Source: Aestuariispira ectoiniformans (GTDB lineage: Bacteria; Pseudomonadota; Alphaproteobacteria; UBA8366; Aestuariispiraceae). Taken from it: 64,000 nt of DNA. The stretch lies in contig NZ_CP062788.1 of assembly GCF_025136295.1 (NCBI RefSeq), positions 2,683,588-2,747,587 on the forward strand, given 5' to 3'. A program made the position numbers and the translations under genes. Below, piece after piece: positions 1 to 64,000 of the stretch. The notes beneath the pieces are model-generated. The model made no database searches. It was not told where the DNA came from and saw only the letters and a list, made by a program, of their open reading frames with translations. The number at the start of each line of letters is the position of its first letter. Position 1 is the stretch's first letter.

Positions 1-1
1 C

Positions 2-685
2 GACGTCGCGGATTATGTAATCCTTTTTGCAGCAACCGGTGTGGAAGAGACCCCTCGCGGGCCAAAGAAAAAGATCACGACATTCCTGGTCGATGTAGGG
101 ACACCCGGTTTCACAGTAGATGATGGCTATAACAGCGTTTCGCACCGCGGCTATCACAACTCGATACTGAATTTTGATAACTGCCGTGTTCACGAGTCTC
201 AGATTCTGGGCGAGGAACATAAAGGCTTTGACGTCGCCAACGATTGGTTGGGCGCAACCCGTCTGTCTGTTGCCGCAATGTGCCTGGGCCGTGCGGAGCG
301 GGCCCTTGAGATTGCCGCTGACTGGGCAGCCAGCCGTAAACAGTTTGGGCAATCGATCGGAAAATTCCAGGGCGTGTCGTTCAAGCTGGCCGACATGGCG
401 ATGGAATTGAAGGCCGCAGAACTTCTGACACTTTATGCGGCATGGAGGAATGACCAGGGGCAGATGACCGATAGCGATGCGGCGATGGCAAAGCTGAAGT
501 CGACTGAGATGCTGGCTATGGTTTCCGATGAAGCAATCCAGATTCTGGGTGGCATGGGCCTCATGGACGAATTGCCGCTGGAAAGGATTTGGCGCGATCA
601 CCGTGTTGAGCGTATCTGGGATGGTACGAGTGAAATCCAGCGCCATATCATCTCGCGGTCCTTGTTGCGTCCTCTGGAAGGGTGA
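2..685 (+). CDS. Acyl-CoA dehydrogenase, C-terminal part (partial)
   Basis: The frame is open to the left window edge, so about 227 residues of the C-terminal half are present. It is a flavoprotein of fatty-acyl or related acyl-CoA oxidation. The family is recognised from the middle beta domain (GYHNSILNFDNCRV), the helical bundle (RKQFGQSIGKFQGVSFKLADM), the GGMGL turn and the C-terminal RVERIWDGTSEIQRHI segment. The residue at the usual catalytic Glu position of the xEGTxEI motif is Asp here (codon 620-622); this substitution is seen directly, its effect is inference. The stop is followed after 8 bases by the ATG of the acyl-CoA ligase gene, so it is the first visible gene of a three-gene operon with a CaiD-like dehydratase. 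By context it may act as a crotonobetainyl-CoA-reductase-like enzyme, but a general short-chain acyl-CoA dehydrogenase is equally possible. Confidence 0.9.
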   Translation, partial: DVADYVILFAATGVEETPRGPKKKITTFLVDVGTPGFTVDDGYNSVSHRGYHNSILNFDNCRVHESQILGEEHKGFDVANDWLGATRLSVAAMCLGRAERALEIAADWAASRKQFGQSIGKFQGVSFKLADMAMELKAAELLTLYAAWRNDQGQMTDSDAAMAKLKSTEMLAMVSDEAIQILGGMGLMDELPLERIWRDHRVERIWDGTSEIQRHIISRSLLRPLEG

Positions 686-693
686 GGCGTCCC

Positions 694-2787
694 ATGATCA
701 GTCGTGAAGGGTTCAAGAGGTTGCTGTCACCGGCCTCCATCGCCGTGATCGGCGGCAGGGCTGCCGAAGCAGCGATTCGGGAGTGCAGGCGTTTCGGGTA
801 TGACGGCGAAATCTGGCCGGTAAACCCAAAGCGCGCCGAGATGGCGGAATTGCCATGCTACGGATCGCTTGATGATTTGCCGGGTATTCCTGATGCGGCT
901 TTCCTTGCCATTAATGCGGATCTGTCGATAGAGGCTGTTTCGCAATTGGCTGCAATGGGGTGCGGCGGCGTTGTCTGCTATGCCTCTGGTTTCAAGGAAA
1001 GCGGGGGAGACGGCATCGCCCGGCAGGAGGCACTTGTTGAGGTTGCGGGCGATATGCCTGTGATCGGGCCGAATTGTTACGGCGTATTAAACGCACTGGA
1101 CGGTGTTGCGCTATGGCCGGATCAACATGGTTGCCAGCGTCAGGAGCGGGGCGTTGCAATTGTAACCCAAAGCGGCAATATTGGCCTGAATATGACGATG
1201 CAACGTCGTGGTCTTCCATTGGCTTATATGATTGCCGTGGGCAATCAGGCCCAGATTGGGTTGGACGACTGTGTGGATATGCTGCTCTATGATCCGCGTG
1301 TGACGGCCATTGGTCTGCATATCGAAGGGCTCGATGATTTCCCCAATTTTGATCGTGTCGCGCGCCGCGCCCTGGAGAAAAAAGTCCCCATCCTTGCCTT
1401 GAAGGCCGGGCGTTCGGAAACCGGCGCGAAACTGGCGATGAGCCACACAAGTTCTATGGCAGGTTCCGACCAACTTTACGATGCGATGTTCGACCGGTTG
1501 GGAATTGCCAGATTGCATTCTGTGACGGCATTTCTGGAGACATTGAAGCTGCTGTCCGTGATCGGCCCTTTGACTGGAAACAGCATTGCCTCGATGAGTT
1601 GTTCCGGTGGCGAGGCTTCTCTCATGGCTGACCTGTTTGAGAATAGGGCAGTTTGCTTTACCGAGATGGACGAAGACCATTGTCGTCAGGTACAGGCAAC
1701 GTTATCGGAAATGGTTTCCGTATCGAACCCGCTCGATTATCACACCTTCATCTGGGGTGATGAGGACAGGTTGGCGCAGACATTTTCTGCAATGATGGCT
1801 GCGGCCTATGATGCCACGATGCTGGTTCTCGACTGGCCCAGCACAAGCGGTGCTGACTTCAGCGACTGGAATGCATCCATGAGGGGGCTCATACGGGCGT
1901 CTCAGGAGACTGGACACAAAGCCATCGTCGTGTCCTCAATGCCGGAATGCCAACCGAGCGAAGTGACCGCTGAAATGATTGAGGCAGGGGTTGTGCCCAT
2001 GGTTGGCCTGGATGATTGTGCACAAGCCCTCGACGCAGCTTACAAGATTGGAATGGCCCAGACGAAACCTGTTCCGGCGCCGATGATGTTGCCGTCCGAT
2101 ACTGTGGTTGATGGTATATCGCGGTTGTGGGATGAGGTCCGGTCGAAGGCTGCCCTGCAGTCCTACGGTCTGCCCATACCAAAAGGGCGCGTAGTGGCGT
2201 CAGGCAAAGAGGCTGAGGCTATTGCCGATGAAATCGGCTATCCCGTCGTTGTTAAAGCTGTTGGCGAGCATTTGGCCCATAAATCCGATCAGGGTGGTGT
2301 CCACCTTAATCTTCGGGATGGGGTGGCGGTCTCAGCGGCAGTGGCTTCCATGGCGGGGATTAGCGATCGGTATCTCGTGGAAAAAATGGTGCCCGGCGCT
2401 GTTACGGAACTAATTATCGGGGTCTCAAGAGACGAGCAATTTGGTTTGACCCTGCTGATCGGCGCTGGCGGGATATTGGTTGAGCTATTGAAGGACAGTG
2501 TACCTCTGACACTGCCGGTGACGCGCGATGAGGTCAAAGCGGCGGTTTCAGGCCTTCGTATTGCAACGCTGCTCAATGGATATCGTGGTGCCGAGCCAGG
2601 GGATATTGAGGCCGTCATCGATAGCGTTATGGCGATTGCTGCTTTTGTGGCTGACAATGCGGATCGCTTGTTGGAATTGGATGTGAACCCGCTTCTGGTG
2701 ATGCGGCAAGGCGAGGGCGTTATCGCCGTCGATGCCCTGATCCGGATGGTGGAGACTGAACAGGGAGCCGAGAAAGAGAATGTCTGA
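694..2787 (+). CDS. NDP-forming acyl-CoA synthetase (acetate-CoA ligase family)
   Basis: A 697-residue single-chain ADP-forming acyl-CoA ligase, which makes acyl-CoA from acid, CoA and ATP through a phosphohistidine. Domains in order are a CoA-binding Rossmann fold (about 5-125, starting with SIAVIGG), succinyl-CoA-ligase-like domains (about 150-460) with the phospho-acceptor motif SHTSSMAG (His251), and an ATP-grasp domain (about 475-695; [26 protein letters not shown]). A GTG at 682 in the same frame is possible, but GGAAGGG at 676-682 is well spaced only for the ATG at 694. It overlaps the following dehydratase gene by 8 bases, so the two are translationally linked. In Escherichia coli the carnitine ligase CaiC is of the AMP-forming type, so if this operon handles carnitine the ligase type differs. 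The acid substrate is not known. Confidence 0.9.
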
Positions 2788-3562
2788 AAAACTGAAGGTT
2801 ACCCGAAATGGTGCTGTGCTTGAGGTGGTCCTCAACAGACCAAAGGCCAATGCCATTGATGCAGAGACGAGCCGGGAGATGGGAGCCGTCTTCGAAGAGT
2901 TCCGTGATGATGATAGTCTTCGTGTCGCGATTTTGACGGGAGAAGGCGAGAAGTTCTTCTCCGCAGGCTGGGACCTGAATGCAGCGGCGGAAGGGGAGGA
3001 TTTCGAGTCTGATTATGGTGTCGGCGGTTTCGGTGGTTTTACCGAACTGCGTGATTTGAATAAACCCGTTATAGCAGCCGTGAATGGCATGGCTGTTGGT
3101 GGGGGCTTTGAAATTGCACTGGCTGCCGACATGATTGTTGCGGCTGATCATTCCGCCTTCTTTCTGCCGGAAGCATTTGTCGGGGTGATCCCGGATGCAG
3201 GCACGGTCCGCCTTCCGAAAATTCTGCCACCGGCCATTGCCCGGGAGATATTGATGACAGGGCGGCGGATGAGTGCTGCCGAAGCAGCGCAATGGGGAAT
3301 CGTAAATGCGGTGGTACCGGCGGACCAGGTCATGGACAAGGCACGGGAATTGGCGTCATCAGTTGTTTCCGCTGCCCCCCTTGCGATTGGTGCAATCAAA
3401 GAGTTGATGCGGGGAACGGACGCGCTTTCGCTGGAAGCGGGTTTCGAGTTTATGCGATCGGGTGGCGCACCGCTTTATAAGCGTATGCTGGAAAGTGAGG
3501 ATGCGCAGGAAGGCCCAAAAGCATTTTCGGAAAAACGGGAGCCGGTATGGAAAGGACGCTAG
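2780..3562 (+). CDS. caiD: Crotonobetainyl-CoA/carnitinyl-CoA dehydratase-like crotonase
   Basis: A 260-residue crotonase (enoyl-CoA hydratase superfamily) closely resembling CaiD, which interconverts crotonobetainyl-CoA and L-carnitinyl-CoA. CaiD-like hallmarks are [13 protein letters not shown] (61-73), [18 protein letters not shown] (94-111), [19 protein letters not shown] (129-147), [17 protein letters not shown] and the very characteristic C-terminus [20 protein letters not shown]. Glu111 and Glu131 fall at the two positions used as acid/base in the family. It follows the acyl-CoA ligase with an 8-base overlap and an acyl-CoA dehydrogenase two genes upstream. The name rests on recalled similarity to CaiD; other beta-hydroxyacyl-CoA substrates remain possible. 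Its TAG stop overlaps the stop of the convergent gene on the other strand. Confidence 0.8.
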
Positions 3563-5976
3563 CAGGCGTCGTTTAACAGGCCGGTTTCCTTGAGGAACAT
3601 GTCTTCGAACTGACTGGGGGATAGGGGCGGCGCAAAGCGGTACCCCTGGAATTCGTTGTAACCGTATTCCCGCAGCAGCGAGGCCTGCTCATTGGTTTCC
3701 ACGCCTTCAGCCACGACTTTAAGGTTAAGGGCGTGGCCCAAGGTCACGATGGCCTTGGCAATGGTTCTGGAATCGCTTTCAGGCAGGTCCATAACAAATG
3801 TCCGGTCCAGCTTCAGATGCGTTACCGGCATTTTCTTGAGATAACTGAGAGAGGAGTAACCGGTTCCGAAATCGTCGATGGCAATGGCGGTTCCCATATC
3901 CTTCAATGCCTTCAGGACAGGCAGAATGCTGTCCAGGCTCTGCATGGTAGCGCTTTCGGTTACCTCGATCTGCAAGAGGTCCGGTGACAGATTATGGGCG
4001 GTAATCGCCTGCCGGTAATCGTCCAGAACGTCGGAATTGGTAAATTGAACAGCAGAGACATTAACCGCGATGGCTACGGAACGGTTGAGTTCTTTCTGCC
4101 ATTTGGCGGCCTGCGCGGCGGCCATATCCATAACCTTCTGCCCTAATGGAATGATAAGGCCGGTGGCTTCTGCAATTGGAATGAATGTCGACGGTGGGAT
4201 GTAGCTGCCGTCGGGGCGGGGCCATCTCACAAGGGCCTCGCAGCCGCACAGCCTATGGTTACTGCAGTCGATTTTTGGCTGGTACACCAGCTCAAATTCA
4301 TCCCGCACCAAAGCCTCGCGCATTTCCTTTTCGAGGCTCAATGTCCTGTGCACGGCCTCATCCAGGCTGCTATCGAATAGTTTGACGTCACGGCTCAATT
4401 CCGATTTGGCGGCGAACATTGCAATTTCCGCCGTGCGGATCAACTCATCGGCATCATTGCAGTCCGTGGGCCAAACGGACGCCCCGATAGAGGCGGTGAG
4501 TTCGATCGTTTCACCATTTGACAATTGAATAGGACTTTTGACCGCATTGTGAACGCGCCGGGCAAGATCAACAATTTTGCTGGTGTCTGCGAGCCTATCT
4601 AATAGAACCGCGAATTTGTCACTTTCCAGGCGCGCGATCAGGCCACTGTGAATAGAGACTTCGCCCAGGCGTTCAGAAAAGTTTTTAAGTGCCTCGTCAC
4701 CGATATCATGGCCGTATAGGTCGTTGACTGCCTTGAAGCGGTTAATGTTGATCAGTATTACGGCAAGTTTAAATTTTGGCCTTATTTTCAAAGTGTTCAG
4801 GACTGTTTCCCTGAACATTGTTCGGTTTGCGAGGCCGGTCAGAGTGTCCCTGGTGGCAAGCCTGCGCAATTCGCGTTCGGCCTTTGCCCTGCTGGTCACA
4901 TCCACAAGGGTTGACTGGATTGCCCAGTCGTCTTCCCAGAGGACCGGGCGCAGCATGACCTGCAATATGATTTCGCTGCCGTCGGCCCGGATGCGTTTTT
5001 CCTCGTCAAGCTGGATTACTTCCCCCGGCTTGAGATTGCGAGGCTCAAAAAACTTGGATGGTGAGGGAAAGGTTTTCCGCAAGTCCTGAGAATTGACAAA
5101 TTCCTCGGCGTTTTCATATCCGAATATCTGTGCCGCAGTCTGATTTGCATACAGGATTTTATAACCTTTGAGTACTGTTACCCCCTGTAGCGATCCTTCC
5201 AGCAATCCGCGATAGCGTTCTTCCGAGGCCTCAAGGTCCTTCTTGCTGCGCAGTATTCTTCTCAACAGCGTATCTATTGACTGTGCCACCGTTCCAATGT
5301 CATCGCGCCGTTCCATTACGGTTGAGGCGAGGGGGGAAACATGGTTCAGCTTGTCGATGTTGATTGACTGCAAGTATTCGCTGATGGTCCGCAAAGGGCG
5401 GGTAACAATCAAAAAGACACTGATGAGCAGGCTGGCGACAATCGTAATGCTGATAACCGCACTGGTTCGTGCAACTGTGTTGGCCCGGTCCACGGTTGCC
5501 GCAAGGATTGATCCGACGTCTCCGGTCAGTGTCAGGGTGCCGACTTCTATTTTGTCACCCTCAAAGGGATATACGAGCTTTCGCGTTTCCTTGATGTTGA
5601 GGTTAGACGTCGGGAGGATATAGAGAAGCAGGGATTCCTGCTGAGGATAGTTGTGGTCGTGTGATATCGACGCCGCCAGCGGTCCGTCGACCGGCCCGGT
5701 GATTTCGGCCTTGGCTACGAACTTGTCGCGGACCAGGCCGTCGAGCAGGCCCTCCAAGGCGCTGTTGTCCAGTTCCCAGAGGGCTTTTGTCGTTGCCAGT
5801 TCAACGTTGTCAGCCAAGCCCGACAGGTTGTGCCTGGCGGCTTCAATGGCTTCCTTGGCGCCGAGACGGGCCTGGTAGATGGTGGCAGACGTACCGACGA
5901 TTGCCGCGAGTAGCAGTGACCATGCGGCAATCTTGAAGCCCAGTCTAGAAAACCAACCGCCGATATTTGGGCTCAT
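3559..5976 (-). CDS. Membrane PAS-GGDEF-EAL protein, probable c-di-GMP phosphodiesterase
   Basis: An 805-residue inner-membrane signalling protein. Order: transmembrane helix 1 (about 12-33), periplasmic sensor segment, transmembrane helix 2 (about 172-194), HAMP (about 195-248), PAS (about 253-368), GGDEF (about 375-540), EAL (about 550-795). The cyclase signature is degenerate: residues 451-455 read ESDKF instead of GGDEF, so cyclase activity is unlikely. The EAL domain keeps its catalytic set: EAL at 580-582, [22 protein letters not shown] with D701-D702, LKLDRTF, AEGVET and FQGYRF. It should therefore hydrolyse c-di-GMP, with the GGDEF domain possibly acting as a GTP-sensing regulator (known for some family members, inferred here). 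A PilZ effector gene lies about 5 kb away. It is convergent with the caiD-like gene and its stop codon overlaps that gene's stop. Confidence 0.93.
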
Positions 5977-6121
5977 CCGATAATCCGCATACTAAGAAAA
6001 GCAAAAGAATATTTGTATATTGCTGCAGTATCATGTTGGGAAAAGGTTAACATAATATTGCCACTACATGACCAGCATAAATGTTGCCGGATCAAATATT
6101 TCAATTGCGATAGCTTGCGGA

Positions 6122-7150
6122 TTATCCTCCTTCGAAGCCCGTCAAAACGTTAACGGCATTAATGCCGATTTCTTCAACTGCGTATCCACCTTCCATTACA
6201 AAAAGAGTGGGAAGGTTCAGGCTGGCGAGCACGGCGCCATACCGTTTGAAGTCATCCGTCTTCAGCTTGAAAAAGGATATGGGGTCATTCTCAAAGGTAT
6301 CAACGCCGAGTGAGATGACCAGTGCATCGGGGGAATAGTCTGAAATTCTTGCGCAGGCCTGTTTGAGCGCTTCCTGCCAGTCGGTATAGTCCGTCCCGGG
6401 TTTCATCGGGAAGTTGGCCGTGAAGCCTTCACCGTGCCCCGCACCGTTTTCGTCGTCGTATCCCAGGTAATGCGGGAAGGCATCCACCGGGTCCCCATGC
6501 AAGGAAAGGAATAAAACATCCTCCCGGTTATAGAAAATAGACTGGGTGCCATTTCCATGATGGAAATCAACGTCGAGGATCGCCACACGTGAGGCTCCTT
6601 CATCGAGGAATGATTGTGCGGCGATCGCGGCATTGTTGAAGAAGCAATAGCCGCCATAGAGGTCTGCTGCGGCGTGGTGTCCCGGTGGGCGGCAAAGGGC
6701 GAAGGCACTCCGCTCTCCTGCGGAAACGATCTTCTGTGCGGTAAGGGCGACGTCTACGGCAGATCGGGCTGCTTCGTAGGTCCCGTCACCGATGGACGTT
6801 TCAGCACCCAATGCGTAATAACCCAGTTGGCCTTCAATATCGTTCGGTCGCTTCTGGCGCATGGTCCGAACCGGGAAAACGATGGGGATCGCTTCGCCCT
6901 TATGGCCGGTCTTCTGCCACTCGGTCCAGCATCGCTCAAGGAAATTGACGTAGTTGCCGTCATGGATCCGATTGATCGGATCAAGTCCATAACTATTGGG
7001 CGCGATAATATCCCCCAGTTGAACGTCTTTGACGCGGTTCAGGATATGTTCGGCGCGGACAGGGCATTCAAAAGGAGCAACCAACTCGCCGCCTGCAAGT
7101 TCCGTTTTCACATTTCTAAGTTTGTGCTTTTCACTAAAGACGGTCTTCAT
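6122..7150 (-). CDS. aphA: Acetylpolyamine amidohydrolase (histone deacetylase family)
   Basis: A 342-residue zinc enzyme of the arginase/deacetylase fold that removes acetyl from acetylated putrescine, spermidine or related polyamines. The whole catalytic set is visible: tandem His158-His159 in RPPGHHAA, zinc ligands Asp195 and His197 in ILDVDFHHGNGTQ, Asp284 in SLGVDTFENDP, and Tyr323 in MEGGYAVEEIG. Glu106 and Glu117, which in the Mycoplana ramosa enzyme help select cationic polyamines, are also present at the same numbering, which favours polyamine substrates over acetyl-lysine. It lies downstream of an omega-aminotransferase on the same strand, but a strong hairpin terminator separates them, so it probably has its own promoter or depends on read-through. 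Confidence 0.92.
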   Translation of the reverse strand: MKTVFSEKHKLRNVKTELAGGELVAPFECPVRAEHILNRVKDVQLGDIIAPNSYGLDPINRIHDGNYVNFLERCWTEWQKTGHKGEAIPIVFPVRTMRQKRPNDIEGQLGYYALGAETSIGDGTYEAARSAVDVALTAQKIVSAGERSAFALCRPPGHHAAADLYGGYCFFNNAAIAAQSFLDEGASRVAILDVDFHHGNGTQSIFYNREDVLFLSLHGDPVDAFPHYLGYDDENGAGHGEGFTANFPMKPGTDYTDWQEALKQACARISDYSPDALVISLGVDTFENDPISFFKLKTDDFKRYGAVLASLNLPTLFVMEGGYAVEEIGINAVNVLTGFEGG

Positions 7151-7185
7151 GGCGAGTCTCCCAAAATACGACGTGCGACAACCTA

Positions 7186-7223
7186 GTAAGAAAAAGAACG
7201 GGCCGCAATTGCTGCGGCCCGTT
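7186..7223 (-). terminator. Rho-independent terminator of the aminotransferase gene
   Basis: A perfect 11-bp inverted repeat (7197-7207 with 7213-7223, 5-base loop) is followed on the minus strand by the T-rich stretch complementary to 7187-7196. It begins 20 bases after the aminotransferase stop, before the amidohydrolase gene. Confidence 0.88.
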
Positions 7224-7242
7224 TCAAGGGAGCGTTATGCCT

Positions 7243-8559
7243 TTAGTCCAGGGAATTCAACACATCGCGGAGTGTGGAGAAAAGCTGGTCAATATGCTCT
7301 TTCTCAATGATCAGCGGCGGAGAGAGGGCGATGATGTCGCCGGTGGTGCGAATCAGGACACCTTTCTCATAGGCTTTGAGGAAGGCATTGAAGGCACGTT
7401 TGGTCGGCTCTCCGGCAATCCCTTCCAGTTCAATTGCACCAATCAGGCCCATGTTGCGGATGTCTTTGACATTTTTGCAGTCGGCCAGCGCGTGAATGGA
7501 ATCTTCCCAATACTGCGCCATATCCGCACCGCGTGTCAGCAAACCTTCTTCTTTATAGGTTTCCAGGGTGGCAAGACCGGCAGCACAGGCAATCGGATTT
7601 CCGGAATAGGTGTATCCGTGGAACAATTCGATCATGTTCTCCGGACCAGTCATGAATGTATTGTAGATTTCGTCGCGGACGAAGACTGCGCCCATCGGGA
7701 CGACACCGTTGGTAAGACCCTTGGCTGTCGTGATGATATCCGGTGTGACCCCGAAGAAGTCTGCTGCGAACGGGCTGCCCAGGCGGCCGAAGCCGGTGAT
7801 GACTTCATCAAAGATCAGAAGGATGCCGTATTTGTCGCAGATTTCGCGCAGGCGCTGCAAATAGCCTTTCGGCGGCAACAGCACGCCGGTGGAGCCCGCC
7901 ATCGGTTCGACGATCACAGCCGCAATGGTGGACGGGTCATGCAGGGCACAGATCCGTTCCAGATCGTCGGCGAATTCGGCGCCGTGTTCCGGCTGGCCGC
8001 GGGTGAATGCGTTGCGTTCCAGGTCATGCGTGTGGGGCAGGTGATCGACGCCGGTCAGAAGCGTACCGAAGGTCTTCCTGTTGGAGACAATGCCGCCAAC
8101 GGAAATACCGCCAAAGTTCACACCGTGATAACCACGTTCCCGGCCAATCAAGCGGGTACGGGTTCCTTCGCCGCGGGCGCGTTGATAGGCGATTGCGATT
8201 TTGAGAGCCGTTTCAACGGATTCGGACCCGGAGTTGGTGTAGAAGACGTGGTCCATCCCCTGCGGGGTCAACTGCACCAGCTTGGAGGCCAGTTCGAAGG
8301 CTTTCGGATGCCCCATCTGGAAAGCGGGCGCGTAATCCAGTTCAGCAGCCTGTTTCTGGATTGCCTCGACGATTTTCGGGCGTTTATGACCTGCGTTCAC
8401 GCACCACAGACCAGCCGTGCCATCCAGAATCTTCTGGCCCTGGTCGTTGGTGTAGAACATCCCTTCGGCTTCCACCAGCATCCGCGGGTTCTTTTTGAAC
8501 TGCCGGTTGGCGGTAAAGGGCATCCAGAAGGCTTCAAGGTTATTTGTGTCGCTACGCAT
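7243..8559 (-). CDS. Omega-amino acid:pyruvate aminotransferase (class III)
   Basis: A 438-residue PLP-dependent aminotransferase that moves the terminal amino group of beta-alanine or other omega-amino acids/amines to pyruvate. It resembles the Pseudomonas beta-alanine:pyruvate enzyme throughout: [16 protein letters not shown] near the N-terminus, [15 protein letters not shown] (PLP phosphate site), [40 protein letters not shown], and the PLP-binding Lys280 in TTAKGLTNG. Full length. With the neighbouring acetylpolyamine amidohydrolase it would fit a route from acetylated polyamines through amino-aldehydes or beta-alanine to malonate semialdehyde. That pathway assignment is inference from context; substrate preference in this family varies widely. 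Confidence 0.88.
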
Positions 8560-8698
8560 TGCACGTCCCCATTCTTGTTTCTTGATGAGACAACTTTTTC
8601 ATCTGGCAACAAATTTACCATGCGGTCAGGATTTGATCACAGGGCCAGTTTGCATGAAGTCATACGGCCAGATAGTCCGCCCCGATACCCAGGAACAA

Positions 8699-8726
8699 GA
8701 AAGGCTGCCTCAACGGGCAGCCTTTC
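8699..8726 (-). terminator. Hairpin after malate synthase gene
   Basis: A perfect 11-bp inverted repeat (8699-8709 with 8716-8726, 6-base loop) lies 28 bases past the malate synthase stop on the minus strand. The following T-tract is weak (TTGTTCC), so it may stabilise the mRNA end or terminate with low efficiency. Confidence 0.6.
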
Positions 8727-8754
8727 CAGTTTCTATACGCCTTGTGCTGGGGGA

Positions 8755-10380
8755 TTAACGTCCTTCGCCAAACACCATGTCATAGGCAGGCAGCGTGAGG
8801 AAGTCGGGGAAATCCTCCGCGATTGCCATTTCCTCAAACAGTTTGCCGGCCTGTTCGAATCGGCTCTGGGAATAGTTGTCTCCCAGTTCCTTGCGGATTT
8901 TGTCCATTTCTTCGGCAATTACCTTGGAAATATAGGCGCGGCTCAGTTTGGTGCCATCGTCCAGGGTAGCCTCATGCTGTGCCCACTGCCAAAGCTGAGC
9001 CCTGGAGATTTCGGCGGTTGCCGCGTCTTCCATGAGATTGAACAGGGGGACGCATCCGTTCCCGCCGAGCCAGGCCTCCGTATAGCGGATACCAACCTGA
9101 ACATTGGTGCGCAGGCCGCTGTCTGTGATGCTGCCTTCCGGTACTTTCACCAGATCGGCTGCGGTCACATTCACATCGTCACGTTTACGGTCTATCTGGT
9201 TCGGTGTTGTCATGACGGCATTGAAGGCCTCGAGGGCAACCGGCACCAGGCCCGGATGGGCAACCCAGGAGCCATCATGACCATCATTGGCTTCTCGCTC
9301 CTTGTCGGCTTTCACCTTTGCGAAAGCTTCGGCATTGGCTGCCTCGTCGCCTTTGACGGGAATCTGCGCTGCCATACCGCCGATGCAGGGCGCATTGCGC
9401 TTGTGGCAGGTTTTTACCGCCAGGAGCGAATAGGCACGCATGTTCGGGACCGTCATCGTCACCTGTGCGCGGTCCGGCATCACGAAGTCAGCACGATTGC
9501 GGAACTTTTTGATGATGGAGAAGATATAGTCCCAGCGACCACAGTTCAGACCGGCAGAATGGTTCCGCAGTTCATACAGGATTTCATCCATTTCAAAGGC
9601 GGCCAGAATGGTTTCGATGAGAACCGTCGCCTTGATGGAACCCTGCGGAATGCCAACAAGTTCCTGCGCCTCTACAAAGATTTCATTCCAAAGACGGGCC
9701 TCAAGGTGGCTCTCCATTTTCGGAAGATAATAGTAGGGGCCCGTTCCACGGCTCAGGGTTTCTGCGCCATTATGGTAGATATGCAGGGCGAAATCGACAA
9801 TGCCGCCCGAACAGGCCTTGCCATCCACCAGAATATGTTTCTCGTCCAGATGCCAACCGCGAGGCCGGACAATGAGCGTCGCTGTCTTGTCTTTCAGCTC
9901 ATAGTGTTTGCCTGAGTTAGGATCATCCAGAGAAATGGTCCGGCGCACGGCATCACGCAGGTTTATCTGGCCCTGGATCATATTGTCCCAGGTCGGACAG
10001 TTGGAATCCTCCAGATCGGCCATGAAGCAATAAGCACCTGAGTTCAGCGCGTTAATGACCATCTTCCGGTCTGTCGGTCCAGTGATCTCGACGCGGCGGT
10101 CCTGGAGGTCCTGGGGAAGGGGGGCAATCGTCCAGTCCCCTGCGCGGACGGAAGCGGTTTCCGCCAAGAAATCCGGCAGTTCACCAGCATCCAGTTTCAC
10201 TTGGCGCTCGTCGCGGGCCTTCAGCAGTTCTAGACGCCGTTGACCGAATTTGCGTTGCAATATTCCGATGAGGCCTAATGCCTCGGAAGTCAGGATTTCT
10301 TCGTAACCGGGTTTGATTTCACCGGTCAGCTTAACGCCTTCAGACGCGGATCGAAGCGCTTCCAGGTTTGCGTTGCTCAT
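8755..10380 (-). CDS. aceB: Malate synthase A
   Basis: A 541-residue malate synthase of the A type, condensing glyoxylate with acetyl-CoA to malate in the glyoxylate shunt. Diagnostic stretches include CFMADLEDSNCPTWDNM, RPRGWHLDEKH, YYYLPKMESHLEARLWNEIF, AGLNCGRWDYIFS, PNMRAYSLLAVKTCHKR and HDGSWVAHPGLVPVA. An in-frame ATG at 10389 exists, but AGGG then abuts the start, whereas the ATG at 10380 has it at normal spacing, so the shorter start is chosen. No isocitrate lyase gene is in the window. It lies downstream of slyX on the same strand with a 200-base gap. A GTTGC/GCAAC inverted repeat upstream could be regulatory. Confidence 0.95.
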   Translation of the reverse strand: MSNANLEALRSASEGVKLTGEIKPGYEEILTSEALGLIGILQRKFGQRRLELLKARDERQVKLDAGELPDFLAETASVRAGDWTIAPLPQDLQDRRVEITGPTDRKMVINALNSGAYCFMADLEDSNCPTWDNMIQGQINLRDAVRRTISLDDPNSGKHYELKDKTATLIVRPRGWHLDEKHILVDGKACSGGIVDFALHIYHNGAETLSRGTGPYYYLPKMESHLEARLWNEIFVEAQELVGIPQGSIKATVLIETILAAFEMDEILYELRNHSAGLNCGRWDYIFSIIKKFRNRADFVMPDRAQVTMTVPNMRAYSLLAVKTCHKRNAPCIGGMAAQIPVKGDEAANAEAFAKVKADKEREANDGHDGSWVAHPGLVPVALEAFNAVMTTPNQIDRKRDDVNVTAADLVKVPEGSITDSGLRTNVQVGIRYTEAWLGGNGCVPLFNLMEDAATAEISRAQLWQWAQHEATLDDGTKLSRAYISKVIAEEMDKIRKELGDNYSQSRFEQAGKLFEEMAIAEDFPDFLTLPAYDMVFGEGR

Positions 10381-10497
10381 TATTATCATCCCTGTCGCTT
10401 TAAGGTTGGAAATTACTACCTTTTTATCTGCTAACAGGCGAAAATCAATGGCATTTATCCATATTTCGGAAATATTTCTACACAGTGATATGTAAGA

Positions 10498-10512
10498 TGT
10501 TGCGTTGCAACA
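10498..10512. promoter_or_regulatory. Inverted repeat upstream of malate synthase
   Basis: TGTTGC and GCAACA are separated by 3 bases, about 120 bases before the malate synthase start and within the 207-base gap to slyX. It could be an operator for a glyoxylate-shunt or acyl-CoA-responsive regulator, or a small hairpin. Nothing else is recognised in this gap. Confidence 0.3.
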
Positions 10513-10587
10513 ATTTTTCCTGAGCCTGGTTTTTCCACAGATTTTTGGAGGTGACCGGTTGCGCCGGTTCTGACTGGAAGTCTTGCA

Positions 10588-10788
10588 TCAGTAGTGGGGC
10601 GGCTTGGTTTGCGTCTGATTGCTGATTGCCTGTTCGAGTCCATGGATGCGGGATTGCAGTTGACGGTTGTGAAGTTTCAGCTTGTCGATTGTATGCGACT
10701 GCGATGTCACCACTTCATTGAGTTCTTCAACTGTCTTTTCAAGATTGGCAAATTTGATTTCCAGTTCGGTGAGGCGGGTGTCCGGCAT
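10588..10788 (-). CDS. slyX: SlyX family protein
   Basis: A 66-residue cytoplasmic protein predicted to be almost wholly alpha-helical with heptad spacing (LTELEIKFANLEKTVEELN, then a Q/H-rich linker LKLHNRQLQ) and a short Pro-rich tail ending KPPHY. Those are the marks of SlyX, a small coiled-coil family of unknown molecular function. GGAGAGCC upstream gives a plausible ribosome site. It is divergent from the PilZ gene and upstream of malate synthase on the same strand. Confidence 0.85.
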   Translation of the reverse strand: MPDTRLTELEIKFANLEKTVEELNEVVTSQSHTIDKLKLHNRQLQSRIHGLEQAISNQTQTKPPHY

Positions 10789-10913
10789 GGTGGCTCTCCT
10801 GCAATTTAATACATACTGTCGTCGAAATAATAGACTTGAAGCTAGGTTTCAAACGCCTCTTTTGGTATACTTTAGAAGTTCCTAAATGCAGAATGGTTAT
10901 GGAGTAGAAGCTC

Positions 10914-11279
10914 ATGTCCATATTCAGTTTTCTGCGGAAAGAAAAAAATCCGGCAGACCGGCGCCGCTCAGAGCGGGTGATAGGCATGGGTGCGCGTGCG
11001 GAAATTGATAAGCGGAGTTTTCCCATAGCAGATATTTCTATGGGGGGCGCGCGCGTTGACCGGTTCTTTAATGATGTGGCACCCAAACAGCGCCTGTTTC
11101 TGACAATCATGCTGATGATCGACGGCAAGGTGGAAAGTTTTCCCGCCCAGGCCGTGGTTCGCCGCAAGGGGAACGGAGGGTTAGCGCTTCAATTTCGTAA
11201 GTTACAGCCCTATGCGGAACAGAAATTGTCGGAATTCGTTCGGATAAACTCTTTCAAACCGGTCAACTTTCCAATTTAA
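10914..11279 (+). CDS. PilZ domain protein (probable c-di-GMP receptor)
   Basis: A 121-residue protein made essentially of one PilZ domain. The two c-di-GMP-binding motifs are seen: the Arg-rich N-terminal element RRRSERV (about 17-23) and DISMGG (about 40-45) on the first strand. The rest is beta-strand-rich and ends without partner domains. It likely changes conformation on c-di-GMP binding and acts on an unknown partner (motility, surface polysaccharide or similar). Monocistronic in appearance; a GCGTCCA/TGGACGC hairpin at 11314-11338 follows the stop. Confidence 0.85.
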   Translation: MSIFSFLRKEKNPADRRRSERVIGMGARAEIDKRSFPIADISMGGARVDRFFNDVAPKQRLFLTIMLMIDGKVESFPAQAVVRRKGNGGLALQFRKLQPYAEQKLSEFVRINSFKPVNFPI

Positions 11280-11313
11280 TCAATCAAGTATCAGTGTGTT
11301 TTCACGATATGAA

Positions 11314-11351
11314 GCGTCCACCTTCCTGTGTTGGACGCGCCATGTCTTTTT
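11314..11351 (+). terminator. Possible terminator after the PilZ gene
   Basis: A 7-bp inverted repeat (11314-11320 with 11332-11338) is followed 7 bases later by a run of six Ts at 11346-11351. The gap before the T-run makes it a weak candidate. Confidence 0.4.
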
Positions 11352-11371
11352 TGAATTGAAGGGGCTGTCTG

Positions 11372-12862
11372 GTGTTTTCCTGGACCTTTGATAAGGCTGA
11401 TGTTTCCGGTCTGGCACTTTTGTCTGTCGACGAAATGTATGCGGCGGATAAATGGGCGATGGAGGCGGGTACGTCTGGAGAGCAACTGATGGACGCTGCA
11501 GGGCGGGCGGTTGCCGACGAGGTGATCAGGCGTTGGCCAAAGGGACAGGTCGCGGTTTTGTGTGGGCCCGGGAATAATGGGGGCGATGGTTTCGTTGCGG
11601 CTCGCTACTTAACGGACGCCGGGTGGTCGGTGAAACTTGCACTGCTCTGCGATCGTTCTGCCTTGAAAGGTGATGCGGCCGTGGCTGCGGGACGCTGGAC
11701 GGGGAAGGTGGAAAGCTTTTCCGAGGCGTTTGTTGAAGGTGCTGACGTTGTCATTGATGCCGTGTTCGGGGCAGGGCTCAACCGCGAGGTCGACGGGGTT
11801 GTGGCTGCAACATTGCGGGCGGCGGCAGCGAGACCGGTTGTTGCAGTTGATGTTCCTAGCGGTGTTAATGGAGACAGCGGGCTGGTGCTGGGCTACGCAC
11901 CCCATGCCGCGGTTACGGTAACATTCTTTCAGAGGAAGACGGGCCATTTGCTGTTTCCCGGGCGTGATAAGTGCGGGGAGCTGGTTGTTGCCGACATAGG
12001 GATCGCTGCGGATGCGTTGGACGTGGTTTCCCCTCTGGCTGTCCGGAATGCTCCGGCGCTATGGCTGGCACAATTCCCCTGGCTGACGCCGGATCTGAAT
12101 AAATTCTCTCGGGGCATGGCCTGCATTGCAGGCGGACAAGAGATGACCGGGGCCGCGCGGCTGGCCTCGCGTGCGGCCCAGCGTTGCGGCGCCGGATATA
12201 TTGTCCTGGCAAGCCCGGAAAAGGCCGCCACCCTTTACCGGGTGTCTCTTGAAAGCGTTGTGGTGAAGGGGTTTCGGGACACTGCCGGTTACTCGTCCAT
12301 ATTGGACGATGCGCGGATGGCGGCATGTCTGATCGGGCCTGGCCTGGGGCAGGATTTTGGATGTTCGGAACGAGTGTTGACCACTCTGCGGTCCGGAAAG
12401 CCAACGGTACTGGATGCGGATGCCCTCAGCCTCTTCAAGGATAGCCGGGATGTCCTCTTTAACTGTCTGCAGGCTCATACATTGATGACCCCTCACGAAG
12501 GGGAATTTTCTCGGTTGTTTCCTGAGCTTGTGGCAGAGCAAAACAAACTGGAGCGTGCCCGAAAGGCTGCCCAGAGCGCCGGATGCACGGTCCTTTTGAA
12601 AGGGGCGGATACGGTTATTGCTACGCCGGATGGAAGGGCCGTTATTTGCGACAACGCGCCGCCGGACCTGGCGGCGGCGGGGACGGGGGATGTGCTGGCT
12701 GGCGCGATTACTGGTCTCCTCAGCAGGACCGGTGATCCGTTTTTATCTGCAATTATAGGGGCTTGGCTTCATGGAGAGGCGGCACGGAATATCGGTGTTG
12801 GCCTGATAGCGGAAGATCTTCCGCTGGCAATGAAGGATATCTTGAATTTTCTTAAAAAATAG
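11372..12862 (+). CDS. nnr: Bifunctional NAD(P)H-hydrate epimerase/dehydratase
   Basis: A 496-residue fusion that repairs damaged NAD(P)HX. The N-terminal YjeF_N epimerase domain (about 12-220) carries VLCGPGNNGGDGFVAARYL and VDVPSGVNGDSG; the C-terminal ribokinase-like ADP/ATP-dependent dehydratase domain (about 235-490) has IGPGLGQ, LDADALSLF, LMTPHEGEFSRLF, LLKGADTVIATPDG and the catalytic AAAGTGDVLAGAITGLL. The start is GTG at 11372, supported by AAGGGG 8 bases upstream; there is no better ATG. Stand-alone transcription is likely. In many alphaproteobacteria this gene sits next to glnB/glnA, which is not the case here. Confidence 0.93.
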   Translation: MFSWTFDKADVSGLALLSVDEMYAADKWAMEAGTSGEQLMDAAGRAVADEVIRRWPKGQVAVLCGPGNNGGDGFVAARYLTDAGWSVKLALLCDRSALKGDAAVAAGRWTGKVESFSEAFVEGADVVIDAVFGAGLNREVDGVVAATLRAAAARPVVAVDVPSGVNGDSGLVLGYAPHAAVTVTFFQRKTGHLLFPGRDKCGELVVADIGIAADALDVVSPLAVRNAPALWLAQFPWLTPDLNKFSRGMACIAGGQEMTGAARLASRAAQRCGAGYIVLASPEKAATLYRVSLESVVVKGFRDTAGYSSILDDARMAACLIGPGLGQDFGCSERVLTTLRSGKPTVLDADALSLFKDSRDVLFNCLQAHTLMTPHEGEFSRLFPELVAEQNKLERARKAAQSAGCTVLLKGADTVIATPDGRAVICDNAPPDLAAAGTGDVLAGAITGLLSRTGDPFLSAIIGAWLHGEAARNIGVGLIAEDLPLAMKDILNFLKK

Positions 12863-13114
12863 CTGGAGTTTCATAACGTTTAGTTTGTGACTTTGTTTTG
12901 AAGTCTTATGGAATTCCGCTATTTCCTTTTATTTGCGTCGAAAAATGATGCGTGTTACATTCCGCGCAACAGTTCGATAAAGAACTCATGAAATATTGAG
13001 AGAATACTCTATTACCGGCGAGTGCCGGGATATTGGCTGATTGCTGTCAGAGCAGAAGTAATCGGGTGGGGGACAGGCGATGTCTGGTTCAACCAAAGCC
13101 AGGAAACTGTGAGT
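12863..13114. other. Intergenic stretch without a recognised gene
   Basis: 252 bases, AT-richer than the flanks, between nnr and a small conserved gene. The only structure I see is a short CCGGC/GCCGG hairpin at 13017-13030. It presumably holds the promoter of the small gene. Confidence 0.5.
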
Positions 13115-13384
13115 ATGTTTTTTAGACGTATTAATCACCAGGATATTGTTAGGGCTGGGGCGACGTTCCAGCGCGAAAGGCCTGACCACACCGTCGAGAC
13201 AGCGAAAGTACTGTCTGTCGACCCGGATTCATTTGGTATACCGCATGTCCGCTATGAGCTGGCTTTTGAAAAGCCGTGCATGTCGACGCGTATCGTCGAC
13301 GGGCCACGGGTTCTTGCTCTTGAGGCTTTCGCAGATACTTACAAAGAATGTGTTTCGAACGGCTCCAGCCAATCCGGCCATTGA
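13115..13384 (+). CDS. Small conserved hypothetical protein
   Basis: An 89-residue protein starting MFFRRINHQDIVRAG; an earlier in-frame GTG/ATG at 13022 is less likely because AGGAAA at 13101-13106 suits the ATG at 13115. The core, with HTVETAKVLSVDPDSFGIPHVRYEL followed by RIVDGPRVLALEAFADTY in two stretches, reads as alternating beta strands and has the feel of a small beta-barrel protein. I recall similar short proteins in related Rhodospirillales genomes but know no function. No signal peptide or membrane segment. It lies just upstream of tRNA-Leu and tig on the same strand. Confidence 0.6.
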   Translation: MFFRRINHQDIVRAGATFQRERPDHTVETAKVLSVDPDSFGIPHVRYELAFEKPCMSTRIVDGPRVLALEAFADTYKECVSNGSSQSGH

Positions 13385-13459
13385 ACAGGCAAAAACGCCT
13401 CAATTGAGCATTTTTCCGATTTTTTTGCGCGTTATTGGCCTTTTTGCTTATCCTAAGCT

Positions 13460-13487
13460 TTGACTGACCTGATCCATATGCTATAGA
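13460..13487 (+). promoter_or_regulatory. Sigma-70 promoter of tRNA-Leu
   Basis: TTGACT (13460-13465), a 16-bp spacer and TATAGA (13482-13487) lie 46 bases before the tRNA. A good housekeeping promoter match in the right place. Confidence 0.65.
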
Positions 13488-13533
13488 ACCGCCGCTCCGG
13501 ACGAGCTGTAGGCGCCGCATGGCATTTTGTTGG

Positions 13534-13618
13534 GCGGTCGTGGTGGAATTGGTAGACACGCTAGATTTAGGTTCTAGTGCCGTAAGGCGTGAGAGTTCAA
13601 GTCTCTCCGACCGCACCA
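13534..13618 (+). tRNA. tRNA-Leu (anticodon UAG)
   Basis: A class II tRNA of 85 bases with a long variable arm. The acceptor stem GCGGTCG pairs with CGACCGC, the anticodon loop TTTAGGT (13566-13572) sits on a CTAGA/TCTAG stem giving anticodon TAG, the T-arm GAGAGTTCAAGTCTCTC is intact, and CCA is encoded (13616-13618). Reads CUN leucine codons. Confidence 0.97.
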
Positions 13619-13695
13619 GTCTCATACTGAAGTGCCTGGCGCCACAGTGATGATCCGGTAACGAGTTTTACACCGACCTTACCGAAGGTTTTCCC

Positions 13696-15111
13696 ATGCA
13701 GATCAGCGAATTGAAAAACGAAGGCCTGAGCCGCGAATATTCCGTCACCATTCCGGCCGCCGACATCGACCAGCGTGTCGACGCGCGCCTGCAGGAAGTA
13801 GGCGCCACTGTCCGTATTCCTGGCTTCCGTCCGGGTAAAGTTCCTCTTAACATGCTGCGTCAGCGTTTCAGCAAGTCCGTTTTGGGCGAAGTGCTGGAAA
13901 GCGCGGTGAATGAAACCAGCCAGGAAGTTCTGCGCGAGAATGATCTGCGTCCGGCTATGCAGCCGAAGATCGAGATCGAGAGCTTCGAAGAGGGCAAAGA
14001 CCTGGTCTTCAAAGTCGGCGTCGAATGTATGCCGGAAATTGAAGAAGCGGATTACAGCAAAATCAAGCTGACCCGCTTGAAAGCCAAAGTCGAAGACAAG
14101 GAAGTCGACGACGCTCTGGAGCGTATCGCGAAAGATTTCCGCAAGACCGAGCCGGTTGCCAAAGCCCGCAAGGCGAAGGCTGGTGACGTTACGGTTATCG
14201 ACTTCAAAGGCAGCATTGACGGTGAAGTGTTTGAAGGCGGTGCCGGTGAAGGGCATCACCTGGAACTGGGTTCCAACCGCTTCATCCCGGGTTTTGAAGA
14301 CCAGATTGTCGGCACAAAGCCGGGCGACAGCCTGGACGTGAAAGTGACCTTCCCGGAAGATTACCACGCAAATGACCTGGCGGGCAAAGAAGCTGTCTTT
14401 GCCGTCGACGTGAAGGAATTGCGTGAATATGTCGACCAGGAAGTGAACGACGAGTTTGCTGAAAGCCTGGGCCTGGAAAACCTGGATGCGTTGAAGCAGC
14501 AGGTTCGCGAGCGTCTGGAACAGGACTACGGTCAGGTTAGCCGCTCCCGCATGAAGCGTGACCTTCTGGATGCCCTGCACGAAGCGCATGATTTTGAAGT
14601 GCCTGCCGGCATGGTCGATCAGGAATTCGAGCAGATCTGGCAGCAGTTCGAACAGGCCAAGGAAGCAGGCCAGCTTGACGAGGAAGAGACCTCCAAGGAT
14701 GAAGAAGAGCTGAAAACGGAATATCGCGATATTGCGAAACGCCGTGTGATGCTTGGCCTGTTGCTGTCTGAAGTTGGTTCCAAGAACAACATTCAGGTAT
14801 CGCAGGACGACATCAACCGTGCGATGGTCCAGGAAGCTCAGAAATATCCGGGCCAGGAAACGCAGGTTCTGCAGTTCTATCAGAAGAACCCGCAGGCTCT
14901 TGCCAACCTGCAGGCGCCGATCTTTGAAGACAAGGTCGTCGACTTCCTGTTGGAGATGGTCAAAATTGACGACAAGGATGTCAGCGTCGAAGATCTGATG
15001 AAAGACCCGGACGAAGAAGAAGCTGCTCCGAAAAAGAAAGCTTCCTCCAAGAAGGCGTCTTCCAAAAAAGCCTCGGCTAAAAAAGCCAAAGCGAAAAAGT
15101 CGGACGACTAA
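13696..15111 (+). CDS. tig: Trigger factor
   Basis: A 471-residue ribosome-bound chaperone and peptidyl-prolyl isomerase. The N-terminal ribosome-binding domain (about 1-110) has the signature GFRPGKVPLNMLRQRF, close to the family GFRxGK loop. The FKBP-type PPIase domain (about 155-245) includes VTVIDFKGSIDGEVFEGG and LGSNRFIPGFEDQIVG, and the helical C-terminal chaperone domain follows to about 440. The last 25 residues are a run of Lys, Ala and Ser (KKKASSKKASSKKAS and on), a basic tail that is longer and more repetitive than in the model proteins. Typical position upstream of clpP-clpX-lon. Confidence 0.97.
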   Translation: MQISELKNEGLSREYSVTIPAADIDQRVDARLQEVGATVRIPGFRPGKVPLNMLRQRFSKSVLGEVLESAVNETSQEVLRENDLRPAMQPKIEIESFEEGKDLVFKVGVECMPEIEEADYSKIKLTRLKAKVEDKEVDDALERIAKDFRKTEPVAKARKAKAGDVTVIDFKGSIDGEVFEGGAGEGHHLELGSNRFIPGFEDQIVGTKPGDSLDVKVTFPEDYHANDLAGKEAVFAVDVKELREYVDQEVNDEFAESLGLENLDALKQQVRERLEQDYGQVSRSRMKRDLLDALHEAHDFEVPAGMVDQEFEQIWQQFEQAKEAGQLDEEETSKDEEELKTEYRDIAKRRVMLGLLLSEVGSKNNIQVSQDDINRAMVQEAQKYPGQETQVLQFYQKNPQALANLQAPIFEDKVVDFLLEMVKIDDKDVSVEDLMKDPDEEEAAPKKKASSKKASSKKASAKKAKAKKSDD

Positions 15112-15122
15112 AATCCTTCCAT

Positions 15123-15150
15123 AGAAAAAGCTAAGTTTGGCTTTTTTTCT
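15123..15150 (+). terminator. Rho-independent terminator of tig
   Basis: AGAAAAAGC (15123-15131) pairs with GCTTTTTTT-CT (15140-15150) around an 8-base loop and gives a T7 tract. It starts 11 bases after the tig stop. Confidence 0.75.
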
Positions 15151-15170
15151 GGGAAAAGACTTATATGCTA

Positions 15171-15221
15171 GTCCCGCGTTCTTTACGGTTGAATTGACCG
15201 GTCTAAGGACGCGGGACTTTT
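15171..15221 (+). terminator. Second long hairpin with T-tract between tig and clpP
   Basis: GTCCCGCGTTCTT (15171-15183) pairs with AAGGACGCGGGAC (15205-15217), 13 bp with one G-T pair, around a 21-base loop holding an inner CGGT/ACCG stem. It is followed by TTTT. It may be a second terminator or a leader attenuator for clpP. Confidence 0.6.
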
Positions 15222-15259
15222 GTCTATAAACCCGCGACGAACAGGAGAGCCTTGGGACA

Positions 15260-15904
15260 ATGCGTGACCCGATTGATCTTTATATGAACACTCTGGTTCC
15301 GATGGTGGTTGAGCAGACCAACCGTGGCGAACGCTCTTACGATATTTATTCCCGCCTTCTGAAAGAGCGAATCATTTTCCTGACGGGGCAGGTCGATGAC
15401 CATGTGGCCAGCCTGATCTGTGCACAGCTTTTGTTCCTCGAATCGGAAAACCCGAACAAGGATATCGCCTTCTATATCAATTCACCGGGCGGCGTCGTGA
15501 CCTCCGGGATGTCCATTTACGACACCATGCAGTATATCCGTCCTTCCGTTTCTACGGTTTGCATGGGGCAGGCGGCGTCCATGGGGTCCCTGTTGCTGAC
15601 GGCCGGGGCGGCTGGAAAGCGATTCGCGCTGCCCAACAGCCGGATTATGATTCACCAGCCGTCGGGCGGTGCTCAGGGCCAGGCGACGGACATTGAAATC
15701 CAGGCCCGTGAAATCCTGCGCATGCGTGCACGTCTTAACAACATCTATGTCGAGCATACCGGGCAGGATCTGGAAACGATCGAAAAAGCTATGGACCGCG
15801 ATAAATTCATGGAAGCGGACGAGGCAAAGGAATTCGGTCTGATTGACGAGGTGGTCGACAAGCGCCCCATCGCCATTGCCGCGGAAGAGGAAAGCGATAA
15901 ATAA
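15260..15904 (+). CDS. clpP: ATP-dependent Clp protease proteolytic subunit
   Basis: A 214-residue serine peptidase that forms the tetradecameric barrel of ClpXP. The catalytic triad is Ser107 (GQAASMGS), His132 (MIHQPSGG) and Asp181 (MDRDKF), with the usual 25-residue Ser-His spacing. The oxyanion region [13 protein letters not shown] and the head-domain helix are intact. AGGAG at 15242-15246 precedes the ATG. It is followed by clpX after a 253-base gap holding a hairpin, so the two can be expressed separately. Confidence 0.98.
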
Positions 15905-15947
15905 TTTCGGGCTTTGCTTGAGGGCAAATCAGAGAGTTGTTATCCGT

Positions 15948-15973
15948 CGGCCCCTGTCGCAAGGCAGGGGCCG
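15948..15973 (+). terminator. Hairpin between clpP and clpX
   Basis: A 9-bp GC-rich stem (15948-15956 with 15965-15973, 8-base loop) followed only by ATTTA. Probable terminator or partial attenuator after clpP. Confidence 0.6.
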
Positions 15974-16157
15974 ATTTACTACCTGTTTACCGATTTCTGA
16001 CATCATTGATCAACGGTCCTTGGTATCGCAGAGCGGTGCTCCTACATAGGAAAGAGGTTTTTTTGCCGTTTTTCGGATTGTAGGAGCGGTATGGGACCGT
16101 ATAATTGACGAAGTGAAGCAGCCGATCTGGCAAAGTTAAGGGACGAGAGATTACGGT

Positions 16158-17426
16158 ATGACCAAGTCTAGCGGAAGCAGCGACAGCAAGAACACCCTCT
16201 ACTGCTCTTTTTGTGGGAAGAGCCAGCACGAGGTTCGTAAGCTGATTGCCGGTCCCACCGTATTCATTTGCGATGAATGCGTGGAACTGTGCATGGATAT
16301 CATCCGTGAAGACAACAAGTCCGCGGTGTCAAAGTCCCACGATGGCGTGCCGACGCCACAGGAAATTCGTGAGGTTCTCGATGACTATGTCATCGGACAG
16401 GATTACGCGAAACGTGTGTTGGCTGTGGCCGTTCACAACCATTACAAACGCCTGGCGCATCAGGGCAAGAACAGCGATGTTGAACTGGCCAAGTCCAACA
16501 TTCTGCTGGTAGGACCGACCGGTTGCGGTAAGACCCTGCTGGCCCAGACGCTGGCGCGCATCCTGGATGTGCCCTTCACCATGGCTGACGCCACCACCCT
16601 GACCGAAGCCGGTTATGTTGGTGAGGACGTTGAGAATATTATTCTCAAACTGCTGCAGTCGGCCGACTACAATGTGGAGCGGGCACAGCGCGGGATCGTC
16701 TATATTGACGAGGTCGACAAGATCAGCCGCAAGTCTGATAACCCATCCATCACCCGGGATGTATCCGGTGAAGGCGTTCAGCAGGCGCTGCTGAAAATCA
16801 TGGAAGGCACTGTCGCATCCGTGCCGCCACAGGGTGGCCGTAAGCATCCGCAGCAGGAGTTCCTGCAGGTTGATACGACGAATATCCTGTTTATCTGCGG
16901 CGGCGCGTTCGCCGGTTTGGACAAGATCATCGCCTCGCGCGGTAAAGGGTCCGCCATCGGTTTCGGTGCTGATGTGAAATCGGAAGACGACAGGAATGTC
17001 GGCGACATCCTGATGGATGTTGAGCCGGAAGACCTGCTCAAATTTGGTCTGATCCCGGAATTTGTGGGTCGTGTGCCGGTTCTGGCGACCTTGCGTGACC
17101 TGGACGAAGACGCGTTGATCGATATTCTCACCACGCCGCGCAATGCGTTGGTGAAGCAGTATCAGCGCTTGTTCGAAATGGAAAATGTGAAGTTGGACTT
17201 CACCGAAGACGCCCTGCGTGCAGTTGCTATAAAAGCGATTGAGCGTAAGACGGGCGCGCGCGGTCTGCGTTCTATCATGGAAGGCATTCTCCTGGACTCC
17301 ATGTACGAACTGCCGACGCTGGAAGGGGTTGAAGAGATTGTCATTAACCGCGAAGTCGTAGAGGGGCGGGCAGATCCGCTACATATCTATGCCGAGCGCC
17401 ACGACGAGGTAGAAACCAGCGCTTGA
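16158..17426 (+). CDS. clpX: ATP-dependent Clp protease ATP-binding subunit ClpX
   Basis: A 422-residue AAA+ unfoldase. The N-terminal zinc-binding domain has Cys16, Cys19, Cys38 and Cys41. Walker A is GPTGCGKT (119-126), Walker B is VYIDEVDKI, followed by sensor and Arg-finger regions. The ClpP-binding IGF-type loop is represented by SAIGFGADV, and the RKH pore loop is seen in [10 protein letters not shown]. Full length, in the standard tig-clpP-clpX-lon order. Confidence 0.98.
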
Positions 17427-17436
17427 GCAGGCTGTT

Positions 17437-17467
17437 CTTGAAGCCTTGCATGCGAAGCGCCACATAT
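17437..17467 (+). promoter_or_regulatory. Candidate heat-shock (RpoH-type) promoter of lon
   Basis: CTTGAA (17437-17442), 18 bases, then CACATAT (17461-17467) resembles the CTTG-N17/18-C.TAT pattern of alphaproteobacterial sigma-32 promoters and lies 60 bases before the lon start. Pattern match only. Confidence 0.3.
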
Positions 17468-17529
17468 GCTGGTGAGTGGTTTATTTCGGTCTAGTTCAGA
17501 CCAAGTCTTTTCGGAGTAAAGGATCACAT

Positions 17530-19950
17530 ATGTTCGATATGAAGCAAGGTGACCTCTATCCTATTCTGCCCTTGCGGGATATCGTGGTTTTTCCGCATAT
17601 GATCGTGCCGTTGTTTGTCGGCCGGGAAAAGTCCGTTCGTGCGCTTGAGGATGTCATGCGCGACGACAAGCAGATTCTGCTGGTCACACAGAAGAATGCT
17701 GCGGTAGACGATCCCGCCAAGGACGATATTTATGAGGTTGGCACAATTGGTACTGTTCTGCAGCTGCTGAAGCTGCCGGATGGCACGGTGAAGGTTCTGG
17801 TTGAAGGCCAGCAACGTGCAAAAATCTCAAGTTTTACCGATAACGATGATTTCTTCCAGGCATATGCCGAGGCGATTGACGAGGAAGAAGGCGAAGAGGC
17901 GGAACTGTCCGCACTCAGCCGTGCCGCCGTCAGCCAGTTTGAACAGTATATCAAGCTGAACAAGAAAGTTCCGTCGGAAATCCTCAGTTCTATCAATCAG
18001 ATTGAGGATCCGTCGAAGCTGGCGGATACGATTGCCCAGCATTTGACTTTGAAAATTGCCGAGAAGCAGGAGCTTCTCGAACTGGACACGGTCGAAGAAC
18101 GCCTGGAGAAGATCTACTCCTTCATGGAAGGTGAGATCAGCGTGATGCAGGTTGAGAAACGCATCCGCAGCCGTGTTAAGCGCCAGATGGAGAAAACCCA
18201 GCGCGAGTATTATCTGAATGAGCAGATGAAGGCGATTCAGAAAGAGCTCGGCGAAGGTGAAGACGGCAAGGACGAACTTGCCGAACTGGAAGAAAAGATC
18301 GAGAAGACCAAGCTTTCGAAGGATGCGAAAGAAAAGGCCCATGCCGAGTTGAAAAAACTGCGTGCCATGAGCCCGATGTCCGCGGAAGCGACGGTTGTAC
18401 GCAACTATCTTGACTGGTTGTTGAATATTCCCTGGAAGAAGCGCAGCCGGGTTAAGAAGGACCTGAAAGAAGCAGAGAAGGTCTTGAATGCGGATCACTA
18501 TGGCTTGGAAAAAGTCAAAGAGCGCATCCTTGAATATCTTGCTGTCCAGGCCCGTATGAACAAGGTCAAGGGGCCCATTCTGTGTCTTGTTGGCCCGCCG
18601 GGCGTTGGTAAGACCTCGCTGGGGCAGTCCATTGCCAAGGCGACAAACCGTCATTTCGTACGTATGTCCCTTGGTGGCGTTCGGGACGAATCGGAGATTC
18701 GTGGCCATCGCCGGACCTATATCGGTTCCATGCCGGGTAAGGTTATCCAGGGCATGAAAAAGGCCAAGACGTCCAACCCGATGTTCCTTCTCGATGAGAT
18801 CGACAAGTTGGGTGCGGACTGGCGTGGTGATCCTTCTTCGGCACTTCTTGAAGTTCTGGACCCGGAACAGAACGCTACTTTTGCGGACCACTACCTGGAA
18901 GTTGACTATGACCTTTCGGATGTGATGTTCGTCACGACAGCCAACACGCTGAACATGCCGGGGCCGTTGCGGGACCGCATGGAGATCATCCGCATCCCGG
19001 GTTATACCGAGGACGAAAAGGTTGAGATCGCCAAGCGGCACCTGATTCCCAAACAGATGAAGGAAAACGGGCTGAAAGAAGCGGAGTGGAAGATTGAGGA
19101 TAAGGCAATCCGTGACCTCATTCGCTATTACACTCGCGAAGCCGGCGTTCGTAATCTGGAACGTGAAATCGCCAACCTGTGCCGTAAAGGTATCAAGGAA
19201 ATCATGATGGAAGGCGAATCGCAGGTTGTTATCACCAAGGATAATCTGTCCGATGCGAAGTTCGCCGGTGTTCGTCGCTTCCGCTATGGCGAGGTTGAGG
19301 AAGAAGACCTTGTTGGTGTTGTGACAGGTCTCGCCTGGACTGAAGTTGGTGGCGAATTGCTGTCGATCGAGGCGGTTATGATCCCGGGCAAGGGCAAGAT
19401 TACCAAGACGGGTAAACTTGGCGATGTGATGCAGGAATCCATCGCAGCGGCTGAAAGCTATGTCAAAAGTCGTGCGCCTTCGTTTGGTATCAAGCCGACG
19501 ACCTTTGAGAAAACCGACATTCACCTTCACGTTCCGGAAGGGGCTACCCCGAAAGATGGTCCGTCTGCTGGTGTGGCCATGGTCACCTCGATGGTGTCCG
19601 TGCTGACTGGTATTCCCGTGCGCAAGGATGTGGCGATGACAGGTGAGATTACCCTGCGTGGCCGGGTCCTGCCAATTGGCGGGTTGAAGGAAAAACTGCT
19701 GGCTGCTCTGCGTGGTGGTATCAAGACAGTTCTGATCCCGCATGATAACGAGAAGGACCTCGCGGATATCCCCGATAACGTGAAAGAAAATCTCACTATC
19801 ATCCCGGTCAAGACTGTCGATGAGGTGCTGGAGCGGGCCTTGGCCGATGCGTTGAAGCCGATTGAATGGACTCCGGAGGATCAGGAGGCGGTAGATAAGA
19901 TATCTACTTCCGATTCGACGAAGGACAGACCGGGCGTTACAACTCACTGA
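17530..19950 (+). CDS. lon: ATP-dependent Lon protease
   Basis: An 806-residue LonA protease. An in-frame start at 17476 exists, but the ATG at 17530 has GGAGTAAAGGA upstream and gives catalytic numbering identical to E. coli Lon: Ser679 ([11 protein letters not shown]) and Lys722 ([10 protein letters not shown]). The N-terminal substrate-binding domain begins [16 protein letters not shown]; the AAA+ module has Walker [10 protein letters not shown] (about 354-362) and [10 protein letters not shown]. It degrades misfolded and regulatory proteins. A perfect terminator follows, so hup is transcribed separately. Confidence 0.98.
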
Positions 19951-19978
19951 TATCCGGCATTGTCGGAAATAATATTGC

Positions 19979-20014
19979 AAACAGGCCTCCATTTGGGGGC
20001 CTGTTTTGTTTGCT
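19979..20014 (+). terminator. Rho-independent terminator of lon
   Basis: A 12-bp stem (19979-19990 with 19995-20006, 4-base loop, one G-T pair) followed by TTTGTTTG. It starts 28 bases after the lon stop. Confidence 0.92.
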
Positions 20015-20051
20015 AGTGATTTGTCAACAGTTCAAAAGTGAAAAAACCTGT

Positions 20052-20080
20052 GGAAAAATCGCAGAATTCTGCGGTTTTCC
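20052..20080. promoter_or_regulatory. 29-bp imperfect palindrome upstream of hup
   Basis: CGCAGAATTCTGCG (20060-20073) is a perfect 14-bp palindrome, flanked by GGAAAA and TTTTCC arms. It lies after the lon terminator and about 107 bases before the HU start, so an operator or nucleoid-protein site is plausible. Confidence 0.4.
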
Positions 20081-20186
20081 AATTGACGGGCCATTCCTAT
20101 TGCTCTTAAACTTCAGCCCGTAACAAGAACGGATTGTCCGTTATTAATATCAACATAAACCCGCATCCAATGAGGGGGGTCTAGAC

Positions 20187-20462
20187 GTGAATAAAAACGA
20201 TCTTGTCGCTTCTGTTGCTTCTGCTTCCGGTCTGTCTAAAGCTGACGCCGCCGGTGCCGTTGACGCTGTATTTGACGCAATCACTGGTGCCTTGAAAGGC
20301 GGCGACGAAGTTCGCCTTGTTGGCTTTGGTACTTTCTCCGTTGCTGATCGCGCCGCTTCTGAAGGCCGCAATCCGCGTACCGGTGAAAAAATCCAGATCC
20401 CGGCTTCCAAGCAGCCGAAGTTCAAGGCTGGTAAAGGCCTGAAAGATTCCGTGAACGGCTAA
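20187..20462 (+). CDS. hup: DNA-binding protein HU
   Basis: A 91-residue HU/IHF-family nucleoid protein. MNKNDLVASVA begins the dimerisation helices, VRLVGFGTFSV the beta core, and RNPRTGEKIQIPASKQPKFK the DNA-embracing arm and final strands; the arm carries the RNPxTG signature with the intercalating Pro. The start is GTG at 20187 with GAGGGGGG at 20172-20179. Located just after lon, the common position in this class. It has its own terminator. Confidence 0.96.
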   Translation: MNKNDLVASVASASGLSKADAAGAVDAVFDAITGALKGGDEVRLVGFGTFSVADRAASEGRNPRTGEKIQIPASKQPKFKAGKGLKDSVNG

Positions 20463-20482
20463 TTCAGCTTTCACGAGACTTT

Positions 20483-20516
20483 AAACCGGTCGCCTTTCGA
20501 GGCGGCCGGTTTTTAT
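20483..20516 (+). terminator. Rho-independent terminator of hup
   Basis: A 12-bp stem (20483-20494 with 20501-20512, one G-T pair, 6-base loop) followed by a T-rich tail (TTTTTATTTT). Confidence 0.9.
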
Positions 20517-20549
20517 TTTATGAAAATGAAAAAAAGTGATTTTAGGCTA

Positions 20550-20578
20550 TTGATTGCCCGGCGTATTCGATCTATAAA
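20550..20578 (+). promoter_or_regulatory. Sigma-70 promoter of tRNA-Val
   Basis: TTGATT (20550-20555), a 17-bp spacer and TATAAA (20573-20578), with the mature tRNA starting 13 bases downstream. Confidence 0.75.
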
Positions 20579-20590
20579 CTGCGCCGCAAC

Positions 20591-20666
20591 GGGCGGTTAG
20601 CTCAGCTGGGAGAGCATCTCGTTTACACCGAGAGGGTCGGCGGTTCGATCCCGTCACCGCCCACCA
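20591..20666 (+). tRNA. tRNA-Val (anticodon UAC)
   Basis: 76 bases with acceptor GGGCGGT/ACCGCCC, D-arm GCTCAGCTGGGAGAGC, anticodon loop with TAC between TCTCG and CGAGA stems, T-loop GTTCGATCC and an encoded CCA (20664-20666). Confidence 0.97.
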
Positions 20667-20706
20667 AAAAAAGCCTTTGAAGTTTATAACTTCTGGGCTT
20701 TTTTTG
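20667..20706 (+). terminator. Terminator of tRNA-Val
   Basis: AAAAAAGCC and GAAGTT pair with AACTTC and GGGCTTTTTTT around a small internal bulge, directly after the CCA end. Confidence 0.85.
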
Positions 20707-20863
20707 TTTTTGGCCCAAGGTTGCAATTTTCCCTATTTTCGACCGGATAATAGCGTCCACGGTTCAAGCCGATAAGACGGCCGCTGTGGTGTGTATACGT
20801 GCCCGTTGGGCGGGAAATGTTAGGACGACCTCTCAAGCGCTCTGAGATAGGCCAGTGATCCGG

Positions 20864-20900
20864 ATAAAAAAGGGGCGGAGGTGCCAAAACACCGCCGCCC
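20864..20900 (-). terminator. Terminator of the hmgA-fahA operon
   Basis: GGGCGG-A-GGTG (20873-20883) pairs with CACC-G-CCGCCC (20890-20900), one mismatch, 6-base loop. On the minus strand it is followed by six Ts (complement of 20866-20871). It lies 28 bases after the fahA stop. The 20707-20863 stretch next to it holds nothing I recognise. Confidence 0.8.
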
Positions 20901-20927
20901 TGTGAATTTCAGCCTAAGGAGGTGTTG

Positions 20928-21953
20928 TCAGTCACTTAGGCTGTCGTATTTGACGACTGTCTGATCAATTGCACCAAAGACCGATTGCCCGTCGCTATCC
21001 TTCATTTCGATTCGGATCTGGTCACCGAACTTCATGAATGGGGTGCTCGGTTTGCCATTGTTGATCGTTTCGATCATGCGGATTTCAGCGATACAGGAAT
21101 AACCGACGCCACCATCCTTGATGGCAGAACCATGTTCGGTATTCTGTTTATTGGAGATCGTGCCGGAACCGACGATGGCGCCCGCGCCCAGGGGACGGGT
21201 TTTAGCGGCATGGGACACCAGTTCTGGGAAACTGAACGTCATGTCGGTTCCTGCGTCTGGCTTGCCGAAGGCCTCATTGTTCAAGGTGCTGAGAAGGGGC
21301 AGGGAGAGCTTCTCACCGTCCCAGGCGTTCCCGAGCTCATCAGGCGTTACAGCGACCGGTGAGAAGGCGCTGGAAGGTTTGCTCTGGAAGAAGCCAAAGC
21401 CCTTTGCCAGTTCTCCCGGGATGAGGCCTCGCAGGCTGACGTCATTAACCAGCATAAGCAGTTTGATGTGCTGAGCGGCCTGTTGAGCGGAGACCCCCAT
21501 GGGTACGTCGTCGGTGATGACAGCAATCTCGGCTTCAAAATCAATACCCCACTCCTCACTCGCCAGCGGGATATCGTCGTGGGGGCCGATGAAGGAATCG
21601 GAACCGCCCTGATACATCAGCGGGTCCGTCCAGAAGCTGTCGGGAATCTCCGCGCCACGGGCCTTCCGAACGAGTTCCACATGATTTACATAGGCGGAAC
21701 CATCCGCCCATTGGTAGGCGCGGGGCAGGGGGCTTTCTGCGTCGCTTTCAGAAAAGGAGATCGTATCATCACACTTGCCCGCGTTCAGGTCGTCATAAAC
21801 CTGTGCCAGGCGTGGAGAGATTTCCTCCCAATTATCAAGAGCTTGTTGCAGTGTTTTTGAGATGTCCTCTACAGAAACAGCTTTTGTCAGATCCCGGCTT
21901 ACGACAACAAGTTTGCCGTCGCGCGTTCCGGATTTCAGGGTTGCCAGTTTCAC
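20928..21953 (-). CDS. fahA: Fumarylacetoacetase (FAH family)
   Basis: A 341-residue FAH-fold hydrolase. It begins MKLATLKSGTRDGKLVVVSRD and contains DFEAEIAVITDDVP, a metal-site segment typical of the family, then GFGFFQSKPSSAFSPVAVTPDELG, GAGAIVGSGTISNKQ and the C-terminal GDQIRIEMKD barrel strands. Its length and sequence fit the proteobacterial fumarylacetoacetase that splits fumarylacetoacetate into fumarate and acetoacetate, the last step of tyrosine/homogentisate breakdown. It follows homogentisate dioxygenase by 13 bases in the same operon, which supports that role over the broader acylpyruvase group. No maleylacetoacetate isomerase gene is in view. Confidence 0.9.
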   Translation of the reverse strand: MKLATLKSGTRDGKLVVVSRDLTKAVSVEDISKTLQQALDNWEEISPRLAQVYDDLNAGKCDDTISFSESDAESPLPRAYQWADGSAYVNHVELVRKARGAEIPDSFWTDPLMYQGGSDSFIGPHDDIPLASEEWGIDFEAEIAVITDDVPMGVSAQQAAQHIKLLMLVNDVSLRGLIPGELAKGFGFFQSKPSSAFSPVAVTPDELGNAWDGEKLSLPLLSTLNNEAFGKPDAGTDMTFSFPELVSHAAKTRPLGAGAIVGSGTISNKQNTEHGSAIKDGGVGYSCIAEIRMIETINNGKPSTPFMKFGDQIRIEMKDSDGQSVFGAIDQTVVKYDSLSD

Positions 21954-21966
21954 TCTGTCGCTCCTC

Positions 21967-23100
21967 TCAGCCTTGCCAGCTTTTTACGTAGTTGTGGTTT
22001 TCGATTCCGTCCGGCATGTCTCCGACGTCCAATGCATCACGGGTATCAATCATGACAGCGTATTCGTCAGTGGCCGGTTTGGATTGCTTGAAGGCATTCT
22101 GCATCGCTTTCGGATGTGGCCCATGCGTAAAGCCGCAAGGGTGGAAGGTCATCATGCCGGCGTCGATGTTATCCCGGCTGAAGAAATCACCGGCGTGATA
22201 GAACAGCACTTCGTCATAGTCGTCGTTGTTGTGATAGAAGGGCACCTTCAATGCGTCATCTGACGATTCGAACGGACGAGGGCAGAAGGTACAGACGACG
22301 AATCGGTCGGCCACAAATGTAGTGTGCGCCGACGGCGGCAGATGATAGCGATGGCTCATCAGGGGGCGAATATCACGGACATTCACCCGAACCGGGCAGA
22401 GGTCGCCTTTCCAACCAACAACATCCAACGGATTGAACGGATAGGTAACCGTGCTGGTAACATCACGGCGTTTGATGACGACTTTCCACGTACCGTCCGG
22501 ACCCAGGAACGCTTTTTGTTCCTGAAATGCTTCGTCCAGCGTGGGATGGTCCAAAACAGCAGGGTCAAAAATTGCATGGGGCCCCACAAGGCCTTTTTCA
22601 GGCAGCAGGTAGCTGCTGTTTGTTGCTTCTATGAGAAGGGCCATGACGGGGGAAGTGCATTCCAGGCGCCACATCGTGCCGCGTGGCAACATGATATAGT
22701 CGCCCGCTTCGAAGGCCAGGTGACCAAAGTCGCAATAGAGGTGACCGGCGCCGGTATGAATGAATAGCAATTCATCGCCATCACCATTGCGTACCAGGTG
22801 ATCCATTTTTGCCGGTGCGCGCCACATACGTATTTTGACGCTGTTGTTATGGAGAACCTGCGTGGCATCCCAGGGGGATGACTGAAGAGCTTCCAGTTTG
22901 TTAAGGTCGAAGGCGCGGGGACGTAGCGGACCCTCCCAGTCGATCCAACCGGTCGGTGCATGTGCATGGTAGAGGTGAGATGCCGGGCCGAAGAACCCTT
23001 CTTTCCCCATCTCCCTCTCATAGGTGCCATCCGGCAGGTTTGTATGTGCCTGCCTGCTGGTCTGCCCCTCGATACGGGGGAATGAAATATATTTCTTCAT
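21967..23100 (-). CDS. hmgA: Homogentisate 1,2-dioxygenase-type protein
   Basis: A 377-residue cupin-fold iron dioxygenase of the shorter proteobacterial HGD class, opening the ring of homogentisate in tyrosine catabolism. The N-terminal half has GDGDELLFIHTGAGHLYCDFG; the C-terminal active-site half has HNNDDYDEVLFYHAGDF, with His290 and Glu297 as candidate iron ligands, and FHPCGFTHGPHP, with His326. The spacing between the first His and Glu differs by one residue from the human enzyme, so the ligand assignment is tentative. It is the first gene of an operon with fahA and divergent from a TRAP transporter; the 338-base region between them carries three related inverted repeats. Confidence 0.88.
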   Translation of the reverse strand: MKKYISFPRIEGQTSRQAHTNLPDGTYEREMGKEGFFGPASHLYHAHAPTGWIDWEGPLRPRAFDLNKLEALQSSPWDATQVLHNNSVKIRMWRAPAKMDHLVRNGDGDELLFIHTGAGHLYCDFGHLAFEAGDYIMLPRGTMWRLECTSPVMALLIEATNSSYLLPEKGLVGPHAIFDPAVLDHPTLDEAFQEQKAFLGPDGTWKVVIKRRDVTSTVTYPFNPLDVVGWKGDLCPVRVNVRDIRPLMSHRYHLPPSAHTTFVADRFVVCTFCPRPFESSDDALKVPFYHNNDDYDEVLFYHAGDFFSRDNIDAGMMTFHPCGFTHGPHPKAMQNAFKQSKPATDEYAVMIDTRDALDVGDMPDGIENHNYVKSWQG

Positions 23101-23230
23101 GATATCCCTCGCTCTTTAATATCTGAGCGTTTGATTGTGGTTTGTCGATCTGCAACGCACTTCGCGTAAATCTTGGTTTGCGATAGTGGGCGATCCAGAG
23201 TGTCCCATCACTCCCTTCTTTAAGTTAATA

Positions 23231-23244
23231 GTTTCAATTGAAAT
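23231..23244. promoter_or_regulatory. Operator-like repeat, copy 1
   Basis: GTTTCAATTGAAAT; its inner 12 bases TTTCAATTGAAA form a perfect palindrome. It is the hmgA-proximal copy of three. Confidence 0.6.
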
Positions 23245-23260
23245 GAAGTCAAGGGTGTAT

Positions 23261-23274
23261 GTTTCTTCTGAAAC
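23261..23274. promoter_or_regulatory. Operator-like repeat, copy 2
   Basis: GTTTCTTCTGAAAC, 5-bp perfect arms with a 4-base centre. Its centre is exactly 30 bp from that of copy 1, close to three helical turns. Confidence 0.6.
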
Positions 23275-23336
23275 GATCTCGGTTAGATTGTGATTTGTCC
23301 TGTTTTAACGTTCAAATGACAAAGATCATTCAAAAA

Positions 23337-23350
23337 GTATCAAATGAAAC
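23337..23350. promoter_or_regulatory. Operator-like repeat, copy 3
   Basis: GTATCAAATGAAAC, the most degenerate copy, centred 76 bp from copy 2 and 89 bases before the dctP start. Confidence 0.5.
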
Positions 23351-23438
23351 AATCTGGACAGGAATTGGAGGCTGGGGTATCAGTTGACTGCCACACTTGG
23401 TTACTTGTTGTGGGAGATGAGAACATGGGAGGAGAGTT

Positions 23439-24485
23439 ATGATGGGATATCTCGGGCGAAATTCCCTGATCGGAGGCATGGCACTTGCGCTGGTTGCGGC
23501 GTTTAACGGCCATGCGGCTAATGCTGCAGGTGACGTCATTGAATTGAAGATGGCGCATTACCTGCCGACAGCAAATGGTATGCACGAGGACTTCATGGAG
23601 CCCTGGGCCCGTGAATTGGAAAAGCGCACCAATGGCAAGGTCAAGGTTACGATCTATCCTGGTGGTACACAGCTAGGTAATATCGCCAAGCTTTATGATG
23701 AGGTTCGCAGTGGCGTTGTGGATATCGCGCATGGACTGCGTGGTGTCCCGAATGGCCGCTTCAAGAAAACCTCGATCATCGAATTGCCCTTCATGTCGAG
23801 CAGCGCGGATGCAGCAAGCCGCACCCTGTGGGCGCTCTATCCGCAATACCTGAAAGACGAATATCCAGGCGTGAAAATGCTCGCGTTGCACGCCCATAAT
23901 GGCGGTCTGCTTCACACTGGCAGCAAGCCCATTCAAACAATGGACGATTTGAAAGGTTTGCGTATCCGCTTCCCTAGTGGCCCGATCAAGGCGTTGCTGG
24001 AAGAATGGGGTGCTACCCCGCAAGGGCTTCCGCCGGGGAAAGTGTATGAGAGTGTGCAGAAGGGCGTCATCGACGGATCGCTGCTCCCATGGGACCCGAT
24101 TAACAGTTTCAAACTGTCGGAAGTCATGAACTATCACACTGACGTGGGCGGTGTTTATACCGTGTCCTTCTGGTTTGCCATGAATGAGCGGAAATACAAT
24201 AGCCTGCCTGCGGATGTCCGGAAGGCTATTGACGATATTTCGGGTGACAACCTGATCGGTAAATTCGGTGGCTGGTGGAACCGATGGGACAAGCTTGGCA
24301 AAGACCTTGCTGTGGCCAAAGGAGATCCGATTACGGTTCTGGACAAACAGGAACAGGCCAAATGGGAAAAAGCGGCGGAGCCGGTCATTGATGAATGGTT
24401 GTCCAAACTGGAAGACGACGGCGTTGATAACGCTCGCGAAATCTATAAGGCGATGAAAGACAAAGTTGCCGAATACGAAGGCTAA
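23439..24485 (+). CDS. dctP: TRAP transporter substrate-binding protein (DctP family)
   Basis: A 348-residue periplasmic binding protein. The signal peptide runs to about residue 29 (hydrophobic GGMALALVAAF, then ANA-AG). The mature part starts ELKMAHYLPTANGMHEDF and carries the DctP motif LKGLRIRFPSGPIKALLEEWG; Arg177 is at the position that normally salt-bridges a substrate carboxylate. GVIDGSLLPWDPINSFKLSEV is the second conserved block. It delivers an organic acid to the DctQM permease encoded just downstream. Being divergent from hmgA-fahA, an aromatic acid linked to tyrosine breakdown is a reasonable guess, not proven by the sequence. ATG codons at 23439 and 23442 are both usable. Confidence 0.93.
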   Translation: MMGYLGRNSLIGGMALALVAAFNGHAANAAGDVIELKMAHYLPTANGMHEDFMEPWARELEKRTNGKVKVTIYPGGTQLGNIAKLYDEVRSGVVDIAHGLRGVPNGRFKKTSIIELPFMSSSADAASRTLWALYPQYLKDEYPGVKMLALHAHNGGLLHTGSKPIQTMDDLKGLRIRFPSGPIKALLEEWGATPQGLPPGKVYESVQKGVIDGSLLPWDPINSFKLSEVMNYHTDVGGVYTVSFWFAMNERKYNSLPADVRKAIDDISGDNLIGKFGGWWNRWDKLGKDLAVAKGDPITVLDKQEQAKWEKAAEPVIDEWLSKLEDDGVDNAREIYKAMKDKVAEYEG

Positions 24486-24509
24486 CCGAAGCTGAAACAA
24501 AGCCTGACG

Positions 24510-24573
24510 ATTGGGGGCCGCAATGGCCCTCAATTGGACGGGTTTAATAATGATAAAGGCAGCATGACTGCCT
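24510..24573 (+). promoter_or_regulatory. Intercistronic hairpins between dctP and dctQ
   Basis: TTGGGGGCC (24511-24519) pairs with GGCCCTCAA (24525-24533), with one G-T pair and an extra A-T. A second hairpin AGGCAG/CTGCCT (24557-24573) ends 5 bases before the dctQ ribosome site. The first lacks a T-tract, so mRNA stabilisation or partial attenuation is more likely than full termination. Confidence 0.65.
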
Positions 24574-24590
24574 GGGTGAGGTAAGTGGTG

Positions 24591-25154
24591 ATGGGGCGAA
24601 TCGTAAAATTATTTCATTTACTGTCACGTTGGTGCGCCTATCTGGGCGTTGTTTCTCTATCAATAGCAATGCTCGTGACCGTTGCTGATGTGGCCCTGCG
24701 CGCCATTACGCGAATGAGCAATTGGTTTCTGGATACGCCGATCGGACTGGCGGTTCCCGGAGTCGTCGATCTGGTGCAGCTTTTTGTGATGGGCGCGGTA
24801 TTCATGTCGATACCTTTCGCCTTCATGGCTGATGCCCATGTGTGTGTCGACCTGCTGACCGCGCGTCTGGGGGCACGGCGAGAGAGCTTCTTCAAAGGAA
24901 TAGCGGCTTTCTGTTCCGCCGCTTTCATGACAGCGGTTCTGTATTACGGATGGGCGCAGGCACAGATGCAGATCGAATTTGGCGACTCGTCGTCAACATT
25001 GGAGATTCCGATGCTTTGGTTCTGGGTGGTTCTGTTGGCCGGCGCAGCTTCGTCTATCGTTGCCACATTGCTGACGGGAATCCATCAGTTGTTGACTGTT
25101 TTTAGAGTATCGTCGCATCGCGTTGATCCAAGCCGAATTGTGCAGGGAGAATAG
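24591..25154 (+). CDS. dctQ: TRAP transporter small permease subunit (DctQ family)
   Basis: A 187-residue membrane protein with four predicted helices, the first formed by YLGVVSLSIAMLVTVADVAL and the last by WFWVVLLAGAASSIVATLL. The QFFVMGAVFMSIPFAFMADAHV-like central region (split here by LVQLF) is the conserved DctQ core. GTG codons at 24585 and 24588 are in frame, but the ATG at 24591 is best spaced from GAGG at 24578-24581. It pairs with DctM, whose gene starts 2 bases after its stop. Confidence 0.88.
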   Translation: MGRIVKLFHLLSRWCAYLGVVSLSIAMLVTVADVALRAITRMSNWFLDTPIGLAVPGVVDLVQLFVMGAVFMSIPFAFMADAHVCVDLLTARLGARRESFFKGIAAFCSAAFMTAVLYYGWAQAQMQIEFGDSSSTLEIPMLWFWVVLLAGAASSIVATLLTGIHQLLTVFRVSSHRVDPSRIVQGE

Positions 25155-25156
25155 AC

Positions 25157-26461
25157 ATGGAAGCGTCAACAATTGGCATCCTGGGATTTATAATCGCCCT
25201 GCTTTTAATATTGGTCCGCGTTCCCGTGGCAATTGCGATGGGGCTGGTTGGCGCCATCGGGTTCGGGATCATCAACGGATTCGACTCTGTGGCTTTTGTT
25301 ATGGGGGCAGCTCCATTCGAATCGGTTTTCCCCTACACATTATCCGTTGTGCCTTTGTTTTTGATGATGGGGGTGTTCGCATCGCATGCAGGGCTCTCAA
25401 GTAGCCTGTTTCGTGGCGTGAACGCCTTTGTCGGACATTTCAAGGGAGGGCTGGCAATGGCCAGCATCGGGGCTTGCGCCGGCTTTGGCGCGATCTGTGG
25501 GTCCAGCCTTGCGACAGCCGCAACGATGTGCCGTGTAACGCTCCCGGAAATGAGACGTCATGGATATGATGACAGCCTGTCTTCGGCAGCCATTGCTGCG
25601 GGCGGTACGTTAGGCGTTTTGATCCCCCCCAGCATTCTTCTGGTGATCTATGGTCTGTTGACTGAACAATCCATTGGTCGGTTGTTCGCGGCGGCTCTGA
25701 TCCCGGGCCTTCTGGCGACGCTGTTATATATGGGGGCCGTGGCAGTTCAGGTTCGTAGAAATCCGGAACTGGGTCCGGCTGCGCGTAAGTACTCCTGGTC
25801 GGAGCGATTTGAAACCTTACGGGAAATCCGTGCGGTCGTCGGTCTCTTCGCGTTGGTGATTGGCGGCATCTACATTGGGTTGTTCTCTCCAACCGAAGCT
25901 GCGGCTGTCGGTGCATTCGGCGCAATTGTTATGGCTGTGGCGCGGAAGGCGATTACGAAATCCGTATTCTGGGAATGCATGCGTGAAACTGCACAGATGA
26001 CGGGGATGATCTTCCTGATTCTCATCGGTGCGGCCGTCTTCAACTATTTTATCGAAACCACGAATTTGCCGCAGTTGCTTATCAGTGCCGTAGGGGAGGC
26101 GGGGTTGAGCCCGATAACGGTCCTGCTGTTGTTGATGGTGTTTTATATCATTCTCGGTTGCTTTATGGACGCGCTATCAATGATTCTCCTTACGGTGCCA
26201 TTTGTGTTTCCGTTGATCTCTGCGTTGGGGTTGGATCCGATCTGGTTTGGCGTGTTGTTGGTTACAGTCGCAGAACTGGGACTGATCACGCCGCCGGTGG
26301 GAATGAACCTGTTCATTATCCAAGGGGTGGCCGGCAACATGCGCCTGGAGACCGTTGCGAAGGGAGTCGTACCATTTCTGATCGCAGATATAATACGCCT
26401 GGCGATTTTGATCCTGATTCCTGGTCTGGTGCTTTGGTTGCCAAGCATCACAGCGTTCTGA
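25157..26461 (+). CDS. dctM: TRAP transporter large permease subunit (DctM family)
   Basis: A 434-residue integral membrane protein with about twelve hydrophobic segments, the sodium-coupled transport subunit. Family blocks seen are VPLFLMMGVFASHAG, GGLAMASIGACAGFGAICGSS, GTLGVLIPPSILLVIYG, FSPTEAAAVGAFGAI, GCFMDALSMILLTVPFVFP and ELGLITPPVGMNLFIIQG. Full length. Last gene of the dctPQM operon; two tRNA-Asp genes follow. Confidence 0.95.
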   Translation: MEASTIGILGFIIALLLILVRVPVAIAMGLVGAIGFGIINGFDSVAFVMGAAPFESVFPYTLSVVPLFLMMGVFASHAGLSSSLFRGVNAFVGHFKGGLAMASIGACAGFGAICGSSLATAATMCRVTLPEMRRHGYDDSLSSAAIAAGGTLGVLIPPSILLVIYGLLTEQSIGRLFAAALIPGLLATLLYMGAVAVQVRRNPELGPAARKYSWSERFETLREIRAVVGLFALVIGGIYIGLFSPTEAAAVGAFGAIVMAVARKAITKSVFWECMRETAQMTGMIFLILIGAAVFNYFIETTNLPQLLISAVGEAGLSPITVLLLLMVFYIILGCFMDALSMILLTVPFVFPLISALGLDPIWFGVLLVTVAELGLITPPVGMNLFIIQGVAGNMRLETVAKGVVPFLIADIIRLAILILIPGLVLWLPSITAF

Positions 26462-26527
26462 AATTCGCAAAAAACATAGGCTTTTTGTCGGCCTGAAAAA
26501 ATATTAAGGAATGCGTGTTTTACTTGC

Positions 26528-26556
26528 TTGACAGTACCGGCCTGGAGCCGTAAATA
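26528..26556 (+). promoter_or_regulatory. Consensus sigma-70 promoter of tRNA-Asp copy 1
   Basis: TTGACA (26528-26533), 17-bp spacer, TAAATA (26551-26556), followed by a GC-rich discriminator. The leader to the tRNA is about 50 bases. Confidence 0.85.
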
Positions 26557-26611
26557 TCCGCCCGTCGCCACGGAGCGCGTAACGAAAACGCAACGCGGCG
26601 GCGGCACCTGA

Positions 26612-26688
26612 GGGGGTGTAGCTCAGTTGGTTAGAGCGCTGGCCTGTCACGCCAGAGGCCGCGGGTTCAAGTCCCGTCACTCCCGCCA
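26612..26688 (+). tRNA. tRNA-Asp (anticodon GUC), copy 1
   Basis: 77 bases with acceptor GGGGGTG/CACTCCC (one G-T pair), D-arm GCTCAGTTGGTTAGAGC, anticodon loop CTGTCAC giving GTC, T-arm GCGGGTTCAAGTCCCGT, and encoded CCA. Identical to copy 2. Confidence 0.97.
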
Positions 26689-26700
26689 TCTTATGGCAAC

Positions 26701-26744
26701 ACACAAGGGCCGGTCATTCAGTTGACCGGCCCTTGTGTGTTTTA
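26701..26744 (+). terminator. Strong terminator after tRNA-Asp copy 1
   Basis: A perfect 16-bp stem (26701-26716 with 26723-26738, 6-base loop) followed by GTTTTAT. It shows that the two tRNA-Asp genes are separate transcription units. Confidence 0.9.
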
Positions 26745-26868
26745 TGCATTGTCAGGCTGTCCGCTTTTTATCATCTGGAATTTCACCGCTAAAATGCTGC
26801 TAATCTACTGATAAACATGTGAAAACCGTCATTTTATAAAAAAAATGAAATAATTCGCAGGGACTTGC

Positions 26869-26897
26869 TTGACAGTAGCGGGCTGGGGCCGTAAATA
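26869..26897 (+). promoter_or_regulatory. Consensus sigma-70 promoter of tRNA-Asp copy 2
   Basis: TTGACA (26869-26874), 17-bp spacer, TAAATA (26892-26897). Core elements are unchanged from copy 1 even though the spacer has three substitutions. Confidence 0.85.
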
Positions 26898-26952
26898 TCC
26901 GCCCGTCGCCACGGAGCACGTAATGAAAACGCAACGCGGTGACGACACCTGA

Positions 26953-27029
26953 GGGGGTGTAGCTCAGTTGGTTAGAGCGCTGGCCTGTCACGCCAGAGGC
27001 CGCGGGTTCAAGTCCCGTCACTCCCGCCA
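26953..27029 (+). tRNA. tRNA-Asp (anticodon GUC), copy 2
   Basis: The same 77-base sequence as copy 1 including the CCA end, with anticodon GTC. No differences seen. Confidence 0.97.
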
Positions 27030-27405
27030 CTTCTTCTGTTCAAAATCCTTGGGCGAGGCATGATGGTAGCGTTGAGCTGCTGGGTATGCTGCGCCTCTTT
27101 TTTTATGCGCAATCTTAGCGTTTTTATATCCTCCACAGCTAAACTTATCCCTTTGCTTTTCCGGGTAATGTTTCTATAGTGCCGCCGCATCAGCGGAGCG
27201 GCTTTTTTGTTCAGGCTGCGTCATTTTTTTGCAGTGCGGCGTCTGGTCAGGCAGCCCCGCTTTTGTTAAGAAACGTTTGAATAATGGATCATGGGCGAAG
27301 ACGGGTAGATCGGTACTTCTGGTGCCGGCCTGTTTTTATTGTAAATCCAGCCTGCCTGCTGACTTGCCTTTGCCAAGTTGCGGGTTGTGCTGAGGGGAGC
27401 GTTAT
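27030..27405 (+). promoter_or_regulatory. Upstream region of the nuo operon
   Basis: 376 bases without a gene. A possible sigma-70 promoter is TTGCTT (27153-27158), 16-bp spacer, TATAGT (27175-27180), the best such match here for nuo. No further gene is evident. Confidence 0.5.
27181..27208 (+). terminator. Hairpin with T6 upstream of nuo
   Basis: GCCGCCGC pairs with GCG-GA-GCGGC (27181-27202, ATCA loop, two-base bulge) followed by TTTTTT. It may end the tRNA-Asp copy 2 transcript; it also overlaps the start region of the candidate promoter just before it. Confidence 0.65.
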
Positions 27406-27771
27406 ATGGAAGAGCTCTTACGCGAGTATTTGCCGATTCTAGTGTTTTTGGGATTGGCGGTTGTGCTGTCCGCCGTACTTGTGTTCGGCAGCATGATCGT
27501 TGCCCGGCAGAAGCCGGACCCGGAAAAGCTTTCTGCTTACGAATGTGGTTTTGAAGCATTCGATGATGCCCGGACCCGTTTCGACGTTCGTTTTTATCTT
27601 GTCACCCTGCTGTTTATCATCTTCGACCTCGAAGTGGCCTTTCTGTTCCCATGGGCTGTCAGCCTCGGGAATATCGGGCTGTTCGGTTTCTGGTCGATGA
27701 TCATTTTCCTGGGGATCCTGACTATTGGATTTGCCTATGAGTGGAAGAAAGGGGCGCTGGAATGGGAGTGA
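27406..27771 (+). CDS. nuoA: NADH-quinone oxidoreductase subunit A
   Basis: A 121-residue membrane-arm subunit with three helices. The conserved loop after helix 1 reads [23 protein letters not shown] in two overlapping parts ([16 protein letters not shown]), including the Cys of the quinone-channel loop that reports active/deactive states in mitochondria. First gene of a complete 14-gene complex I operon; it overlaps nuoB by 10 bases. Confidence 0.97.
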
Positions 27772-28307
27772 TTAAACAGGACGCCGGTGCGCCGCTGCCT
27801 CCCGGTGACGCGCAGAATGCTGTTCTGAAAGCTGTTAACCAGGAGCTTCAGGACAAAGGTTTCGTCGTTGCGAATGTGGACAAGCTGGTCAACTGGGCGC
27901 GTACAGGTTCCATGTGGCCGATGACTTTCGGTCTGGCTTGTTGTGCCGTTGAGATGATTCATGCCTACATGCCGCGTTATGACCTTGACCGGTTTGGTGT
28001 TGTGGTGCGCGCGTCTCCTCGTCAGTCCGACGTGATGATTGTCGCGGGAACGCTGACGAACAAGATGGCACCGGCACTTCGCAAGGTTTACGACCAGATG
28101 GCCGAGCCGCGTTGGGTGATCTCGATGGGGTCCTGCGCGAATGGTGGTGGTTACTATCACTATTCCTATTCGGTTGTTCGTGGCTGTGACCGGGTTGTTC
28201 CGGTGGACATCTATGTACCGGGTTGCCCGCCGACGGCTGAGGCGCTGGTCTATGGGGTGCTGCAGCTCCAGAAGAAAATTAGGCGAACGGGTACAATCGC
28301 CCGATAA
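27762..28307 (+). CDS. nuoB: NADH-quinone oxidoreductase subunit B
   Basis: A 181-residue peripheral-arm subunit that binds cluster N2, the last 4Fe-4S before quinone. Its ligands are the tandem Cys60-Cys61 ([10 protein letters not shown]), Cys125 (GSCANGGG) and Cys155 ([11 protein letters not shown]). An upstream in-frame GTG at 27741 is possible, but AGGGG at 27750-27754 places the start at the ATG at 27762, inside the end of nuoA. Confidence 0.97.
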
Positions 28308-28336
28308 TTGCGCGACTGGAGAGGATTCTCAGGACA

Positions 28337-28972
28337 ATGGATGATAAATCCCAAGCGTTGGTCGATTTGGGCAACTATATCGCGGGTAAGTTTCCCGATG
28401 ATATCAAAAGCCACGAATTGATTAATGGCGAACTGGTTGTTGTTGTTGGTTTGCGTTCAATCCAGAAAATTGCGCAGTTTGTCCGCGATGACGCCAACTG
28501 TCTCTTTAAAATGTGTGTTGATATCTGCGGTGTTGACTATCCGGAACGTGAAAAACGTTTCGAGGTGGTCTATAACCTTTTGAGTTTGAAGCAAAACTTG
28601 CGTTTGCGCCTCAAGGTGAACACCGATGAAGATACCGCTGTTCCGTCCGTTGCCGGTGTCTGGCCGTCGGCGAACTGGTTCGAGCGTGAAGCATGGGACA
28701 TGTATGGTGTGTTCTTCAGCGAACATCCCGATCTGCGCCGTATTCTGACCGACTATGGTTTTGAAGGGCACCCGCAGCGCAAAGATTTCCCGCTTACCGG
28801 CTATGTCGAGGTGCGTTACGACGACGAGCAAAGCCGCGTTGTCTACGAACCGGTCAAGCTGACCCAGGAATTCCGCAACTTTGATTTCCTGAGCCCGTGG
28901 GAAGGCATGACGCCTCAGCTTCCCGGCGATGAAAAAGCCGAAGCACAAAACCAAGAGGGAGAGGGCAAGTAA
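28337..28972 (+). CDS. nuoC: NADH-quinone oxidoreductase subunit C
   Basis: A 211-residue 30-kDa-type subunit of the quinone-module arm. The signature [31 protein letters not shown] is seen as [20 protein letters not shown] plus [20 protein letters not shown]. It is separate from nuoD, as in mitochondria and alphaproteobacteria, and unlike the fused nuoCD of enterobacteria. The last 20 residues are charged and variable. Confidence 0.97.
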
Positions 28973-28974
28973 TC

Positions 28975-30174
28975 ATGGCCGAACCCGCACTGAAACCAGA
29001 AGATCCGACAATCAAACCGCTGACCATGAACTTTGGTCCGCAGCACCCTGCAGCGCACGGTGTGTTGCGTATGGTCATGGAAATGGACGGCGAGGTCGTG
29101 GAGCGTCTGGACCCGCATATCGGTCTCCTCCATCGCGGTACCGAAAAGCTCATTGAATATAAGACCTATATGCAGGCGATCCCCTATTTCGATCGCCTGG
29201 ACTATGTGGCGCCGATGGCGCAGGAGCATGCCTTCTGCCTGGCCACGGAAAAGCTGCTGGGGGTCGAAGTTCCGGAACGTGGTCAGTATATGCGCGTTCT
29301 CTGGGCTGAGATTAACCGTATCCTGAATCACCTGTTGAACGTTCCTGCATACGCCCTTGATATTGGGGCAATGACCCCGATGCTTTGGGCGTTTGAAGAA
29401 CGCGAAAAGCTGATGGAGTTTTATGAAGGCGTTTGCGGTGCTCGTTTGCACGCAGCCTTCTTCCGCGTTGGCGGGGTTCATCAGGATATGCCGGCTGACA
29501 TGGCCGAGAAAATCCTGGAATGGGCCGATGCCTTCCCGAAATTCCTTGCGGATATGGAAACGCTCCTCACGGACAACCGTATCTTCAAGCAGCGTTCGGT
29601 TGATATTGGAATTATTTCTCAGGAAGATGCCCTTGCCTGGGGATGCACCGGTCCGGTTCTGCGCGGTTCCGGGATTGCCTGGGACCTTCGTAAAGCTCAG
29701 CCTTACGACGTTTATGATCGCATGGACTTTGACATTCCGGTCGGTAAGACGGGTGACTGCTATGCGCGTTACCTGGTCCGTGTGGAAGAAATGCGCCAGA
29801 GCCTGCGCATTATCAAACAGTGCCTGGCTGAAATGCCCGAAGGACCGGTTCTCAGCACGGACAGCAAAGTCAGCCCGCCGCGTCGCGGTGACATGAAGCA
29901 GTCGATGGAAGCATTGATCCATCACTTCAAGCTTTATACCGAAGGCTTCCATGTTCCGGCTGGTGAAACCTATACCGCAGTCGAGGCACCGAAAGGTGAG
30001 TTCGGGGTTTATTTGGTGTCTGACGGAACCAACAAACCGTATCGCTGTAAAATCCGGGCGCCGGGCTTTGCCCATCTGCAATCCATGGATCACTTCTGCC
30101 GCGGCCATATGCTGGCAGACTCCGTGGCGATTTTGGGGGCGTTCGACGTCGTGTTTGGTGAGATCGACCGATGA
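28975..30174 (+). CDS. nuoD: NADH-quinone oxidoreductase subunit D
   Basis: A 399-residue 49-kDa-type subunit lining the quinone site, derived from hydrogenase large subunits. Seen are [20 protein letters not shown] (quinone-site His region), [44 protein letters not shown] and the C-terminal DVVFGEIDR. Starts 2 bases after nuoC; its TGA overlaps the ATG of nuoE (ATGA). Confidence 0.98.
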
Positions 30175-30785
30175 CAGTAGAGACATTTGAATTCGAAGGG
30201 GAATATCTGGCAGAGGTCGAAAGGGCCATTGCCAAATATCCCGAAGGCCGCGAGCAGAGCGCAGTTCTGGCTATGCTCGACCAGGCACAACGGCAAAACC
30301 ACGCAAACGGTCACTATGTCACCGATGCGGCGATTGACACCATTTCGCGCATGTTGAGCATGCCGCGTATTCGTGTACTGGAAGTTGCCACCTTCTTCAC
30401 AATGATCAACCTGGAGCCGGTTGGCGAGTACCACCTGCAGCTTTGTGGCACGACGCCGTGCATGCTGCGTGGGGCCAAGGACCTGCGGGCGGCCATTGAA
30501 AAGCATCTCGACATCGAAAATGGTGAGACGACTGCGGACAAGAAATTCACCTTGACCGAAGTTGAATGCTTGGGTGCTTGCTGTAACGCGCCGATGGTTC
30601 AGATCAATGACGATTTCTTTGAAGATCTGACGCCGGAAATCATGGTCGAAATTCTCGACAAATTGGCCAAGGGCGAAGATGTGACACCGGGGCCGCAGAA
30701 CGGTCGCCATTGTTCGGAGCCGGAAGGTGGGCCGATTACGTTGCAGGAAGGTGATTTCCCGCAGCGTGCCGGAGCAGGGGAGTAA
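30171..30785 (+). CDS. nuoE: NADH-quinone oxidoreductase subunit E
   Basis: A 204-residue 24-kDa-type subunit with a thioredoxin-like 2Fe-2S site (cluster N1a). Ligands are Cys92 and Cys97 (CGTTPC) and Cys133 and Cys137 ([10 protein letters not shown]). The C-terminal 35 residues ([20 protein letters not shown]) are a low-complexity extension common in this class. Start ATG overlaps nuoD by 4 bases. Confidence 0.97.
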
Positions 30786-30788
30786 ACC

Positions 30789-32066
30789 ATGCTGCAAGAT
30801 AAGGATCGTATGTACACAAATCTTTACGGATATTATCCGTGGAATTTGAAAGACGCGATGAAGCGTGGCGCCTGGTCCGATACCAAGACCTATATCGAAA
30901 AAGGCCGTGAATGGCTGGTCGAGGAAGTTAAGGAATCCGGCTTGCGTGGCCGTGGTGGTGCAGGCTTTCCGACCGGTTTGAAATGGTCGTTCATGCCCAA
31001 GCAAAGCGACGGTCGTCCGTCTTACCTGGTTGTGAACGCGGACGAATCGGAGCCGGGTACCTGTAAGGACCGCGAGATTATCCGTAATGACCCGCATATC
31101 CTGATCGAAGGATGCCTCCTGGCGTCCGTGGCGATGGGTGCTGAGGCTTGCTACATCTATATCCGTGGCGAGTTCGTGCGCGAAGCCCAGGTGTTGGAGG
31201 CAGCAGTTGCCGAAGCCTATGAAGCGGGCCTGATTGGTAAGAATGCCTGCAAATCCGGATATGACTTTGACCTTTACGTCCATCGTGGGGCAGGGGCTTA
31301 CATCTGCGGTGAGGAAACCGCATTGATCGAAAGCCTGGAAGGCAAAAAAGGCCAGCCTCGTCTGAAGCCGCCGTTCCCGGCCATGGCTGGCCTGTATGGT
31401 TGCCCGACGACGGTGAACAATGTTGAATCGATTGCCTCCGTACCGGCGATCGTCAAACGCGGCGCAAGCTGGTTCAAGGGCTTTGGCCGCGAAAACAACC
31501 ACGGTACCAAGCTGTTCTGCATATCGGGGCATGTAAACAAGCCCTGCAATGTGGAAGAATCCATGTCGATCTCCATGAAAGAGCTGTTGGAAAAACATTG
31601 CGGCGGCGTTCGTGGCGGTTGGGACAACCTGCTTGCAGTAATTCCTGGTGGTTCGTCGGTGCCAGTGATGCCGAAGAACCTCTGTGATGAAGCGATCATG
31701 GACTATGACGGTCTGAAAGAGCATGGGTCGGGCCTTGGCACCGCCGCTGTGATTGTCATGGATAAGTCCACGGACATTGTCGCGGCCATCGCGCGTCTCA
31801 GCTATTTCTACAAACATGAAAGCTGTGGCCAGTGCACGCCCTGTCGGGAAGGCACGGGCTGGATGTGGCGTGTTATGGAGCGTTTGGTGAAAGGCCAGGC
31901 CAATGTCGAGGAAATCGACATGCTCTGGGAAGTTACCAAACAGGTGGAAGGGCATACGATCTGCGCGTTGGGTGATGCGGCTGCATGGCCGATCCAGGGC
32001 CTGATCCGTCATTTCCGTCCTGAATTGGAGCGGCGCATTCTTGAAGCCCGCAAAAACGCGGCTTAA
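30789..32066 (+). CDS. nuoF: NADH-quinone oxidoreductase subunit F
   Basis: A 425-residue 51-kDa-type subunit that oxidises NADH. The NADH/FMN loop [15 protein letters not shown] is at 54-68, the FMN contacts include [15 protein letters not shown], and cluster N3 ligands are Cys346, Cys349, Cys352 ([14 protein letters not shown]) and a later Cys in [15 protein letters not shown] second possible ATG lies 21 bases downstream, but AGGGGAG suits 30789. Confidence 0.98.
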
Positions 32067-32083
32067 GGGAAAGAGGACTGACA

Positions 32084-34150
32084 ATGCCGACGTGTAAAGT
32101 AAACGGCCAGGAAGTCGAATTCGAAGCCGGCATGACCGTCATGCAGGTCTGCGAGCTGGCGGGCGTAGAAGTGCCCCGTTTCTGCTATCACGAACGCCTT
32201 TCCGTTGCCGGTAACTGCCGTATGTGCCTGGTTGAAGTGAAGCCTGGACCGCCGAAGCCGGCGGCAAGCTGCGCTCTGCCGGCTGGTGATGGCATGGAAA
32301 TCTCCACCGAAAGTGAAATGGTGAAGAAGGCGCGCAACGGCGTCATGGAGTTCCTGTTGATCAACCACCCCCTGGATTGCCCGATCTGCGACCAGGGTGG
32401 TGAATGTGACCTTCAGGACCAGGCCATGGCCTACGGCCGCGGCGGCAGCCGCTTCCACGAAAACAAGCGCGCAGTTAAAGACAAGTATATGGGTCCGCTG
32501 GTCAATACGATCATGACCCGTTGCATTCACTGCACACGCTGTGTTCGTTTCTCGACCGAGGTTGCAGGCGTCACCGATATGGGACTGTTGAACCGAGGTG
32601 AAAACGCTGAAATCTCCACGCTGGAAAAAGCGATCGCTTCGGAACTTTCCGCCAACGTGATTGATCTTTGCCCGGTTGGCGCACTGACCTCCAAGCCGTA
32701 TGCCTTCAACGCACGGCCTTGGGAATTGCGCAAGACTGAGACAATCGACGTTCTGGATGCCGTGGGCTCCAACATTCGCGTCGATGCACGCGGTAACGAA
32801 GTTCTGCGTGTCCTGCCGCGTCTCAACGAAGATGTGAACGAAGAGTGGATCTCCGACAAAACCCGCTACGCCTGTGACGGCCTGAGTCGCCAGCGGTTGG
32901 ACCGCCCGTATGTTCGCGGGGAAGACGGTAAACTGCAGGCTGCTGGCTGGAATGATGCCTTTGCGGCAGTTGCCGGGGCATTGGACGGCAAGGCGGGCGA
33001 TGAGGTCGCCGCCATTGCCGGTGACCAGGTGGATGTTGAATCCATGTACGCCCTGAAAGAACTCATGGGCGCGCTGGGCAGCAGCAATATTGACTGCCGC
33101 CAGGACGGCGCGAAATTGGATAACAAGACCCGTGCTTCTTACCTCTTCAACACCAGCATCGCCGGTATTGAAGAAGCCGACGCGGTTCTGATTGTCGGTT
33201 CCAACCCGCGCTGGGAGGCACCGATCCTGAACGCCCGTCTTCGTAAGCGTTGGCTCACCGGCAAGATGAAAGTCGGCGTGATCGGTGAAACGCTTCGCCT
33301 GACCTACGACTATGAATATCTTGGCGCGGGCCCGGAAACGCTCAAGGAAGTTGCAGAAGGTAAGCACGATTTTGCAAAAGTGCTGAAAGATGCCGAAAAC
33401 CCGATGATTATCGTGGGGGCAGGCGCTGTTGCACGCGAAGACGGTGCCCAGGTCTTGGCGGCTGCCAAGAAAGTTGCCGACACAACCGGGATGATCAAAG
33501 ACGGGTGGAACGGTTTCAACCTACTGCAACGTGCCGCAAGCCGCGTTGGCGGGCTTGATATCGGCTTCCTCCCAGGCGAGGGCGGCAAAGACGTCGCCGG
33601 TATCCTGGACGGGGCCGAGAAAGGCGACATCAAGGTTGTATACCTGCTCGACGCAGATGAAATCGACACATCCAAATTGAAAGATGCTTTCGTAATCTAC
33701 CAGGGCCATCATGGCGATGCTGGTGCAAAGGTCGCGGATGTGATCCTTCCGGGTGCTGCATATACCGAGAAGTCGGGTACCTATGTGAATACCGAAGGTC
33801 GTGTGCAGGTCGGTCGCCGGGCGGCATTTGCTCCGGGCGAAGGCCGTGAAGACTGGACGATCCTGCGGGCCCTGTCCGAGCGTCTTGGCAAAACCCTGCC
33901 TTACGACAACCTGACGGATCTCCGCATCAAGCTGCGGGGCGAGTTCCCGCATCTGGCGGAAATCGACGCGGCACCGACTGCCGAATGGGGTGATTTCGGT
34001 GTGGATGGTGCGGTGAAAGCGGATGCTTTCCAGAGCCCGGTCGAAAACTTCTACATGACTTGTGCAATTAGCCGGGCGTCGAAAACGATGGCTCAATGTA
34101 CAGAGGAAATCCTTCTGAACGCGAAGGAGGTAACGGGAACAAATGGCTGA
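32084..34150 (+). CDS. nuoG: NADH-quinone oxidoreductase subunit G
   Basis: A 688-residue 75-kDa-type subunit. Cluster N1b: Cys34, Cys45, Cys48, Cys63. Cluster N5: His95, Cys99, Cys102, Cys108 ([14 protein letters not shown]). Cluster N4: Cys147, Cys150, Cys153 (RCIHCTRC) with the fourth Cys in IDLCPVGAL. The rest is a molybdopterin-oxidoreductase-like domain that carries no cofactor. The extra N7 cluster motif of E. coli is not seen. It overlaps nuoH by 8 bases. Confidence 0.98.
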
Positions 34151-35177
34151 AATGGCGACACTTTTTAGCGGTGCCTGGTGGACGGATTATGCTTGGCCGC
34201 TGGTCGAGATCCTGATCTACTGCCTGGTCATTACCGTGCCGATCCTGCTGGCCGTGGCCTATCTGACGCTGGCCGAACGTAAGGTCATTGGCTGGATGCA
34301 GCTTCGTAAGGGGCCGAACGTTGTTGGTCCTTTCGGTTTGCTGCAGCCGCTGGCCGATGGTTTGAAGCTTTTCCTGAAAGAGACCATCGTTCCCTCAGGT
34401 TCAAACCGGGCCTTGTTCGTGATCGCACCAATGCTGACCTTCATCCTGGCGCTGATCGCATGGGCTGTTATTCCCTTTGATGAGGGACTGGTGCTGGCGG
34501 ATATCAACGTCGGTATCCTGTATCTGTTCGCGATCTCCTCGTTTGGGGTCTACGGCATTGTCGTCGCCGGTTGGGCGTCCAACTCGAAATACGCGTTCCT
34601 GGGCGCACTTCGTTCCGCAGCACAGATGGTCTCTTACGAGGTTTCCATCGGTTTTGTGATCGTGAGCGTTCTGCTCTGCGTTGGATCGCTGAACCTCAGC
34701 GATGTTATCGAGGCACAGCGCGGTCTCTGGTTCTTCATTCCCCTGCTGCCGATGTTCGTGGTTTTCTTCGTGTCGGCACTGGCAGAGACAAACCGTGCAC
34801 CGTTCGACCTTCCGGAAGCGGAAGCGGAACTGGTGTCCGGTTACAACGTCGAATATTCCGCAATGGCCTTCGCCCTGTTCTTCCTGGGTGAATACGCAAA
34901 CATGATCCTGATGAGCGGTATGACCGTTGTGTTGTTCCTTGGTGGCTGGTTGCCGCCGGTGGATATCGCACCGTTCAACATGATCCCCGGGATTATCTGG
35001 TTTGCGTTGAAGATTGCGTTTGTTCTGTTCTGCTTCCTTTGGGTACGCGCCACATTCCCGCGTTATCGCTATGACCAGTTGATGCGGCTGGGCTGGAAGG
35101 TCTTCCTTCCGCTGTCGCTGGCCTGGGTAGTAATCACCGCGGGTGTATTGGTCGCTTTTGATCTGTTGCCGAAATGA
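34143..35177 (+). CDS. nuoH: NADH-quinone oxidoreductase subunit H
   Basis: A 344-residue membrane subunit (eight helices or so) at the junction of the arms, forming the quinone entry. Signature loops are [20 protein letters not shown] and [20 protein letters not shown], the latter a Glu-rich loop facing the quinone site. Last helix [19 protein letters not shown]. Confidence 0.98.
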
Positions 35178-35236
35178 TGGCCGGATCAGGACAACGAGTT
35201 AAAGAGTTAAACAAAGTACGGCTTTGGAGAGGATAG

Positions 35237-35725
35237 ATGGCTAGCTTGGATCGCACCGCCCGCTCTTTTTTGCTGGCGGAACTTCTGCAGGGCATGGCAC
35301 TGACTTTGAAGTCCATGTTCCGGCCGAAGCACACCATCAACTATCCGTATGAAAAGGGACCGCTGAGCCCGCGTTTCCGTGGCGAGCATGCATTGCGCCG
35401 CTATGCGAACGGGGAAGAGCGTTGCATCGCCTGTAAACTTTGCGAGGCTATCTGCCCCGCGCAGGCGATTACCATTGAAGCGGAACCGCGTGAAGACGGC
35501 AGTCGCCGCACCACGCGATACGACATCGACATGACGAAATGTATCTATTGTGGCTATTGCCAGGAGGCATGTCCGGTGGATGCCGTGGTCGAAGGTCCGA
35601 ACTTCGAATTCGCGACCGAAACCCGTGAAGAGCTTTACTACAACAAGGAAAAGCTCCTCGCGAATGGCGAACGTTGGGAAAACGAGATCGCTAAGAATAT
35701 CGAACTCGACGCACCGTACCGCTAA
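35237..35725 (+). CDS. nuoI: NADH-quinone oxidoreductase subunit I
   Basis: A 162-residue TYKY-type ferredoxin subunit with two 4Fe-4S clusters (N6a/N6b): Cys63, 66, 69, 73 ([12 protein letters not shown]) and Cys102, 105, 108, 112 ([12 protein letters not shown]). An N-terminal amphipathic helix ([17 protein letters not shown]) anchors it to the membrane. The 59-base gap before it is the longest inside the nuoH-nuoK part of the operon. Confidence 0.98.
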
Positions 35726-35742
35726 GGGTCGGAGAGGGAATA

Positions 35743-36360
35743 ATGATTGTTCAAGCCTTAGTCTTCTATGTCTTTGCGGCGGTCGCCATTGCCTGCGGGG
35801 TTATGGTGATTACCGCGCGGAACCCGGTTCATTCGGTTCTGTTCCTGATCCTGGCCTTTTTCAATGCTGCGGGTTTGTTCCTGCTGCAGGGCGCAGAGTT
35901 CATCGCGATGATCTTGATTATCGTCTATGTCGGGGCGGTCGCGGTTCTGTTCCTGTTTGTGGTGATGATGCTGGACATCAACATCAAGGAAATGCGCCGC
36001 GGTTTCGTGCGCTATGTCCCGATCGGGCTGGCTGTCGGAGTCGCCTTGCTGGCAGAACTGATCATCGCCTTTGGCGCATGGCAGTTTGAACCGGGCCTGT
36101 TTGCCGGTGCGGCCGCAACGCAGACGCCTGACATAAACCAAGTTCACAATACCGAAGCACTGGGGAACCTGATTTACACCCATTACTTCTACCTGTTCCA
36201 GGGAGCCGGGCTTGTTCTGTTGCTCGCCATGGTCGGGGCGATTGTGTTGACCCTGCGTCAGCGCGAAGGCGTCCGTCGCCAGCGCATTGCAGATCAGGTC
36301 AGCCGCAACGCGAAAGATGAGGTTGAAGTGGTCAAGGTTCCGACCGGAGGGGGCATCTAA
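35743..36360 (+). CDS. nuoJ: NADH-quinone oxidoreductase subunit J
   Basis: A 205-residue membrane subunit with five helices. Helix 3 is the conserved [20 protein letters not shown] segment, which contains the pi-bulge region important for coupling. The C-terminus is polar ([15 protein letters not shown]-like). Ends 2 bases before nuoK. Confidence 0.97.
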
Positions 36361-36362
36361 TC

Positions 36363-36671
36363 ATGGCAATCGGTCTTGAACATTATCTGACGGTTTCCGC
36401 CGTATTGTTCACGTTGGGCCTTTTCGGCATCTTCCTGAACCGGAAAAACGTCATCATCATTCTGATGTCCGTAGAGTTGATGCTGCTGGCGGTGAACATC
36501 AATCTGGTCAGCTTCTCGACCTTCCTGCATGACTTGGTCGGACAGGTATTTGCCCTGTTCGTCCTGACAGTCGCTGCGGCAGAGGCGGCAATCGGGCTTG
36601 CAATCCTGGTGGTTTACTATCGTAACCGGGCAAGCATTGCCGTCGACGACATCCATACTATGAAGGGCTGA
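36363..36671 (+). CDS. nuoK: NADH-quinone oxidoreductase subunit K
   Basis: A 102-residue, three-helix membrane subunit. The two buried glutamates of the proton path are present: Glu38 ([15 protein letters not shown]) and Glu74 ([13 protein letters not shown]). Normal length. Confidence 0.97.
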
Positions 36672-36679
36672 GGAAACCG

Positions 36680-38629
36680 ATGGAAGCTGCAATCGTATTC
36701 TTACCCTTACTCGGCTCTATCATTGCCGGTTTCTTCGGTCGTACGATCGGGGATAAAGGGGCACAACTTGTTACCTGCGCCTTGATGGTGGTTGCTGCCA
36801 TCCTGGCGTGGATAACCTTCTTCAAAGTTGGTATCAGCGGTGAAGCCCATACCATCACCTTGTTCAACTGGGTGTCGTCGGGTGACTTTTCCTTCGACTG
36901 GGCATTGCGCATTGACACATTGACGGCAGTCATGCTGATCGTGGTCACTACGGTGTCTACCGTCGTGCATATCTATTCCGTAGGTTATATGCACCATGAC
37001 AAGTCGATCCCGCGTTTCATGTCCTATCTGAGCTTCTTCTCCTTCGCCATGCTGATGCTGGTGACCGGTGATAACCTGGTCCAGATGTTCTTTGGTTGGG
37101 AAGGCGTTGGTGTTGCCTCTTATCTGTTGATCGGCTTCTGGTATGACCGTCCGTCTGCAAACGCTGCCGCGATCAAGGCGTTCCTGGTCAACCGTGTCGG
37201 GGACTTTGGCTTCGCTCTCGGGATTTTCTGCATATTCGTTCTGACGGGGTCTGTCCTGTATGACGATATCTTCGCAGCTATTCCGGGGCTGGCAGATGCG
37301 CAGTTCTCCTTCCTCGGAACGGACTTCAATGCCATCACGATCGCCTGCTTGCTGTTGTTTATGGGTGCCATGGGTAAGTCCGCGCAGCTGGGCCTGCATA
37401 CCTGGTTGCCGGATGCAATGGAGGGCCCGACGCCGGTTTCCGCGTTGATCCACGCTGCGACCATGGTGACCGCCGGCGTATTCATGGTCTGCCGTCTGTC
37501 GCCGATCTTTGAATATTCCGATGTGGCCCTGACCGTTGTGACCGTCGTGGGGGCATCGACTGCATTCTTCGCGGCCACAATTGGTCTGACGCAGAATGAC
37601 ATCAAACGTGTCATTGCATATTCGACCTGTTCCCAGCTCGGTTACATGTTCTTCGCAGCGGGTGTGTCCGCTTATCAGGCCGCAATGTTCCACCTGATGA
37701 CGCACGCCTTCTTCAAGGCGTTGTTGTTCCTTGGTGCCGGTTCTGTCATTCACGCAATGTCCGACGAACAGGACATGCGCAAGATGGGTGGTCTTTGGAA
37801 GTTGATTCCGGTGACCTATGCGATGATGTGGATCGGGTCGTTGGCCCTGGCCGGCTTCGGTATCCCGGGTCTGAACATCGGTTTTGCCGGTTTCTATTCC
37901 AAGGACATCATCCTGGAGTCCGCTTATGCCGCACATAGTGCCGCGGGTGGCTATGCCTTCTGGCTGGGTGTCATCGCAGCCTTCATGACCGCTTTCTACT
38001 CCGGTCGTCTGCTGTTCATGACCTTCCACGGCAAGCCGCGTTGCGACGAGAAAACCCTGGCGCATGTCCATGAATCACCTTTCGTGATGACTGGCCCGCT
38101 GTGGATTCTGGTCGCTGGTGCGATCCTGTCCGGTGGTCTGGCCTATGGCGTGTTTGTTGGCGAAGGTCAGGAATCCTTCTGGGCTGGTGCAGTCCTGAAC
38201 CTCGAGCATCATATGTCGCTGGAACATGCGCATCATGTACCGCTCTGGGTGAAACTGTCGCCGTTCGTCATGGGGATTACCGGTCTGGCGCTTAGCTGGT
38301 ACATGTATGTCGCCAAACCTGAACTGCCAGGTAAGGTGGCTCGGACCTTCAGCGGCCTCTATGCGTTCCTGCTGAACAAATGGTATTTCGACGAACTTTA
38401 CGACGTGCTGTTTGTGAAGCCTGCGTTCTGCATTGGCCGCATTTTCTGGAAACGGGGCGATAAGGGCACCATCGACTATTTCGGTCCGGATGGTGTGGCT
38501 GCACGGACCCGCGACGGCTCGAAACTGGCGAGCCTGCTGCAGTCCGGTTACGTCTATCACTATGCCTTTGCGATGTTGATCGGTGTCGTGGTCTTCGTCT
38601 CTTGGTACATGATCTCGGGTTGGCTTTAG
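36680..38629 (+). CDS. nuoL: NADH-quinone oxidoreductase subunit L
   Basis: A 649-residue antiporter-like proton channel at the distal end of complex I. GWEGVGVASYLLIGFWYDRP carries the key Glu of helix 5, LHTWLPDAMEGPTPVSALIH the helix 7-8 loop, and FFKALLFLGAGSVIHAM the helix-12 Lys. The long C-terminal part with the lateral helix (LNKWYFDELYDVLFVKPAF) is present. Confidence 0.98.
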   Translation: MEAAIVFLPLLGSIIAGFFGRTIGDKGAQLVTCALMVVAAILAWITFFKVGISGEAHTITLFNWVSSGDFSFDWALRIDTLTAVMLIVVTTVSTVVHIYSVGYMHHDKSIPRFMSYLSFFSFAMLMLVTGDNLVQMFFGWEGVGVASYLLIGFWYDRPSANAAAIKAFLVNRVGDFGFALGIFCIFVLTGSVLYDDIFAAIPGLADAQFSFLGTDFNAITIACLLLFMGAMGKSAQLGLHTWLPDAMEGPTPVSALIHAATMVTAGVFMVCRLSPIFEYSDVALTVVTVVGASTAFFAATIGLTQNDIKRVIAYSTCSQLGYMFFAAGVSAYQAAMFHLMTHAFFKALLFLGAGSVIHAMSDEQDMRKMGGLWKLIPVTYAMMWIGSLALAGFGIPGLNIGFAGFYSKDIILESAYAAHSAAGGYAFWLGVIAAFMTAFYSGRLLFMTFHGKPRCDEKTLAHVHESPFVMTGPLWILVAGAILSGGLAYGVFVGEGQESFWAGAVLNLEHHMSLEHAHHVPLWVKLSPFVMGITGLALSWYMYVAKPELPGKVARTFSGLYAFLLNKWYFDELYDVLFVKPAFCIGRIFWKRGDKGTIDYFGPDGVAARTRDGSKLASLLQSGYVYHYAFAMLIGVVVFVSWYMISGWL

Positions 38630-38663
38630 GCCATAGAAGAATAGGAAAACGGGAATTAGTAAC

Positions 38664-40193
38664 ATGACCCTTGATTGGCCTGTGCTATCACTGACGACCT
38701 TCGTGCCGACTCTTGGTGCGCTGGCGATCCTGTTCTTCATCCGGGGTACGGAGGAGGAAGTCGCCCGCAATTCACGCTGGACGGCACTTTGGGTATCGCT
38801 TGCGACCTTTGTCTTGTCGCTCTTTATCTGGGCAAACTTTGATAATGGGACTTCGGACTTCCAGCTTGTGGAACGTCACGACTGGATCCCGAGCTTCAAC
38901 ATCAGCTATCACCTGGGCGTTGACGGTATTTCGCTCTTCTTCATTCTGCTTTCCACCTTGCTGACGCCGATTTGTGTGCTGGCAAGCTGGGACGCCATCA
39001 AGAAGAACGTCCGCGAATACATGATCGCCTTCCTGATTTTGGAAACCATGATGATCGGCATGTTTGCCGCTCTGGACATCCTGCTGTTCTACATCTTCTT
39101 CGAAGGTGTCCTGATTCCGATGTTCATCATCATCGGTGTCTGGGGTGGGCAGCGGCGTATCTATGCAGCTTTCAAGCTGTTCCTTTATACGCTGCTGGGT
39201 TCCGTGCTGATGCTTGTTGCCATCCTGGTGATGTATTTCCAGGCTGGTACCACGGACATTCCGACCCTGATGCAGTATGCTTTCGACCCGGAATTGCAGA
39301 AATGGCTGTGGCTTGCCTTCTTCGCATCCTTTGCGGTGAAGGTCCCGATGTGGCCGGTTCACACCTGGTTGCCGGACGCGCACGTTGAGGCACCGACGGC
39401 CGGTTCCGTAATCCTGGCGGGCGTACTCTTGAAGATGGGTGGTTATGGCTTCCTTCGCTTCTCGCTGCCGATGATGCCGCTGGCTTCCGAATACTTTGCC
39501 GAGTTTGTCTTCTGGCTGTCTGTGATCGCGGTTGTGTATACCTCGCTCGTGGCGCTGGTTCAGGATGACATGAAGAAGCTGATTGCCTATTCTTCCATTG
39601 CTCACATGGGCTTTGTGACGGCGGCAATTTTCTCGGCGAATGAACAGGCAATCTCCGGTTCCATCATTCAGATGCTGAGCCACGGGGTTGTTTCGGGTGC
39701 GCTCTTCCTTTGCGTTGGTGTGGTTTATGACCGTCTGCATACGCGTGAGATTTCGCGCTACGGCGGGCTGGTTCACATCATGCCGAAATACGCTCTATTC
39801 TTCATGCTGTTCACGATGGCGTCTGTCGGTCTGCCCGGCACCAGCGGTTTCGTTGGCGAATTCCTGATCATGGTCGGGGCGTTCCAGTTCAGCACCTGGC
39901 TGGCTGCAGGTCTTGCAACCGGTATGATTTTGGGTGCAGCCTATATGCTGTATCTCTATCGCCGGATCATTTTCGGTCAGCTTACGAAAGAGGATCTGAA
40001 ATCCATGCTGGACCTCAACATGCGTGAGGTAGCAATCTTCGCTCCGCTGATCGTGATTGTCCTGTGGATGGGCATTTATCCGGCAAGCTTCCTGGATCCC
40101 ATTGAGGTTTCTGTTGTGAACTTGGTTGAAAACTACAATGCGGCCCTGGCGGCTGCGGCGGACGGTGCACCTGTTACCGTTGCCGATCAATAA
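38664..40193 (+). CDS. nuoM: NADH-quinone oxidoreductase subunit M
   Basis: A 509-residue antiporter-like subunit. [19 protein letters not shown] includes the conserved Glu, [20 protein letters not shown] the helix 7 region, and [13 protein letters not shown] the middle channel. Fourteen or so helices, full length. Confidence 0.98.
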
Positions 40194-40210
40194 GGGGTGA
40201 GGTTGATACG

Positions 40211-41662
40211 ATGACTGATCTTCCCGTCATTTTCCTCCCGGCCTTGCCGGAAATCTTCCTGGCTATTTCGATTATGGCCATGATGATGGTCGGTGCTTAT
40301 AACCGCAGCGGCAACGCCTTGAACCTTGTGACGCCACTGGCTATGGCCGCGCTGATTATCACCGGTGTTCTGGTGGTGTTTATCGGTGGAGGCCGGCAGC
40401 TTGCCTTCAACGATCTGTTCGTTGTCGACGATTTCTCTGTCTACATGAAGTTGCTGGTCATTACCGCGTCATTCCTGGCGCTGGTGATGAGTGATGGCTA
40501 TATCCGTCGTGAAGGCATGGCGCGTTTCGAATATCCGATCCTGATTGGTTTCGCGACGCTCGGCATGCTGATGATGATCTCGGCCAATGACCTGATCTCC
40601 TTGTATATCGGTCTGGAGCTGCAGAGCCTGGCGCTTTATGTGGTTGCTGCCTTCCAGCGTGACACGGTTCGTTCCACCGAAGCCGGTCTGAAATACTTCG
40701 TGCTGGGTGCGGTTTCCTCCGGTCTGCTGCTCTATGGTTGCTCCATGATCTACGGCTTCACCGGTACAACGCAGTTTGATGCGCTGGCTTCCGTCCTGAC
40801 GGGCGTCGGGCCGACGCCGGTCGGTGTTGTGATCGGTCTGGTCTTCCTGATCGCGGGCCTTGCCTTCAAAGTCTCTGCCGTGCCGTTCCACATGTGGACG
40901 CCGGATGTCTATGAAGGGGCACCGACTTCCGTGACGGCCTTCTTTGCTGTCGCACCGAAGATTGCAGCAATCGCCCTGTTCCTGCGCACCATGTATGAGC
41001 CCTTTGGCGCCTTGGTAGCAGATTGGCAACAGATCATCGTGGTTATTTCGATCCTGTCGATGCTGCTGGGTGCTTTCGCCGCGATTGCGCAAAACAACAT
41101 CAAACGCCTGATGGCCTACAGCTCCATTGGTCATGTTGGCTATGCATTGATCGGTCTAGCGACTGGTACCGAGCTTGGTGTGCAGGGCGTGCTGATTTAC
41201 ATGGCGGTCTATCTGTTCATGAATATCGGTACTTTTGCGATCATTCTGAGCATGAAGGTGCAGGGGCGCATGGTGGAAAACATCAGTGATCTGGCCGGCC
41301 TTCACAATACGCACAAGCTGCTGGCTTTCTCGCTGATGATTTTCATGTTCTCCATGGCGGGTATCCCGCCGCTGGCAGGCTTCATGAGCAAATTCTTCAT
41401 CTTCAAAGCGGCGGTTGATTCCGGTCTTTACAGCTTGGCGATTATTGGTGCGGTGACCAGTGTCGTGAGCGCTTACTACTATCTGCGGATTATCAAGGTC
41501 ATGTATTTTGATGAGCCTGCCGACAGCATGGATGCTGTCGAAGGCGGCGGAATGAAGTTCATTCTGGCTGCGACGAGCTTCATCATCGTGACCATGATCT
41601 TCTACTTCCCGATTGTGACCAACCAGGCGGTCCATGCAGCAGCATCGCTGTTTGCCGGGTAA
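40211..41662 (+). CDS. nuoN: NADH-quinone oxidoreductase subunit N
   Basis: A 483-residue antiporter-like subunit, last of the complex I genes. Family motifs include YIGLELQSLALYVVAAF (conserved Glu), TEAGLKYFVLGAVSSGLLLY, VPFHMWTPDVYEGAPTSVTA and KRLMAYSSIGHVGYALIGLA. It is followed by birA after 3 bases, so the operon continues into cofactor genes. Confidence 0.98.
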   Translation: MTDLPVIFLPALPEIFLAISIMAMMMVGAYNRSGNALNLVTPLAMAALIITGVLVVFIGGGRQLAFNDLFVVDDFSVYMKLLVITASFLALVMSDGYIRREGMARFEYPILIGFATLGMLMMISANDLISLYIGLELQSLALYVVAAFQRDTVRSTEAGLKYFVLGAVSSGLLLYGCSMIYGFTGTTQFDALASVLTGVGPTPVGVVIGLVFLIAGLAFKVSAVPFHMWTPDVYEGAPTSVTAFFAVAPKIAAIALFLRTMYEPFGALVADWQQIIVVISILSMLLGAFAAIAQNNIKRLMAYSSIGHVGYALIGLATGTELGVQGVLIYMAVYLFMNIGTFAIILSMKVQGRMVENISDLAGLHNTHKLLAFSLMIFMFSMAGIPPLAGFMSKFFIFKAAVDSGLYSLAIIGAVTSVVSAYYYLRIIKVMYFDEPADSMDAVEGGGMKFILAATSFIIVTMIFYFPIVTNQAVHAAASLFAG

Positions 41663-41665
41663 CCG

Positions 41666-42424
41666 ATGTCACTGGCAGAACAAGTTCAAATGCCCGCAGG
41701 TTACGGCCTGCGGGTGTTTGATTCAGTAAGCTCCACAAATGATCTCGCGCGCGAAATGGCTGATGACCCGTCGCTGGGCAACATGGTTGTTTGGGGGTTG
41801 GAGCAAACCGGCGGGCGGGGGCGCTCGGGCCGGGAATGGTCATCTCCGAAAGGCAATCTATATGCCTCGGTCCTGATACAGGATGTCGGACCTTTGGCCC
41901 AGGCTGCAAATCTGTCCATGGTTGCTGCGGTCGCGATGGGAGAGGCTGTTGCCTCTCTACTGCCTGGGATCGGGGCACTTGGTCATAAATGGCCAAACGA
42001 TTTGTTGCTCGATCGGGCAAAATTCTGCGGTCTGCTTCTGGAATGTGGGACCAACAAGTCAAATATGAACTGGGTCGTGATCGGCAGCGGCGTCAACATC
42101 GCGGCTCATCCGGAGAATACGCCCTATCCGGCGACAAAGCTTGATGCCTATGGTTTTGATCAGCCTGTTTCTGCATTGCTGTCTGCATATGTTGGCCGGT
42201 TGGACTACTGGATTTCCCGCTGGCGGACGGAAGGTTTCTCTCCTGTCAGGGAAATGTGGTTAAGCCGGGCTGTCGGGCTTGGGGATATGATCAGGGCGCG
42301 CCTGGCCGATGGTCAGGAACTTGTCGGTCGTTTTCAGGATCTGGACCGGGACGGGGCTCTGTTGCTTGATATTCCCGGCAAGGGCCTTAAAACCATTACG
42401 GCTGGAGATGTTTTCTTCAGTTGA
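41666..42424 (+). CDS. birA: Biotin--[acetyl-CoA-carboxylase] ligase
   Basis: A 252-residue biotin protein ligase without the N-terminal DNA-binding domain of E. coli BirA, so it should not act as a repressor. The adenylate loop GGRGRSGREWSSPKGNLYAS (about 49-69) and the catalytic KWPNDLLLDRAKFCGLLLE (about 112-130) are present, followed by the small C-terminal SH3-like domain (RFQDLDRDGALLLD). Cotranscribed with nuoN and coaX. Confidence 0.95.
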   Translation: MSLAEQVQMPAGYGLRVFDSVSSTNDLAREMADDPSLGNMVVWGLEQTGGRGRSGREWSSPKGNLYASVLIQDVGPLAQAANLSMVAAVAMGEAVASLLPGIGALGHKWPNDLLLDRAKFCGLLLECGTNKSNMNWVVIGSGVNIAAHPENTPYPATKLDAYGFDQPVSALLSAYVGRLDYWISRWRTEGFSPVREMWLSRAVGLGDMIRARLADGQELVGRFQDLDRDGALLLDIPGKGLKTITAGDVFFS

Positions 42425-42456
42425 ATAAATAACTTCCATGGATGTGAGGACTGGCA

Positions 42457-43233
42457 ATGCTTCTGGTCATCGACTCTGGTAACACCAATGTGGTCTTTGC
42501 GGTCTATGATGACGGCAAGCGGTTGGGTGTCTGGCGTTGCGCCAATGACCCGAAGCGCACTGCGGATGAATATGCGGTTTGGCTGACCCATTTGGTAGAG
42601 CATAAGAACATCAAATTGTCCGATGTCACATCCACGGTTCTTGCCAGTGTTGTTCCAGAAACTCAATTCAACCTTGAGAGCCTGTGTCGGCGGTATTTTG
42701 GCGGAGAGCCTTTGGTTGTCGGCAAACCTGGCGTAAATTTGGGAATGAAGGTGCTTTTGGAGCACCCGGAGCAGGCCGGTGCCGACCGTCTGGTGAATGC
42801 GGTTGCCGCCCATGTAAAATATGGTGGGCCGTTGATCATTATAGATTTCGGAACTGCGACCACCTTTGATGTTGTGGATTGGGACGGAAACTATGCCGGG
42901 GGCGTTATCGCACCGGGTATTAATCTGTCAGTGCAGGCGCTTTATATGGCTGCGGCAAAGCTGCCCCTGGTAGAGATCAAGCCCACGCAGAATGTGATCG
43001 GGAAAGACACAGTATCTGCGATGCAGTCCGGGATCTTCTGGGGCTATGTCTCGATGATCGAAGGAATGGTGACCCGCATCAAGCGTGAGTTTGGCACGGA
43101 AGAGATGAAAGTTATCGGTACCGGCGGATTGTCGGAACTGTTCTCAGGCTATACGGCTGTTCTTGAGAATACGGATCGCGGCTTGACGCTGGACGGTTTG
43201 GTCGAGATACACCGTCGCAATAAAGGTAAGTAG
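42457..43233 (+). CDS. coaX: Type III pantothenate kinase
   Basis: A 258-residue ASKHA-fold kinase that phosphorylates pantothenate, the first step of CoA synthesis. Phosphate-1 motif MLLVIDSGNTNVVFAVY at the N-terminus, GADRLVNAVAA (pantothenate/substrate region) and IIDFGTATTFDVVD (phosphate-2) are intact. Typical birA-coaX-rnj order. Confidence 0.96.
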   Translation: MLLVIDSGNTNVVFAVYDDGKRLGVWRCANDPKRTADEYAVWLTHLVEHKNIKLSDVTSTVLASVVPETQFNLESLCRRYFGGEPLVVGKPGVNLGMKVLLEHPEQAGADRLVNAVAAHVKYGGPLIIIDFGTATTFDVVDWDGNYAGGVIAPGINLSVQALYMAAAKLPLVEIKPTQNVIGKDTVSAMQSGIFWGYVSMIEGMVTRIKREFGTEEMKVIGTGGLSELFSGYTAVLENTDRGLTLDGLVEIHRRNKGK

Positions 43234-43258
43234 TTCGTTGAAAGAAAAGAATAAAACC

Positions 43259-44929
43259 ATGGATGACTATCATCACACCGGCTTGCCGGGCAAAGACGAG
43301 TTGCTGTTCCTGCCGTTGGGTGGATCCGGTGAGATCGGTATGAACATGAACCTCTACGGCCATGATGGTCAGTGGCTCATGGTTGATTTCGGCATTTCTT
43401 TCGGGGATGCCACAACGCCTGGAATCGACGTTATCCTGCCCGATCCAACATTCATCGAAGAACGGTCGGACGAGCTGGCGGGATTGGTACTAACGCATGC
43501 CCATGAAGACCATCTGGGTGCCGTGCCATATTTGTGGGATGAATTGAACTGTCCCATCTATGCGACGCCGTTTACTGCAAGTGTTCTGAGGCGGAAGCTG
43601 GCGGAATCCGAATTCGACTGTGATGTTGAAATCATTGAAGTTCCTCTGTCGGGGCGTTTCACCGTCGGCAAATTCGAGATTGAGTTGGTCACGCTTACGC
43701 ACTCCATCCCGGAACCCAATGGCATGATCATCCGCACACCCGCGGGGAATGTTATGCATACCGGCGACTGGAAGCTGGACCCCGACCCTCAGTTGGGCCC
43801 GACAGCCGATGAAGCAGCCCTGATTCGCGCAGGCGAAGAAGGTGTGCTGGCTATGGTTTGCGATTCGACAAATGCACTTGTTCCCGGCCAGTCGGGTTCG
43901 GAAGGGGATGTGCGAAAGAATCTTGTCCAGCTGGTTGGCGAACTGGACGGCCGCGTGGCCGTGGCCTGCTTTGCCTCCAACGTAGCGCGCCTGGAAAGCA
44001 TTGCGCGTGCCGGTCTGGACAACGGTCGTCAGGTAGCGCTGATCGGTCGTTCTCTATGGCGGATGCAGGATTCTGCGCGGGAAAACGGATACCTGCAGGG
44101 CCTTCCGCCTTTCCTGAGGGATGATGAGGCTGCCAAGCTGCCGCCGGAGAAGGTTTTGATTATCTGTACGGGAAGCCAGGGGGAACCGCGCGCCGCACTG
44201 GCACGAATTGCCCGTGGAGACCACCCCCTGATCAAACTGGGCGAAGGAGATACCGTCGTGTTCTCCAGCCGGGAGATTCCAGGCAATGAAATCTCGATTG
44301 GTCGCGTCCAGAACCAGTTGGTGGAACTTGGTGTTCAGTTGATTACCGCCGATGATCGCGAGATTCACACGTCCGGCCATCCCAATCAGGACGAATTGGT
44401 GCAGATGTACCAGTGGATTCGACCACATATCGCCGTACCTGTGCATGGGGAACTGCGTCACATGGTTGCCCACGCCAATCTGGCCAAACAATGTCAGGTG
44501 CCACATGGTATCGTACCGAAAAACGGTATGATGATTTCGCTGTCGAAAGATGGCGCGGATGTTATTGACGAAGTTCATCATGGGCGGCTTGCGCTGGATG
44601 GAACGCGGATCGTGCCGCTGGATAGCACCAGTATCCGGGATCGCCGGAAGATGGCCTGGAACGGCGTTGTCATTGCGACGATCGTCATCGACAGCAAAGG
44701 GCAGTTGTTGGCCAATCCGGAAGTTGCCGTTGAAGGGCTGCTGGAAGTGGACGACGAGGAATGGGATGATCTGGTTGCCTTGGTTGAGAAAACCATGTCC
44801 CGTATTCCGAAGTCTCAGCTTAAGGAAGATGGCCAGGTTAAAGAAACATTGAGGGTTTCGTTGCGTCGTAAGATGAATGAAATCTGTGGGAAAAAGCCGA
44901 AAGTTCGCATTCATCTGGTGCGCATCTAG
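43259..44929 (+). CDS. rnj: Ribonuclease J
   Basis: A beta-CASP metallo-beta-lactamase ribonuclease, 556 residues from the ATG at 43259. An in-frame TTG at 43238 directly after coaX is an alternative with slightly better ribosome-site spacing, so the start is uncertain. The body opens DELLFLPLGGSGEIGMNMNL; the zinc site is THAHEDHLGA, with later ligands in MHTGDWKLDP and the beta-CASP motif region PVHGELRHM. It processes and degrades mRNA and rRNA 5' ends. The last 100 residues form the usual C-terminal domain. Confidence 0.94.
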   Translation: MDDYHHTGLPGKDELLFLPLGGSGEIGMNMNLYGHDGQWLMVDFGISFGDATTPGIDVILPDPTFIEERSDELAGLVLTHAHEDHLGAVPYLWDELNCPIYATPFTASVLRRKLAESEFDCDVEIIEVPLSGRFTVGKFEIELVTLTHSIPEPNGMIIRTPAGNVMHTGDWKLDPDPQLGPTADEAALIRAGEEGVLAMVCDSTNALVPGQSGSEGDVRKNLVQLVGELDGRVAVACFASNVARLESIARAGLDNGRQVALIGRSLWRMQDSARENGYLQGLPPFLRDDEAAKLPPEKVLIICTGSQGEPRAALARIARGDHPLIKLGEGDTVVFSSREIPGNEISIGRVQNQLVELGVQLITADDREIHTSGHPNQDELVQMYQWIRPHIAVPVHGELRHMVAHANLAKQCQVPHGIVPKNGMMISLSKDGADVIDEVHHGRLALDGTRIVPLDSTSIRDRRKMAWNGVVIATIVIDSKGQLLANPEVAVEGLLEVDDEEWDDLVALVEKTMSRIPKSQLKEDGQVKETLRVSLRRKMNEICGKKPKVRIHLVRI

Positions 44930-44953
44930 TTCACAGACAGGCAGGGAGATATC

Positions 44954-45358
44954 ATGATCGGTAAACTGAACCATGTAGCGATTGTTGTACCAGATCTTAT
45001 GGCCGCGGCTGCAACGTATCGTGATGCATTGGGCGCGGATGTCTCGGAGGCACTGGATTTGCCGGATCATGGTGTCAGGACGATTTTTGTCAATCTTCCC
45101 AATACGAAAATAGAACTTCTTTATCCATTGGGTGAGGATTCGCCCATTGCGAAGTTCCTGGAAAAGAACCCGTCCGGCGGTATGCACCACGTCTGTTACG
45201 AGGTGGATGACATCATTGAGGCTCGTAACCATCTGACGAAAGAAGGTGCCCGGGTGCTTGGAGACGGCGAGCCGAAGATCGGTGCCCACGGCAAGCCTGT
45301 GCTGTTTTTGCACCCTAAGGACTTCTGCGGCACATTGGTCGAGCTGGAACAAGTTTGA
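44954..45358 (+). CDS. mce: Methylmalonyl-CoA epimerase
   Basis: A 134-residue vicinal-oxygen-chelate enzyme converting (S)- to (R)-methylmalonyl-CoA in propionyl-CoA metabolism. Metal-binding pieces are LNHVAIVVPDL (His near the N-terminus), NTKIELLYPLG (Glu), GMHHVCYEVDDI (His) and TLVELEQV (Glu). GGGAG upstream. Sits after rnj, as in many relatives. Confidence 0.94.
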   Translation: MIGKLNHVAIVVPDLMAAAATYRDALGADVSEALDLPDHGVRTIFVNLPNTKIELLYPLGEDSPIAKFLEKNPSGGMHHVCYEVDDIIEARNHLTKEGARVLGDGEPKIGAHGKPVLFLHPKDFCGTLVELEQV

Positions 45359-45384
45359 GTATTTGTTGGTAGGACTTGAGTATC

Positions 45385-45618
45385 ATGACTATTGCATCTG
45401 GTATTGTTATCTATCTGATCTCCTGGTGGCTGGTGTTCTTCATGGCGTTGCCGTTCGGTGTTAAACGCTCAGAACAAGTGGAAGAAGGCCATGAACCGGG
45501 CGCACCGGAAAAACCGATGCTGTGGATGAAGGCAGCCGTTACATCTGTTATTGCCGCCGTAATTCTGGTGATCTGGTATTATGTTCAGCAATCGGACCTG
45601 ATTACAATTCAGCGCTGA
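45385..45618 (+). CDS. DUF1467 family membrane protein
   Basis: A 77-residue protein with two membrane helices (about 3-21 and 49-68). The short loop carries the family pattern WWLVFFMALPFGVKRSEQ and EPGAPEKPMLWMKA. An in-frame TTG at 45376 is less likely; AGGA at 45371 suits the ATG at 45385. Function unknown; in related genomes it is regularly found between mce and proS. Confidence 0.88.
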   Translation: MTIASGIVIYLISWWLVFFMALPFGVKRSEQVEEGHEPGAPEKPMLWMKAAVTSVIAAVILVIWYYVQQSDLITIQR

Positions 45619-45655
45619 TTTCGGAATTTGGCGCGTAAATTGCTGTAGAGATATC

Positions 45656-46138
45656 ATGCGCCATTCGTTGACTATATTCTCAGTACTTCTTTGTCTTGCG
45701 GGCTCTTTGGCGCTGGCGGATGAAAATCCTTTTGATGGGGGGAAGGGAGGCCAGACCTCCGTCGACACGGTCCATGTGACTGGTGACATTTGTCAAAAGG
45801 TGGTCAGGCACCAACCTCAAGAGGATGTTTCCTATAAGCCTGGGGTCGACGTCTATGGAAACCCTGTAGAGCCCGCAGACTTACCCGGCAGTACTGTGGA
45901 ATTCTCTCTGCCGGAAACGGTTGAATTTGACCTTCCCCTGAACCCTTTTGAATTCATGGGGCGTCCGGATCTGGCAGACCTGTTTCCAAACGCCGCATTT
46001 TCTGTAGGCCATATAAAATATGACGTTGGGGCCGGCGAGGTCACCCTGAATGGTCGACTATTGAATGACGATCAGAAAACGGCCCTGGCGGCAGCCTGTC
46101 GCTTTGTCTCGGAACAGCGCCGTAAAGAGCAGCACTAG
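45656..46138 (+). CDS. Exported protein of unknown function
   Basis: A 160-residue protein with a clear signal peptide (about 1-21, IFSVLLCLAGSLALA) cut before DENPFDGG. The mature part has two Cys (46 and 148) that could form a disulfide, Asp/Pro-rich segments (LPETVEFDLPLNPFEF), and a C-terminal block GEVTLNGRLLNDDQKTALAA that looks well structured. No catalytic motif recognised. I recall no named family. Its TAG stop overlaps the stop of the convergent cobD-like gene in a CTAG. Confidence 0.75.
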   Translation: MRHSLTIFSVLLCLAGSLALADENPFDGGKGGQTSVDTVHVTGDICQKVVRHQPQEDVSYKPGVDVYGNPVEPADLPGSTVEFSLPETVEFDLPLNPFEFMGRPDLADLFPNAAFSVGHIKYDVGAGEVTLNGRLLNDDQKTALAAACRFVSEQRRKEQH

Positions 46139-47145
46139 GAACAGAAGCTTACCATGCAGTTGGTAAGACGTTCCCAATCCTGTTCACTGCCGGGTAGGCC
46201 AAAGCGCAGCCATTTGGCGTTATAGGGGAAGGGGCGCACCAAAATCCCGTTATTGCCCAGATGCATGAGCAAGTCCTGCAGTCGCTCCGTTTCCACCAGT
46301 CGGAAGAGCGTAGTGCCACCAAGAATGGTGCAGTCTGCGTTACTGAGTATTCGATCAAGTCGGGCGGCATCCTGCTCCAATCGCCGTGACGTTTCGGCGA
46401 TCCAGCCAGCGTCGCGAAAGGCGCTGGCTGCTACAGAAAGGGTTGGGCCGGGAACGGCCCATGGGCCAACAGCATCACGGATATGCCCTGCCAGCTTTTC
46501 ATTTGAAATCGTAACACCAAGCCGTAAGCCCGCTAAACCAAAGAACTTTCCGAATGATTTTAAAAGGATCAGGCTGGAGATATCAGTCCATGACGCGAGA
46601 TCATTTTCAGTATTGGTGTCGGCAAATGCCTCGTCGACAATGACCCAGCCGTCACGCCCTGCGAGTTCATTTGCCAGGGTGATGATATCCGTAGCGGGTA
46701 CAATTGAACCGGTCGGGTTGTTCGGTCGAACAATGATGACGACACCCGGCTGCAACTCCCGCGCTTTCTCTAGGTTGTCGACCAGGTGGACGTCGTGGCC
46801 GGCCAGCCCCCAGCATCGTGCATGTTCCTGATAGGTAGGAATGAGAATTGCGACGCATGATCTTGCGCGCAGCCTGGGAAGCCATTGAATGAGCGCTTGT
46901 GAGCCCGGTGCGAGTGCAAGGGTTTCGACCGATGGGGCCCTATAATACTGGCAGGCAGCCTCAACAGCCTGCTGTTGCAGGGATTGATCGGGCAGGCGTG
47001 TATATGTCTCGGGCGCGAGAGGGGGAATCGGGTAAGCCACGGGGTTGATGCCGGTTGAAAGATCCAACCAGTCATCACCTTGATAGGTGAAGGTCTTTTG
47101 CGCCCATTTAAGGTCGCCGCCGTGGTGTAATTTCTTTTGAGACAT
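46135..47145 (-). CDS. cobD: CobD-type threonine-phosphate decarboxylase / class I-II aminotransferase
   Basis: A 336-residue fold-type I PLP enzyme. HHGGDLKWAQK and DLSTGINPVAYP at the N-terminus are marks of CobD, which makes (R)-1-amino-2-propanol phosphate for the cobalamin nucleotide loop. The PLP Lys is in LLKSFGKFFGLAGLRLG, with RPNNPTG and DEAFAD also intact and a C-terminal LVRPFPYNAKWLRFGLPG. A longer TTG start at 47205 is possible. No other cobalamin gene or B12 riboswitch is near, so a histidinol-phosphate-like role cannot be fully excluded. A GGCGCT/AGCGCC hairpin abuts the start. Confidence 0.82.
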   Translation of the reverse strand: MSQKKLHHGGDLKWAQKTFTYQGDDWLDLSTGINPVAYPIPPLAPETYTRLPDQSLQQQAVEAACQYYRAPSVETLALAPGSQALIQWLPRLRARSCVAILIPTYQEHARCWGLAGHDVHLVDNLEKARELQPGVVIIVRPNNPTGSIVPATDIITLANELAGRDGWVIVDEAFADTNTENDLASWTDISSLILLKSFGKFFGLAGLRLGVTISNEKLAGHIRDAVGPWAVPGPTLSVAASAFRDAGWIAETSRRLEQDAARLDRILSNADCTILGGTTLFRLVETERLQDLLMHLGNNGILVRPFPYNAKWLRFGLPGSEQDWERLTNCMVSFCS

Positions 47146-47419
47146 GAGGCGCTCATAGCGCCAAGCCTGAGCGGAGGCAAGTTGATTCTCCCGTCTGCAT
47201 CTCAATGGATCAGAATGTAAGAGCCGGGATATCGGATTTTTCTAAACTTGCCCTGAAACGGCAAAAAATTCCCACAGATATGATGTGAGGCTTGCCAGAG
47301 GCATTGTAGTCGGTAAAAACGCAGGAGCGGCCATAAGATAAGCAGGCGTGGACTCTGCTTGTTTGATTGCCTAAAGTCCGCAAAGTTTTAATCCATTTGT
47401 TAAGCAAAAGAGCCAACCA
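47146..47419. other. Divergent intergenic region cobD / proS
   Basis: 274 bases. It must hold the promoters of both genes. I find no B12-box, T-box or other riboswitch hallmark, and no convincing small gene. Confidence 0.5.
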
Positions 47420-48760
47420 ATGCGTTTGTCACCTGCCGTTCGCTTGTCTGAATACTTCATGCCTACTCTGAAGGAGAACCCGAGTGAGGCCGAAATTGCC
47501 TCGCACCGGCTCATGCTGCGTGCCGGGATGATTCGTCAGGCCAGCGCGGGGATTTATTCCTGGTTGCCGCTCGGCTTCCGCGTCCTCAAGAAGATCGAGC
47601 AGATCGTTCGCGAAGAGCAGGATACCACCGGGGCGCATGAAGTCCTGATGCCTACAGTCCAGTCAGCAGACCTCTGGCGCAAGTCCGGCCGATACGATGA
47701 TTACGGCAAGGAAATGCTGCGCATTCAGGACCGTCATGAGCGGGAAATGCTCTATGGCCCCACGAACGAAGAACTGATTACCGATATTTTCCGGGACGGT
47801 GCACGCTCATACAAAGATGTGCCTCAGATGCTTTACCACATTCAGTGGAAGTTCCGCGATGAGGTTCGCCCCCGTTTCGGTGTGATGCGTGGCCGTGAAT
47901 TCCTGATGAAGGATGGCTATTCATTCGATCTGAGCGAAGAGGAAGGCAAGAAGTCTTACAATCGCATGTTTGTCGCCTATCTGCGAACCTATGCGCGGAT
48001 GGGGCTGCAGGTTATTCCGATGCGGGCGGATACCGGGCCGATTGGTGGTGAAAACAGCCACGAGTTCATCATTCTGGCGGAAACCGGCGAAAGTCAGGTC
48101 TTCTGCAACAGCGATGTTCTTGAGCTCGACCCGCTGGCCGAAAAGGCTGACTACAAAGGCGATCTGCAACCGATCGTGAACAAGTGGACGGCGCATTACG
48201 CGGCCACTGAAGAAATGCACGACGAAGCGCGCTTTGAGCAGGAAGTCCCTGCAGACAAGCGCGTTTCCGCACGTGGTATCGAGGTCGGCCACATCTTCTT
48301 CTTTGGCGACAAATACTCCACGCCTCTGGGTGCAATGGTCACGACCAAGGATGGCGAGCAGGTGCCGGTTCAGATGGGGTCTTACGGCATCGGGGTTTCC
48401 CGCCTGGCCGGTGCGATCATCGAGGCCTGCCACGATGAGAATGGCATTATCTGGCCCGAAAGTGTTGCGCCGTTCAAGGTTGGCCTGATCAACCTGCGCA
48501 GTGGTGATGATGCGTGCGATGCAGCCTGCGAGGATATTTATGGCAAGCTGCAGGAAGCCGGTGTCGAGGTCATGTATGACGATCGCTCCGAACGGGCAGG
48601 CGTCAAATTTGCCAATATGGATCTGATCGGTTTGCCCTGGCAGCTTGTTGTCGGCCCGAAAGGGGTAGCCGCAGGCGTGGTCGAACTGAAGAGCCGGAAA
48701 TCCGGTGAAAAACAGGAACTGCCGCTGGATAAGGCTCTCGAACTTCTGGCCGGCAAATAG
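47420..48760 (+). CDS. proS: Prolyl-tRNA synthetase
   Basis: A 446-residue class II synthetase of the short alphaproteobacterial/mitochondrial-like type without the editing insertion of E. coli ProS. Seen are the N-terminal [18 protein letters not shown], motif 2 region [32 protein letters not shown] and motif 3 [16 protein letters not shown], followed by the anticodon-binding domain ([20 protein letters not shown]). Lacking the editing domain it should rely on other means to clear mischarged Ala-tRNA. Confidence 0.97.
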
Positions 48761-48778
48761 TCAGGAGTATCGGGGGAT

Positions 48779-50023
48779 ATGCTAAACGCCTTTGAACGGC
48801 TCGTCGCCTTCCGCTATTTGCGTGCAAAACGGCAGGAAGGTTTCATTTCGGTAATTGCGTGGTTCTCCCTGTTGGGAATCTGCCTTGGGGTTGCCACGCT
48901 TATTATCGTCATGTCGGTCATGAACGGGTTCCGTTACGAACTCCTGAGCCGCATTCTTGGGCTTGGCGGGCATATCACCGTATCATCCTATGAGCGTGTC
49001 ATTACTGACTATGATGATACGGTCCGGGTCATTAAGGGGCTTCCCGGCATCAAAGAAGTGACACCCGTCATCGAAGGCCAGGTGATGGCCAGCGCCAACG
49101 GCGTTGCCTCTGGCGCGGCAGTGCGTGGCATTCGCGGGGAAGACTTCAGGAACCGCGATTTGCTGCGTGATTCCATCGTTCAGGGGAATATGGACCATTT
49201 CGACAATGGTGATGGCATCATTATCGGGCGGCGCATGGCCGAACGCATGGGGCTGTTCCCCGGTGAGAAAATTACTCTGATCTCGCCAAAGGGCCAGGTA
49301 ACCGCCTTTGGAACCGTTCCCCGAATGAAGGCCTATACGATTGATGCGGTCTTTGAAGTGGGCATGTATGAGTATGACAACAGTTATATCTTCATGCCTC
49401 TTTCCGAGGCACAGCTTTACTTCCAGGATGAAGGCAAGGTCACAAGCCTCGAAATCATGGTCGATGGCCCGGACAACGCCCGAATGCGCGCCGCGGAAAT
49501 TCGCAAGGAATTGCCGCAAGGCCTGTGGGTGCGTGATTGGCAGATGGTTAACAGCAGCTTCTTTACAGCCCTTCAGGTTGAACGGAATGTAATGTTCCTG
49601 ATCCTGACGCTGATAATTATTGTTGCTGCATTCAATATCATTTCCAGCCAGATCATGCTGGTAAACGATAAGGCCAAAGGGATCGCCATCATGCGTACGA
49701 TGGGGGCCTCCAGGGCAACGATCCTGCGTATCTTCTTCATTACAGGAAGTTCCGTTGGTGTGATCGGTACAATAGCAGGAAGTGCGCTCGGAATTGCCTT
49801 CGCGGCAAATATCGAAACCATCCGCCAGTGGATTCAATCCCTGTCCGGCACGAACCTGTTCTCTGCCGAAATTTACTTCCTGTCACAACTGCCTGCGCGC
49901 ACCGAAGTATCCGAAGTTGTTGCAGTTGTGGTGATGGCACTTGTGCTGTCGTTCCTGGCGTCAATTTATCCGGCCTGGCGGGCCGCGCGGTTGGATCCGG
50001 TAGAGGTGCTGCGTTATGAGTGA
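48779..50023 (+). CDS. lolC: Lipoprotein-releasing ABC transporter permease (LolC/E type)
   Basis: A 414-residue inner-membrane protein with one N-terminal helix ([20 protein letters not shown]), a large periplasmic MacB-like domain (about 50-260) and a C-terminal FtsX bundle of three helices. The start [21 protein letters not shown] is typical. It releases outer-membrane lipoproteins to LolA. Only one permease gene is present, the LolC/E-hybrid arrangement (sometimes called LolF) that can form homodimers. It overlaps lolD by 8 bases. Confidence 0.94.
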
Positions 50024-50696
50024 TTCTGTTCTGCGACTGGCGGATGTCTGCCGCACCTATAAAGGCGGGGCGGAGAAATTGAACGTTCTCAAAGGTGTTG
50101 ATTTAGAAGTGAAGGCTGGCGAGGTTGTGGCGCTCGTTGCGCCCAGTGGTGCAGGCAAATCGACTTTGCTGCATATCGCGGGCCTTCTGGAGCGTCCTGA
50201 CGCGGGCGAAGTCTACATCAACGGGCGTGAATGCAATGCCTTGGGGGATCGTTCGAGAACCCTGGTCCGGCGTCACGAACTGGGTGTGGTCTATCAGTTC
50301 CACCATCTGCAGCCGGAATTCTCAGCCCTGGAAAACGTGATGTTGCCGCAGATGATTGCAGGAAAGTCCAAGTCAAAGGCGATGGCTCATTCAAAGGCGC
50401 TGCTGGGGCAGGTGGGGTTGTCCTCGCGGGAAACGCACCGTCCGTCCCGTCTGTCGGGTGGAGAGCAGCAGCGGGTTGCTATTGCGCGTGCGATTGCAAA
50501 CAGTCCTGCCGTATTGCTGGCGGACGAACCGACTGGCAACCTGGACCCGGAAACCTCTGATGCCGTTTTCGACATGCTGGTCAATTTGGTCCGCGAAACA
50601 AAGCTGGCGGCATTGATTGCCACGCATAATATCGATCTGGCCAGAAGAATGGACCGTATCCTGACCCTGAAAGCAGGTCAGGTGACGGCCCTATAA
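50016..50696 (+). CDS. lolD: Lipoprotein-releasing ABC transporter ATP-binding protein
   Basis: A 226-residue ABC ATPase. Walker [11 protein letters not shown]-loop in [18 protein letters not shown], signature [15 protein letters not shown], Walker [13 protein letters not shown] and the switch His in [16 protein letters not shown] with its extended FHHL stretch is typical of LolD. It powers lipoprotein extraction with the permease encoded upstream. Confidence 0.96.
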
Positions 50697-50718
50697 ACTG
50701 GAAATATTTTGAAGCGGC

Positions 50719-50740
50719 AAGGGGGGCTTATGCCCCCCTT
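50719..50740. terminator. Hairpin between lolD and the chemoreceptor remnant
   Basis: A perfect 9-bp GC-rich stem (50719-50727 with 50732-50740) with a 4-base loop TTAT. The loop overlaps the stop codon of the minus-strand gene (50728-50730). It could serve both convergent genes as terminator. Confidence 0.7.
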
Positions 50741-51273
50741 ACTGTTTTCAGGAATTCATGCACGGTCTGGGAAAGGGATTCCGCCTGCTTCTGGACATCC
50801 TGAATGGCGGTTAGAACGTCGGAAGATCCACGATCGGTATCCTGAACCGCTGTTTCTACGCCACCGATATTGCGGCTTAAGGTATTTGCATTCTGGGAGG
50901 CCTGTTGAACATTGCGGGAAATTTCCTGGGTCGCTGCCCCCTGTTCTTCGACTGCGGCTGAGACCGTTGCTGTGACGGCATTGATTTCCTCGATGGTCTT
51001 CAGAATACCTTGAATGGCAGAAACCGAGGCCCGGGTATCATCCTGAATTTGTGCGACCTGTTCCTGAATGCCCGCTGTTGCCTGTCCCGTTTGAGTGGCG
51101 AGAGATTTTACTTCGTTGGCGACAACGGCAAAGCCTTTGCCCGCATCCGATAGCTGTGTTTTCGCAAGAAAGAAGGATGTCGTACCCAGTGCCGCGCTGG
51201 TTATCAGAATCGCGATTATAATCAGCAATGGCAGCTTGTGACGAAGGCGCATTTGCATTGGAGATATCCCCAA
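50728..51273 (-). pseudogene. Methyl-accepting chemotaxis protein, internally deleted remnant
   Basis: A 181-residue open frame that joins two distant parts of a chemoreceptor. Residues 1-40 are the N-terminal membrane anchor (LPLLIIIAILITSAALGTTS, then FFLAKTQL); from about residue 42 it continues with SDAGKGFAVVANEVKSLATQ and the descending arm of the signalling coiled coil. The periplasmic sensor, second membrane helix, HAMP, ascending helix and the CheA/CheW-contacting tip (normally ending NLLALNATIEAARAGE) are all missing. The frame is intact, so a small membrane-anchored coiled-coil protein could still be made, but it cannot sense or signal normally. The join is near 51140-51157. Confidence 0.8.
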
Positions 51274-51423
51274 CCAGTTTTATTAATTATTTATGTTTCT
51301 TTTTCTACCTCAAATGACTTGGCTCTGTGAAGGGTGGCAGGATTTTATGATGGGCATCTCCAGGGGTGACCCGTCGGACGCCTTGCTGTATGGATAGGGA
51401 AGTTTCTTTCCAGACAGAATTTC

Positions 51424-54400
51424 ATGAGCATGCCACACGCTGACTTTGTCCATCTTCGCGTTCATTCCGCTTATTCCCTCTCAGAAGGCGCTATTCGCGT
51501 TAAAGACCTTGTCGGTCTTTGCGTTGAACACGAAATGCCGGCAGTCGCCGTTACCGATACGAATAACGTGTTTGGTGCGCTCGAGCTTTCTTTGTCGGCG
51601 CGAGGTAAGGGGCTTCAACCCATTATCGGCGCGCAAATCAGCCTGAGCCGTGAGGCGGAGCAGACGCAAAGGGGGCTGATTACACCGGAACCGGACCAGC
51701 TTGTCCTCCTTGCGCAAAGCGAGGCGGGCTATGAAAGCCTGATGGAGATACTCAGCCGTGCCTTCATGAATTCAGGCGGCGGGGATGATGCACAGGTACC
51801 CATTACTGATTTTGAAGAGCTGAATGAAGGGGTCATTTGCCTGACCGGTGGCGTACGTGGCCCCATCGGCCGCTTGCTGAGCGAAGGACAGACGCCTGCC
51901 GCGGAAGAAATGACGAAGCACCTGAAAAAAATTTATGGTGATCGTCTTTATATGGAAATTCAAAGGCATGGCCTGATTTCTGAAGACCGGATAGAAGATG
52001 AATTCGTCCGTCTCGCCTATGAGAATGAGATTCCATTGGTGGCCACCAATGAATGCTTTTTTCCGAAGAAGGAAATGTATGAAGCCCATGATGCGCTCAT
52101 CTGCATCGCGGAAGGCTCATATGTCGTTGAGACAGACCGGCGCCGCCTGACGGAAGAGCATTACTTCAAATCCGCTGAGGAAATGAAGGAACTCTTCAGT
52201 GATATGCCGGAGGCAATCCAGAACACTCTGGTGATCGCGAAGCGATGCCACTACATGCCGGACCGCCGCGCACCATTGTTGCCGGATTATACCAAGCTGA
52301 ACGGTCGTACTTCTGCCGAAGCATTGCGGGACCTTGCCGTGAAGGGCCTCAAAAACCGTCTCGAAGAGCATGTCTTCACGGCGGACATGGACGACGACAA
52401 GCGGAAAGAACTCGCGACACCTTATGAGGAACGCCTTCAGTTCGAATTGGGCATTATCGAACAGATGGGCTTCCCGGGATATTTCCTGATCGTTGCGGAT
52501 TTTATCCAATGGGCGAAGGATCACGATATTCCGGTGGGCCCGGGTCGTGGTTCGGGCGCAGGTTCCCTGGTTGCCTATGCGCTGACTGTTACCGACCTTG
52601 ACCCGTTGAAGTTCAGTTTGCTGTTCGAACGGTTCCTGAACCCGGAACGTGTTTCGATGCCTGACTTTGACATCGACTTCTGTCAGGACCGCCGTGACGA
52701 GGTGATCACCTATGTACAGCGGGAATATGGCCGGGACCGCGTCGCGCAGATCATCACCTTCGGTAAACTTCAGGCCCGTGCTGTGTTGCGCGACGTTGGC
52801 CGTGTCCTGCAGATGCCTTACGGGCAGGTCGACCGGATTTGTAAGCTGGTGCCGAACAATCCGGCCAACCCGGTAACCTTGAAAGAGGCCATCGACCAGG
52901 AACCTTTGCTGCAACAGGAGCGTGACAGCGAGCCTGCGGTCGCCCGGCTGATTGAAATTGCGATGCAGCTTGAAGGGCTGTTCCGTCACGCATCGACCCA
53001 CGCCGCAGGGGTGGTGATTGGCGACAGGCCGCTGCATGAGTTGGTGGCGCTCTATCGAGACCCCCGCTCCGATATGCCTGTTACGCAGTTTAACATGAAG
53101 TTCGTTGAGCAGGCGGGGCTGGTGAAGTTCGACTTTCTTGGCCTGAAAACGCTGACGGTTATCTCAACCGCCGAGAAGCTGATCAACATGCGCGATGATC
53201 GGCAGGACAATCCGCTGGAAATGTCCAAGATTCCGCAGGATGACAAAGTCACCTATGACATGTTGTGCCGCGCGGATGCGACGGGCGTGTTCCAGTTGGA
53301 ATCATCGGGTATGCGCTCTGTCCTGCGCGACCTGAAACCTGACCGCCTGGAAGACCTGATCGCCGTGGTTGCCCTGTATCGGCCTGGGCCAATGGAGAAT
53401 ATTCCAACCTACATCAAGCGCAAACATGGCGAAGAGGAGCCGGTCTACCCGCATCCCAAGCTGGAACCTGTTTTGAAGGAAACCTTCGGTATTCCGATCT
53501 ACCAGGAACAGGTGATGCAGATGGCTCAGGTCCTGGCGGGCTATACGCTGGGCGGTGCTGACCTGTTGCGTCGCGCGATGGGTAAGAAGATCAAAGAGGA
53601 GATGGACCAGCAGCGCGCCATCTTCATCAAGGGATCGAAGGAATCCAGTGGCGTAGAAGCGGAGCAGGCGGATTCGATCTTTGATATGATCAACGCCTTT
53701 GCCGGTTACGGTTTTAACAAATCTCATGCCGCCGCCTATGCCTATGTTGCCTATCAAACGGCTTGGCTGAAGGCGAATTATCCGGTCGAATTCCTCGCGG
53801 CGTCGATGACGCTCGATATGCATAACACCGACAAACTTGCTGTTTTTAAAGGCGAAATTGAACGGCAGAAAATCGGGTTGTTGCCGCCCGATGTCAATAA
53901 GTCAAAAGTCGAATTCTCCGTTGAATTCGATGACGATGGCAAGCGGGTCGTTCGTTATGCCATGGCGGCGCTGAAGAACGTTGGTGAAGGCGCGGTTGAG
54001 GCCATTGTGTCCGAACGTGATGCCAATGGCCCGTTCAAGGATATCTACGATTTTGTTGAACGTGTTGATTCTGCGTCGATCAACAAACGTCTGCTGGAAA
54101 ACCTGGTAAAGGCGGGGGCGTTTGACTCGCTCACGACAAACCGTCGGCAGATATATGATTCAATTGATATGCTGGCCAAATACGGGGCTTCGACCCAGGA
54201 AGAGAAAAAAAGCAACCAGGTCAGCCTGTTCGGCGGCGGTATTGTCGAAACAAGCAAACCGGGCCTTGCACGTGTACCGGATTGGAATCAGCAGGAAAAA
54301 CTTTCCAATGAACATGCCGCGATAGGCTTCTACCTCTCCGATCATCCGCTGAATGCCTATAAAGACCTGTCCCGCAAGCTGGGCGTTGTTCCTTGGACGG

Positions 54401-54930
54401 ATGTGGCAGCAGGCCGTATCCGGCTGTCCAAGGGGGTGAAGTTGGCCGGACTTGTCGGCGCCAAGCGCATCATGACGACGTCCCGCGGCTCCAAGATGGC
54501 CTTTATCGGAATGTCCGACGCCTCCGGCTCCTATGAGGTGACGCTGTTCCAGGAAGTCCTGAATGCGTCACGGGAACTCCTTGAGTCCGGCATGCCGCTT
54601 CTGATGACAGTTGAGGTTCAGAAACGTGGCGAGGGAGAAGATGCAGAACTTCGCCTGACCGCACAGAGTGTTTCCTCGCTGGAGGATGCCGCGGCCAATG
54701 CGGCGCGGGGGATGCGGGTCTTCATTATGGATGAAAGCCCGTTGCAGCCGCTGTCCAACTTCATTTCGGAACATGGCCGTCCGGGTCAGGGGCGGATAGA
54801 ACTGGTTCTCCAGCATAAAATCCCCGATCAGGAAATCGAGATGGAAATGCAGGATACTTTCATCATCGATGGCAAATTCCGCCAGGCCGTGAAGGCCATT
54901 CCGGGCATTATTGATGTGCAGGATCTCTAG
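51424..54930 (+). CDS. dnaE: DNA polymerase III subunit alpha
   Basis: A 1168-residue replicative polymerase of the DnaE1 type. N-terminal PHP domain starts FVHLRVHSAYSLSEGAI; the polymerase palm has GPGRGSGAGSLVAYALTVTD and MPDFDIDFCQDRRDEVI with catalytic Asp416 and Asp418; the third Asp lies in the VKFDFLGLKTL region. The HhH motif, beta-clamp-binding region (near QVSLFGGG) and C-terminal OB-fold (VKLAGLVGAKRI) follow. A second ATG two codons in is possible. Ribosome site is weak. Confidence 0.97.
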   Translation: MSMPHADFVHLRVHSAYSLSEGAIRVKDLVGLCVEHEMPAVAVTDTNNVFGALELSLSARGKGLQPIIGAQISLSREAEQTQRGLITPEPDQLVLLAQSEAGYESLMEILSRAFMNSGGGDDAQVPITDFEELNEGVICLTGGVRGPIGRLLSEGQTPAAEEMTKHLKKIYGDRLYMEIQRHGLISEDRIEDEFVRLAYENEIPLVATNECFFPKKEMYEAHDALICIAEGSYVVETDRRRLTEEHYFKSAEEMKELFSDMPEAIQNTLVIAKRCHYMPDRRAPLLPDYTKLNGRTSAEALRDLAVKGLKNRLEEHVFTADMDDDKRKELATPYEERLQFELGIIEQMGFPGYFLIVADFIQWAKDHDIPVGPGRGSGAGSLVAYALTVTDLDPLKFSLLFERFLNPERVSMPDFDIDFCQDRRDEVITYVQREYGRDRVAQIITFGKLQARAVLRDVGRVLQMPYGQVDRICKLVPNNPANPVTLKEAIDQEPLLQQERDSEPAVARLIEIAMQLEGLFRHASTHAAGVVIGDRPLHELVALYRDPRSDMPVTQFNMKFVEQAGLVKFDFLGLKTLTVISTAEKLINMRDDRQDNPLEMSKIPQDDKVTYDMLCRADATGVFQLESSGMRSVLRDLKPDRLEDLIAVVALYRPGPMENIPTYIKRKHGEEEPVYPHPKLEPVLKETFGIPIYQEQVMQMAQVLAGYTLGGADLLRRAMGKKIKEEMDQQRAIFIKGSKESSGVEAEQADSIFDMINAFAGYGFNKSHAAAYAYVAYQTAWLKANYPVEFLAASMTLDMHNTDKLAVFKGEIERQKIGLLPPDVNKSKVEFSVEFDDDGKRVVRYAMAALKNVGEGAVEAIVSERDANGPFKDIYDFVERVDSASINKRLLENLVKAGAFDSLTTNRRQIYDSIDMLAKYGASTQEEKKSNQVSLFGGGIVETSKPGLARVPDWNQQEKLSNEHAAIGFYLSDHPLNAYKDLSRKLGVVPWTDVAAGRIRLSKGVKLAGLVGAKRIMTTSRGSKMAFIGMSDASGSYEVTLFQEVLNASRELLESGMPLLMTVEVQKRGEGEDAELRLTAQSVSSLEDAAANAARGMRVFIMDESPLQPLSNFISEHGRPGQGRIELVLQHKIPDQEIEMEMQDTFIIDGKFRQAVKAIPGIIDVQDL

Positions 54931-55119
54931 CGCTTTTTCTTGGCTTGCAATATACTGACGACAGGCGTATACACCGCCTCGAATACACACGTGGGATACA
55001 CGGGTGCAGTTGGTCTTGGGTGATAGATGTCGCCAAATGATTGAGTGCTCTCTACCGGTGTTCGCTGGTTGGCGAACCATTCCCACGGAGGTTTAACCGG
55101 AAATAAAGGAAATTTGCAT
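54931..55119 (+). promoter_or_regulatory. rpsB leader region with possible RNA structure
   Basis: 189 bases before rpsB. GTTCGC (55060-55065) pairs with GCGAAC (55072-55077), and CCGGT (55055-55059) can pair with ACCGG (55096-55100) just before the AAAGGA ribosome site. This could be a ribosomal-protein autoregulatory leader; the pairing is my reading only. Confidence 0.35.
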
Positions 55120-55914
55120 ATGGCTATGCCGACCTTCTCCATGCGTCAGCTCCTCGAAGCTGGTGTTCACTTTGGTCACACCACACGCCGTTGGAATCCG
55201 AAAATGAAGCCGTTCCTGTTCGGCGAGCGCAACGGTATCCACATCATCGACTTGGAACAGTCTGTTCCGATGCTGCACGCCGCACTGCAGGCTGTGCGCG
55301 ATGTTGCTGCTGGTGGTGGCCGCGTTCTGTTCGTTGGTACGAAGCGTCAGGCTCAGGGTATTGTTGCAGAGGCAGCAAACAAGAGCGGTCAGTATTTCGT
55401 CAACCACCGTTGGCTCGGCGGCATGATGACTAACTGGAAAACGATTTCCAATTCCATCAAGCGCCTGAAGACCCTGGAAGAACAGGACGAGTTGGGTGTT
55501 ACCAAGAAAGAACGCCTGAACCTGGAGCGTGAGAAGGAAAAACTCGACCGCGCTCTCGGCGGCATCAAGGAAATGGGCAACCTGCCGGACATCATGTTCG
55601 TGATCGACACGAACAAAGAAGCTCTGGCTATTCAGGAAGCCAACAAGTTGGGCATTCCGGTTGTTGCAATCGTTGATTCCAACAGCAACCCCGATGGCAT
55701 CGACTTCCCGATCCCGGGTAACGATGATGCAATGCGTGCAATCAGCCTGTATTGTGACCTGGTGACCGGCGCTATCCTCGATGGTCTGCAGCAGTCCATG
55801 GCCAGCTCCGGCGTTGACGTTGGTGAATCCGCTGAGCCGGTTGCAGAAGAACTGCCGGTGGCAGAGGAAGCTGCTGAAGGTGAAGAAGCCGCTAAAGAAG
55901 CTGCGGCTTCCTAA
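55120..55914 (+). CDS. rpsB: 30S ribosomal protein S2
   Basis: A 264-residue S2 protein. An upstream in-frame start at 55045 exists, but the ATG at 55120 follows AAAGGA and gives the standard N-terminus [20 protein letters not shown]. Further marks are [33 protein letters not shown] and [19 protein letters not shown]. The last 35 residues are a Glu/Ala-rich acidic tail typical of alphaproteobacterial S2. Confidence 0.98.
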
Positions 55915-55933
55915 TCCAGTTATATGGGTTAGG

Positions 55934-55964
55934 GAAGGGCGGCAGCTATAGAGCGCCGCCCTTC
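55934..55964 (+). terminator. Hairpin between rpsB and tsf
   Basis: A perfect 10-bp stem (55934-55943 with 55955-55964, 11-base loop) and a poor T-tract. Likely a partial attenuator that lowers tsf relative to rpsB. Confidence 0.65.
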
Positions 55965-56041
55965 TTGCCATCTTGTAACAATTTTGCCCTACGTTCTGCG
56001 GGGCATGTAAGAATTGATTGAGATACTGAAAGGTTTTCGAA

Positions 56042-56968
56042 ATGGCTGAAATTACCGCCGCCAAGGTGAAGGAACTTCGTGATACGTCTGGCGCAGGCAT
56101 GATGGACTGCAAAAAAGCTTTGCAGGAATGCGATGGTGATCTCGATGCAGCCGTAGACTGGCTGCGTACCAAGGGCTTGGCCAAGGCTGCGAAGAAATCC
56201 GGTCGTGTTGCGGCTGAAGGCCTGGTGGCTGCCGTTGCTGAAGGCAACAAGGGCGCCCTGCTGGAAGTTAACGCGGAAACCGACTTTGTAGGCCGTAACG
56301 AAACGTTCCAGGACTACGTTGCAAACGTTGCCAAAGTCGTTCTTGAAAAAGACGGCGACCAGGATGCTGTTCTGGCTGCTGACTATCCGGGCACCGGCCG
56401 TTCCGTTGCAGACCAGCTGACCGACAACATTGCAACCATCGGCGAGAACATGAGCTTCCGTCGTTGCGCTTCTCTTTCCGTTTCCAACGGTGTTGTTGCT
56501 TCCTACATCCATTCCGCACTGAAGCCGGGCATGGGTAAGATCGGTGTTCTGGTTGCGCTGGAATCCGAAGGTGACAAGGCTGTTCTGGAAGGCCTCGGTA
56601 AGCAGATTGCCATGCATGTTGCTGCTGCCCGTCCGGAATTCTTGGATCGCGACTCCGTTGATCCGGCCGTTTTGGACCGTGAACGTGCTGTTCTGGTGGA
56701 ACAGGCTCGCGAATCCGGCAAGCCGGAAGAAATCATCGAAAAAATGATCGAAGGCCGTATTCGTAAGTATTACGAAGAAATCTGCCTGTTGGATCAGACC
56801 TTTGTGATCGACGGCGAGACCAAGGTTGCCAAGGTTGTTGAAAACGCAGCCAAGGATGCTGGCGCACCGGTCAAACTGGTTGGCTATGCCCGTTACGAAC
56901 TGGGCGAAGGCATCGAGAAGAAAGAAGACGACTTTGCCGCGGAAGTTGCTGCTGCGGTGCAGGGCTAA
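56042..56968 (+). CDS. tsf: Elongation factor Ts
   Basis: A 308-residue nucleotide exchange factor for EF-Tu. N-terminal UBA-like domain [20 protein letters not shown] (family signature, here with an extra residue) and the core motif [17 protein letters not shown] that inserts into EF-Tu. Coiled-coil and C-terminal modules are full length. A strong terminator follows. Confidence 0.98.
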
Positions 56969-56985
56969 TCGCTAAGTCGCGTAAG

Positions 56986-57024
56986 AAGGCCGCCTCTCGA
57001 TTGCAGAGGCGGCCTTTATTTTGT
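56986..57024 (+). terminator. Rho-independent terminator of the rpsB-tsf operon
   Basis: A perfect 12-bp stem (56986-56997 with 57005-57016, 7-base loop) followed by TTATTTTGTT. pyrH therefore starts a new unit or relies on read-through. Confidence 0.92.
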
Positions 57025-57066
57025 TAAATCCATAGATCGAGCTGCAATTGCGGAGACCGGAAAGCA

Positions 57067-57798
57067 ATGTCTGAACCAGCATCCCCCAAATTCAAACGTG
57101 TTTTGTTGAAGATTTCCGGTGAGGCCCTCATGGGAGACCAGGAATTCGGGCTGGACCCGGAAACCGTTGCCCGTGTTGCCAAGGAAATCGCCAGTGTCCA
57201 GGAAATGGGGGTTGAGATCTGCGTGGTGATCGGTGGCGGCAACATCTTCCGCGGCGTCTCCGGGGCGGCCCAGGGTATGGAACGCACGACCGCGGACTAT
57301 ATGGGCATGCTGGCCACCGTAATGAATGCCCTGGCAATGCAGAGCGCTCTGGAAGGCCTTGGTATCTATACGCGTGTGTTGTCTGCCATTCCGATGCAGT
57401 CTGTATGCGAGCCTTACATCCGCCGGCGTGCTGTGCGTCACATGGAAAAGGGCCGGGTTGTGATCTTTGCTGCCGGAACCGGTAACCCCTTCTTTACCAC
57501 GGATACAGCCGCTGCTCTGCGCGCGTCCGAAATGGACTGCGATGCGATGCTGAAGGCGACGAAGGTGGACGGCGTTTATTCCGCGGACCCGATGAAAGAC
57601 CCCAGCGCCACGCGCTATGACAGGTTGACCTATCGCCAGGTTCTAACGGATGACTTGAAGGTTATGGACGCCTCCGCTATTGCTCTTAGCCGTGACAATA
57701 ACATCCCGATCGTTGTGTTCAGCATCTTCAATGAAGGTGGGTTTGCCCGTGTTATTCGCGGCGAAGGGCGTTATACAATCGTCACTGAGAATGTTTGA
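57067..57798 (+). CDS. pyrH: Uridylate kinase
   Basis: A 243-residue UMP kinase of the amino-acid-kinase fold. [19 protein letters not shown] (ATP phosphate site), [14 protein letters not shown] and [20 protein letters not shown] (UMP site) are intact. GGAAAG lies just before the ATG. Confidence 0.98.
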
Positions 57799-57865
57799 AG
57801 AAGGCTGCATTCCTTCTAAGTGACCTTATGCTAATAACAAGAGATTCCTAATTGGGAGTAATAAC

Positions 57866-58423
57866 ATGGCTGACATCGATTTGAAGGATCTGCAACGACG
57901 CATGGATGGCGCCCTGGATGCGCTGTCGCACGAGTTTGCGGGACTGCGCACGGGGCGCGCTTCCGCCAGTTTGCTGGATCCGATCGTTGTAGACGCCTAC
58001 GGAAGTATGGTTCCGTTGAACCAGGTGGCCGGGGTAACTGTGCCTGAAGCACGGATGCTGATGGTAACAGTTTGGGACAATACGGTGATCAAAGCCGTCG
58101 AAAAGGCCATTCGCGAGTCCGATCTCGGCTTGAACCCGATGACGGAAGGCAATGCCATTCGTATCCCGATTCCAGAACTGAACGAAGAACGCCGTACGGA
58201 ACTGACCCGTGTTGCCGGGCGTTACGCCGAAGCCGCCCGAGTTGCCGTTCGCAACGTGCGTCGCGATGGTATGGATCATCTTAAAAAAGCCGAAAAGGAC
58301 GGTGACATTAGCAAGGATGATGCACATCGCCTGTCGGATCAGATCCAGAAACTGACAGACGATCACATCAAAAAAGTTGATGAAGCACTCGTGGCAAAAG
58401 AAGAAGAGATCATGCAGGTCTGA
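57866..58423 (+). CDS. frr: Ribosome recycling factor
   Basis: A 185-residue RRF, splitting post-termination ribosomes with EF-G. The three-helix bundle and beta/alpha domain are recognised by [39 protein letters not shown] and [18 protein letters not shown]. Normal length; usual place after pyrH. Confidence 0.98.
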
Positions 58424-58454
58424 TTTTGCCTAGAGCAGCAGGTGGTCTTTTCGG

Positions 58455-59189
58455 ATGACGAATAACAGTAGCGATACAGAGCAGGTACCAACGCATATTG
58501 CCGTCATAATGGACGGCAATGGGCGCTGGGCGAAATCCCGTGGCTTGCCGAGAGTGGCGGGACACCGTGCCGGTGCGGATGCCGTACGCCGAATTGTCGA
58601 AGCTGCTGCATCGGCTGGTGTCAGTTATCTGACCTTGTATAGTTTCTCATCCGAGAACTGGAAGCGGCCGGAAGAGGAAGTAAGAGACCTGATGGGTCTG
58701 TTGCGCCGGTATCTGAAGGCCGAGATCGCAGAGCTGCACGGCAAGGACATCCGTTTCAAGGTTATTGGAGACAGGAAGCGTCTGGCACCCGACATCATTC
58801 GTCTGATCGAAGATGCTGAAGAGATGACAGCAGAGAACAGTCGTATGACGCTTGTTCTTGCGCTTAGTTATGGCGCGCGCGAAGAAATAGCATCGGCGGC
58901 CAGGAAATTGGCACAGTCGGCCGCAATGGGATTGATCAATCCCGAAGCGATTGATGAGGAAGTATTCGCCGCCCATTTGTATACGGGTGGAATACCCGAC
59001 CCGGACCTGCTGATCCGGACAAGTGGCGAGCAGCGCATAAGCAACTTCCTGCTTTGGCAAATGGCTTATACGGAGTTCACTTTCGTTGACAAGTTCTGGC
59101 CTGACTTCAGTGAAGAAGACCTAGGCCAGGCAATTAGAGATTACAGCAAACGCGAGCGTAGATATGGAGCCGTCGTCCACAACCGCTAA
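58455..59189 (+). CDS. uppS: Isoprenyl (undecaprenyl) diphosphate synthase
   Basis: A 244-residue cis-prenyltransferase making the C55 lipid carrier. HIAVIMDGNGRWAKSRGLPR with catalytic Asp20, TLYSFSSENWKRPEEEV and the C-terminal GGIPDPDLLIRTSGEQRISN and LLWQMAYTEFTF, all family hallmarks. Its 3' end overlaps cdsA by 26 bases. Confidence 0.97.
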   Translation: MTNNSSDTEQVPTHIAVIMDGNGRWAKSRGLPRVAGHRAGADAVRRIVEAAASAGVSYLTLYSFSSENWKRPEEEVRDLMGLLRRYLKAEIAELHGKDIRFKVIGDRKRLAPDIIRLIEDAEEMTAENSRMTLVLALSYGAREEIASAARKLAQSAAMGLINPEAIDEEVFAAHLYTGGIPDPDLLIRTSGEQRISNFLLWQMAYTEFTFVDKFWPDFSEEDLGQAIRDYSKRERRYGAVVHNR

Positions 59190-59976
59190 GGTCAAGAGTG
59201 GCGGCTTGGCAAAGCGTGTTCTTTCCGCATTGGTCATTTTGCCGGTAACCCTGGTTCCCGTCTGGTTAGGCGGCGAGGCATTTTTGGGGCTTCTGGCCGT
59301 TTTGGCCGTCTTAAGCTGCCTGGAGTGGGCTACGATCAGCGGCGAAAGCCGCCGCTGGATTGGAGTAGCGCTTGCCGTGTTGGTTCTGGCCGGAACCTAT
59401 GGCCTGCACCAATATCCGTTACCTGCCATGATTTGGGGAGGACTTGCCCTATTTGCCATTGGGGGCTTCCTTGGTATCAGGTCAGGTCGCTCAACAGCGC
59501 TTTTAACCGGCTTTGGTGCGGTATACATGAGCGTCGCTTTTTATGCCGCATGGTATCTGCGTGTTTCGAGCGACGGGCTGGCAACCTTCCTGTGGCTTTG
59601 TGCTATGGTGGTTATGACCGATGTTGGTGCCTATGCTGCCGGCAAGACTATTGGTGGCGCAAAACTGGCCCCTAAAATCAGCCCGAACAAAACCTGGGCG
59701 GGCCTGATTGGCGGTATGTTGGCGTCGTCTTTGGCAGCTGTTTGTTTCGCAGCTTATCTGGAAAAACCACTAGTTCTTTTTGCTGTTGTCGGGGCGTCTG
59801 TCACCATCGTGGCGCAAATGGGCGATTTGCTCGAGTCCAGCATGAAGCGCCGTGCTGGCGTGAAGGATTCCAGCCACCTGATTCCCGGTCATGGTGGCGT
59901 CCTGGATCGCCTCGATGGGTTTTTGTCTGCTTCTATTTGGCTATTCCTGCTGCTTCTCTATAGTAACGGTCTGTGA
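59164..59976 (+). CDS. cdsA: Phosphatidate cytidylyltransferase
   Basis: A 270-residue inner-membrane enzyme with about seven helices making CDP-diacylglycerol. The C-terminal signature SSMKRRAGVKDSSHLIPGHG followed by GVLDRLDGF is complete, preceded by KISPNKTWAGLIGGM. The N-terminus overlaps uppS; a later start would remove the first 10 polar residues only. Confidence 0.96.
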   Translation: MEPSSTTAKVKSGGLAKRVLSALVILPVTLVPVWLGGEAFLGLLAVLAVLSCLEWATISGESRRWIGVALAVLVLAGTYGLHQYPLPAMIWGGLALFAIGGFLGIRSGRSTALLTGFGAVYMSVAFYAAWYLRVSSDGLATFLWLCAMVVMTDVGAYAAGKTIGGAKLAPKISPNKTWAGLIGGMLASSLAAVCFAAYLEKPLVLFAVVGASVTIVAQMGDLLESSMKRRAGVKDSSHLIPGHGGVLDRLDGFLSASIWLFLLLLYSNGL

Positions 59977-59979
59977 CTT

Positions 59980-61143
59980 ATGTCTGATAAAAAGCGCGTA
60001 ACGATCCTGGGAGCAACCGGTTCGGTAGGCCAAAGCACGGTTGACTTGATTCGGCGAAATCGTGACCAGTTCGAAATTGGTGCGCTGACTGCCAACTCAA
60101 ATGTTGAGGCTTTGGCTTCCCTGGCGAGGGAATTTTCCCCGCAGGTAGTCGCAATTGCCGACAGTTCGCGATATGGCGCGCTCTGCGATGCACTGGCCGG
60201 GACAGGTATTTCCGTTCTGTGCGGTCAGGAAGGCATCGTGGAGGCCTCGGCGCTGCCGGTTGACTGGACAATGGCCGCAATTGTTGGTGCGGCAGGTCTT
60301 CAGCCGACAATGACGGCTGTTCAGCAGGGTAAGACCGTGGCTTTTGCCAATAAGGAATGCCTTGTTTGTGCCGGCGACCTGATGATGGCTGATATACGGA
60401 AGTATGGCACAACCTTCTTGCCTGTTGATTCCGAACATAATGCCATTTTCCAGGTCTTTGAGAATACCCAGCGGGAAAAGATCGAACGGCTGGTTCTGAC
60501 GGGGTCCGGGGGGCCGTTCAGGACGGTCAACCGTGAGGTGATGGCATCCGCTACGCGGGCGCAGGCGCTTGCCCATCCGAATTGGAGCATGGGGGCAAAG
60601 ATCTCCATTGATTCCGCGACCATGATGAATAAGGGACTGGAATTCATCGAGGCCTGTTATCTATTTGATATGCCTGCTGAAAAGATCGACATTCTGGTTC
60701 ATCCCCAATCGGTGATCCACTCAATGGTGGAATATGCCGATGGCTCCATTCTGGCCCAACTTGGGTCGCCAGACATGCGTACGCCGATCGCATATTGCCT
60801 GGGGTGGCCGGATCGTATGGATGCACCGGTTGAAAAGCTTGATTTTGTTAAGCTTTCTAGGATGGATTTTGAGGCGCCGGATTATAAAAAATTCCCAGCT
60901 CTGCGCCTTGCACGTGAAGCGCATGCGGCAGGGATGTCAGCAACTGTAACCCTGAATGCAGCCAATGAAATAGCAGTCGCTGCCTTCCTTGATGATCGGA
61001 TCAGGTTTCTTGATATTACGAATATTGTGGAAGACTGCTTGAATCATCAGGAAATGCTTCCAATTTCTTCAGTGGACGATGTGATTGCCCTCGACGGCAT
61101 CGTCAGGCGGCTTGCATCCCGTAAGCTTGATGAAATGTCTTAG
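59980..61143 (+). CDS. dxr: 1-deoxy-D-xylulose 5-phosphate reductoisomerase
   Basis: A 387-residue enzyme of the MEP isoprenoid pathway, reducing DXP to MEP. NADPH motif TILGATGSVGQSTVDLI at the N-terminus, metal and substrate loops FLPVDSEHNAIFQ, TGSGGPFRTV and NKGLEFIEACYLF. It supplies isoprenoid units to the uppS product encoded nearby. Confidence 0.98.
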   Translation: MSDKKRVTILGATGSVGQSTVDLIRRNRDQFEIGALTANSNVEALASLAREFSPQVVAIADSSRYGALCDALAGTGISVLCGQEGIVEASALPVDWTMAAIVGAAGLQPTMTAVQQGKTVAFANKECLVCAGDLMMADIRKYGTTFLPVDSEHNAIFQVFENTQREKIERLVLTGSGGPFRTVNREVMASATRAQALAHPNWSMGAKISIDSATMMNKGLEFIEACYLFDMPAEKIDILVHPQSVIHSMVEYADGSILAQLGSPDMRTPIAYCLGWPDRMDAPVEKLDFVKLSRMDFEAPDYKKFPALRLAREAHAAGMSATVTLNAANEIAVAAFLDDRIRFLDITNIVEDCLNHQEMLPISSVDDVIALDGIVRRLASRKLDEMS

Positions 61144-61154
61144 TGGAATGCTCA

Positions 61155-62267
61155 ATGGATAGTTTTTTTGCATCAATCGGTTATGGCAATTTTGTTATTG
61201 TCCTTGGCATTCTGATATTCGTGCATGAGATGGGGCACTATCTGGTGGCCCGCTGGTGTGGCGTGCATGTACAGGTATTCTCCATCGGATTCGGCCCTGA
61301 ATTGTTCGGCTGGACGGATTCAAAGGGCACACGTTGGAAAGTCTCGCTTTTCCCGCTTGGTGGCTACGTCAAGATGTTCGGCGAGGGAAGTGCGTCAACC
61401 GAAGAACACCAGCGTGAGGACCAAAGCATTACCGCGGCGGAACAAGCGGTCTCTTTCGCGCATAAATCCGTTGGACAGCGTGCGGCGATCGTCGCGGCTG
61501 GGCCGGTCGCCAATTTCCTGCTGGCTATTGTTGTATTCTTCGGACTGTTTGTCAGTATCGGTCAACCTGTGTTTCCCGATTTCAAAGAGACAGGAATTGC
61601 CAGCGTTGTGAAAGGATCCGCTGCGGAAGAGGCAGGGTTCCAGTCCGGCGACCGTATTCTCGCGGTAGAGGGCAAAGAAATCAGTGATTTCACCGATCTT
61701 GTTCGTATCGTGTCTGAAAGTGATGGGCGCCTGCTACACTTTGATATCTGGCGGAATGATCAGGCTCTTCAGTTAGCAGCATCGCCCAGAAAAGAGGACG
61801 TGGAAACCGCAGACGGCCAGACAGTAAGCGTATATCGGCTTGGAGTGGCCGCGCCGGGAATCCATTACGAGAAACTACCGCTGGCTGAGGCGGCGATACA
61901 ATCTGTCATGCATACTGGAACTGTCACTGCAGAAACTTTTAAGGGGGTGATGGGGCTCATTTCCGGGCATGGGAACCTGAACGATGCCGGCGGTCCGGTG
62001 CGCATTGCTCAAATGTCAAAGGATGTAGGTGAAATCGGTTTCGTCGCGGTTCTTGGCTTCGTCGCAGTCCTGTCCATTAATCTGGGGCTGCTGAACTTGT
62101 TCCCAATTCCGGTCCTGGATGGCGGACATCTTCTTTTCTATGTTTTTGAAGCGGTTCTAGGGCGCCCTGTTAATGCACGAATTCAGGAGATTAGTCTCCG
62201 AATTGGCGTCAGTCTGTTACTGGCGGTGATGGTTCTGTTTACAGCCAATGACATATTGAATTCCTGA
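61155..62267 (+). CDS. rseP: RIP metalloprotease RseP
   Basis: A 370-residue intramembrane site-2 protease. Zinc motif VHEMGHYLVARWCGV near the N-terminus, one PDZ domain (about 120-205, GSAAEEAGFQSGDRILAVEG), and the third zinc ligand in NLFPIPVLDGGHLLFY. A GTG at 61143 overlapping the dxr stop is in frame, but GGA at 61145-61147 suits the ATG at 61155. Involved in envelope stress signalling and signal peptide clearance; paired with bamA as usual. Confidence 0.95.
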   Translation: MDSFFASIGYGNFVIVLGILIFVHEMGHYLVARWCGVHVQVFSIGFGPELFGWTDSKGTRWKVSLFPLGGYVKMFGEGSASTEEHQREDQSITAAEQAVSFAHKSVGQRAAIVAAGPVANFLLAIVVFFGLFVSIGQPVFPDFKETGIASVVKGSAAEEAGFQSGDRILAVEGKEISDFTDLVRIVSESDGRLLHFDIWRNDQALQLAASPRKEDVETADGQTVSVYRLGVAAPGIHYEKLPLAEAAIQSVMHTGTVTAETFKGVMGLISGHGNLNDAGGPVRIAQMSKDVGEIGFVAVLGFVAVLSINLGLLNLFPIPVLDGGHLLFYVFEAVLGRPVNARIQEISLRIGVSLLLAVMVLFTANDILNS

Positions 62268-62305
62268 TGGTGATAAAAATCATTATTACCTTCTGGTACT
62301 AAGCC

Positions 62306-62338
62306 TATTTTATTGTTATTCAAAGCGACAATAAAATA
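62306..62338. repeat. AT-rich inverted repeat upstream of bamA
   Basis: TATTTTATTGT (62306-62316) and ACAATAAAATA (62328-62338) are a perfect 11-bp inverted repeat around an 11-base centre, in a strongly AT-rich island between rseP and bamA. Confidence 0.65.
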
Positions 62339-62361
62339 TTTAGAGTCAGTCTAGGAGCAGA

Positions 62362-64000
62362 GTGTTGCGCTTCTTTGAGGGTATGGGGAAACGCACCGCA
62401 AAGGTGTTTGTTGTTTCGCTCGTTGGGGGAATGGTAAGCCAGATCCCGCTGGTTTACGCACAGTCAGTGCCACCGGTAATCGCACCGGAGCCTGCTGAAG
62501 GTGGTGCTGCACCGGAAAATAATGCACCAATACGGCCAAAGCCGGGACAGGCTACCGTTCGTAATATCGTCGTGCAGGGCGCACAGCGAATTGAACGCGA
62601 AACTGTATTGTCTTATCTCGCCCTTAAAGAAGGCGACCCGATTGATGCCTCACGCATCAACAAGTCTCTGAAAACGCTTTTTGCGACGGGCCTGTTTGCC
62701 GACGTCGCGATTCACCAGGAAGGCCGGGATATTGTCATCCGGGTTGTGGAAAACCCGATTATTAACCGGGTTGCCTTCGAAGGGAACAAACGCGTTAAGG
62801 ACGACGTCCTTGAGGCGGAGACGCAGTTGCGGCCTCGTGTCGTTTATACGCGCACACGTGTTCAAAGTGATGTTCGTCGAATTCTGGAAGTCTATCGCCG
62901 CAGCGGTCGTTTCGCAGCCCGCGTAGAACCGAAGGTAATCCAGAAAGGCCAGAATCGTGTCGATCTGGTTTATGAAATTGAAGAAGGTCCGGATACCGGC
63001 GTTCACAAGATCAGCTTCATTGGGAACAGGTTTGTCTCCGACAGTGCACTTCGTGATGAAATCATCACGAAGGAGACGAGATGGTACCGTTTCCTGAGTA
63101 GTGCGGATACCTATGATCCGGATAAGCTGACCTTCGACCGGGAACTCCTCCGGCGTTTCTATCTGGCAAATGGTTTTGCCGATTTCCGGGTCTCGTCTGC
63201 CGTCGCCGAACTGTCTGAAGACCGCACCGGCTTTTTCCTGACCTTTACGGTGGAAGAGGGGGATCGGTACCGGTTTGGCGATTTCAATGTGGTTTCGAAG
63301 ATCAAGGATATTGATCCGGAACCCTTGAAGCAGATGCTCGAACTGAAAAGCGGCGACTGGTACAATGCCGACCAGGTTGATGAGACGATCCTTAAAATGA
63401 CCGATTTCGTCGGGAGTAAAGGATATGCTTTCGTCGACATCCGGCCGGTGATCGAACGTGACCGTGAAAATAAAACGATCAACATCACCTTCGAAATTCT
63501 GGATGCGCCTAAAGTCTACGTTGAGCGAATTGATATTCGCGGCAACGTCCGCACCATGGATAAAGTCATTCGTCGCGAATTCCAGTTGGTTGAAGGTGAT
63601 GCTTTCAATACGGCCAAACTGCGTCGGTCGCGAGACCGCATTCGTGCACTGGGTTTCTTCAAATCCGCAGAAGTGAACAATATTCCCGGAAGCCGACCTG
63701 ACAGCACTATTGTTCAGGTTGATGTGGAAGAGCAGTCGACCGGTGAAATTTCTGTTGGCGCCGGTTTCTCCACCACGAGCGGTTTGCTTGGGGAAGTGGC
63801 GTTCCGTGAACGAAACCTGCTGGGTAAAGGCCAGGATCTTAAAGTTGCGACCAGCCTCGGCCAGAAAGAAACGACCCTGGACCTCTCCTTCACGGAACCA
63901 TATTTCCTCGACAAAGAGCTGTCAGCGGGCTTTGACGCCTTCCACACAGTCAAGGACGAACAGGATCGTTCTTCTTACGACTCCCGTGAGACCGGTGGCG
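62362..64000 (+). CDS. bamA: Outer membrane protein assembly factor BamA (partial)
   Basis: The N-terminal 546 residues or so of BamA; the frame runs off the right edge. Start choices are GTG 62362, TTG 62365 and ATG 62383; AGGAG at 62353-62357 favours the first two. A signal peptide follows (VFVVSLVGGMVSQIPLVYAQ). Five POTRA domains can be traced, beginning at about RNIVVQGAQRIERE, INRVAFEGNKRVKDD, HKISFIGNRFVSD, YRFGDFNVVSK and VERIDIRGNVRTMDK, then the barrel begins at GEISVGAGFSTTSGLLGEV. It inserts beta-barrel proteins into the outer membrane. Confidence 0.96.
   Translation, partial: MLRFFEGMGKRTAKVFVVSLVGGMVSQIPLVYAQSVPPVIAPEPAEGGAAPENNAPIRPKPGQATVRNIVVQGAQRIERETVLSYLALKEGDPIDASRINKSLKTLFATGLFADVAIHQEGRDIVIRVVENPIINRVAFEGNKRVKDDVLEAETQLRPRVVYTRTRVQSDVRRILEVYRRSGRFAARVEPKVIQKGQNRVDLVYEIEEGPDTGVHKISFIGNRFVSDSALRDEIITKETRWYRFLSSADTYDPDKLTFDRELLRRFYLANGFADFRVSSAVAELSEDRTGFFLTFTVEEGDRYRFGDFNVVSKIKDIDPEPLKQMLELKSGDWYNADQVDETILKMTDFVGSKGYAFVDIRPVIERDRENKTINITFEILDAPKVYVERIDIRGNVRTMDKVIRREFQLVEGDAFNTAKLRRSRDRIRALGFFKSAEVNNIPGSRPDSTIVQVDVEEQSTGEISVGAGFSTTSGLLGEVAFRERNLLGKGQDLKVATSLGQKETTLDLSFTEPYFLDKELSAGFDAFHTVKDEQDRSSYDSRETGG

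Follow-up and report, generated by a model that had tools for sequence, protein, structure and literature searches.

Three operator sites between hmgA and a TRAP transporter operon in Aestuariispira ectoiniformans, very probably read by a MarR-type repressor encoded far off on the same chromosome

Among the described systems closest to this locus is HmgS, a MarR-family regulator of hmgAB that was predicted in 2016 in Alteromonadales and Pseudoalteromonadales, according to excerpts of PMC5343134. HmgR of Pseudomonas putida, which in the same excerpts represses hmgABC with homogentisate as anti-repressor, is likewise a repressor of the homogentisate pathway but belongs to a different protein family, IclR. 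In Rhodopseudomonas palustris, the MarR-family protein CouR governs aromatic catabolic genes, and its cluster holds the CouPSTU/TarPQM systems for aromatic-acid uptake, of TRAP and ABC types, one of them TRAP (excerpts of PMC3610893). The locus described here resembles CouR, as far as those excerpts go, in pairing a MarR regulator with aromatic catabolism and aromatic-acid transporters including TRAP, but differs in its pathway, homogentisate rather than coumarate, with CouR responding to p-coumaroyl-CoA. Our search of the open-licence literature turned up no paper describing a MarR regulator for the homogentisate genes of alphaproteobacteria, or the operator reported below, for which an exact motif search gave unrelated matches. 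An HmgS-type regulon is already predicted; what is new here is the unlinked regulator and, probably, a TRAP transporter as target.

In the window (the whole stretch of 64,000 nucleotides analysed), hmgA and dctP are divergent, and the 338-bp gap between their starts at 23100 (minus) and 23439 (plus) holds all three 14-bp sites (Table 1). The gene fahA follows 13 bp behind hmgA and is presumed to belong to the same operon. The hmgA product scores 79.9 bits against TIGR01015, far under the equivalog cut-off of 510.75. Together, hmgA and fahA (20928-23100) represent a divergent type, far under the NCBIfam equivalog cut-offs, whose homologues nonetheless have the operator and the MarR neighbour in common with classical hmgA genes. 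A 377-aa short-type HmgA from Phenylobacterium zucineum, about 22% identical to the classical enzyme, is already listed as homogentisate 1,2-dioxygenase in excerpts of PMC2529317.

Table 1. Features of the hmgA-dctP region and of the unlinked genes; positions refer to the window unless given on G000:C1, the chromosome of the window.
Feature	Position	Strand	Basis and remarks
fahA, fumarylacetoacetase-like, 341 aa	20928..21953	-	Pfam FAA_hydrolase and FAA_hydro_N_2; below TIGR01266 cut-off
hmgA, short-type homogentisate 1,2-dioxygenase homologue, 377 aa	21967..23100	-	Pfam HgmA_N and HgmA_C above cut-offs
Presumed hmgA -10, TATTAA (4 of 6)	23225..23230	-	Read from sequence and promoter alignment
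Operator 1	23231-23244	-	GTTTCAATTGAAAT; in the hmgA direction it reads ATTTCAATTGAAAC; lies entirely within the 16-bp spacer between the presumed hmgA -35 and -10; sequence and homologous promoters
Presumed hmgA -35, TTGACT	23247..23252	-	Read from sequence; TTGACA-like enrichment at this offset in homologous promoters
Operator 2	23261-23274	.	GTTTCTTCTGAAAC; 30 bp away from operator 1; the distant marR is preceded by an identical operator
Operator 3	23337-23350	+	GTATCAAATGAAAC; 88 bp separate its end from dctP; presumed to serve the TRAP operon
dctP, TRAP solute-binding protein	23439..24485	+	Pfam DctP; NCBIfam TRAP_S1 above cut-off
dctQ, TRAP small permease subunit	24585..25154	+	Position and homologues beside dctP in relatives; no NCBIfam hit
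dctM, TRAP large permease subunit	25157..26461	+	TIGR00786, 339.7 bits, above cut-off
marR	G000:C1:1755164-1755628	minus	MarR-family gene about 0.95 Mb from hmgA
hpd	G000:C1:3696261-3697277		TIGR01263 above cut-off
maiA	G000:C1:4053428-4054054		

The three 14-mers on a GTTTC-N4-GAAAC plan that a sequence-only reading of this DNA had reported are all in place, each with at most one mismatch, and its centre distances of 30 and 76 bp are exact. At 10.5 bp per turn these distances correspond to 2.9 and 7.2 turns, so that only operators 1 and 2 lie roughly on one face of the helix. Its remark that no regulator gene adjoins is also correct for the surroundings of the gap. Allowing one mismatch, the plan occurs five times in the 64-kb window, three of them in this gap. 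Of 20,000 shuffled versions of the 338-bp gap, made with dinucleotides preserved, 462 contained one site, 6 contained two and none contained three. The three-site cluster is beyond chance. Genome-wide, the loose plan with up to one mismatch is not enriched (142 matches per strand versus 188 for the reversed control), which might suggest that an AT-rich palindrome has clustered by accident; the density argument accordingly applies to the cluster rather than to the motif in general. We consider accidental clustering extremely improbable and rejected it on the shuffles and on the conservation upstream of hmgA in relatives that contradicts it.

The tighter palindrome GTTTCANNTGAAAC, again with up to one mismatch, gave 16 matches in the genome versus 9 for the reversed pattern. 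Nine of the 16 fall in reading frames, three are parS-like GTTTCACGTGAAAC copies, and the four intergenic ones are the three window sites and a single further copy before a MarR gene (G000:C1:1755646), which is identical to operator 2 and leaves 17 bp between its end and the start codon of marR. The sequence-only reading had held that a similar density across the genome would count against the motif; the loose plan is indeed random-like in this respect, while the tight palindrome outside genes is not. The three perfect GTTTCACGTGAAAC copies, which we take to be the core of parS, lie at 615-618 kb (G000:C1:615774-617885; L001 1501-1514, L002 1501-1514 and L002 1557-1570) near ParA/GidA/GidB-like genes named by eye, and their outer arms equal those of the MarR operator. 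These identical arms on the same chromosome raise the question of whether the window sites are stray ParB-binding parS sites, but they have no CACGTG centre and lie about 2.1 Mb from the GTTTCACGTGAAAC copies, and in other genomes such arms and their positions go with hmgA promoters and MarR genes. We rejected a parS identity on centre sequence and position and regard it as very unlikely. At one other locus, L181, the operator beside marR is GTTTCACGTGAAAC itself.

The gene behind the fourth intergenic copy encodes a MarR-family protein that passes both Pfam models, MarR_2 with 53.2 bits (cut-off 27) and MarR with 50.2 bits (cut-off 24.6), and its closest PDB chain by sequence is 2fa5 (E 1.7e-33), presumably the Xanthomonas protein XC1739. 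The palindromic operator is present in its own and in the predicted target promoters. The three sites are very probably docking sites of this MarR-type repressor encoded far off on the same chromosome. More specifically, sequence comparison makes it highly likely that they are operators of an HmgS-type MarR repressor (G000:C1:1755164-1755628) acting on hmgA-fahA, on its own gene and probably on the TRAP operon. The earlier expectation of a site at a MarR- or IclR-type regulator gene was right as to MarR, with the identical operator before marR; of the two families, the evidence favours MarR.

The gene neighbourhoods of the MarR homologues point the same way. They are divergent from and adjoin hmgA in G016, G018, G020 and G032, follow hmgA-fahA in G046, and are divergent from a distant or classical HmgA gene in G009, G011 and G056. 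In G043 the homologue is divergent from maiA with a site between them, and in G049 from fahA, with maiA two genes further (fahA and maiA by eye and homology). More generally, they adjoin hmgA or hpd-hmgA in many Alpha- and Gammaproteobacteria and are genetically linked to hmgA, hpd or maiA, whereas our marR is not beside hmgA; its HmgS-type membership therefore rests on descent and operator, not on its own gene order. A quick tree of 69 MarR proteins placed it among the hmgA-linked ones, with support of 80 to 92 at the neighbouring forks, none of them starred. A match to it at E <= 1e-22 was found in 51 of 299 genomes drawn from the phylum. Upstream of MarR homologues of at least 38% identity, and with L186 left out as a duplicate, the exact operator occurs within 350 bp in 37 of 51 cases, and in 41 when one mismatch is allowed; for more distant MarRs the figure is one in nine. 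The 14 of these 51 closer homologues without the exact operator upstream, 10 of them beyond one mismatch, include the nearest one, L058 (from G003, a genome without an HmgA match), and L060 (G007).

Conservation in related hmgA promoters, on which the sequence-only reading had staked its array, was found. An HmgA match at E <= 0.001 is present in 31 of the 59 genomes of the relatives search. All five same-family genomes with a close HmgA (G001, G002, G006, G007 and G008) carry the GTTTCANNTGAAAC operator upstream of hmgA; the outer GTTTC/GAAAC arms are perfect in four and have one mismatch in Marivibrio halodurans (G007). Same-family G009 and G011 match HmgA at only about 25% identity, and the HmgA of G011 is classical (TIGR01015, 625 bits). 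Hwanghaeella grinnelliae (G002) has the operator before hmgA, marR, dctP and hpd, the last confirmed by Pfam, and the relative G008 is alike in this.

To this we added 80 named HmgA loci, the best of the candidates listed, found with an alignment of 12 HmgA proteins; some share contigs with the relatives (L127 with G002, L134 with G007, L136 with G001, L186 with G032), and an exact operator here means GTTWC-N4-GWAAC. At 18 of these best 80, a divergent marR lies within 400 bp of hmgA, and the gap carries an exact operator in 16 and one with a single mismatch in the other two. At a further 15 the divergent marR is further off, and the gap beside it holds the exact operator in every case; the gene between is hpd by eye, confirmed by Pfam in one case (L144). 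The single locus with a non-divergent marR has no site upstream of hmgA and one ahead of its hpd. No MarR lies in the stretch covered at 44 of the best 80, each with at least 150 bp of upstream sequence, of which 13 have an exact operator within 300 bp of hmgA and 31 lack one there. The remaining 2 of the best 80 had too little sequence to class. As a background, 386 of 20,000 random 350-bp segments of the longer named loci contained the operator, with the real sites left in. Sequence comparison shows the operator and homologues of this MarR to co-occur from genome to genome.

Plasmid records with a match to our MarR number 29, and in the seven examined, chosen for variety and including two from Pseudoalteromonas, the MarR adjoins an annotated hmgA or hppD-hmgA every time. 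None of these seven annotated loci has the exact operator; they hold CTCTCA..TGAGA, GTCTCA..TGAGA or GTTGC..GCAAC palindromes, apart from one without a clear palindrome, and the Pseudoalteromonas marR-hmgA gaps contain CTCTCA-N2-TGAGA. The likeness to HmgS lies in the MarR family, the shared pathway and a Pseudoalteromonas marR divergent from hmgA. From family and gene order, the Pseudoalteromonas MarR genes examined would be the HmgS of PMC5343134, as its excerpts present it. Compared with HmgS, our regulator (37% identical to the Pseudoalteromonas MarR over 138 residues) is unlinked, the arms read GTTTC instead of CTCTC, and the TRAP operon is a probable target.

The arms also vary with the protein. 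Our MarR has the recognition-helix motif MDK-x-K-VSR, and the residue after MDK-x and the fourth letter of the operator arm vary together: K goes with T, while Q, A or R often go with G or A, GTTGC or GTTAC arms being common with non-K residues. Two GTTTC arms accompany a helix K in 17 of 22 rows and other residues in 4 of 19 (Fisher p 5e-4, for rows that are related and not independent); six rows without a recognisable helix, and those without a candidate operator, are left out of the count. The covariation gives independent support for this MarR group reading these sites, and makes its DNA-reading code directly testable. It also bears on whether another regulator family binds here, such as an IclR-type HmgR, a LysR-type HmgQ or TyrR/PhhR, with the marR match a coincidence. 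Excerpts of PMC5343134 do place homogentisate genes under IclR-family HmgR and LysR-family HmgQ in some gammaproteobacteria, and the GTTTC/GAAAC arms resemble some IclR-type sites in excerpts of PMC13273656. Nevertheless, many genomes have the operator linked to the MarR gene itself, its letters shift with the recognition helix of the MarR, and an identical copy stands in front of our own marR, which makes another family unlikely.

To see how a MarR bound at these sites might act, we considered the promoters. The hmgA promoter in the window can be read as TTGACT-N16-TATTAA with operator 1 in the spacer. We aligned on the operator 53 promoters, all picked for having a site and some with GTTGC arms: window site 1, nine from relatives, 28 of named hmgA genes and 15 named ones ahead of hpd. 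In 36 of the 53, a TTGACA-like hexamer (at least 4 of 6) has its first base 8 or 9 positions ahead of the operator, versus 6 and 4 at two control offsets. Immediately after the operator, 38 of the 53 have the A2 and T6 of a -10, versus 2 and 0 at control offsets; the TA beside the arms is often mirrored in front, however, and could be part of the palindrome, which makes the -10 count weaker and leaves the -35 count unaffected. With -35 and -10 so placed, the operator of homologous hmgA and hpd promoters occupies their 16-17 bp spacer. The window promoter is not among the 38, as its -10 matches at only 4 of 6 positions and ends in A. A generic sigma-70-type scan called no promoter in the hmgA-dctP gap; its silence at the hmgA promoter is due to its stricter -10 rule. 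On the dctP side, operator 3 is accompanied by a weak -35 (TTCAAA) but by nothing that convinces as a -10. The operator of our marR lies between the presumed promoter and the start codon.

A MarR dimer sitting between -35 and -10 would exclude RNA polymerase, which makes repression the natural reading: a dimer on operator 1 would block polymerase at hmgA-fahA, and a second one on operator 2, 30 bp away, would strengthen the block. Operator 3 would control the divergent TRAP operon, and the site before marR would provide autoregulation. An aromatic intermediate, most simply homogentisate or a pathway neighbour, may release the repressor, and we propose that ring cleavage and aromatic-acid import would then be switched on together. 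The analysis provides a concrete, predicted regulator, operator and promoter architecture for alphaproteobacterial homogentisate (tyrosine) catabolism, links a TRAP transporter to the homogentisate pathway, and fits a widespread, little-described mode of control of bacterial tyrosine breakdown.

The part of the TRAP operon was assessed in seven same-family genomes. TRAP genes adjoin hmgA in the genome of the window and in G001, marR in G002 and G008, and a MarR paralogue in G003, and were not found near hmgA or marR in G006 and G007. The TRAP genes of G002 and G008 come after marR, and marR and dctP are each preceded by an operator. In G001, two operators separate the run dctM-dctQ-dctP-maiA from the divergent hmgA-fahA-MBL hydrolase-FAD monooxygenase, and in G003 operators flank the TRAP operon, which is followed by the MarR paralogue and maiA. 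Only one of the best 80 named HmgA loci has a TRAP system, and that locus is on the same contig as G001; in these data the hmgA-TRAP link is confined to this family.

Conceivably, only hmgA-fahA is regulated, the TRAP operon being a chance neighbour and operators 2 and 3 auxiliary sites for hmgA. Operator 3 without a good -10, the absence of sites at our own hpd and maiA, and the rarity of TRAP genes just noted (G006, G007 and the named loci) would all agree with this. Against it stand the operator between marR and dctP in G008 and G002, the single maiA and dctPQM run of G001 facing hmgA across two operators, and the G003 operators flanking a TRAP operon with MarR paralogue and maiA behind, and we find an hmgA-only arrangement rather doubtful. 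Control of both gene sets by the unlinked MarR, as proposed here, matches the claim of the sequence-only reading that a distantly encoded factor governs homogentisate catabolism together with the transporter. The comparison supports this by naming the MarR and by tying TRAP to hmgA, maiA or marR in relatives; co-control of uptake is what we infer from it.

As for the transported compound, we infer an aromatic acid. By sequence, the closest PDB entries to DctP are 5i5p, 7nr2, 5im2, 7nsw, 7nrr and 5iga, some of which we take to be aromatic-acid binders, a lead only; an AlphaFold model of DctP built from two sequences had a mean pLDDT of 43.5. Genes for an MBL-fold hydrolase and an FAD monooxygenase were present in five of seven genomes tested (G001, G002, G003, G006 and G008) and not found in the genome of the window; the FAD protein is a member of NCBIfam PRK08132, a family akin to the 3-(3-hydroxyphenyl)propionate hydroxylases. 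Tentatively, the TRAP system may be a dedicated importer of homogentisate or a hydroxyphenylacetate-type precursor, co-regulated with ring cleavage by one unlinked MarR and scavenging aromatics released by others. The same tentative scheme would have the regulon of relatives add the FAD monooxygenase and MBL-fold hydrolase as an upstream hydroxylation branch, lost here with the transporter kept. The G003 cluster (L227, G003:C11:1-12000), in a genome without an HmgA match, comprises an FAD monooxygenase, a FahA-like protein, a VOC-fold protein, the TRAP operon, the MarR paralogue and maiA with four operator-like sites, and is perhaps a related ring-cleavage route.

Further sites that had been predicted at hpd and maiA did not materialize: with up to two mismatches allowed, none lies upstream of either gene in this genome. 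We rejected both as further targets, and as far as sites show they are outside the regulon. The hpd gene is divergent from an Lrp/AsnC-like gene named by eye (L237 2250-3985; G000:C1:3694000-3700500); given this neighbour and the missing operator, two regulators may share the control of tyrosine entry. In Hwanghaeella, a gene that looks DoxX-like by eye has a perfect GTTTCATTTGAAAC upstream (L229 2870-2883; G002:C4) and is a possible extra target of the regulator.
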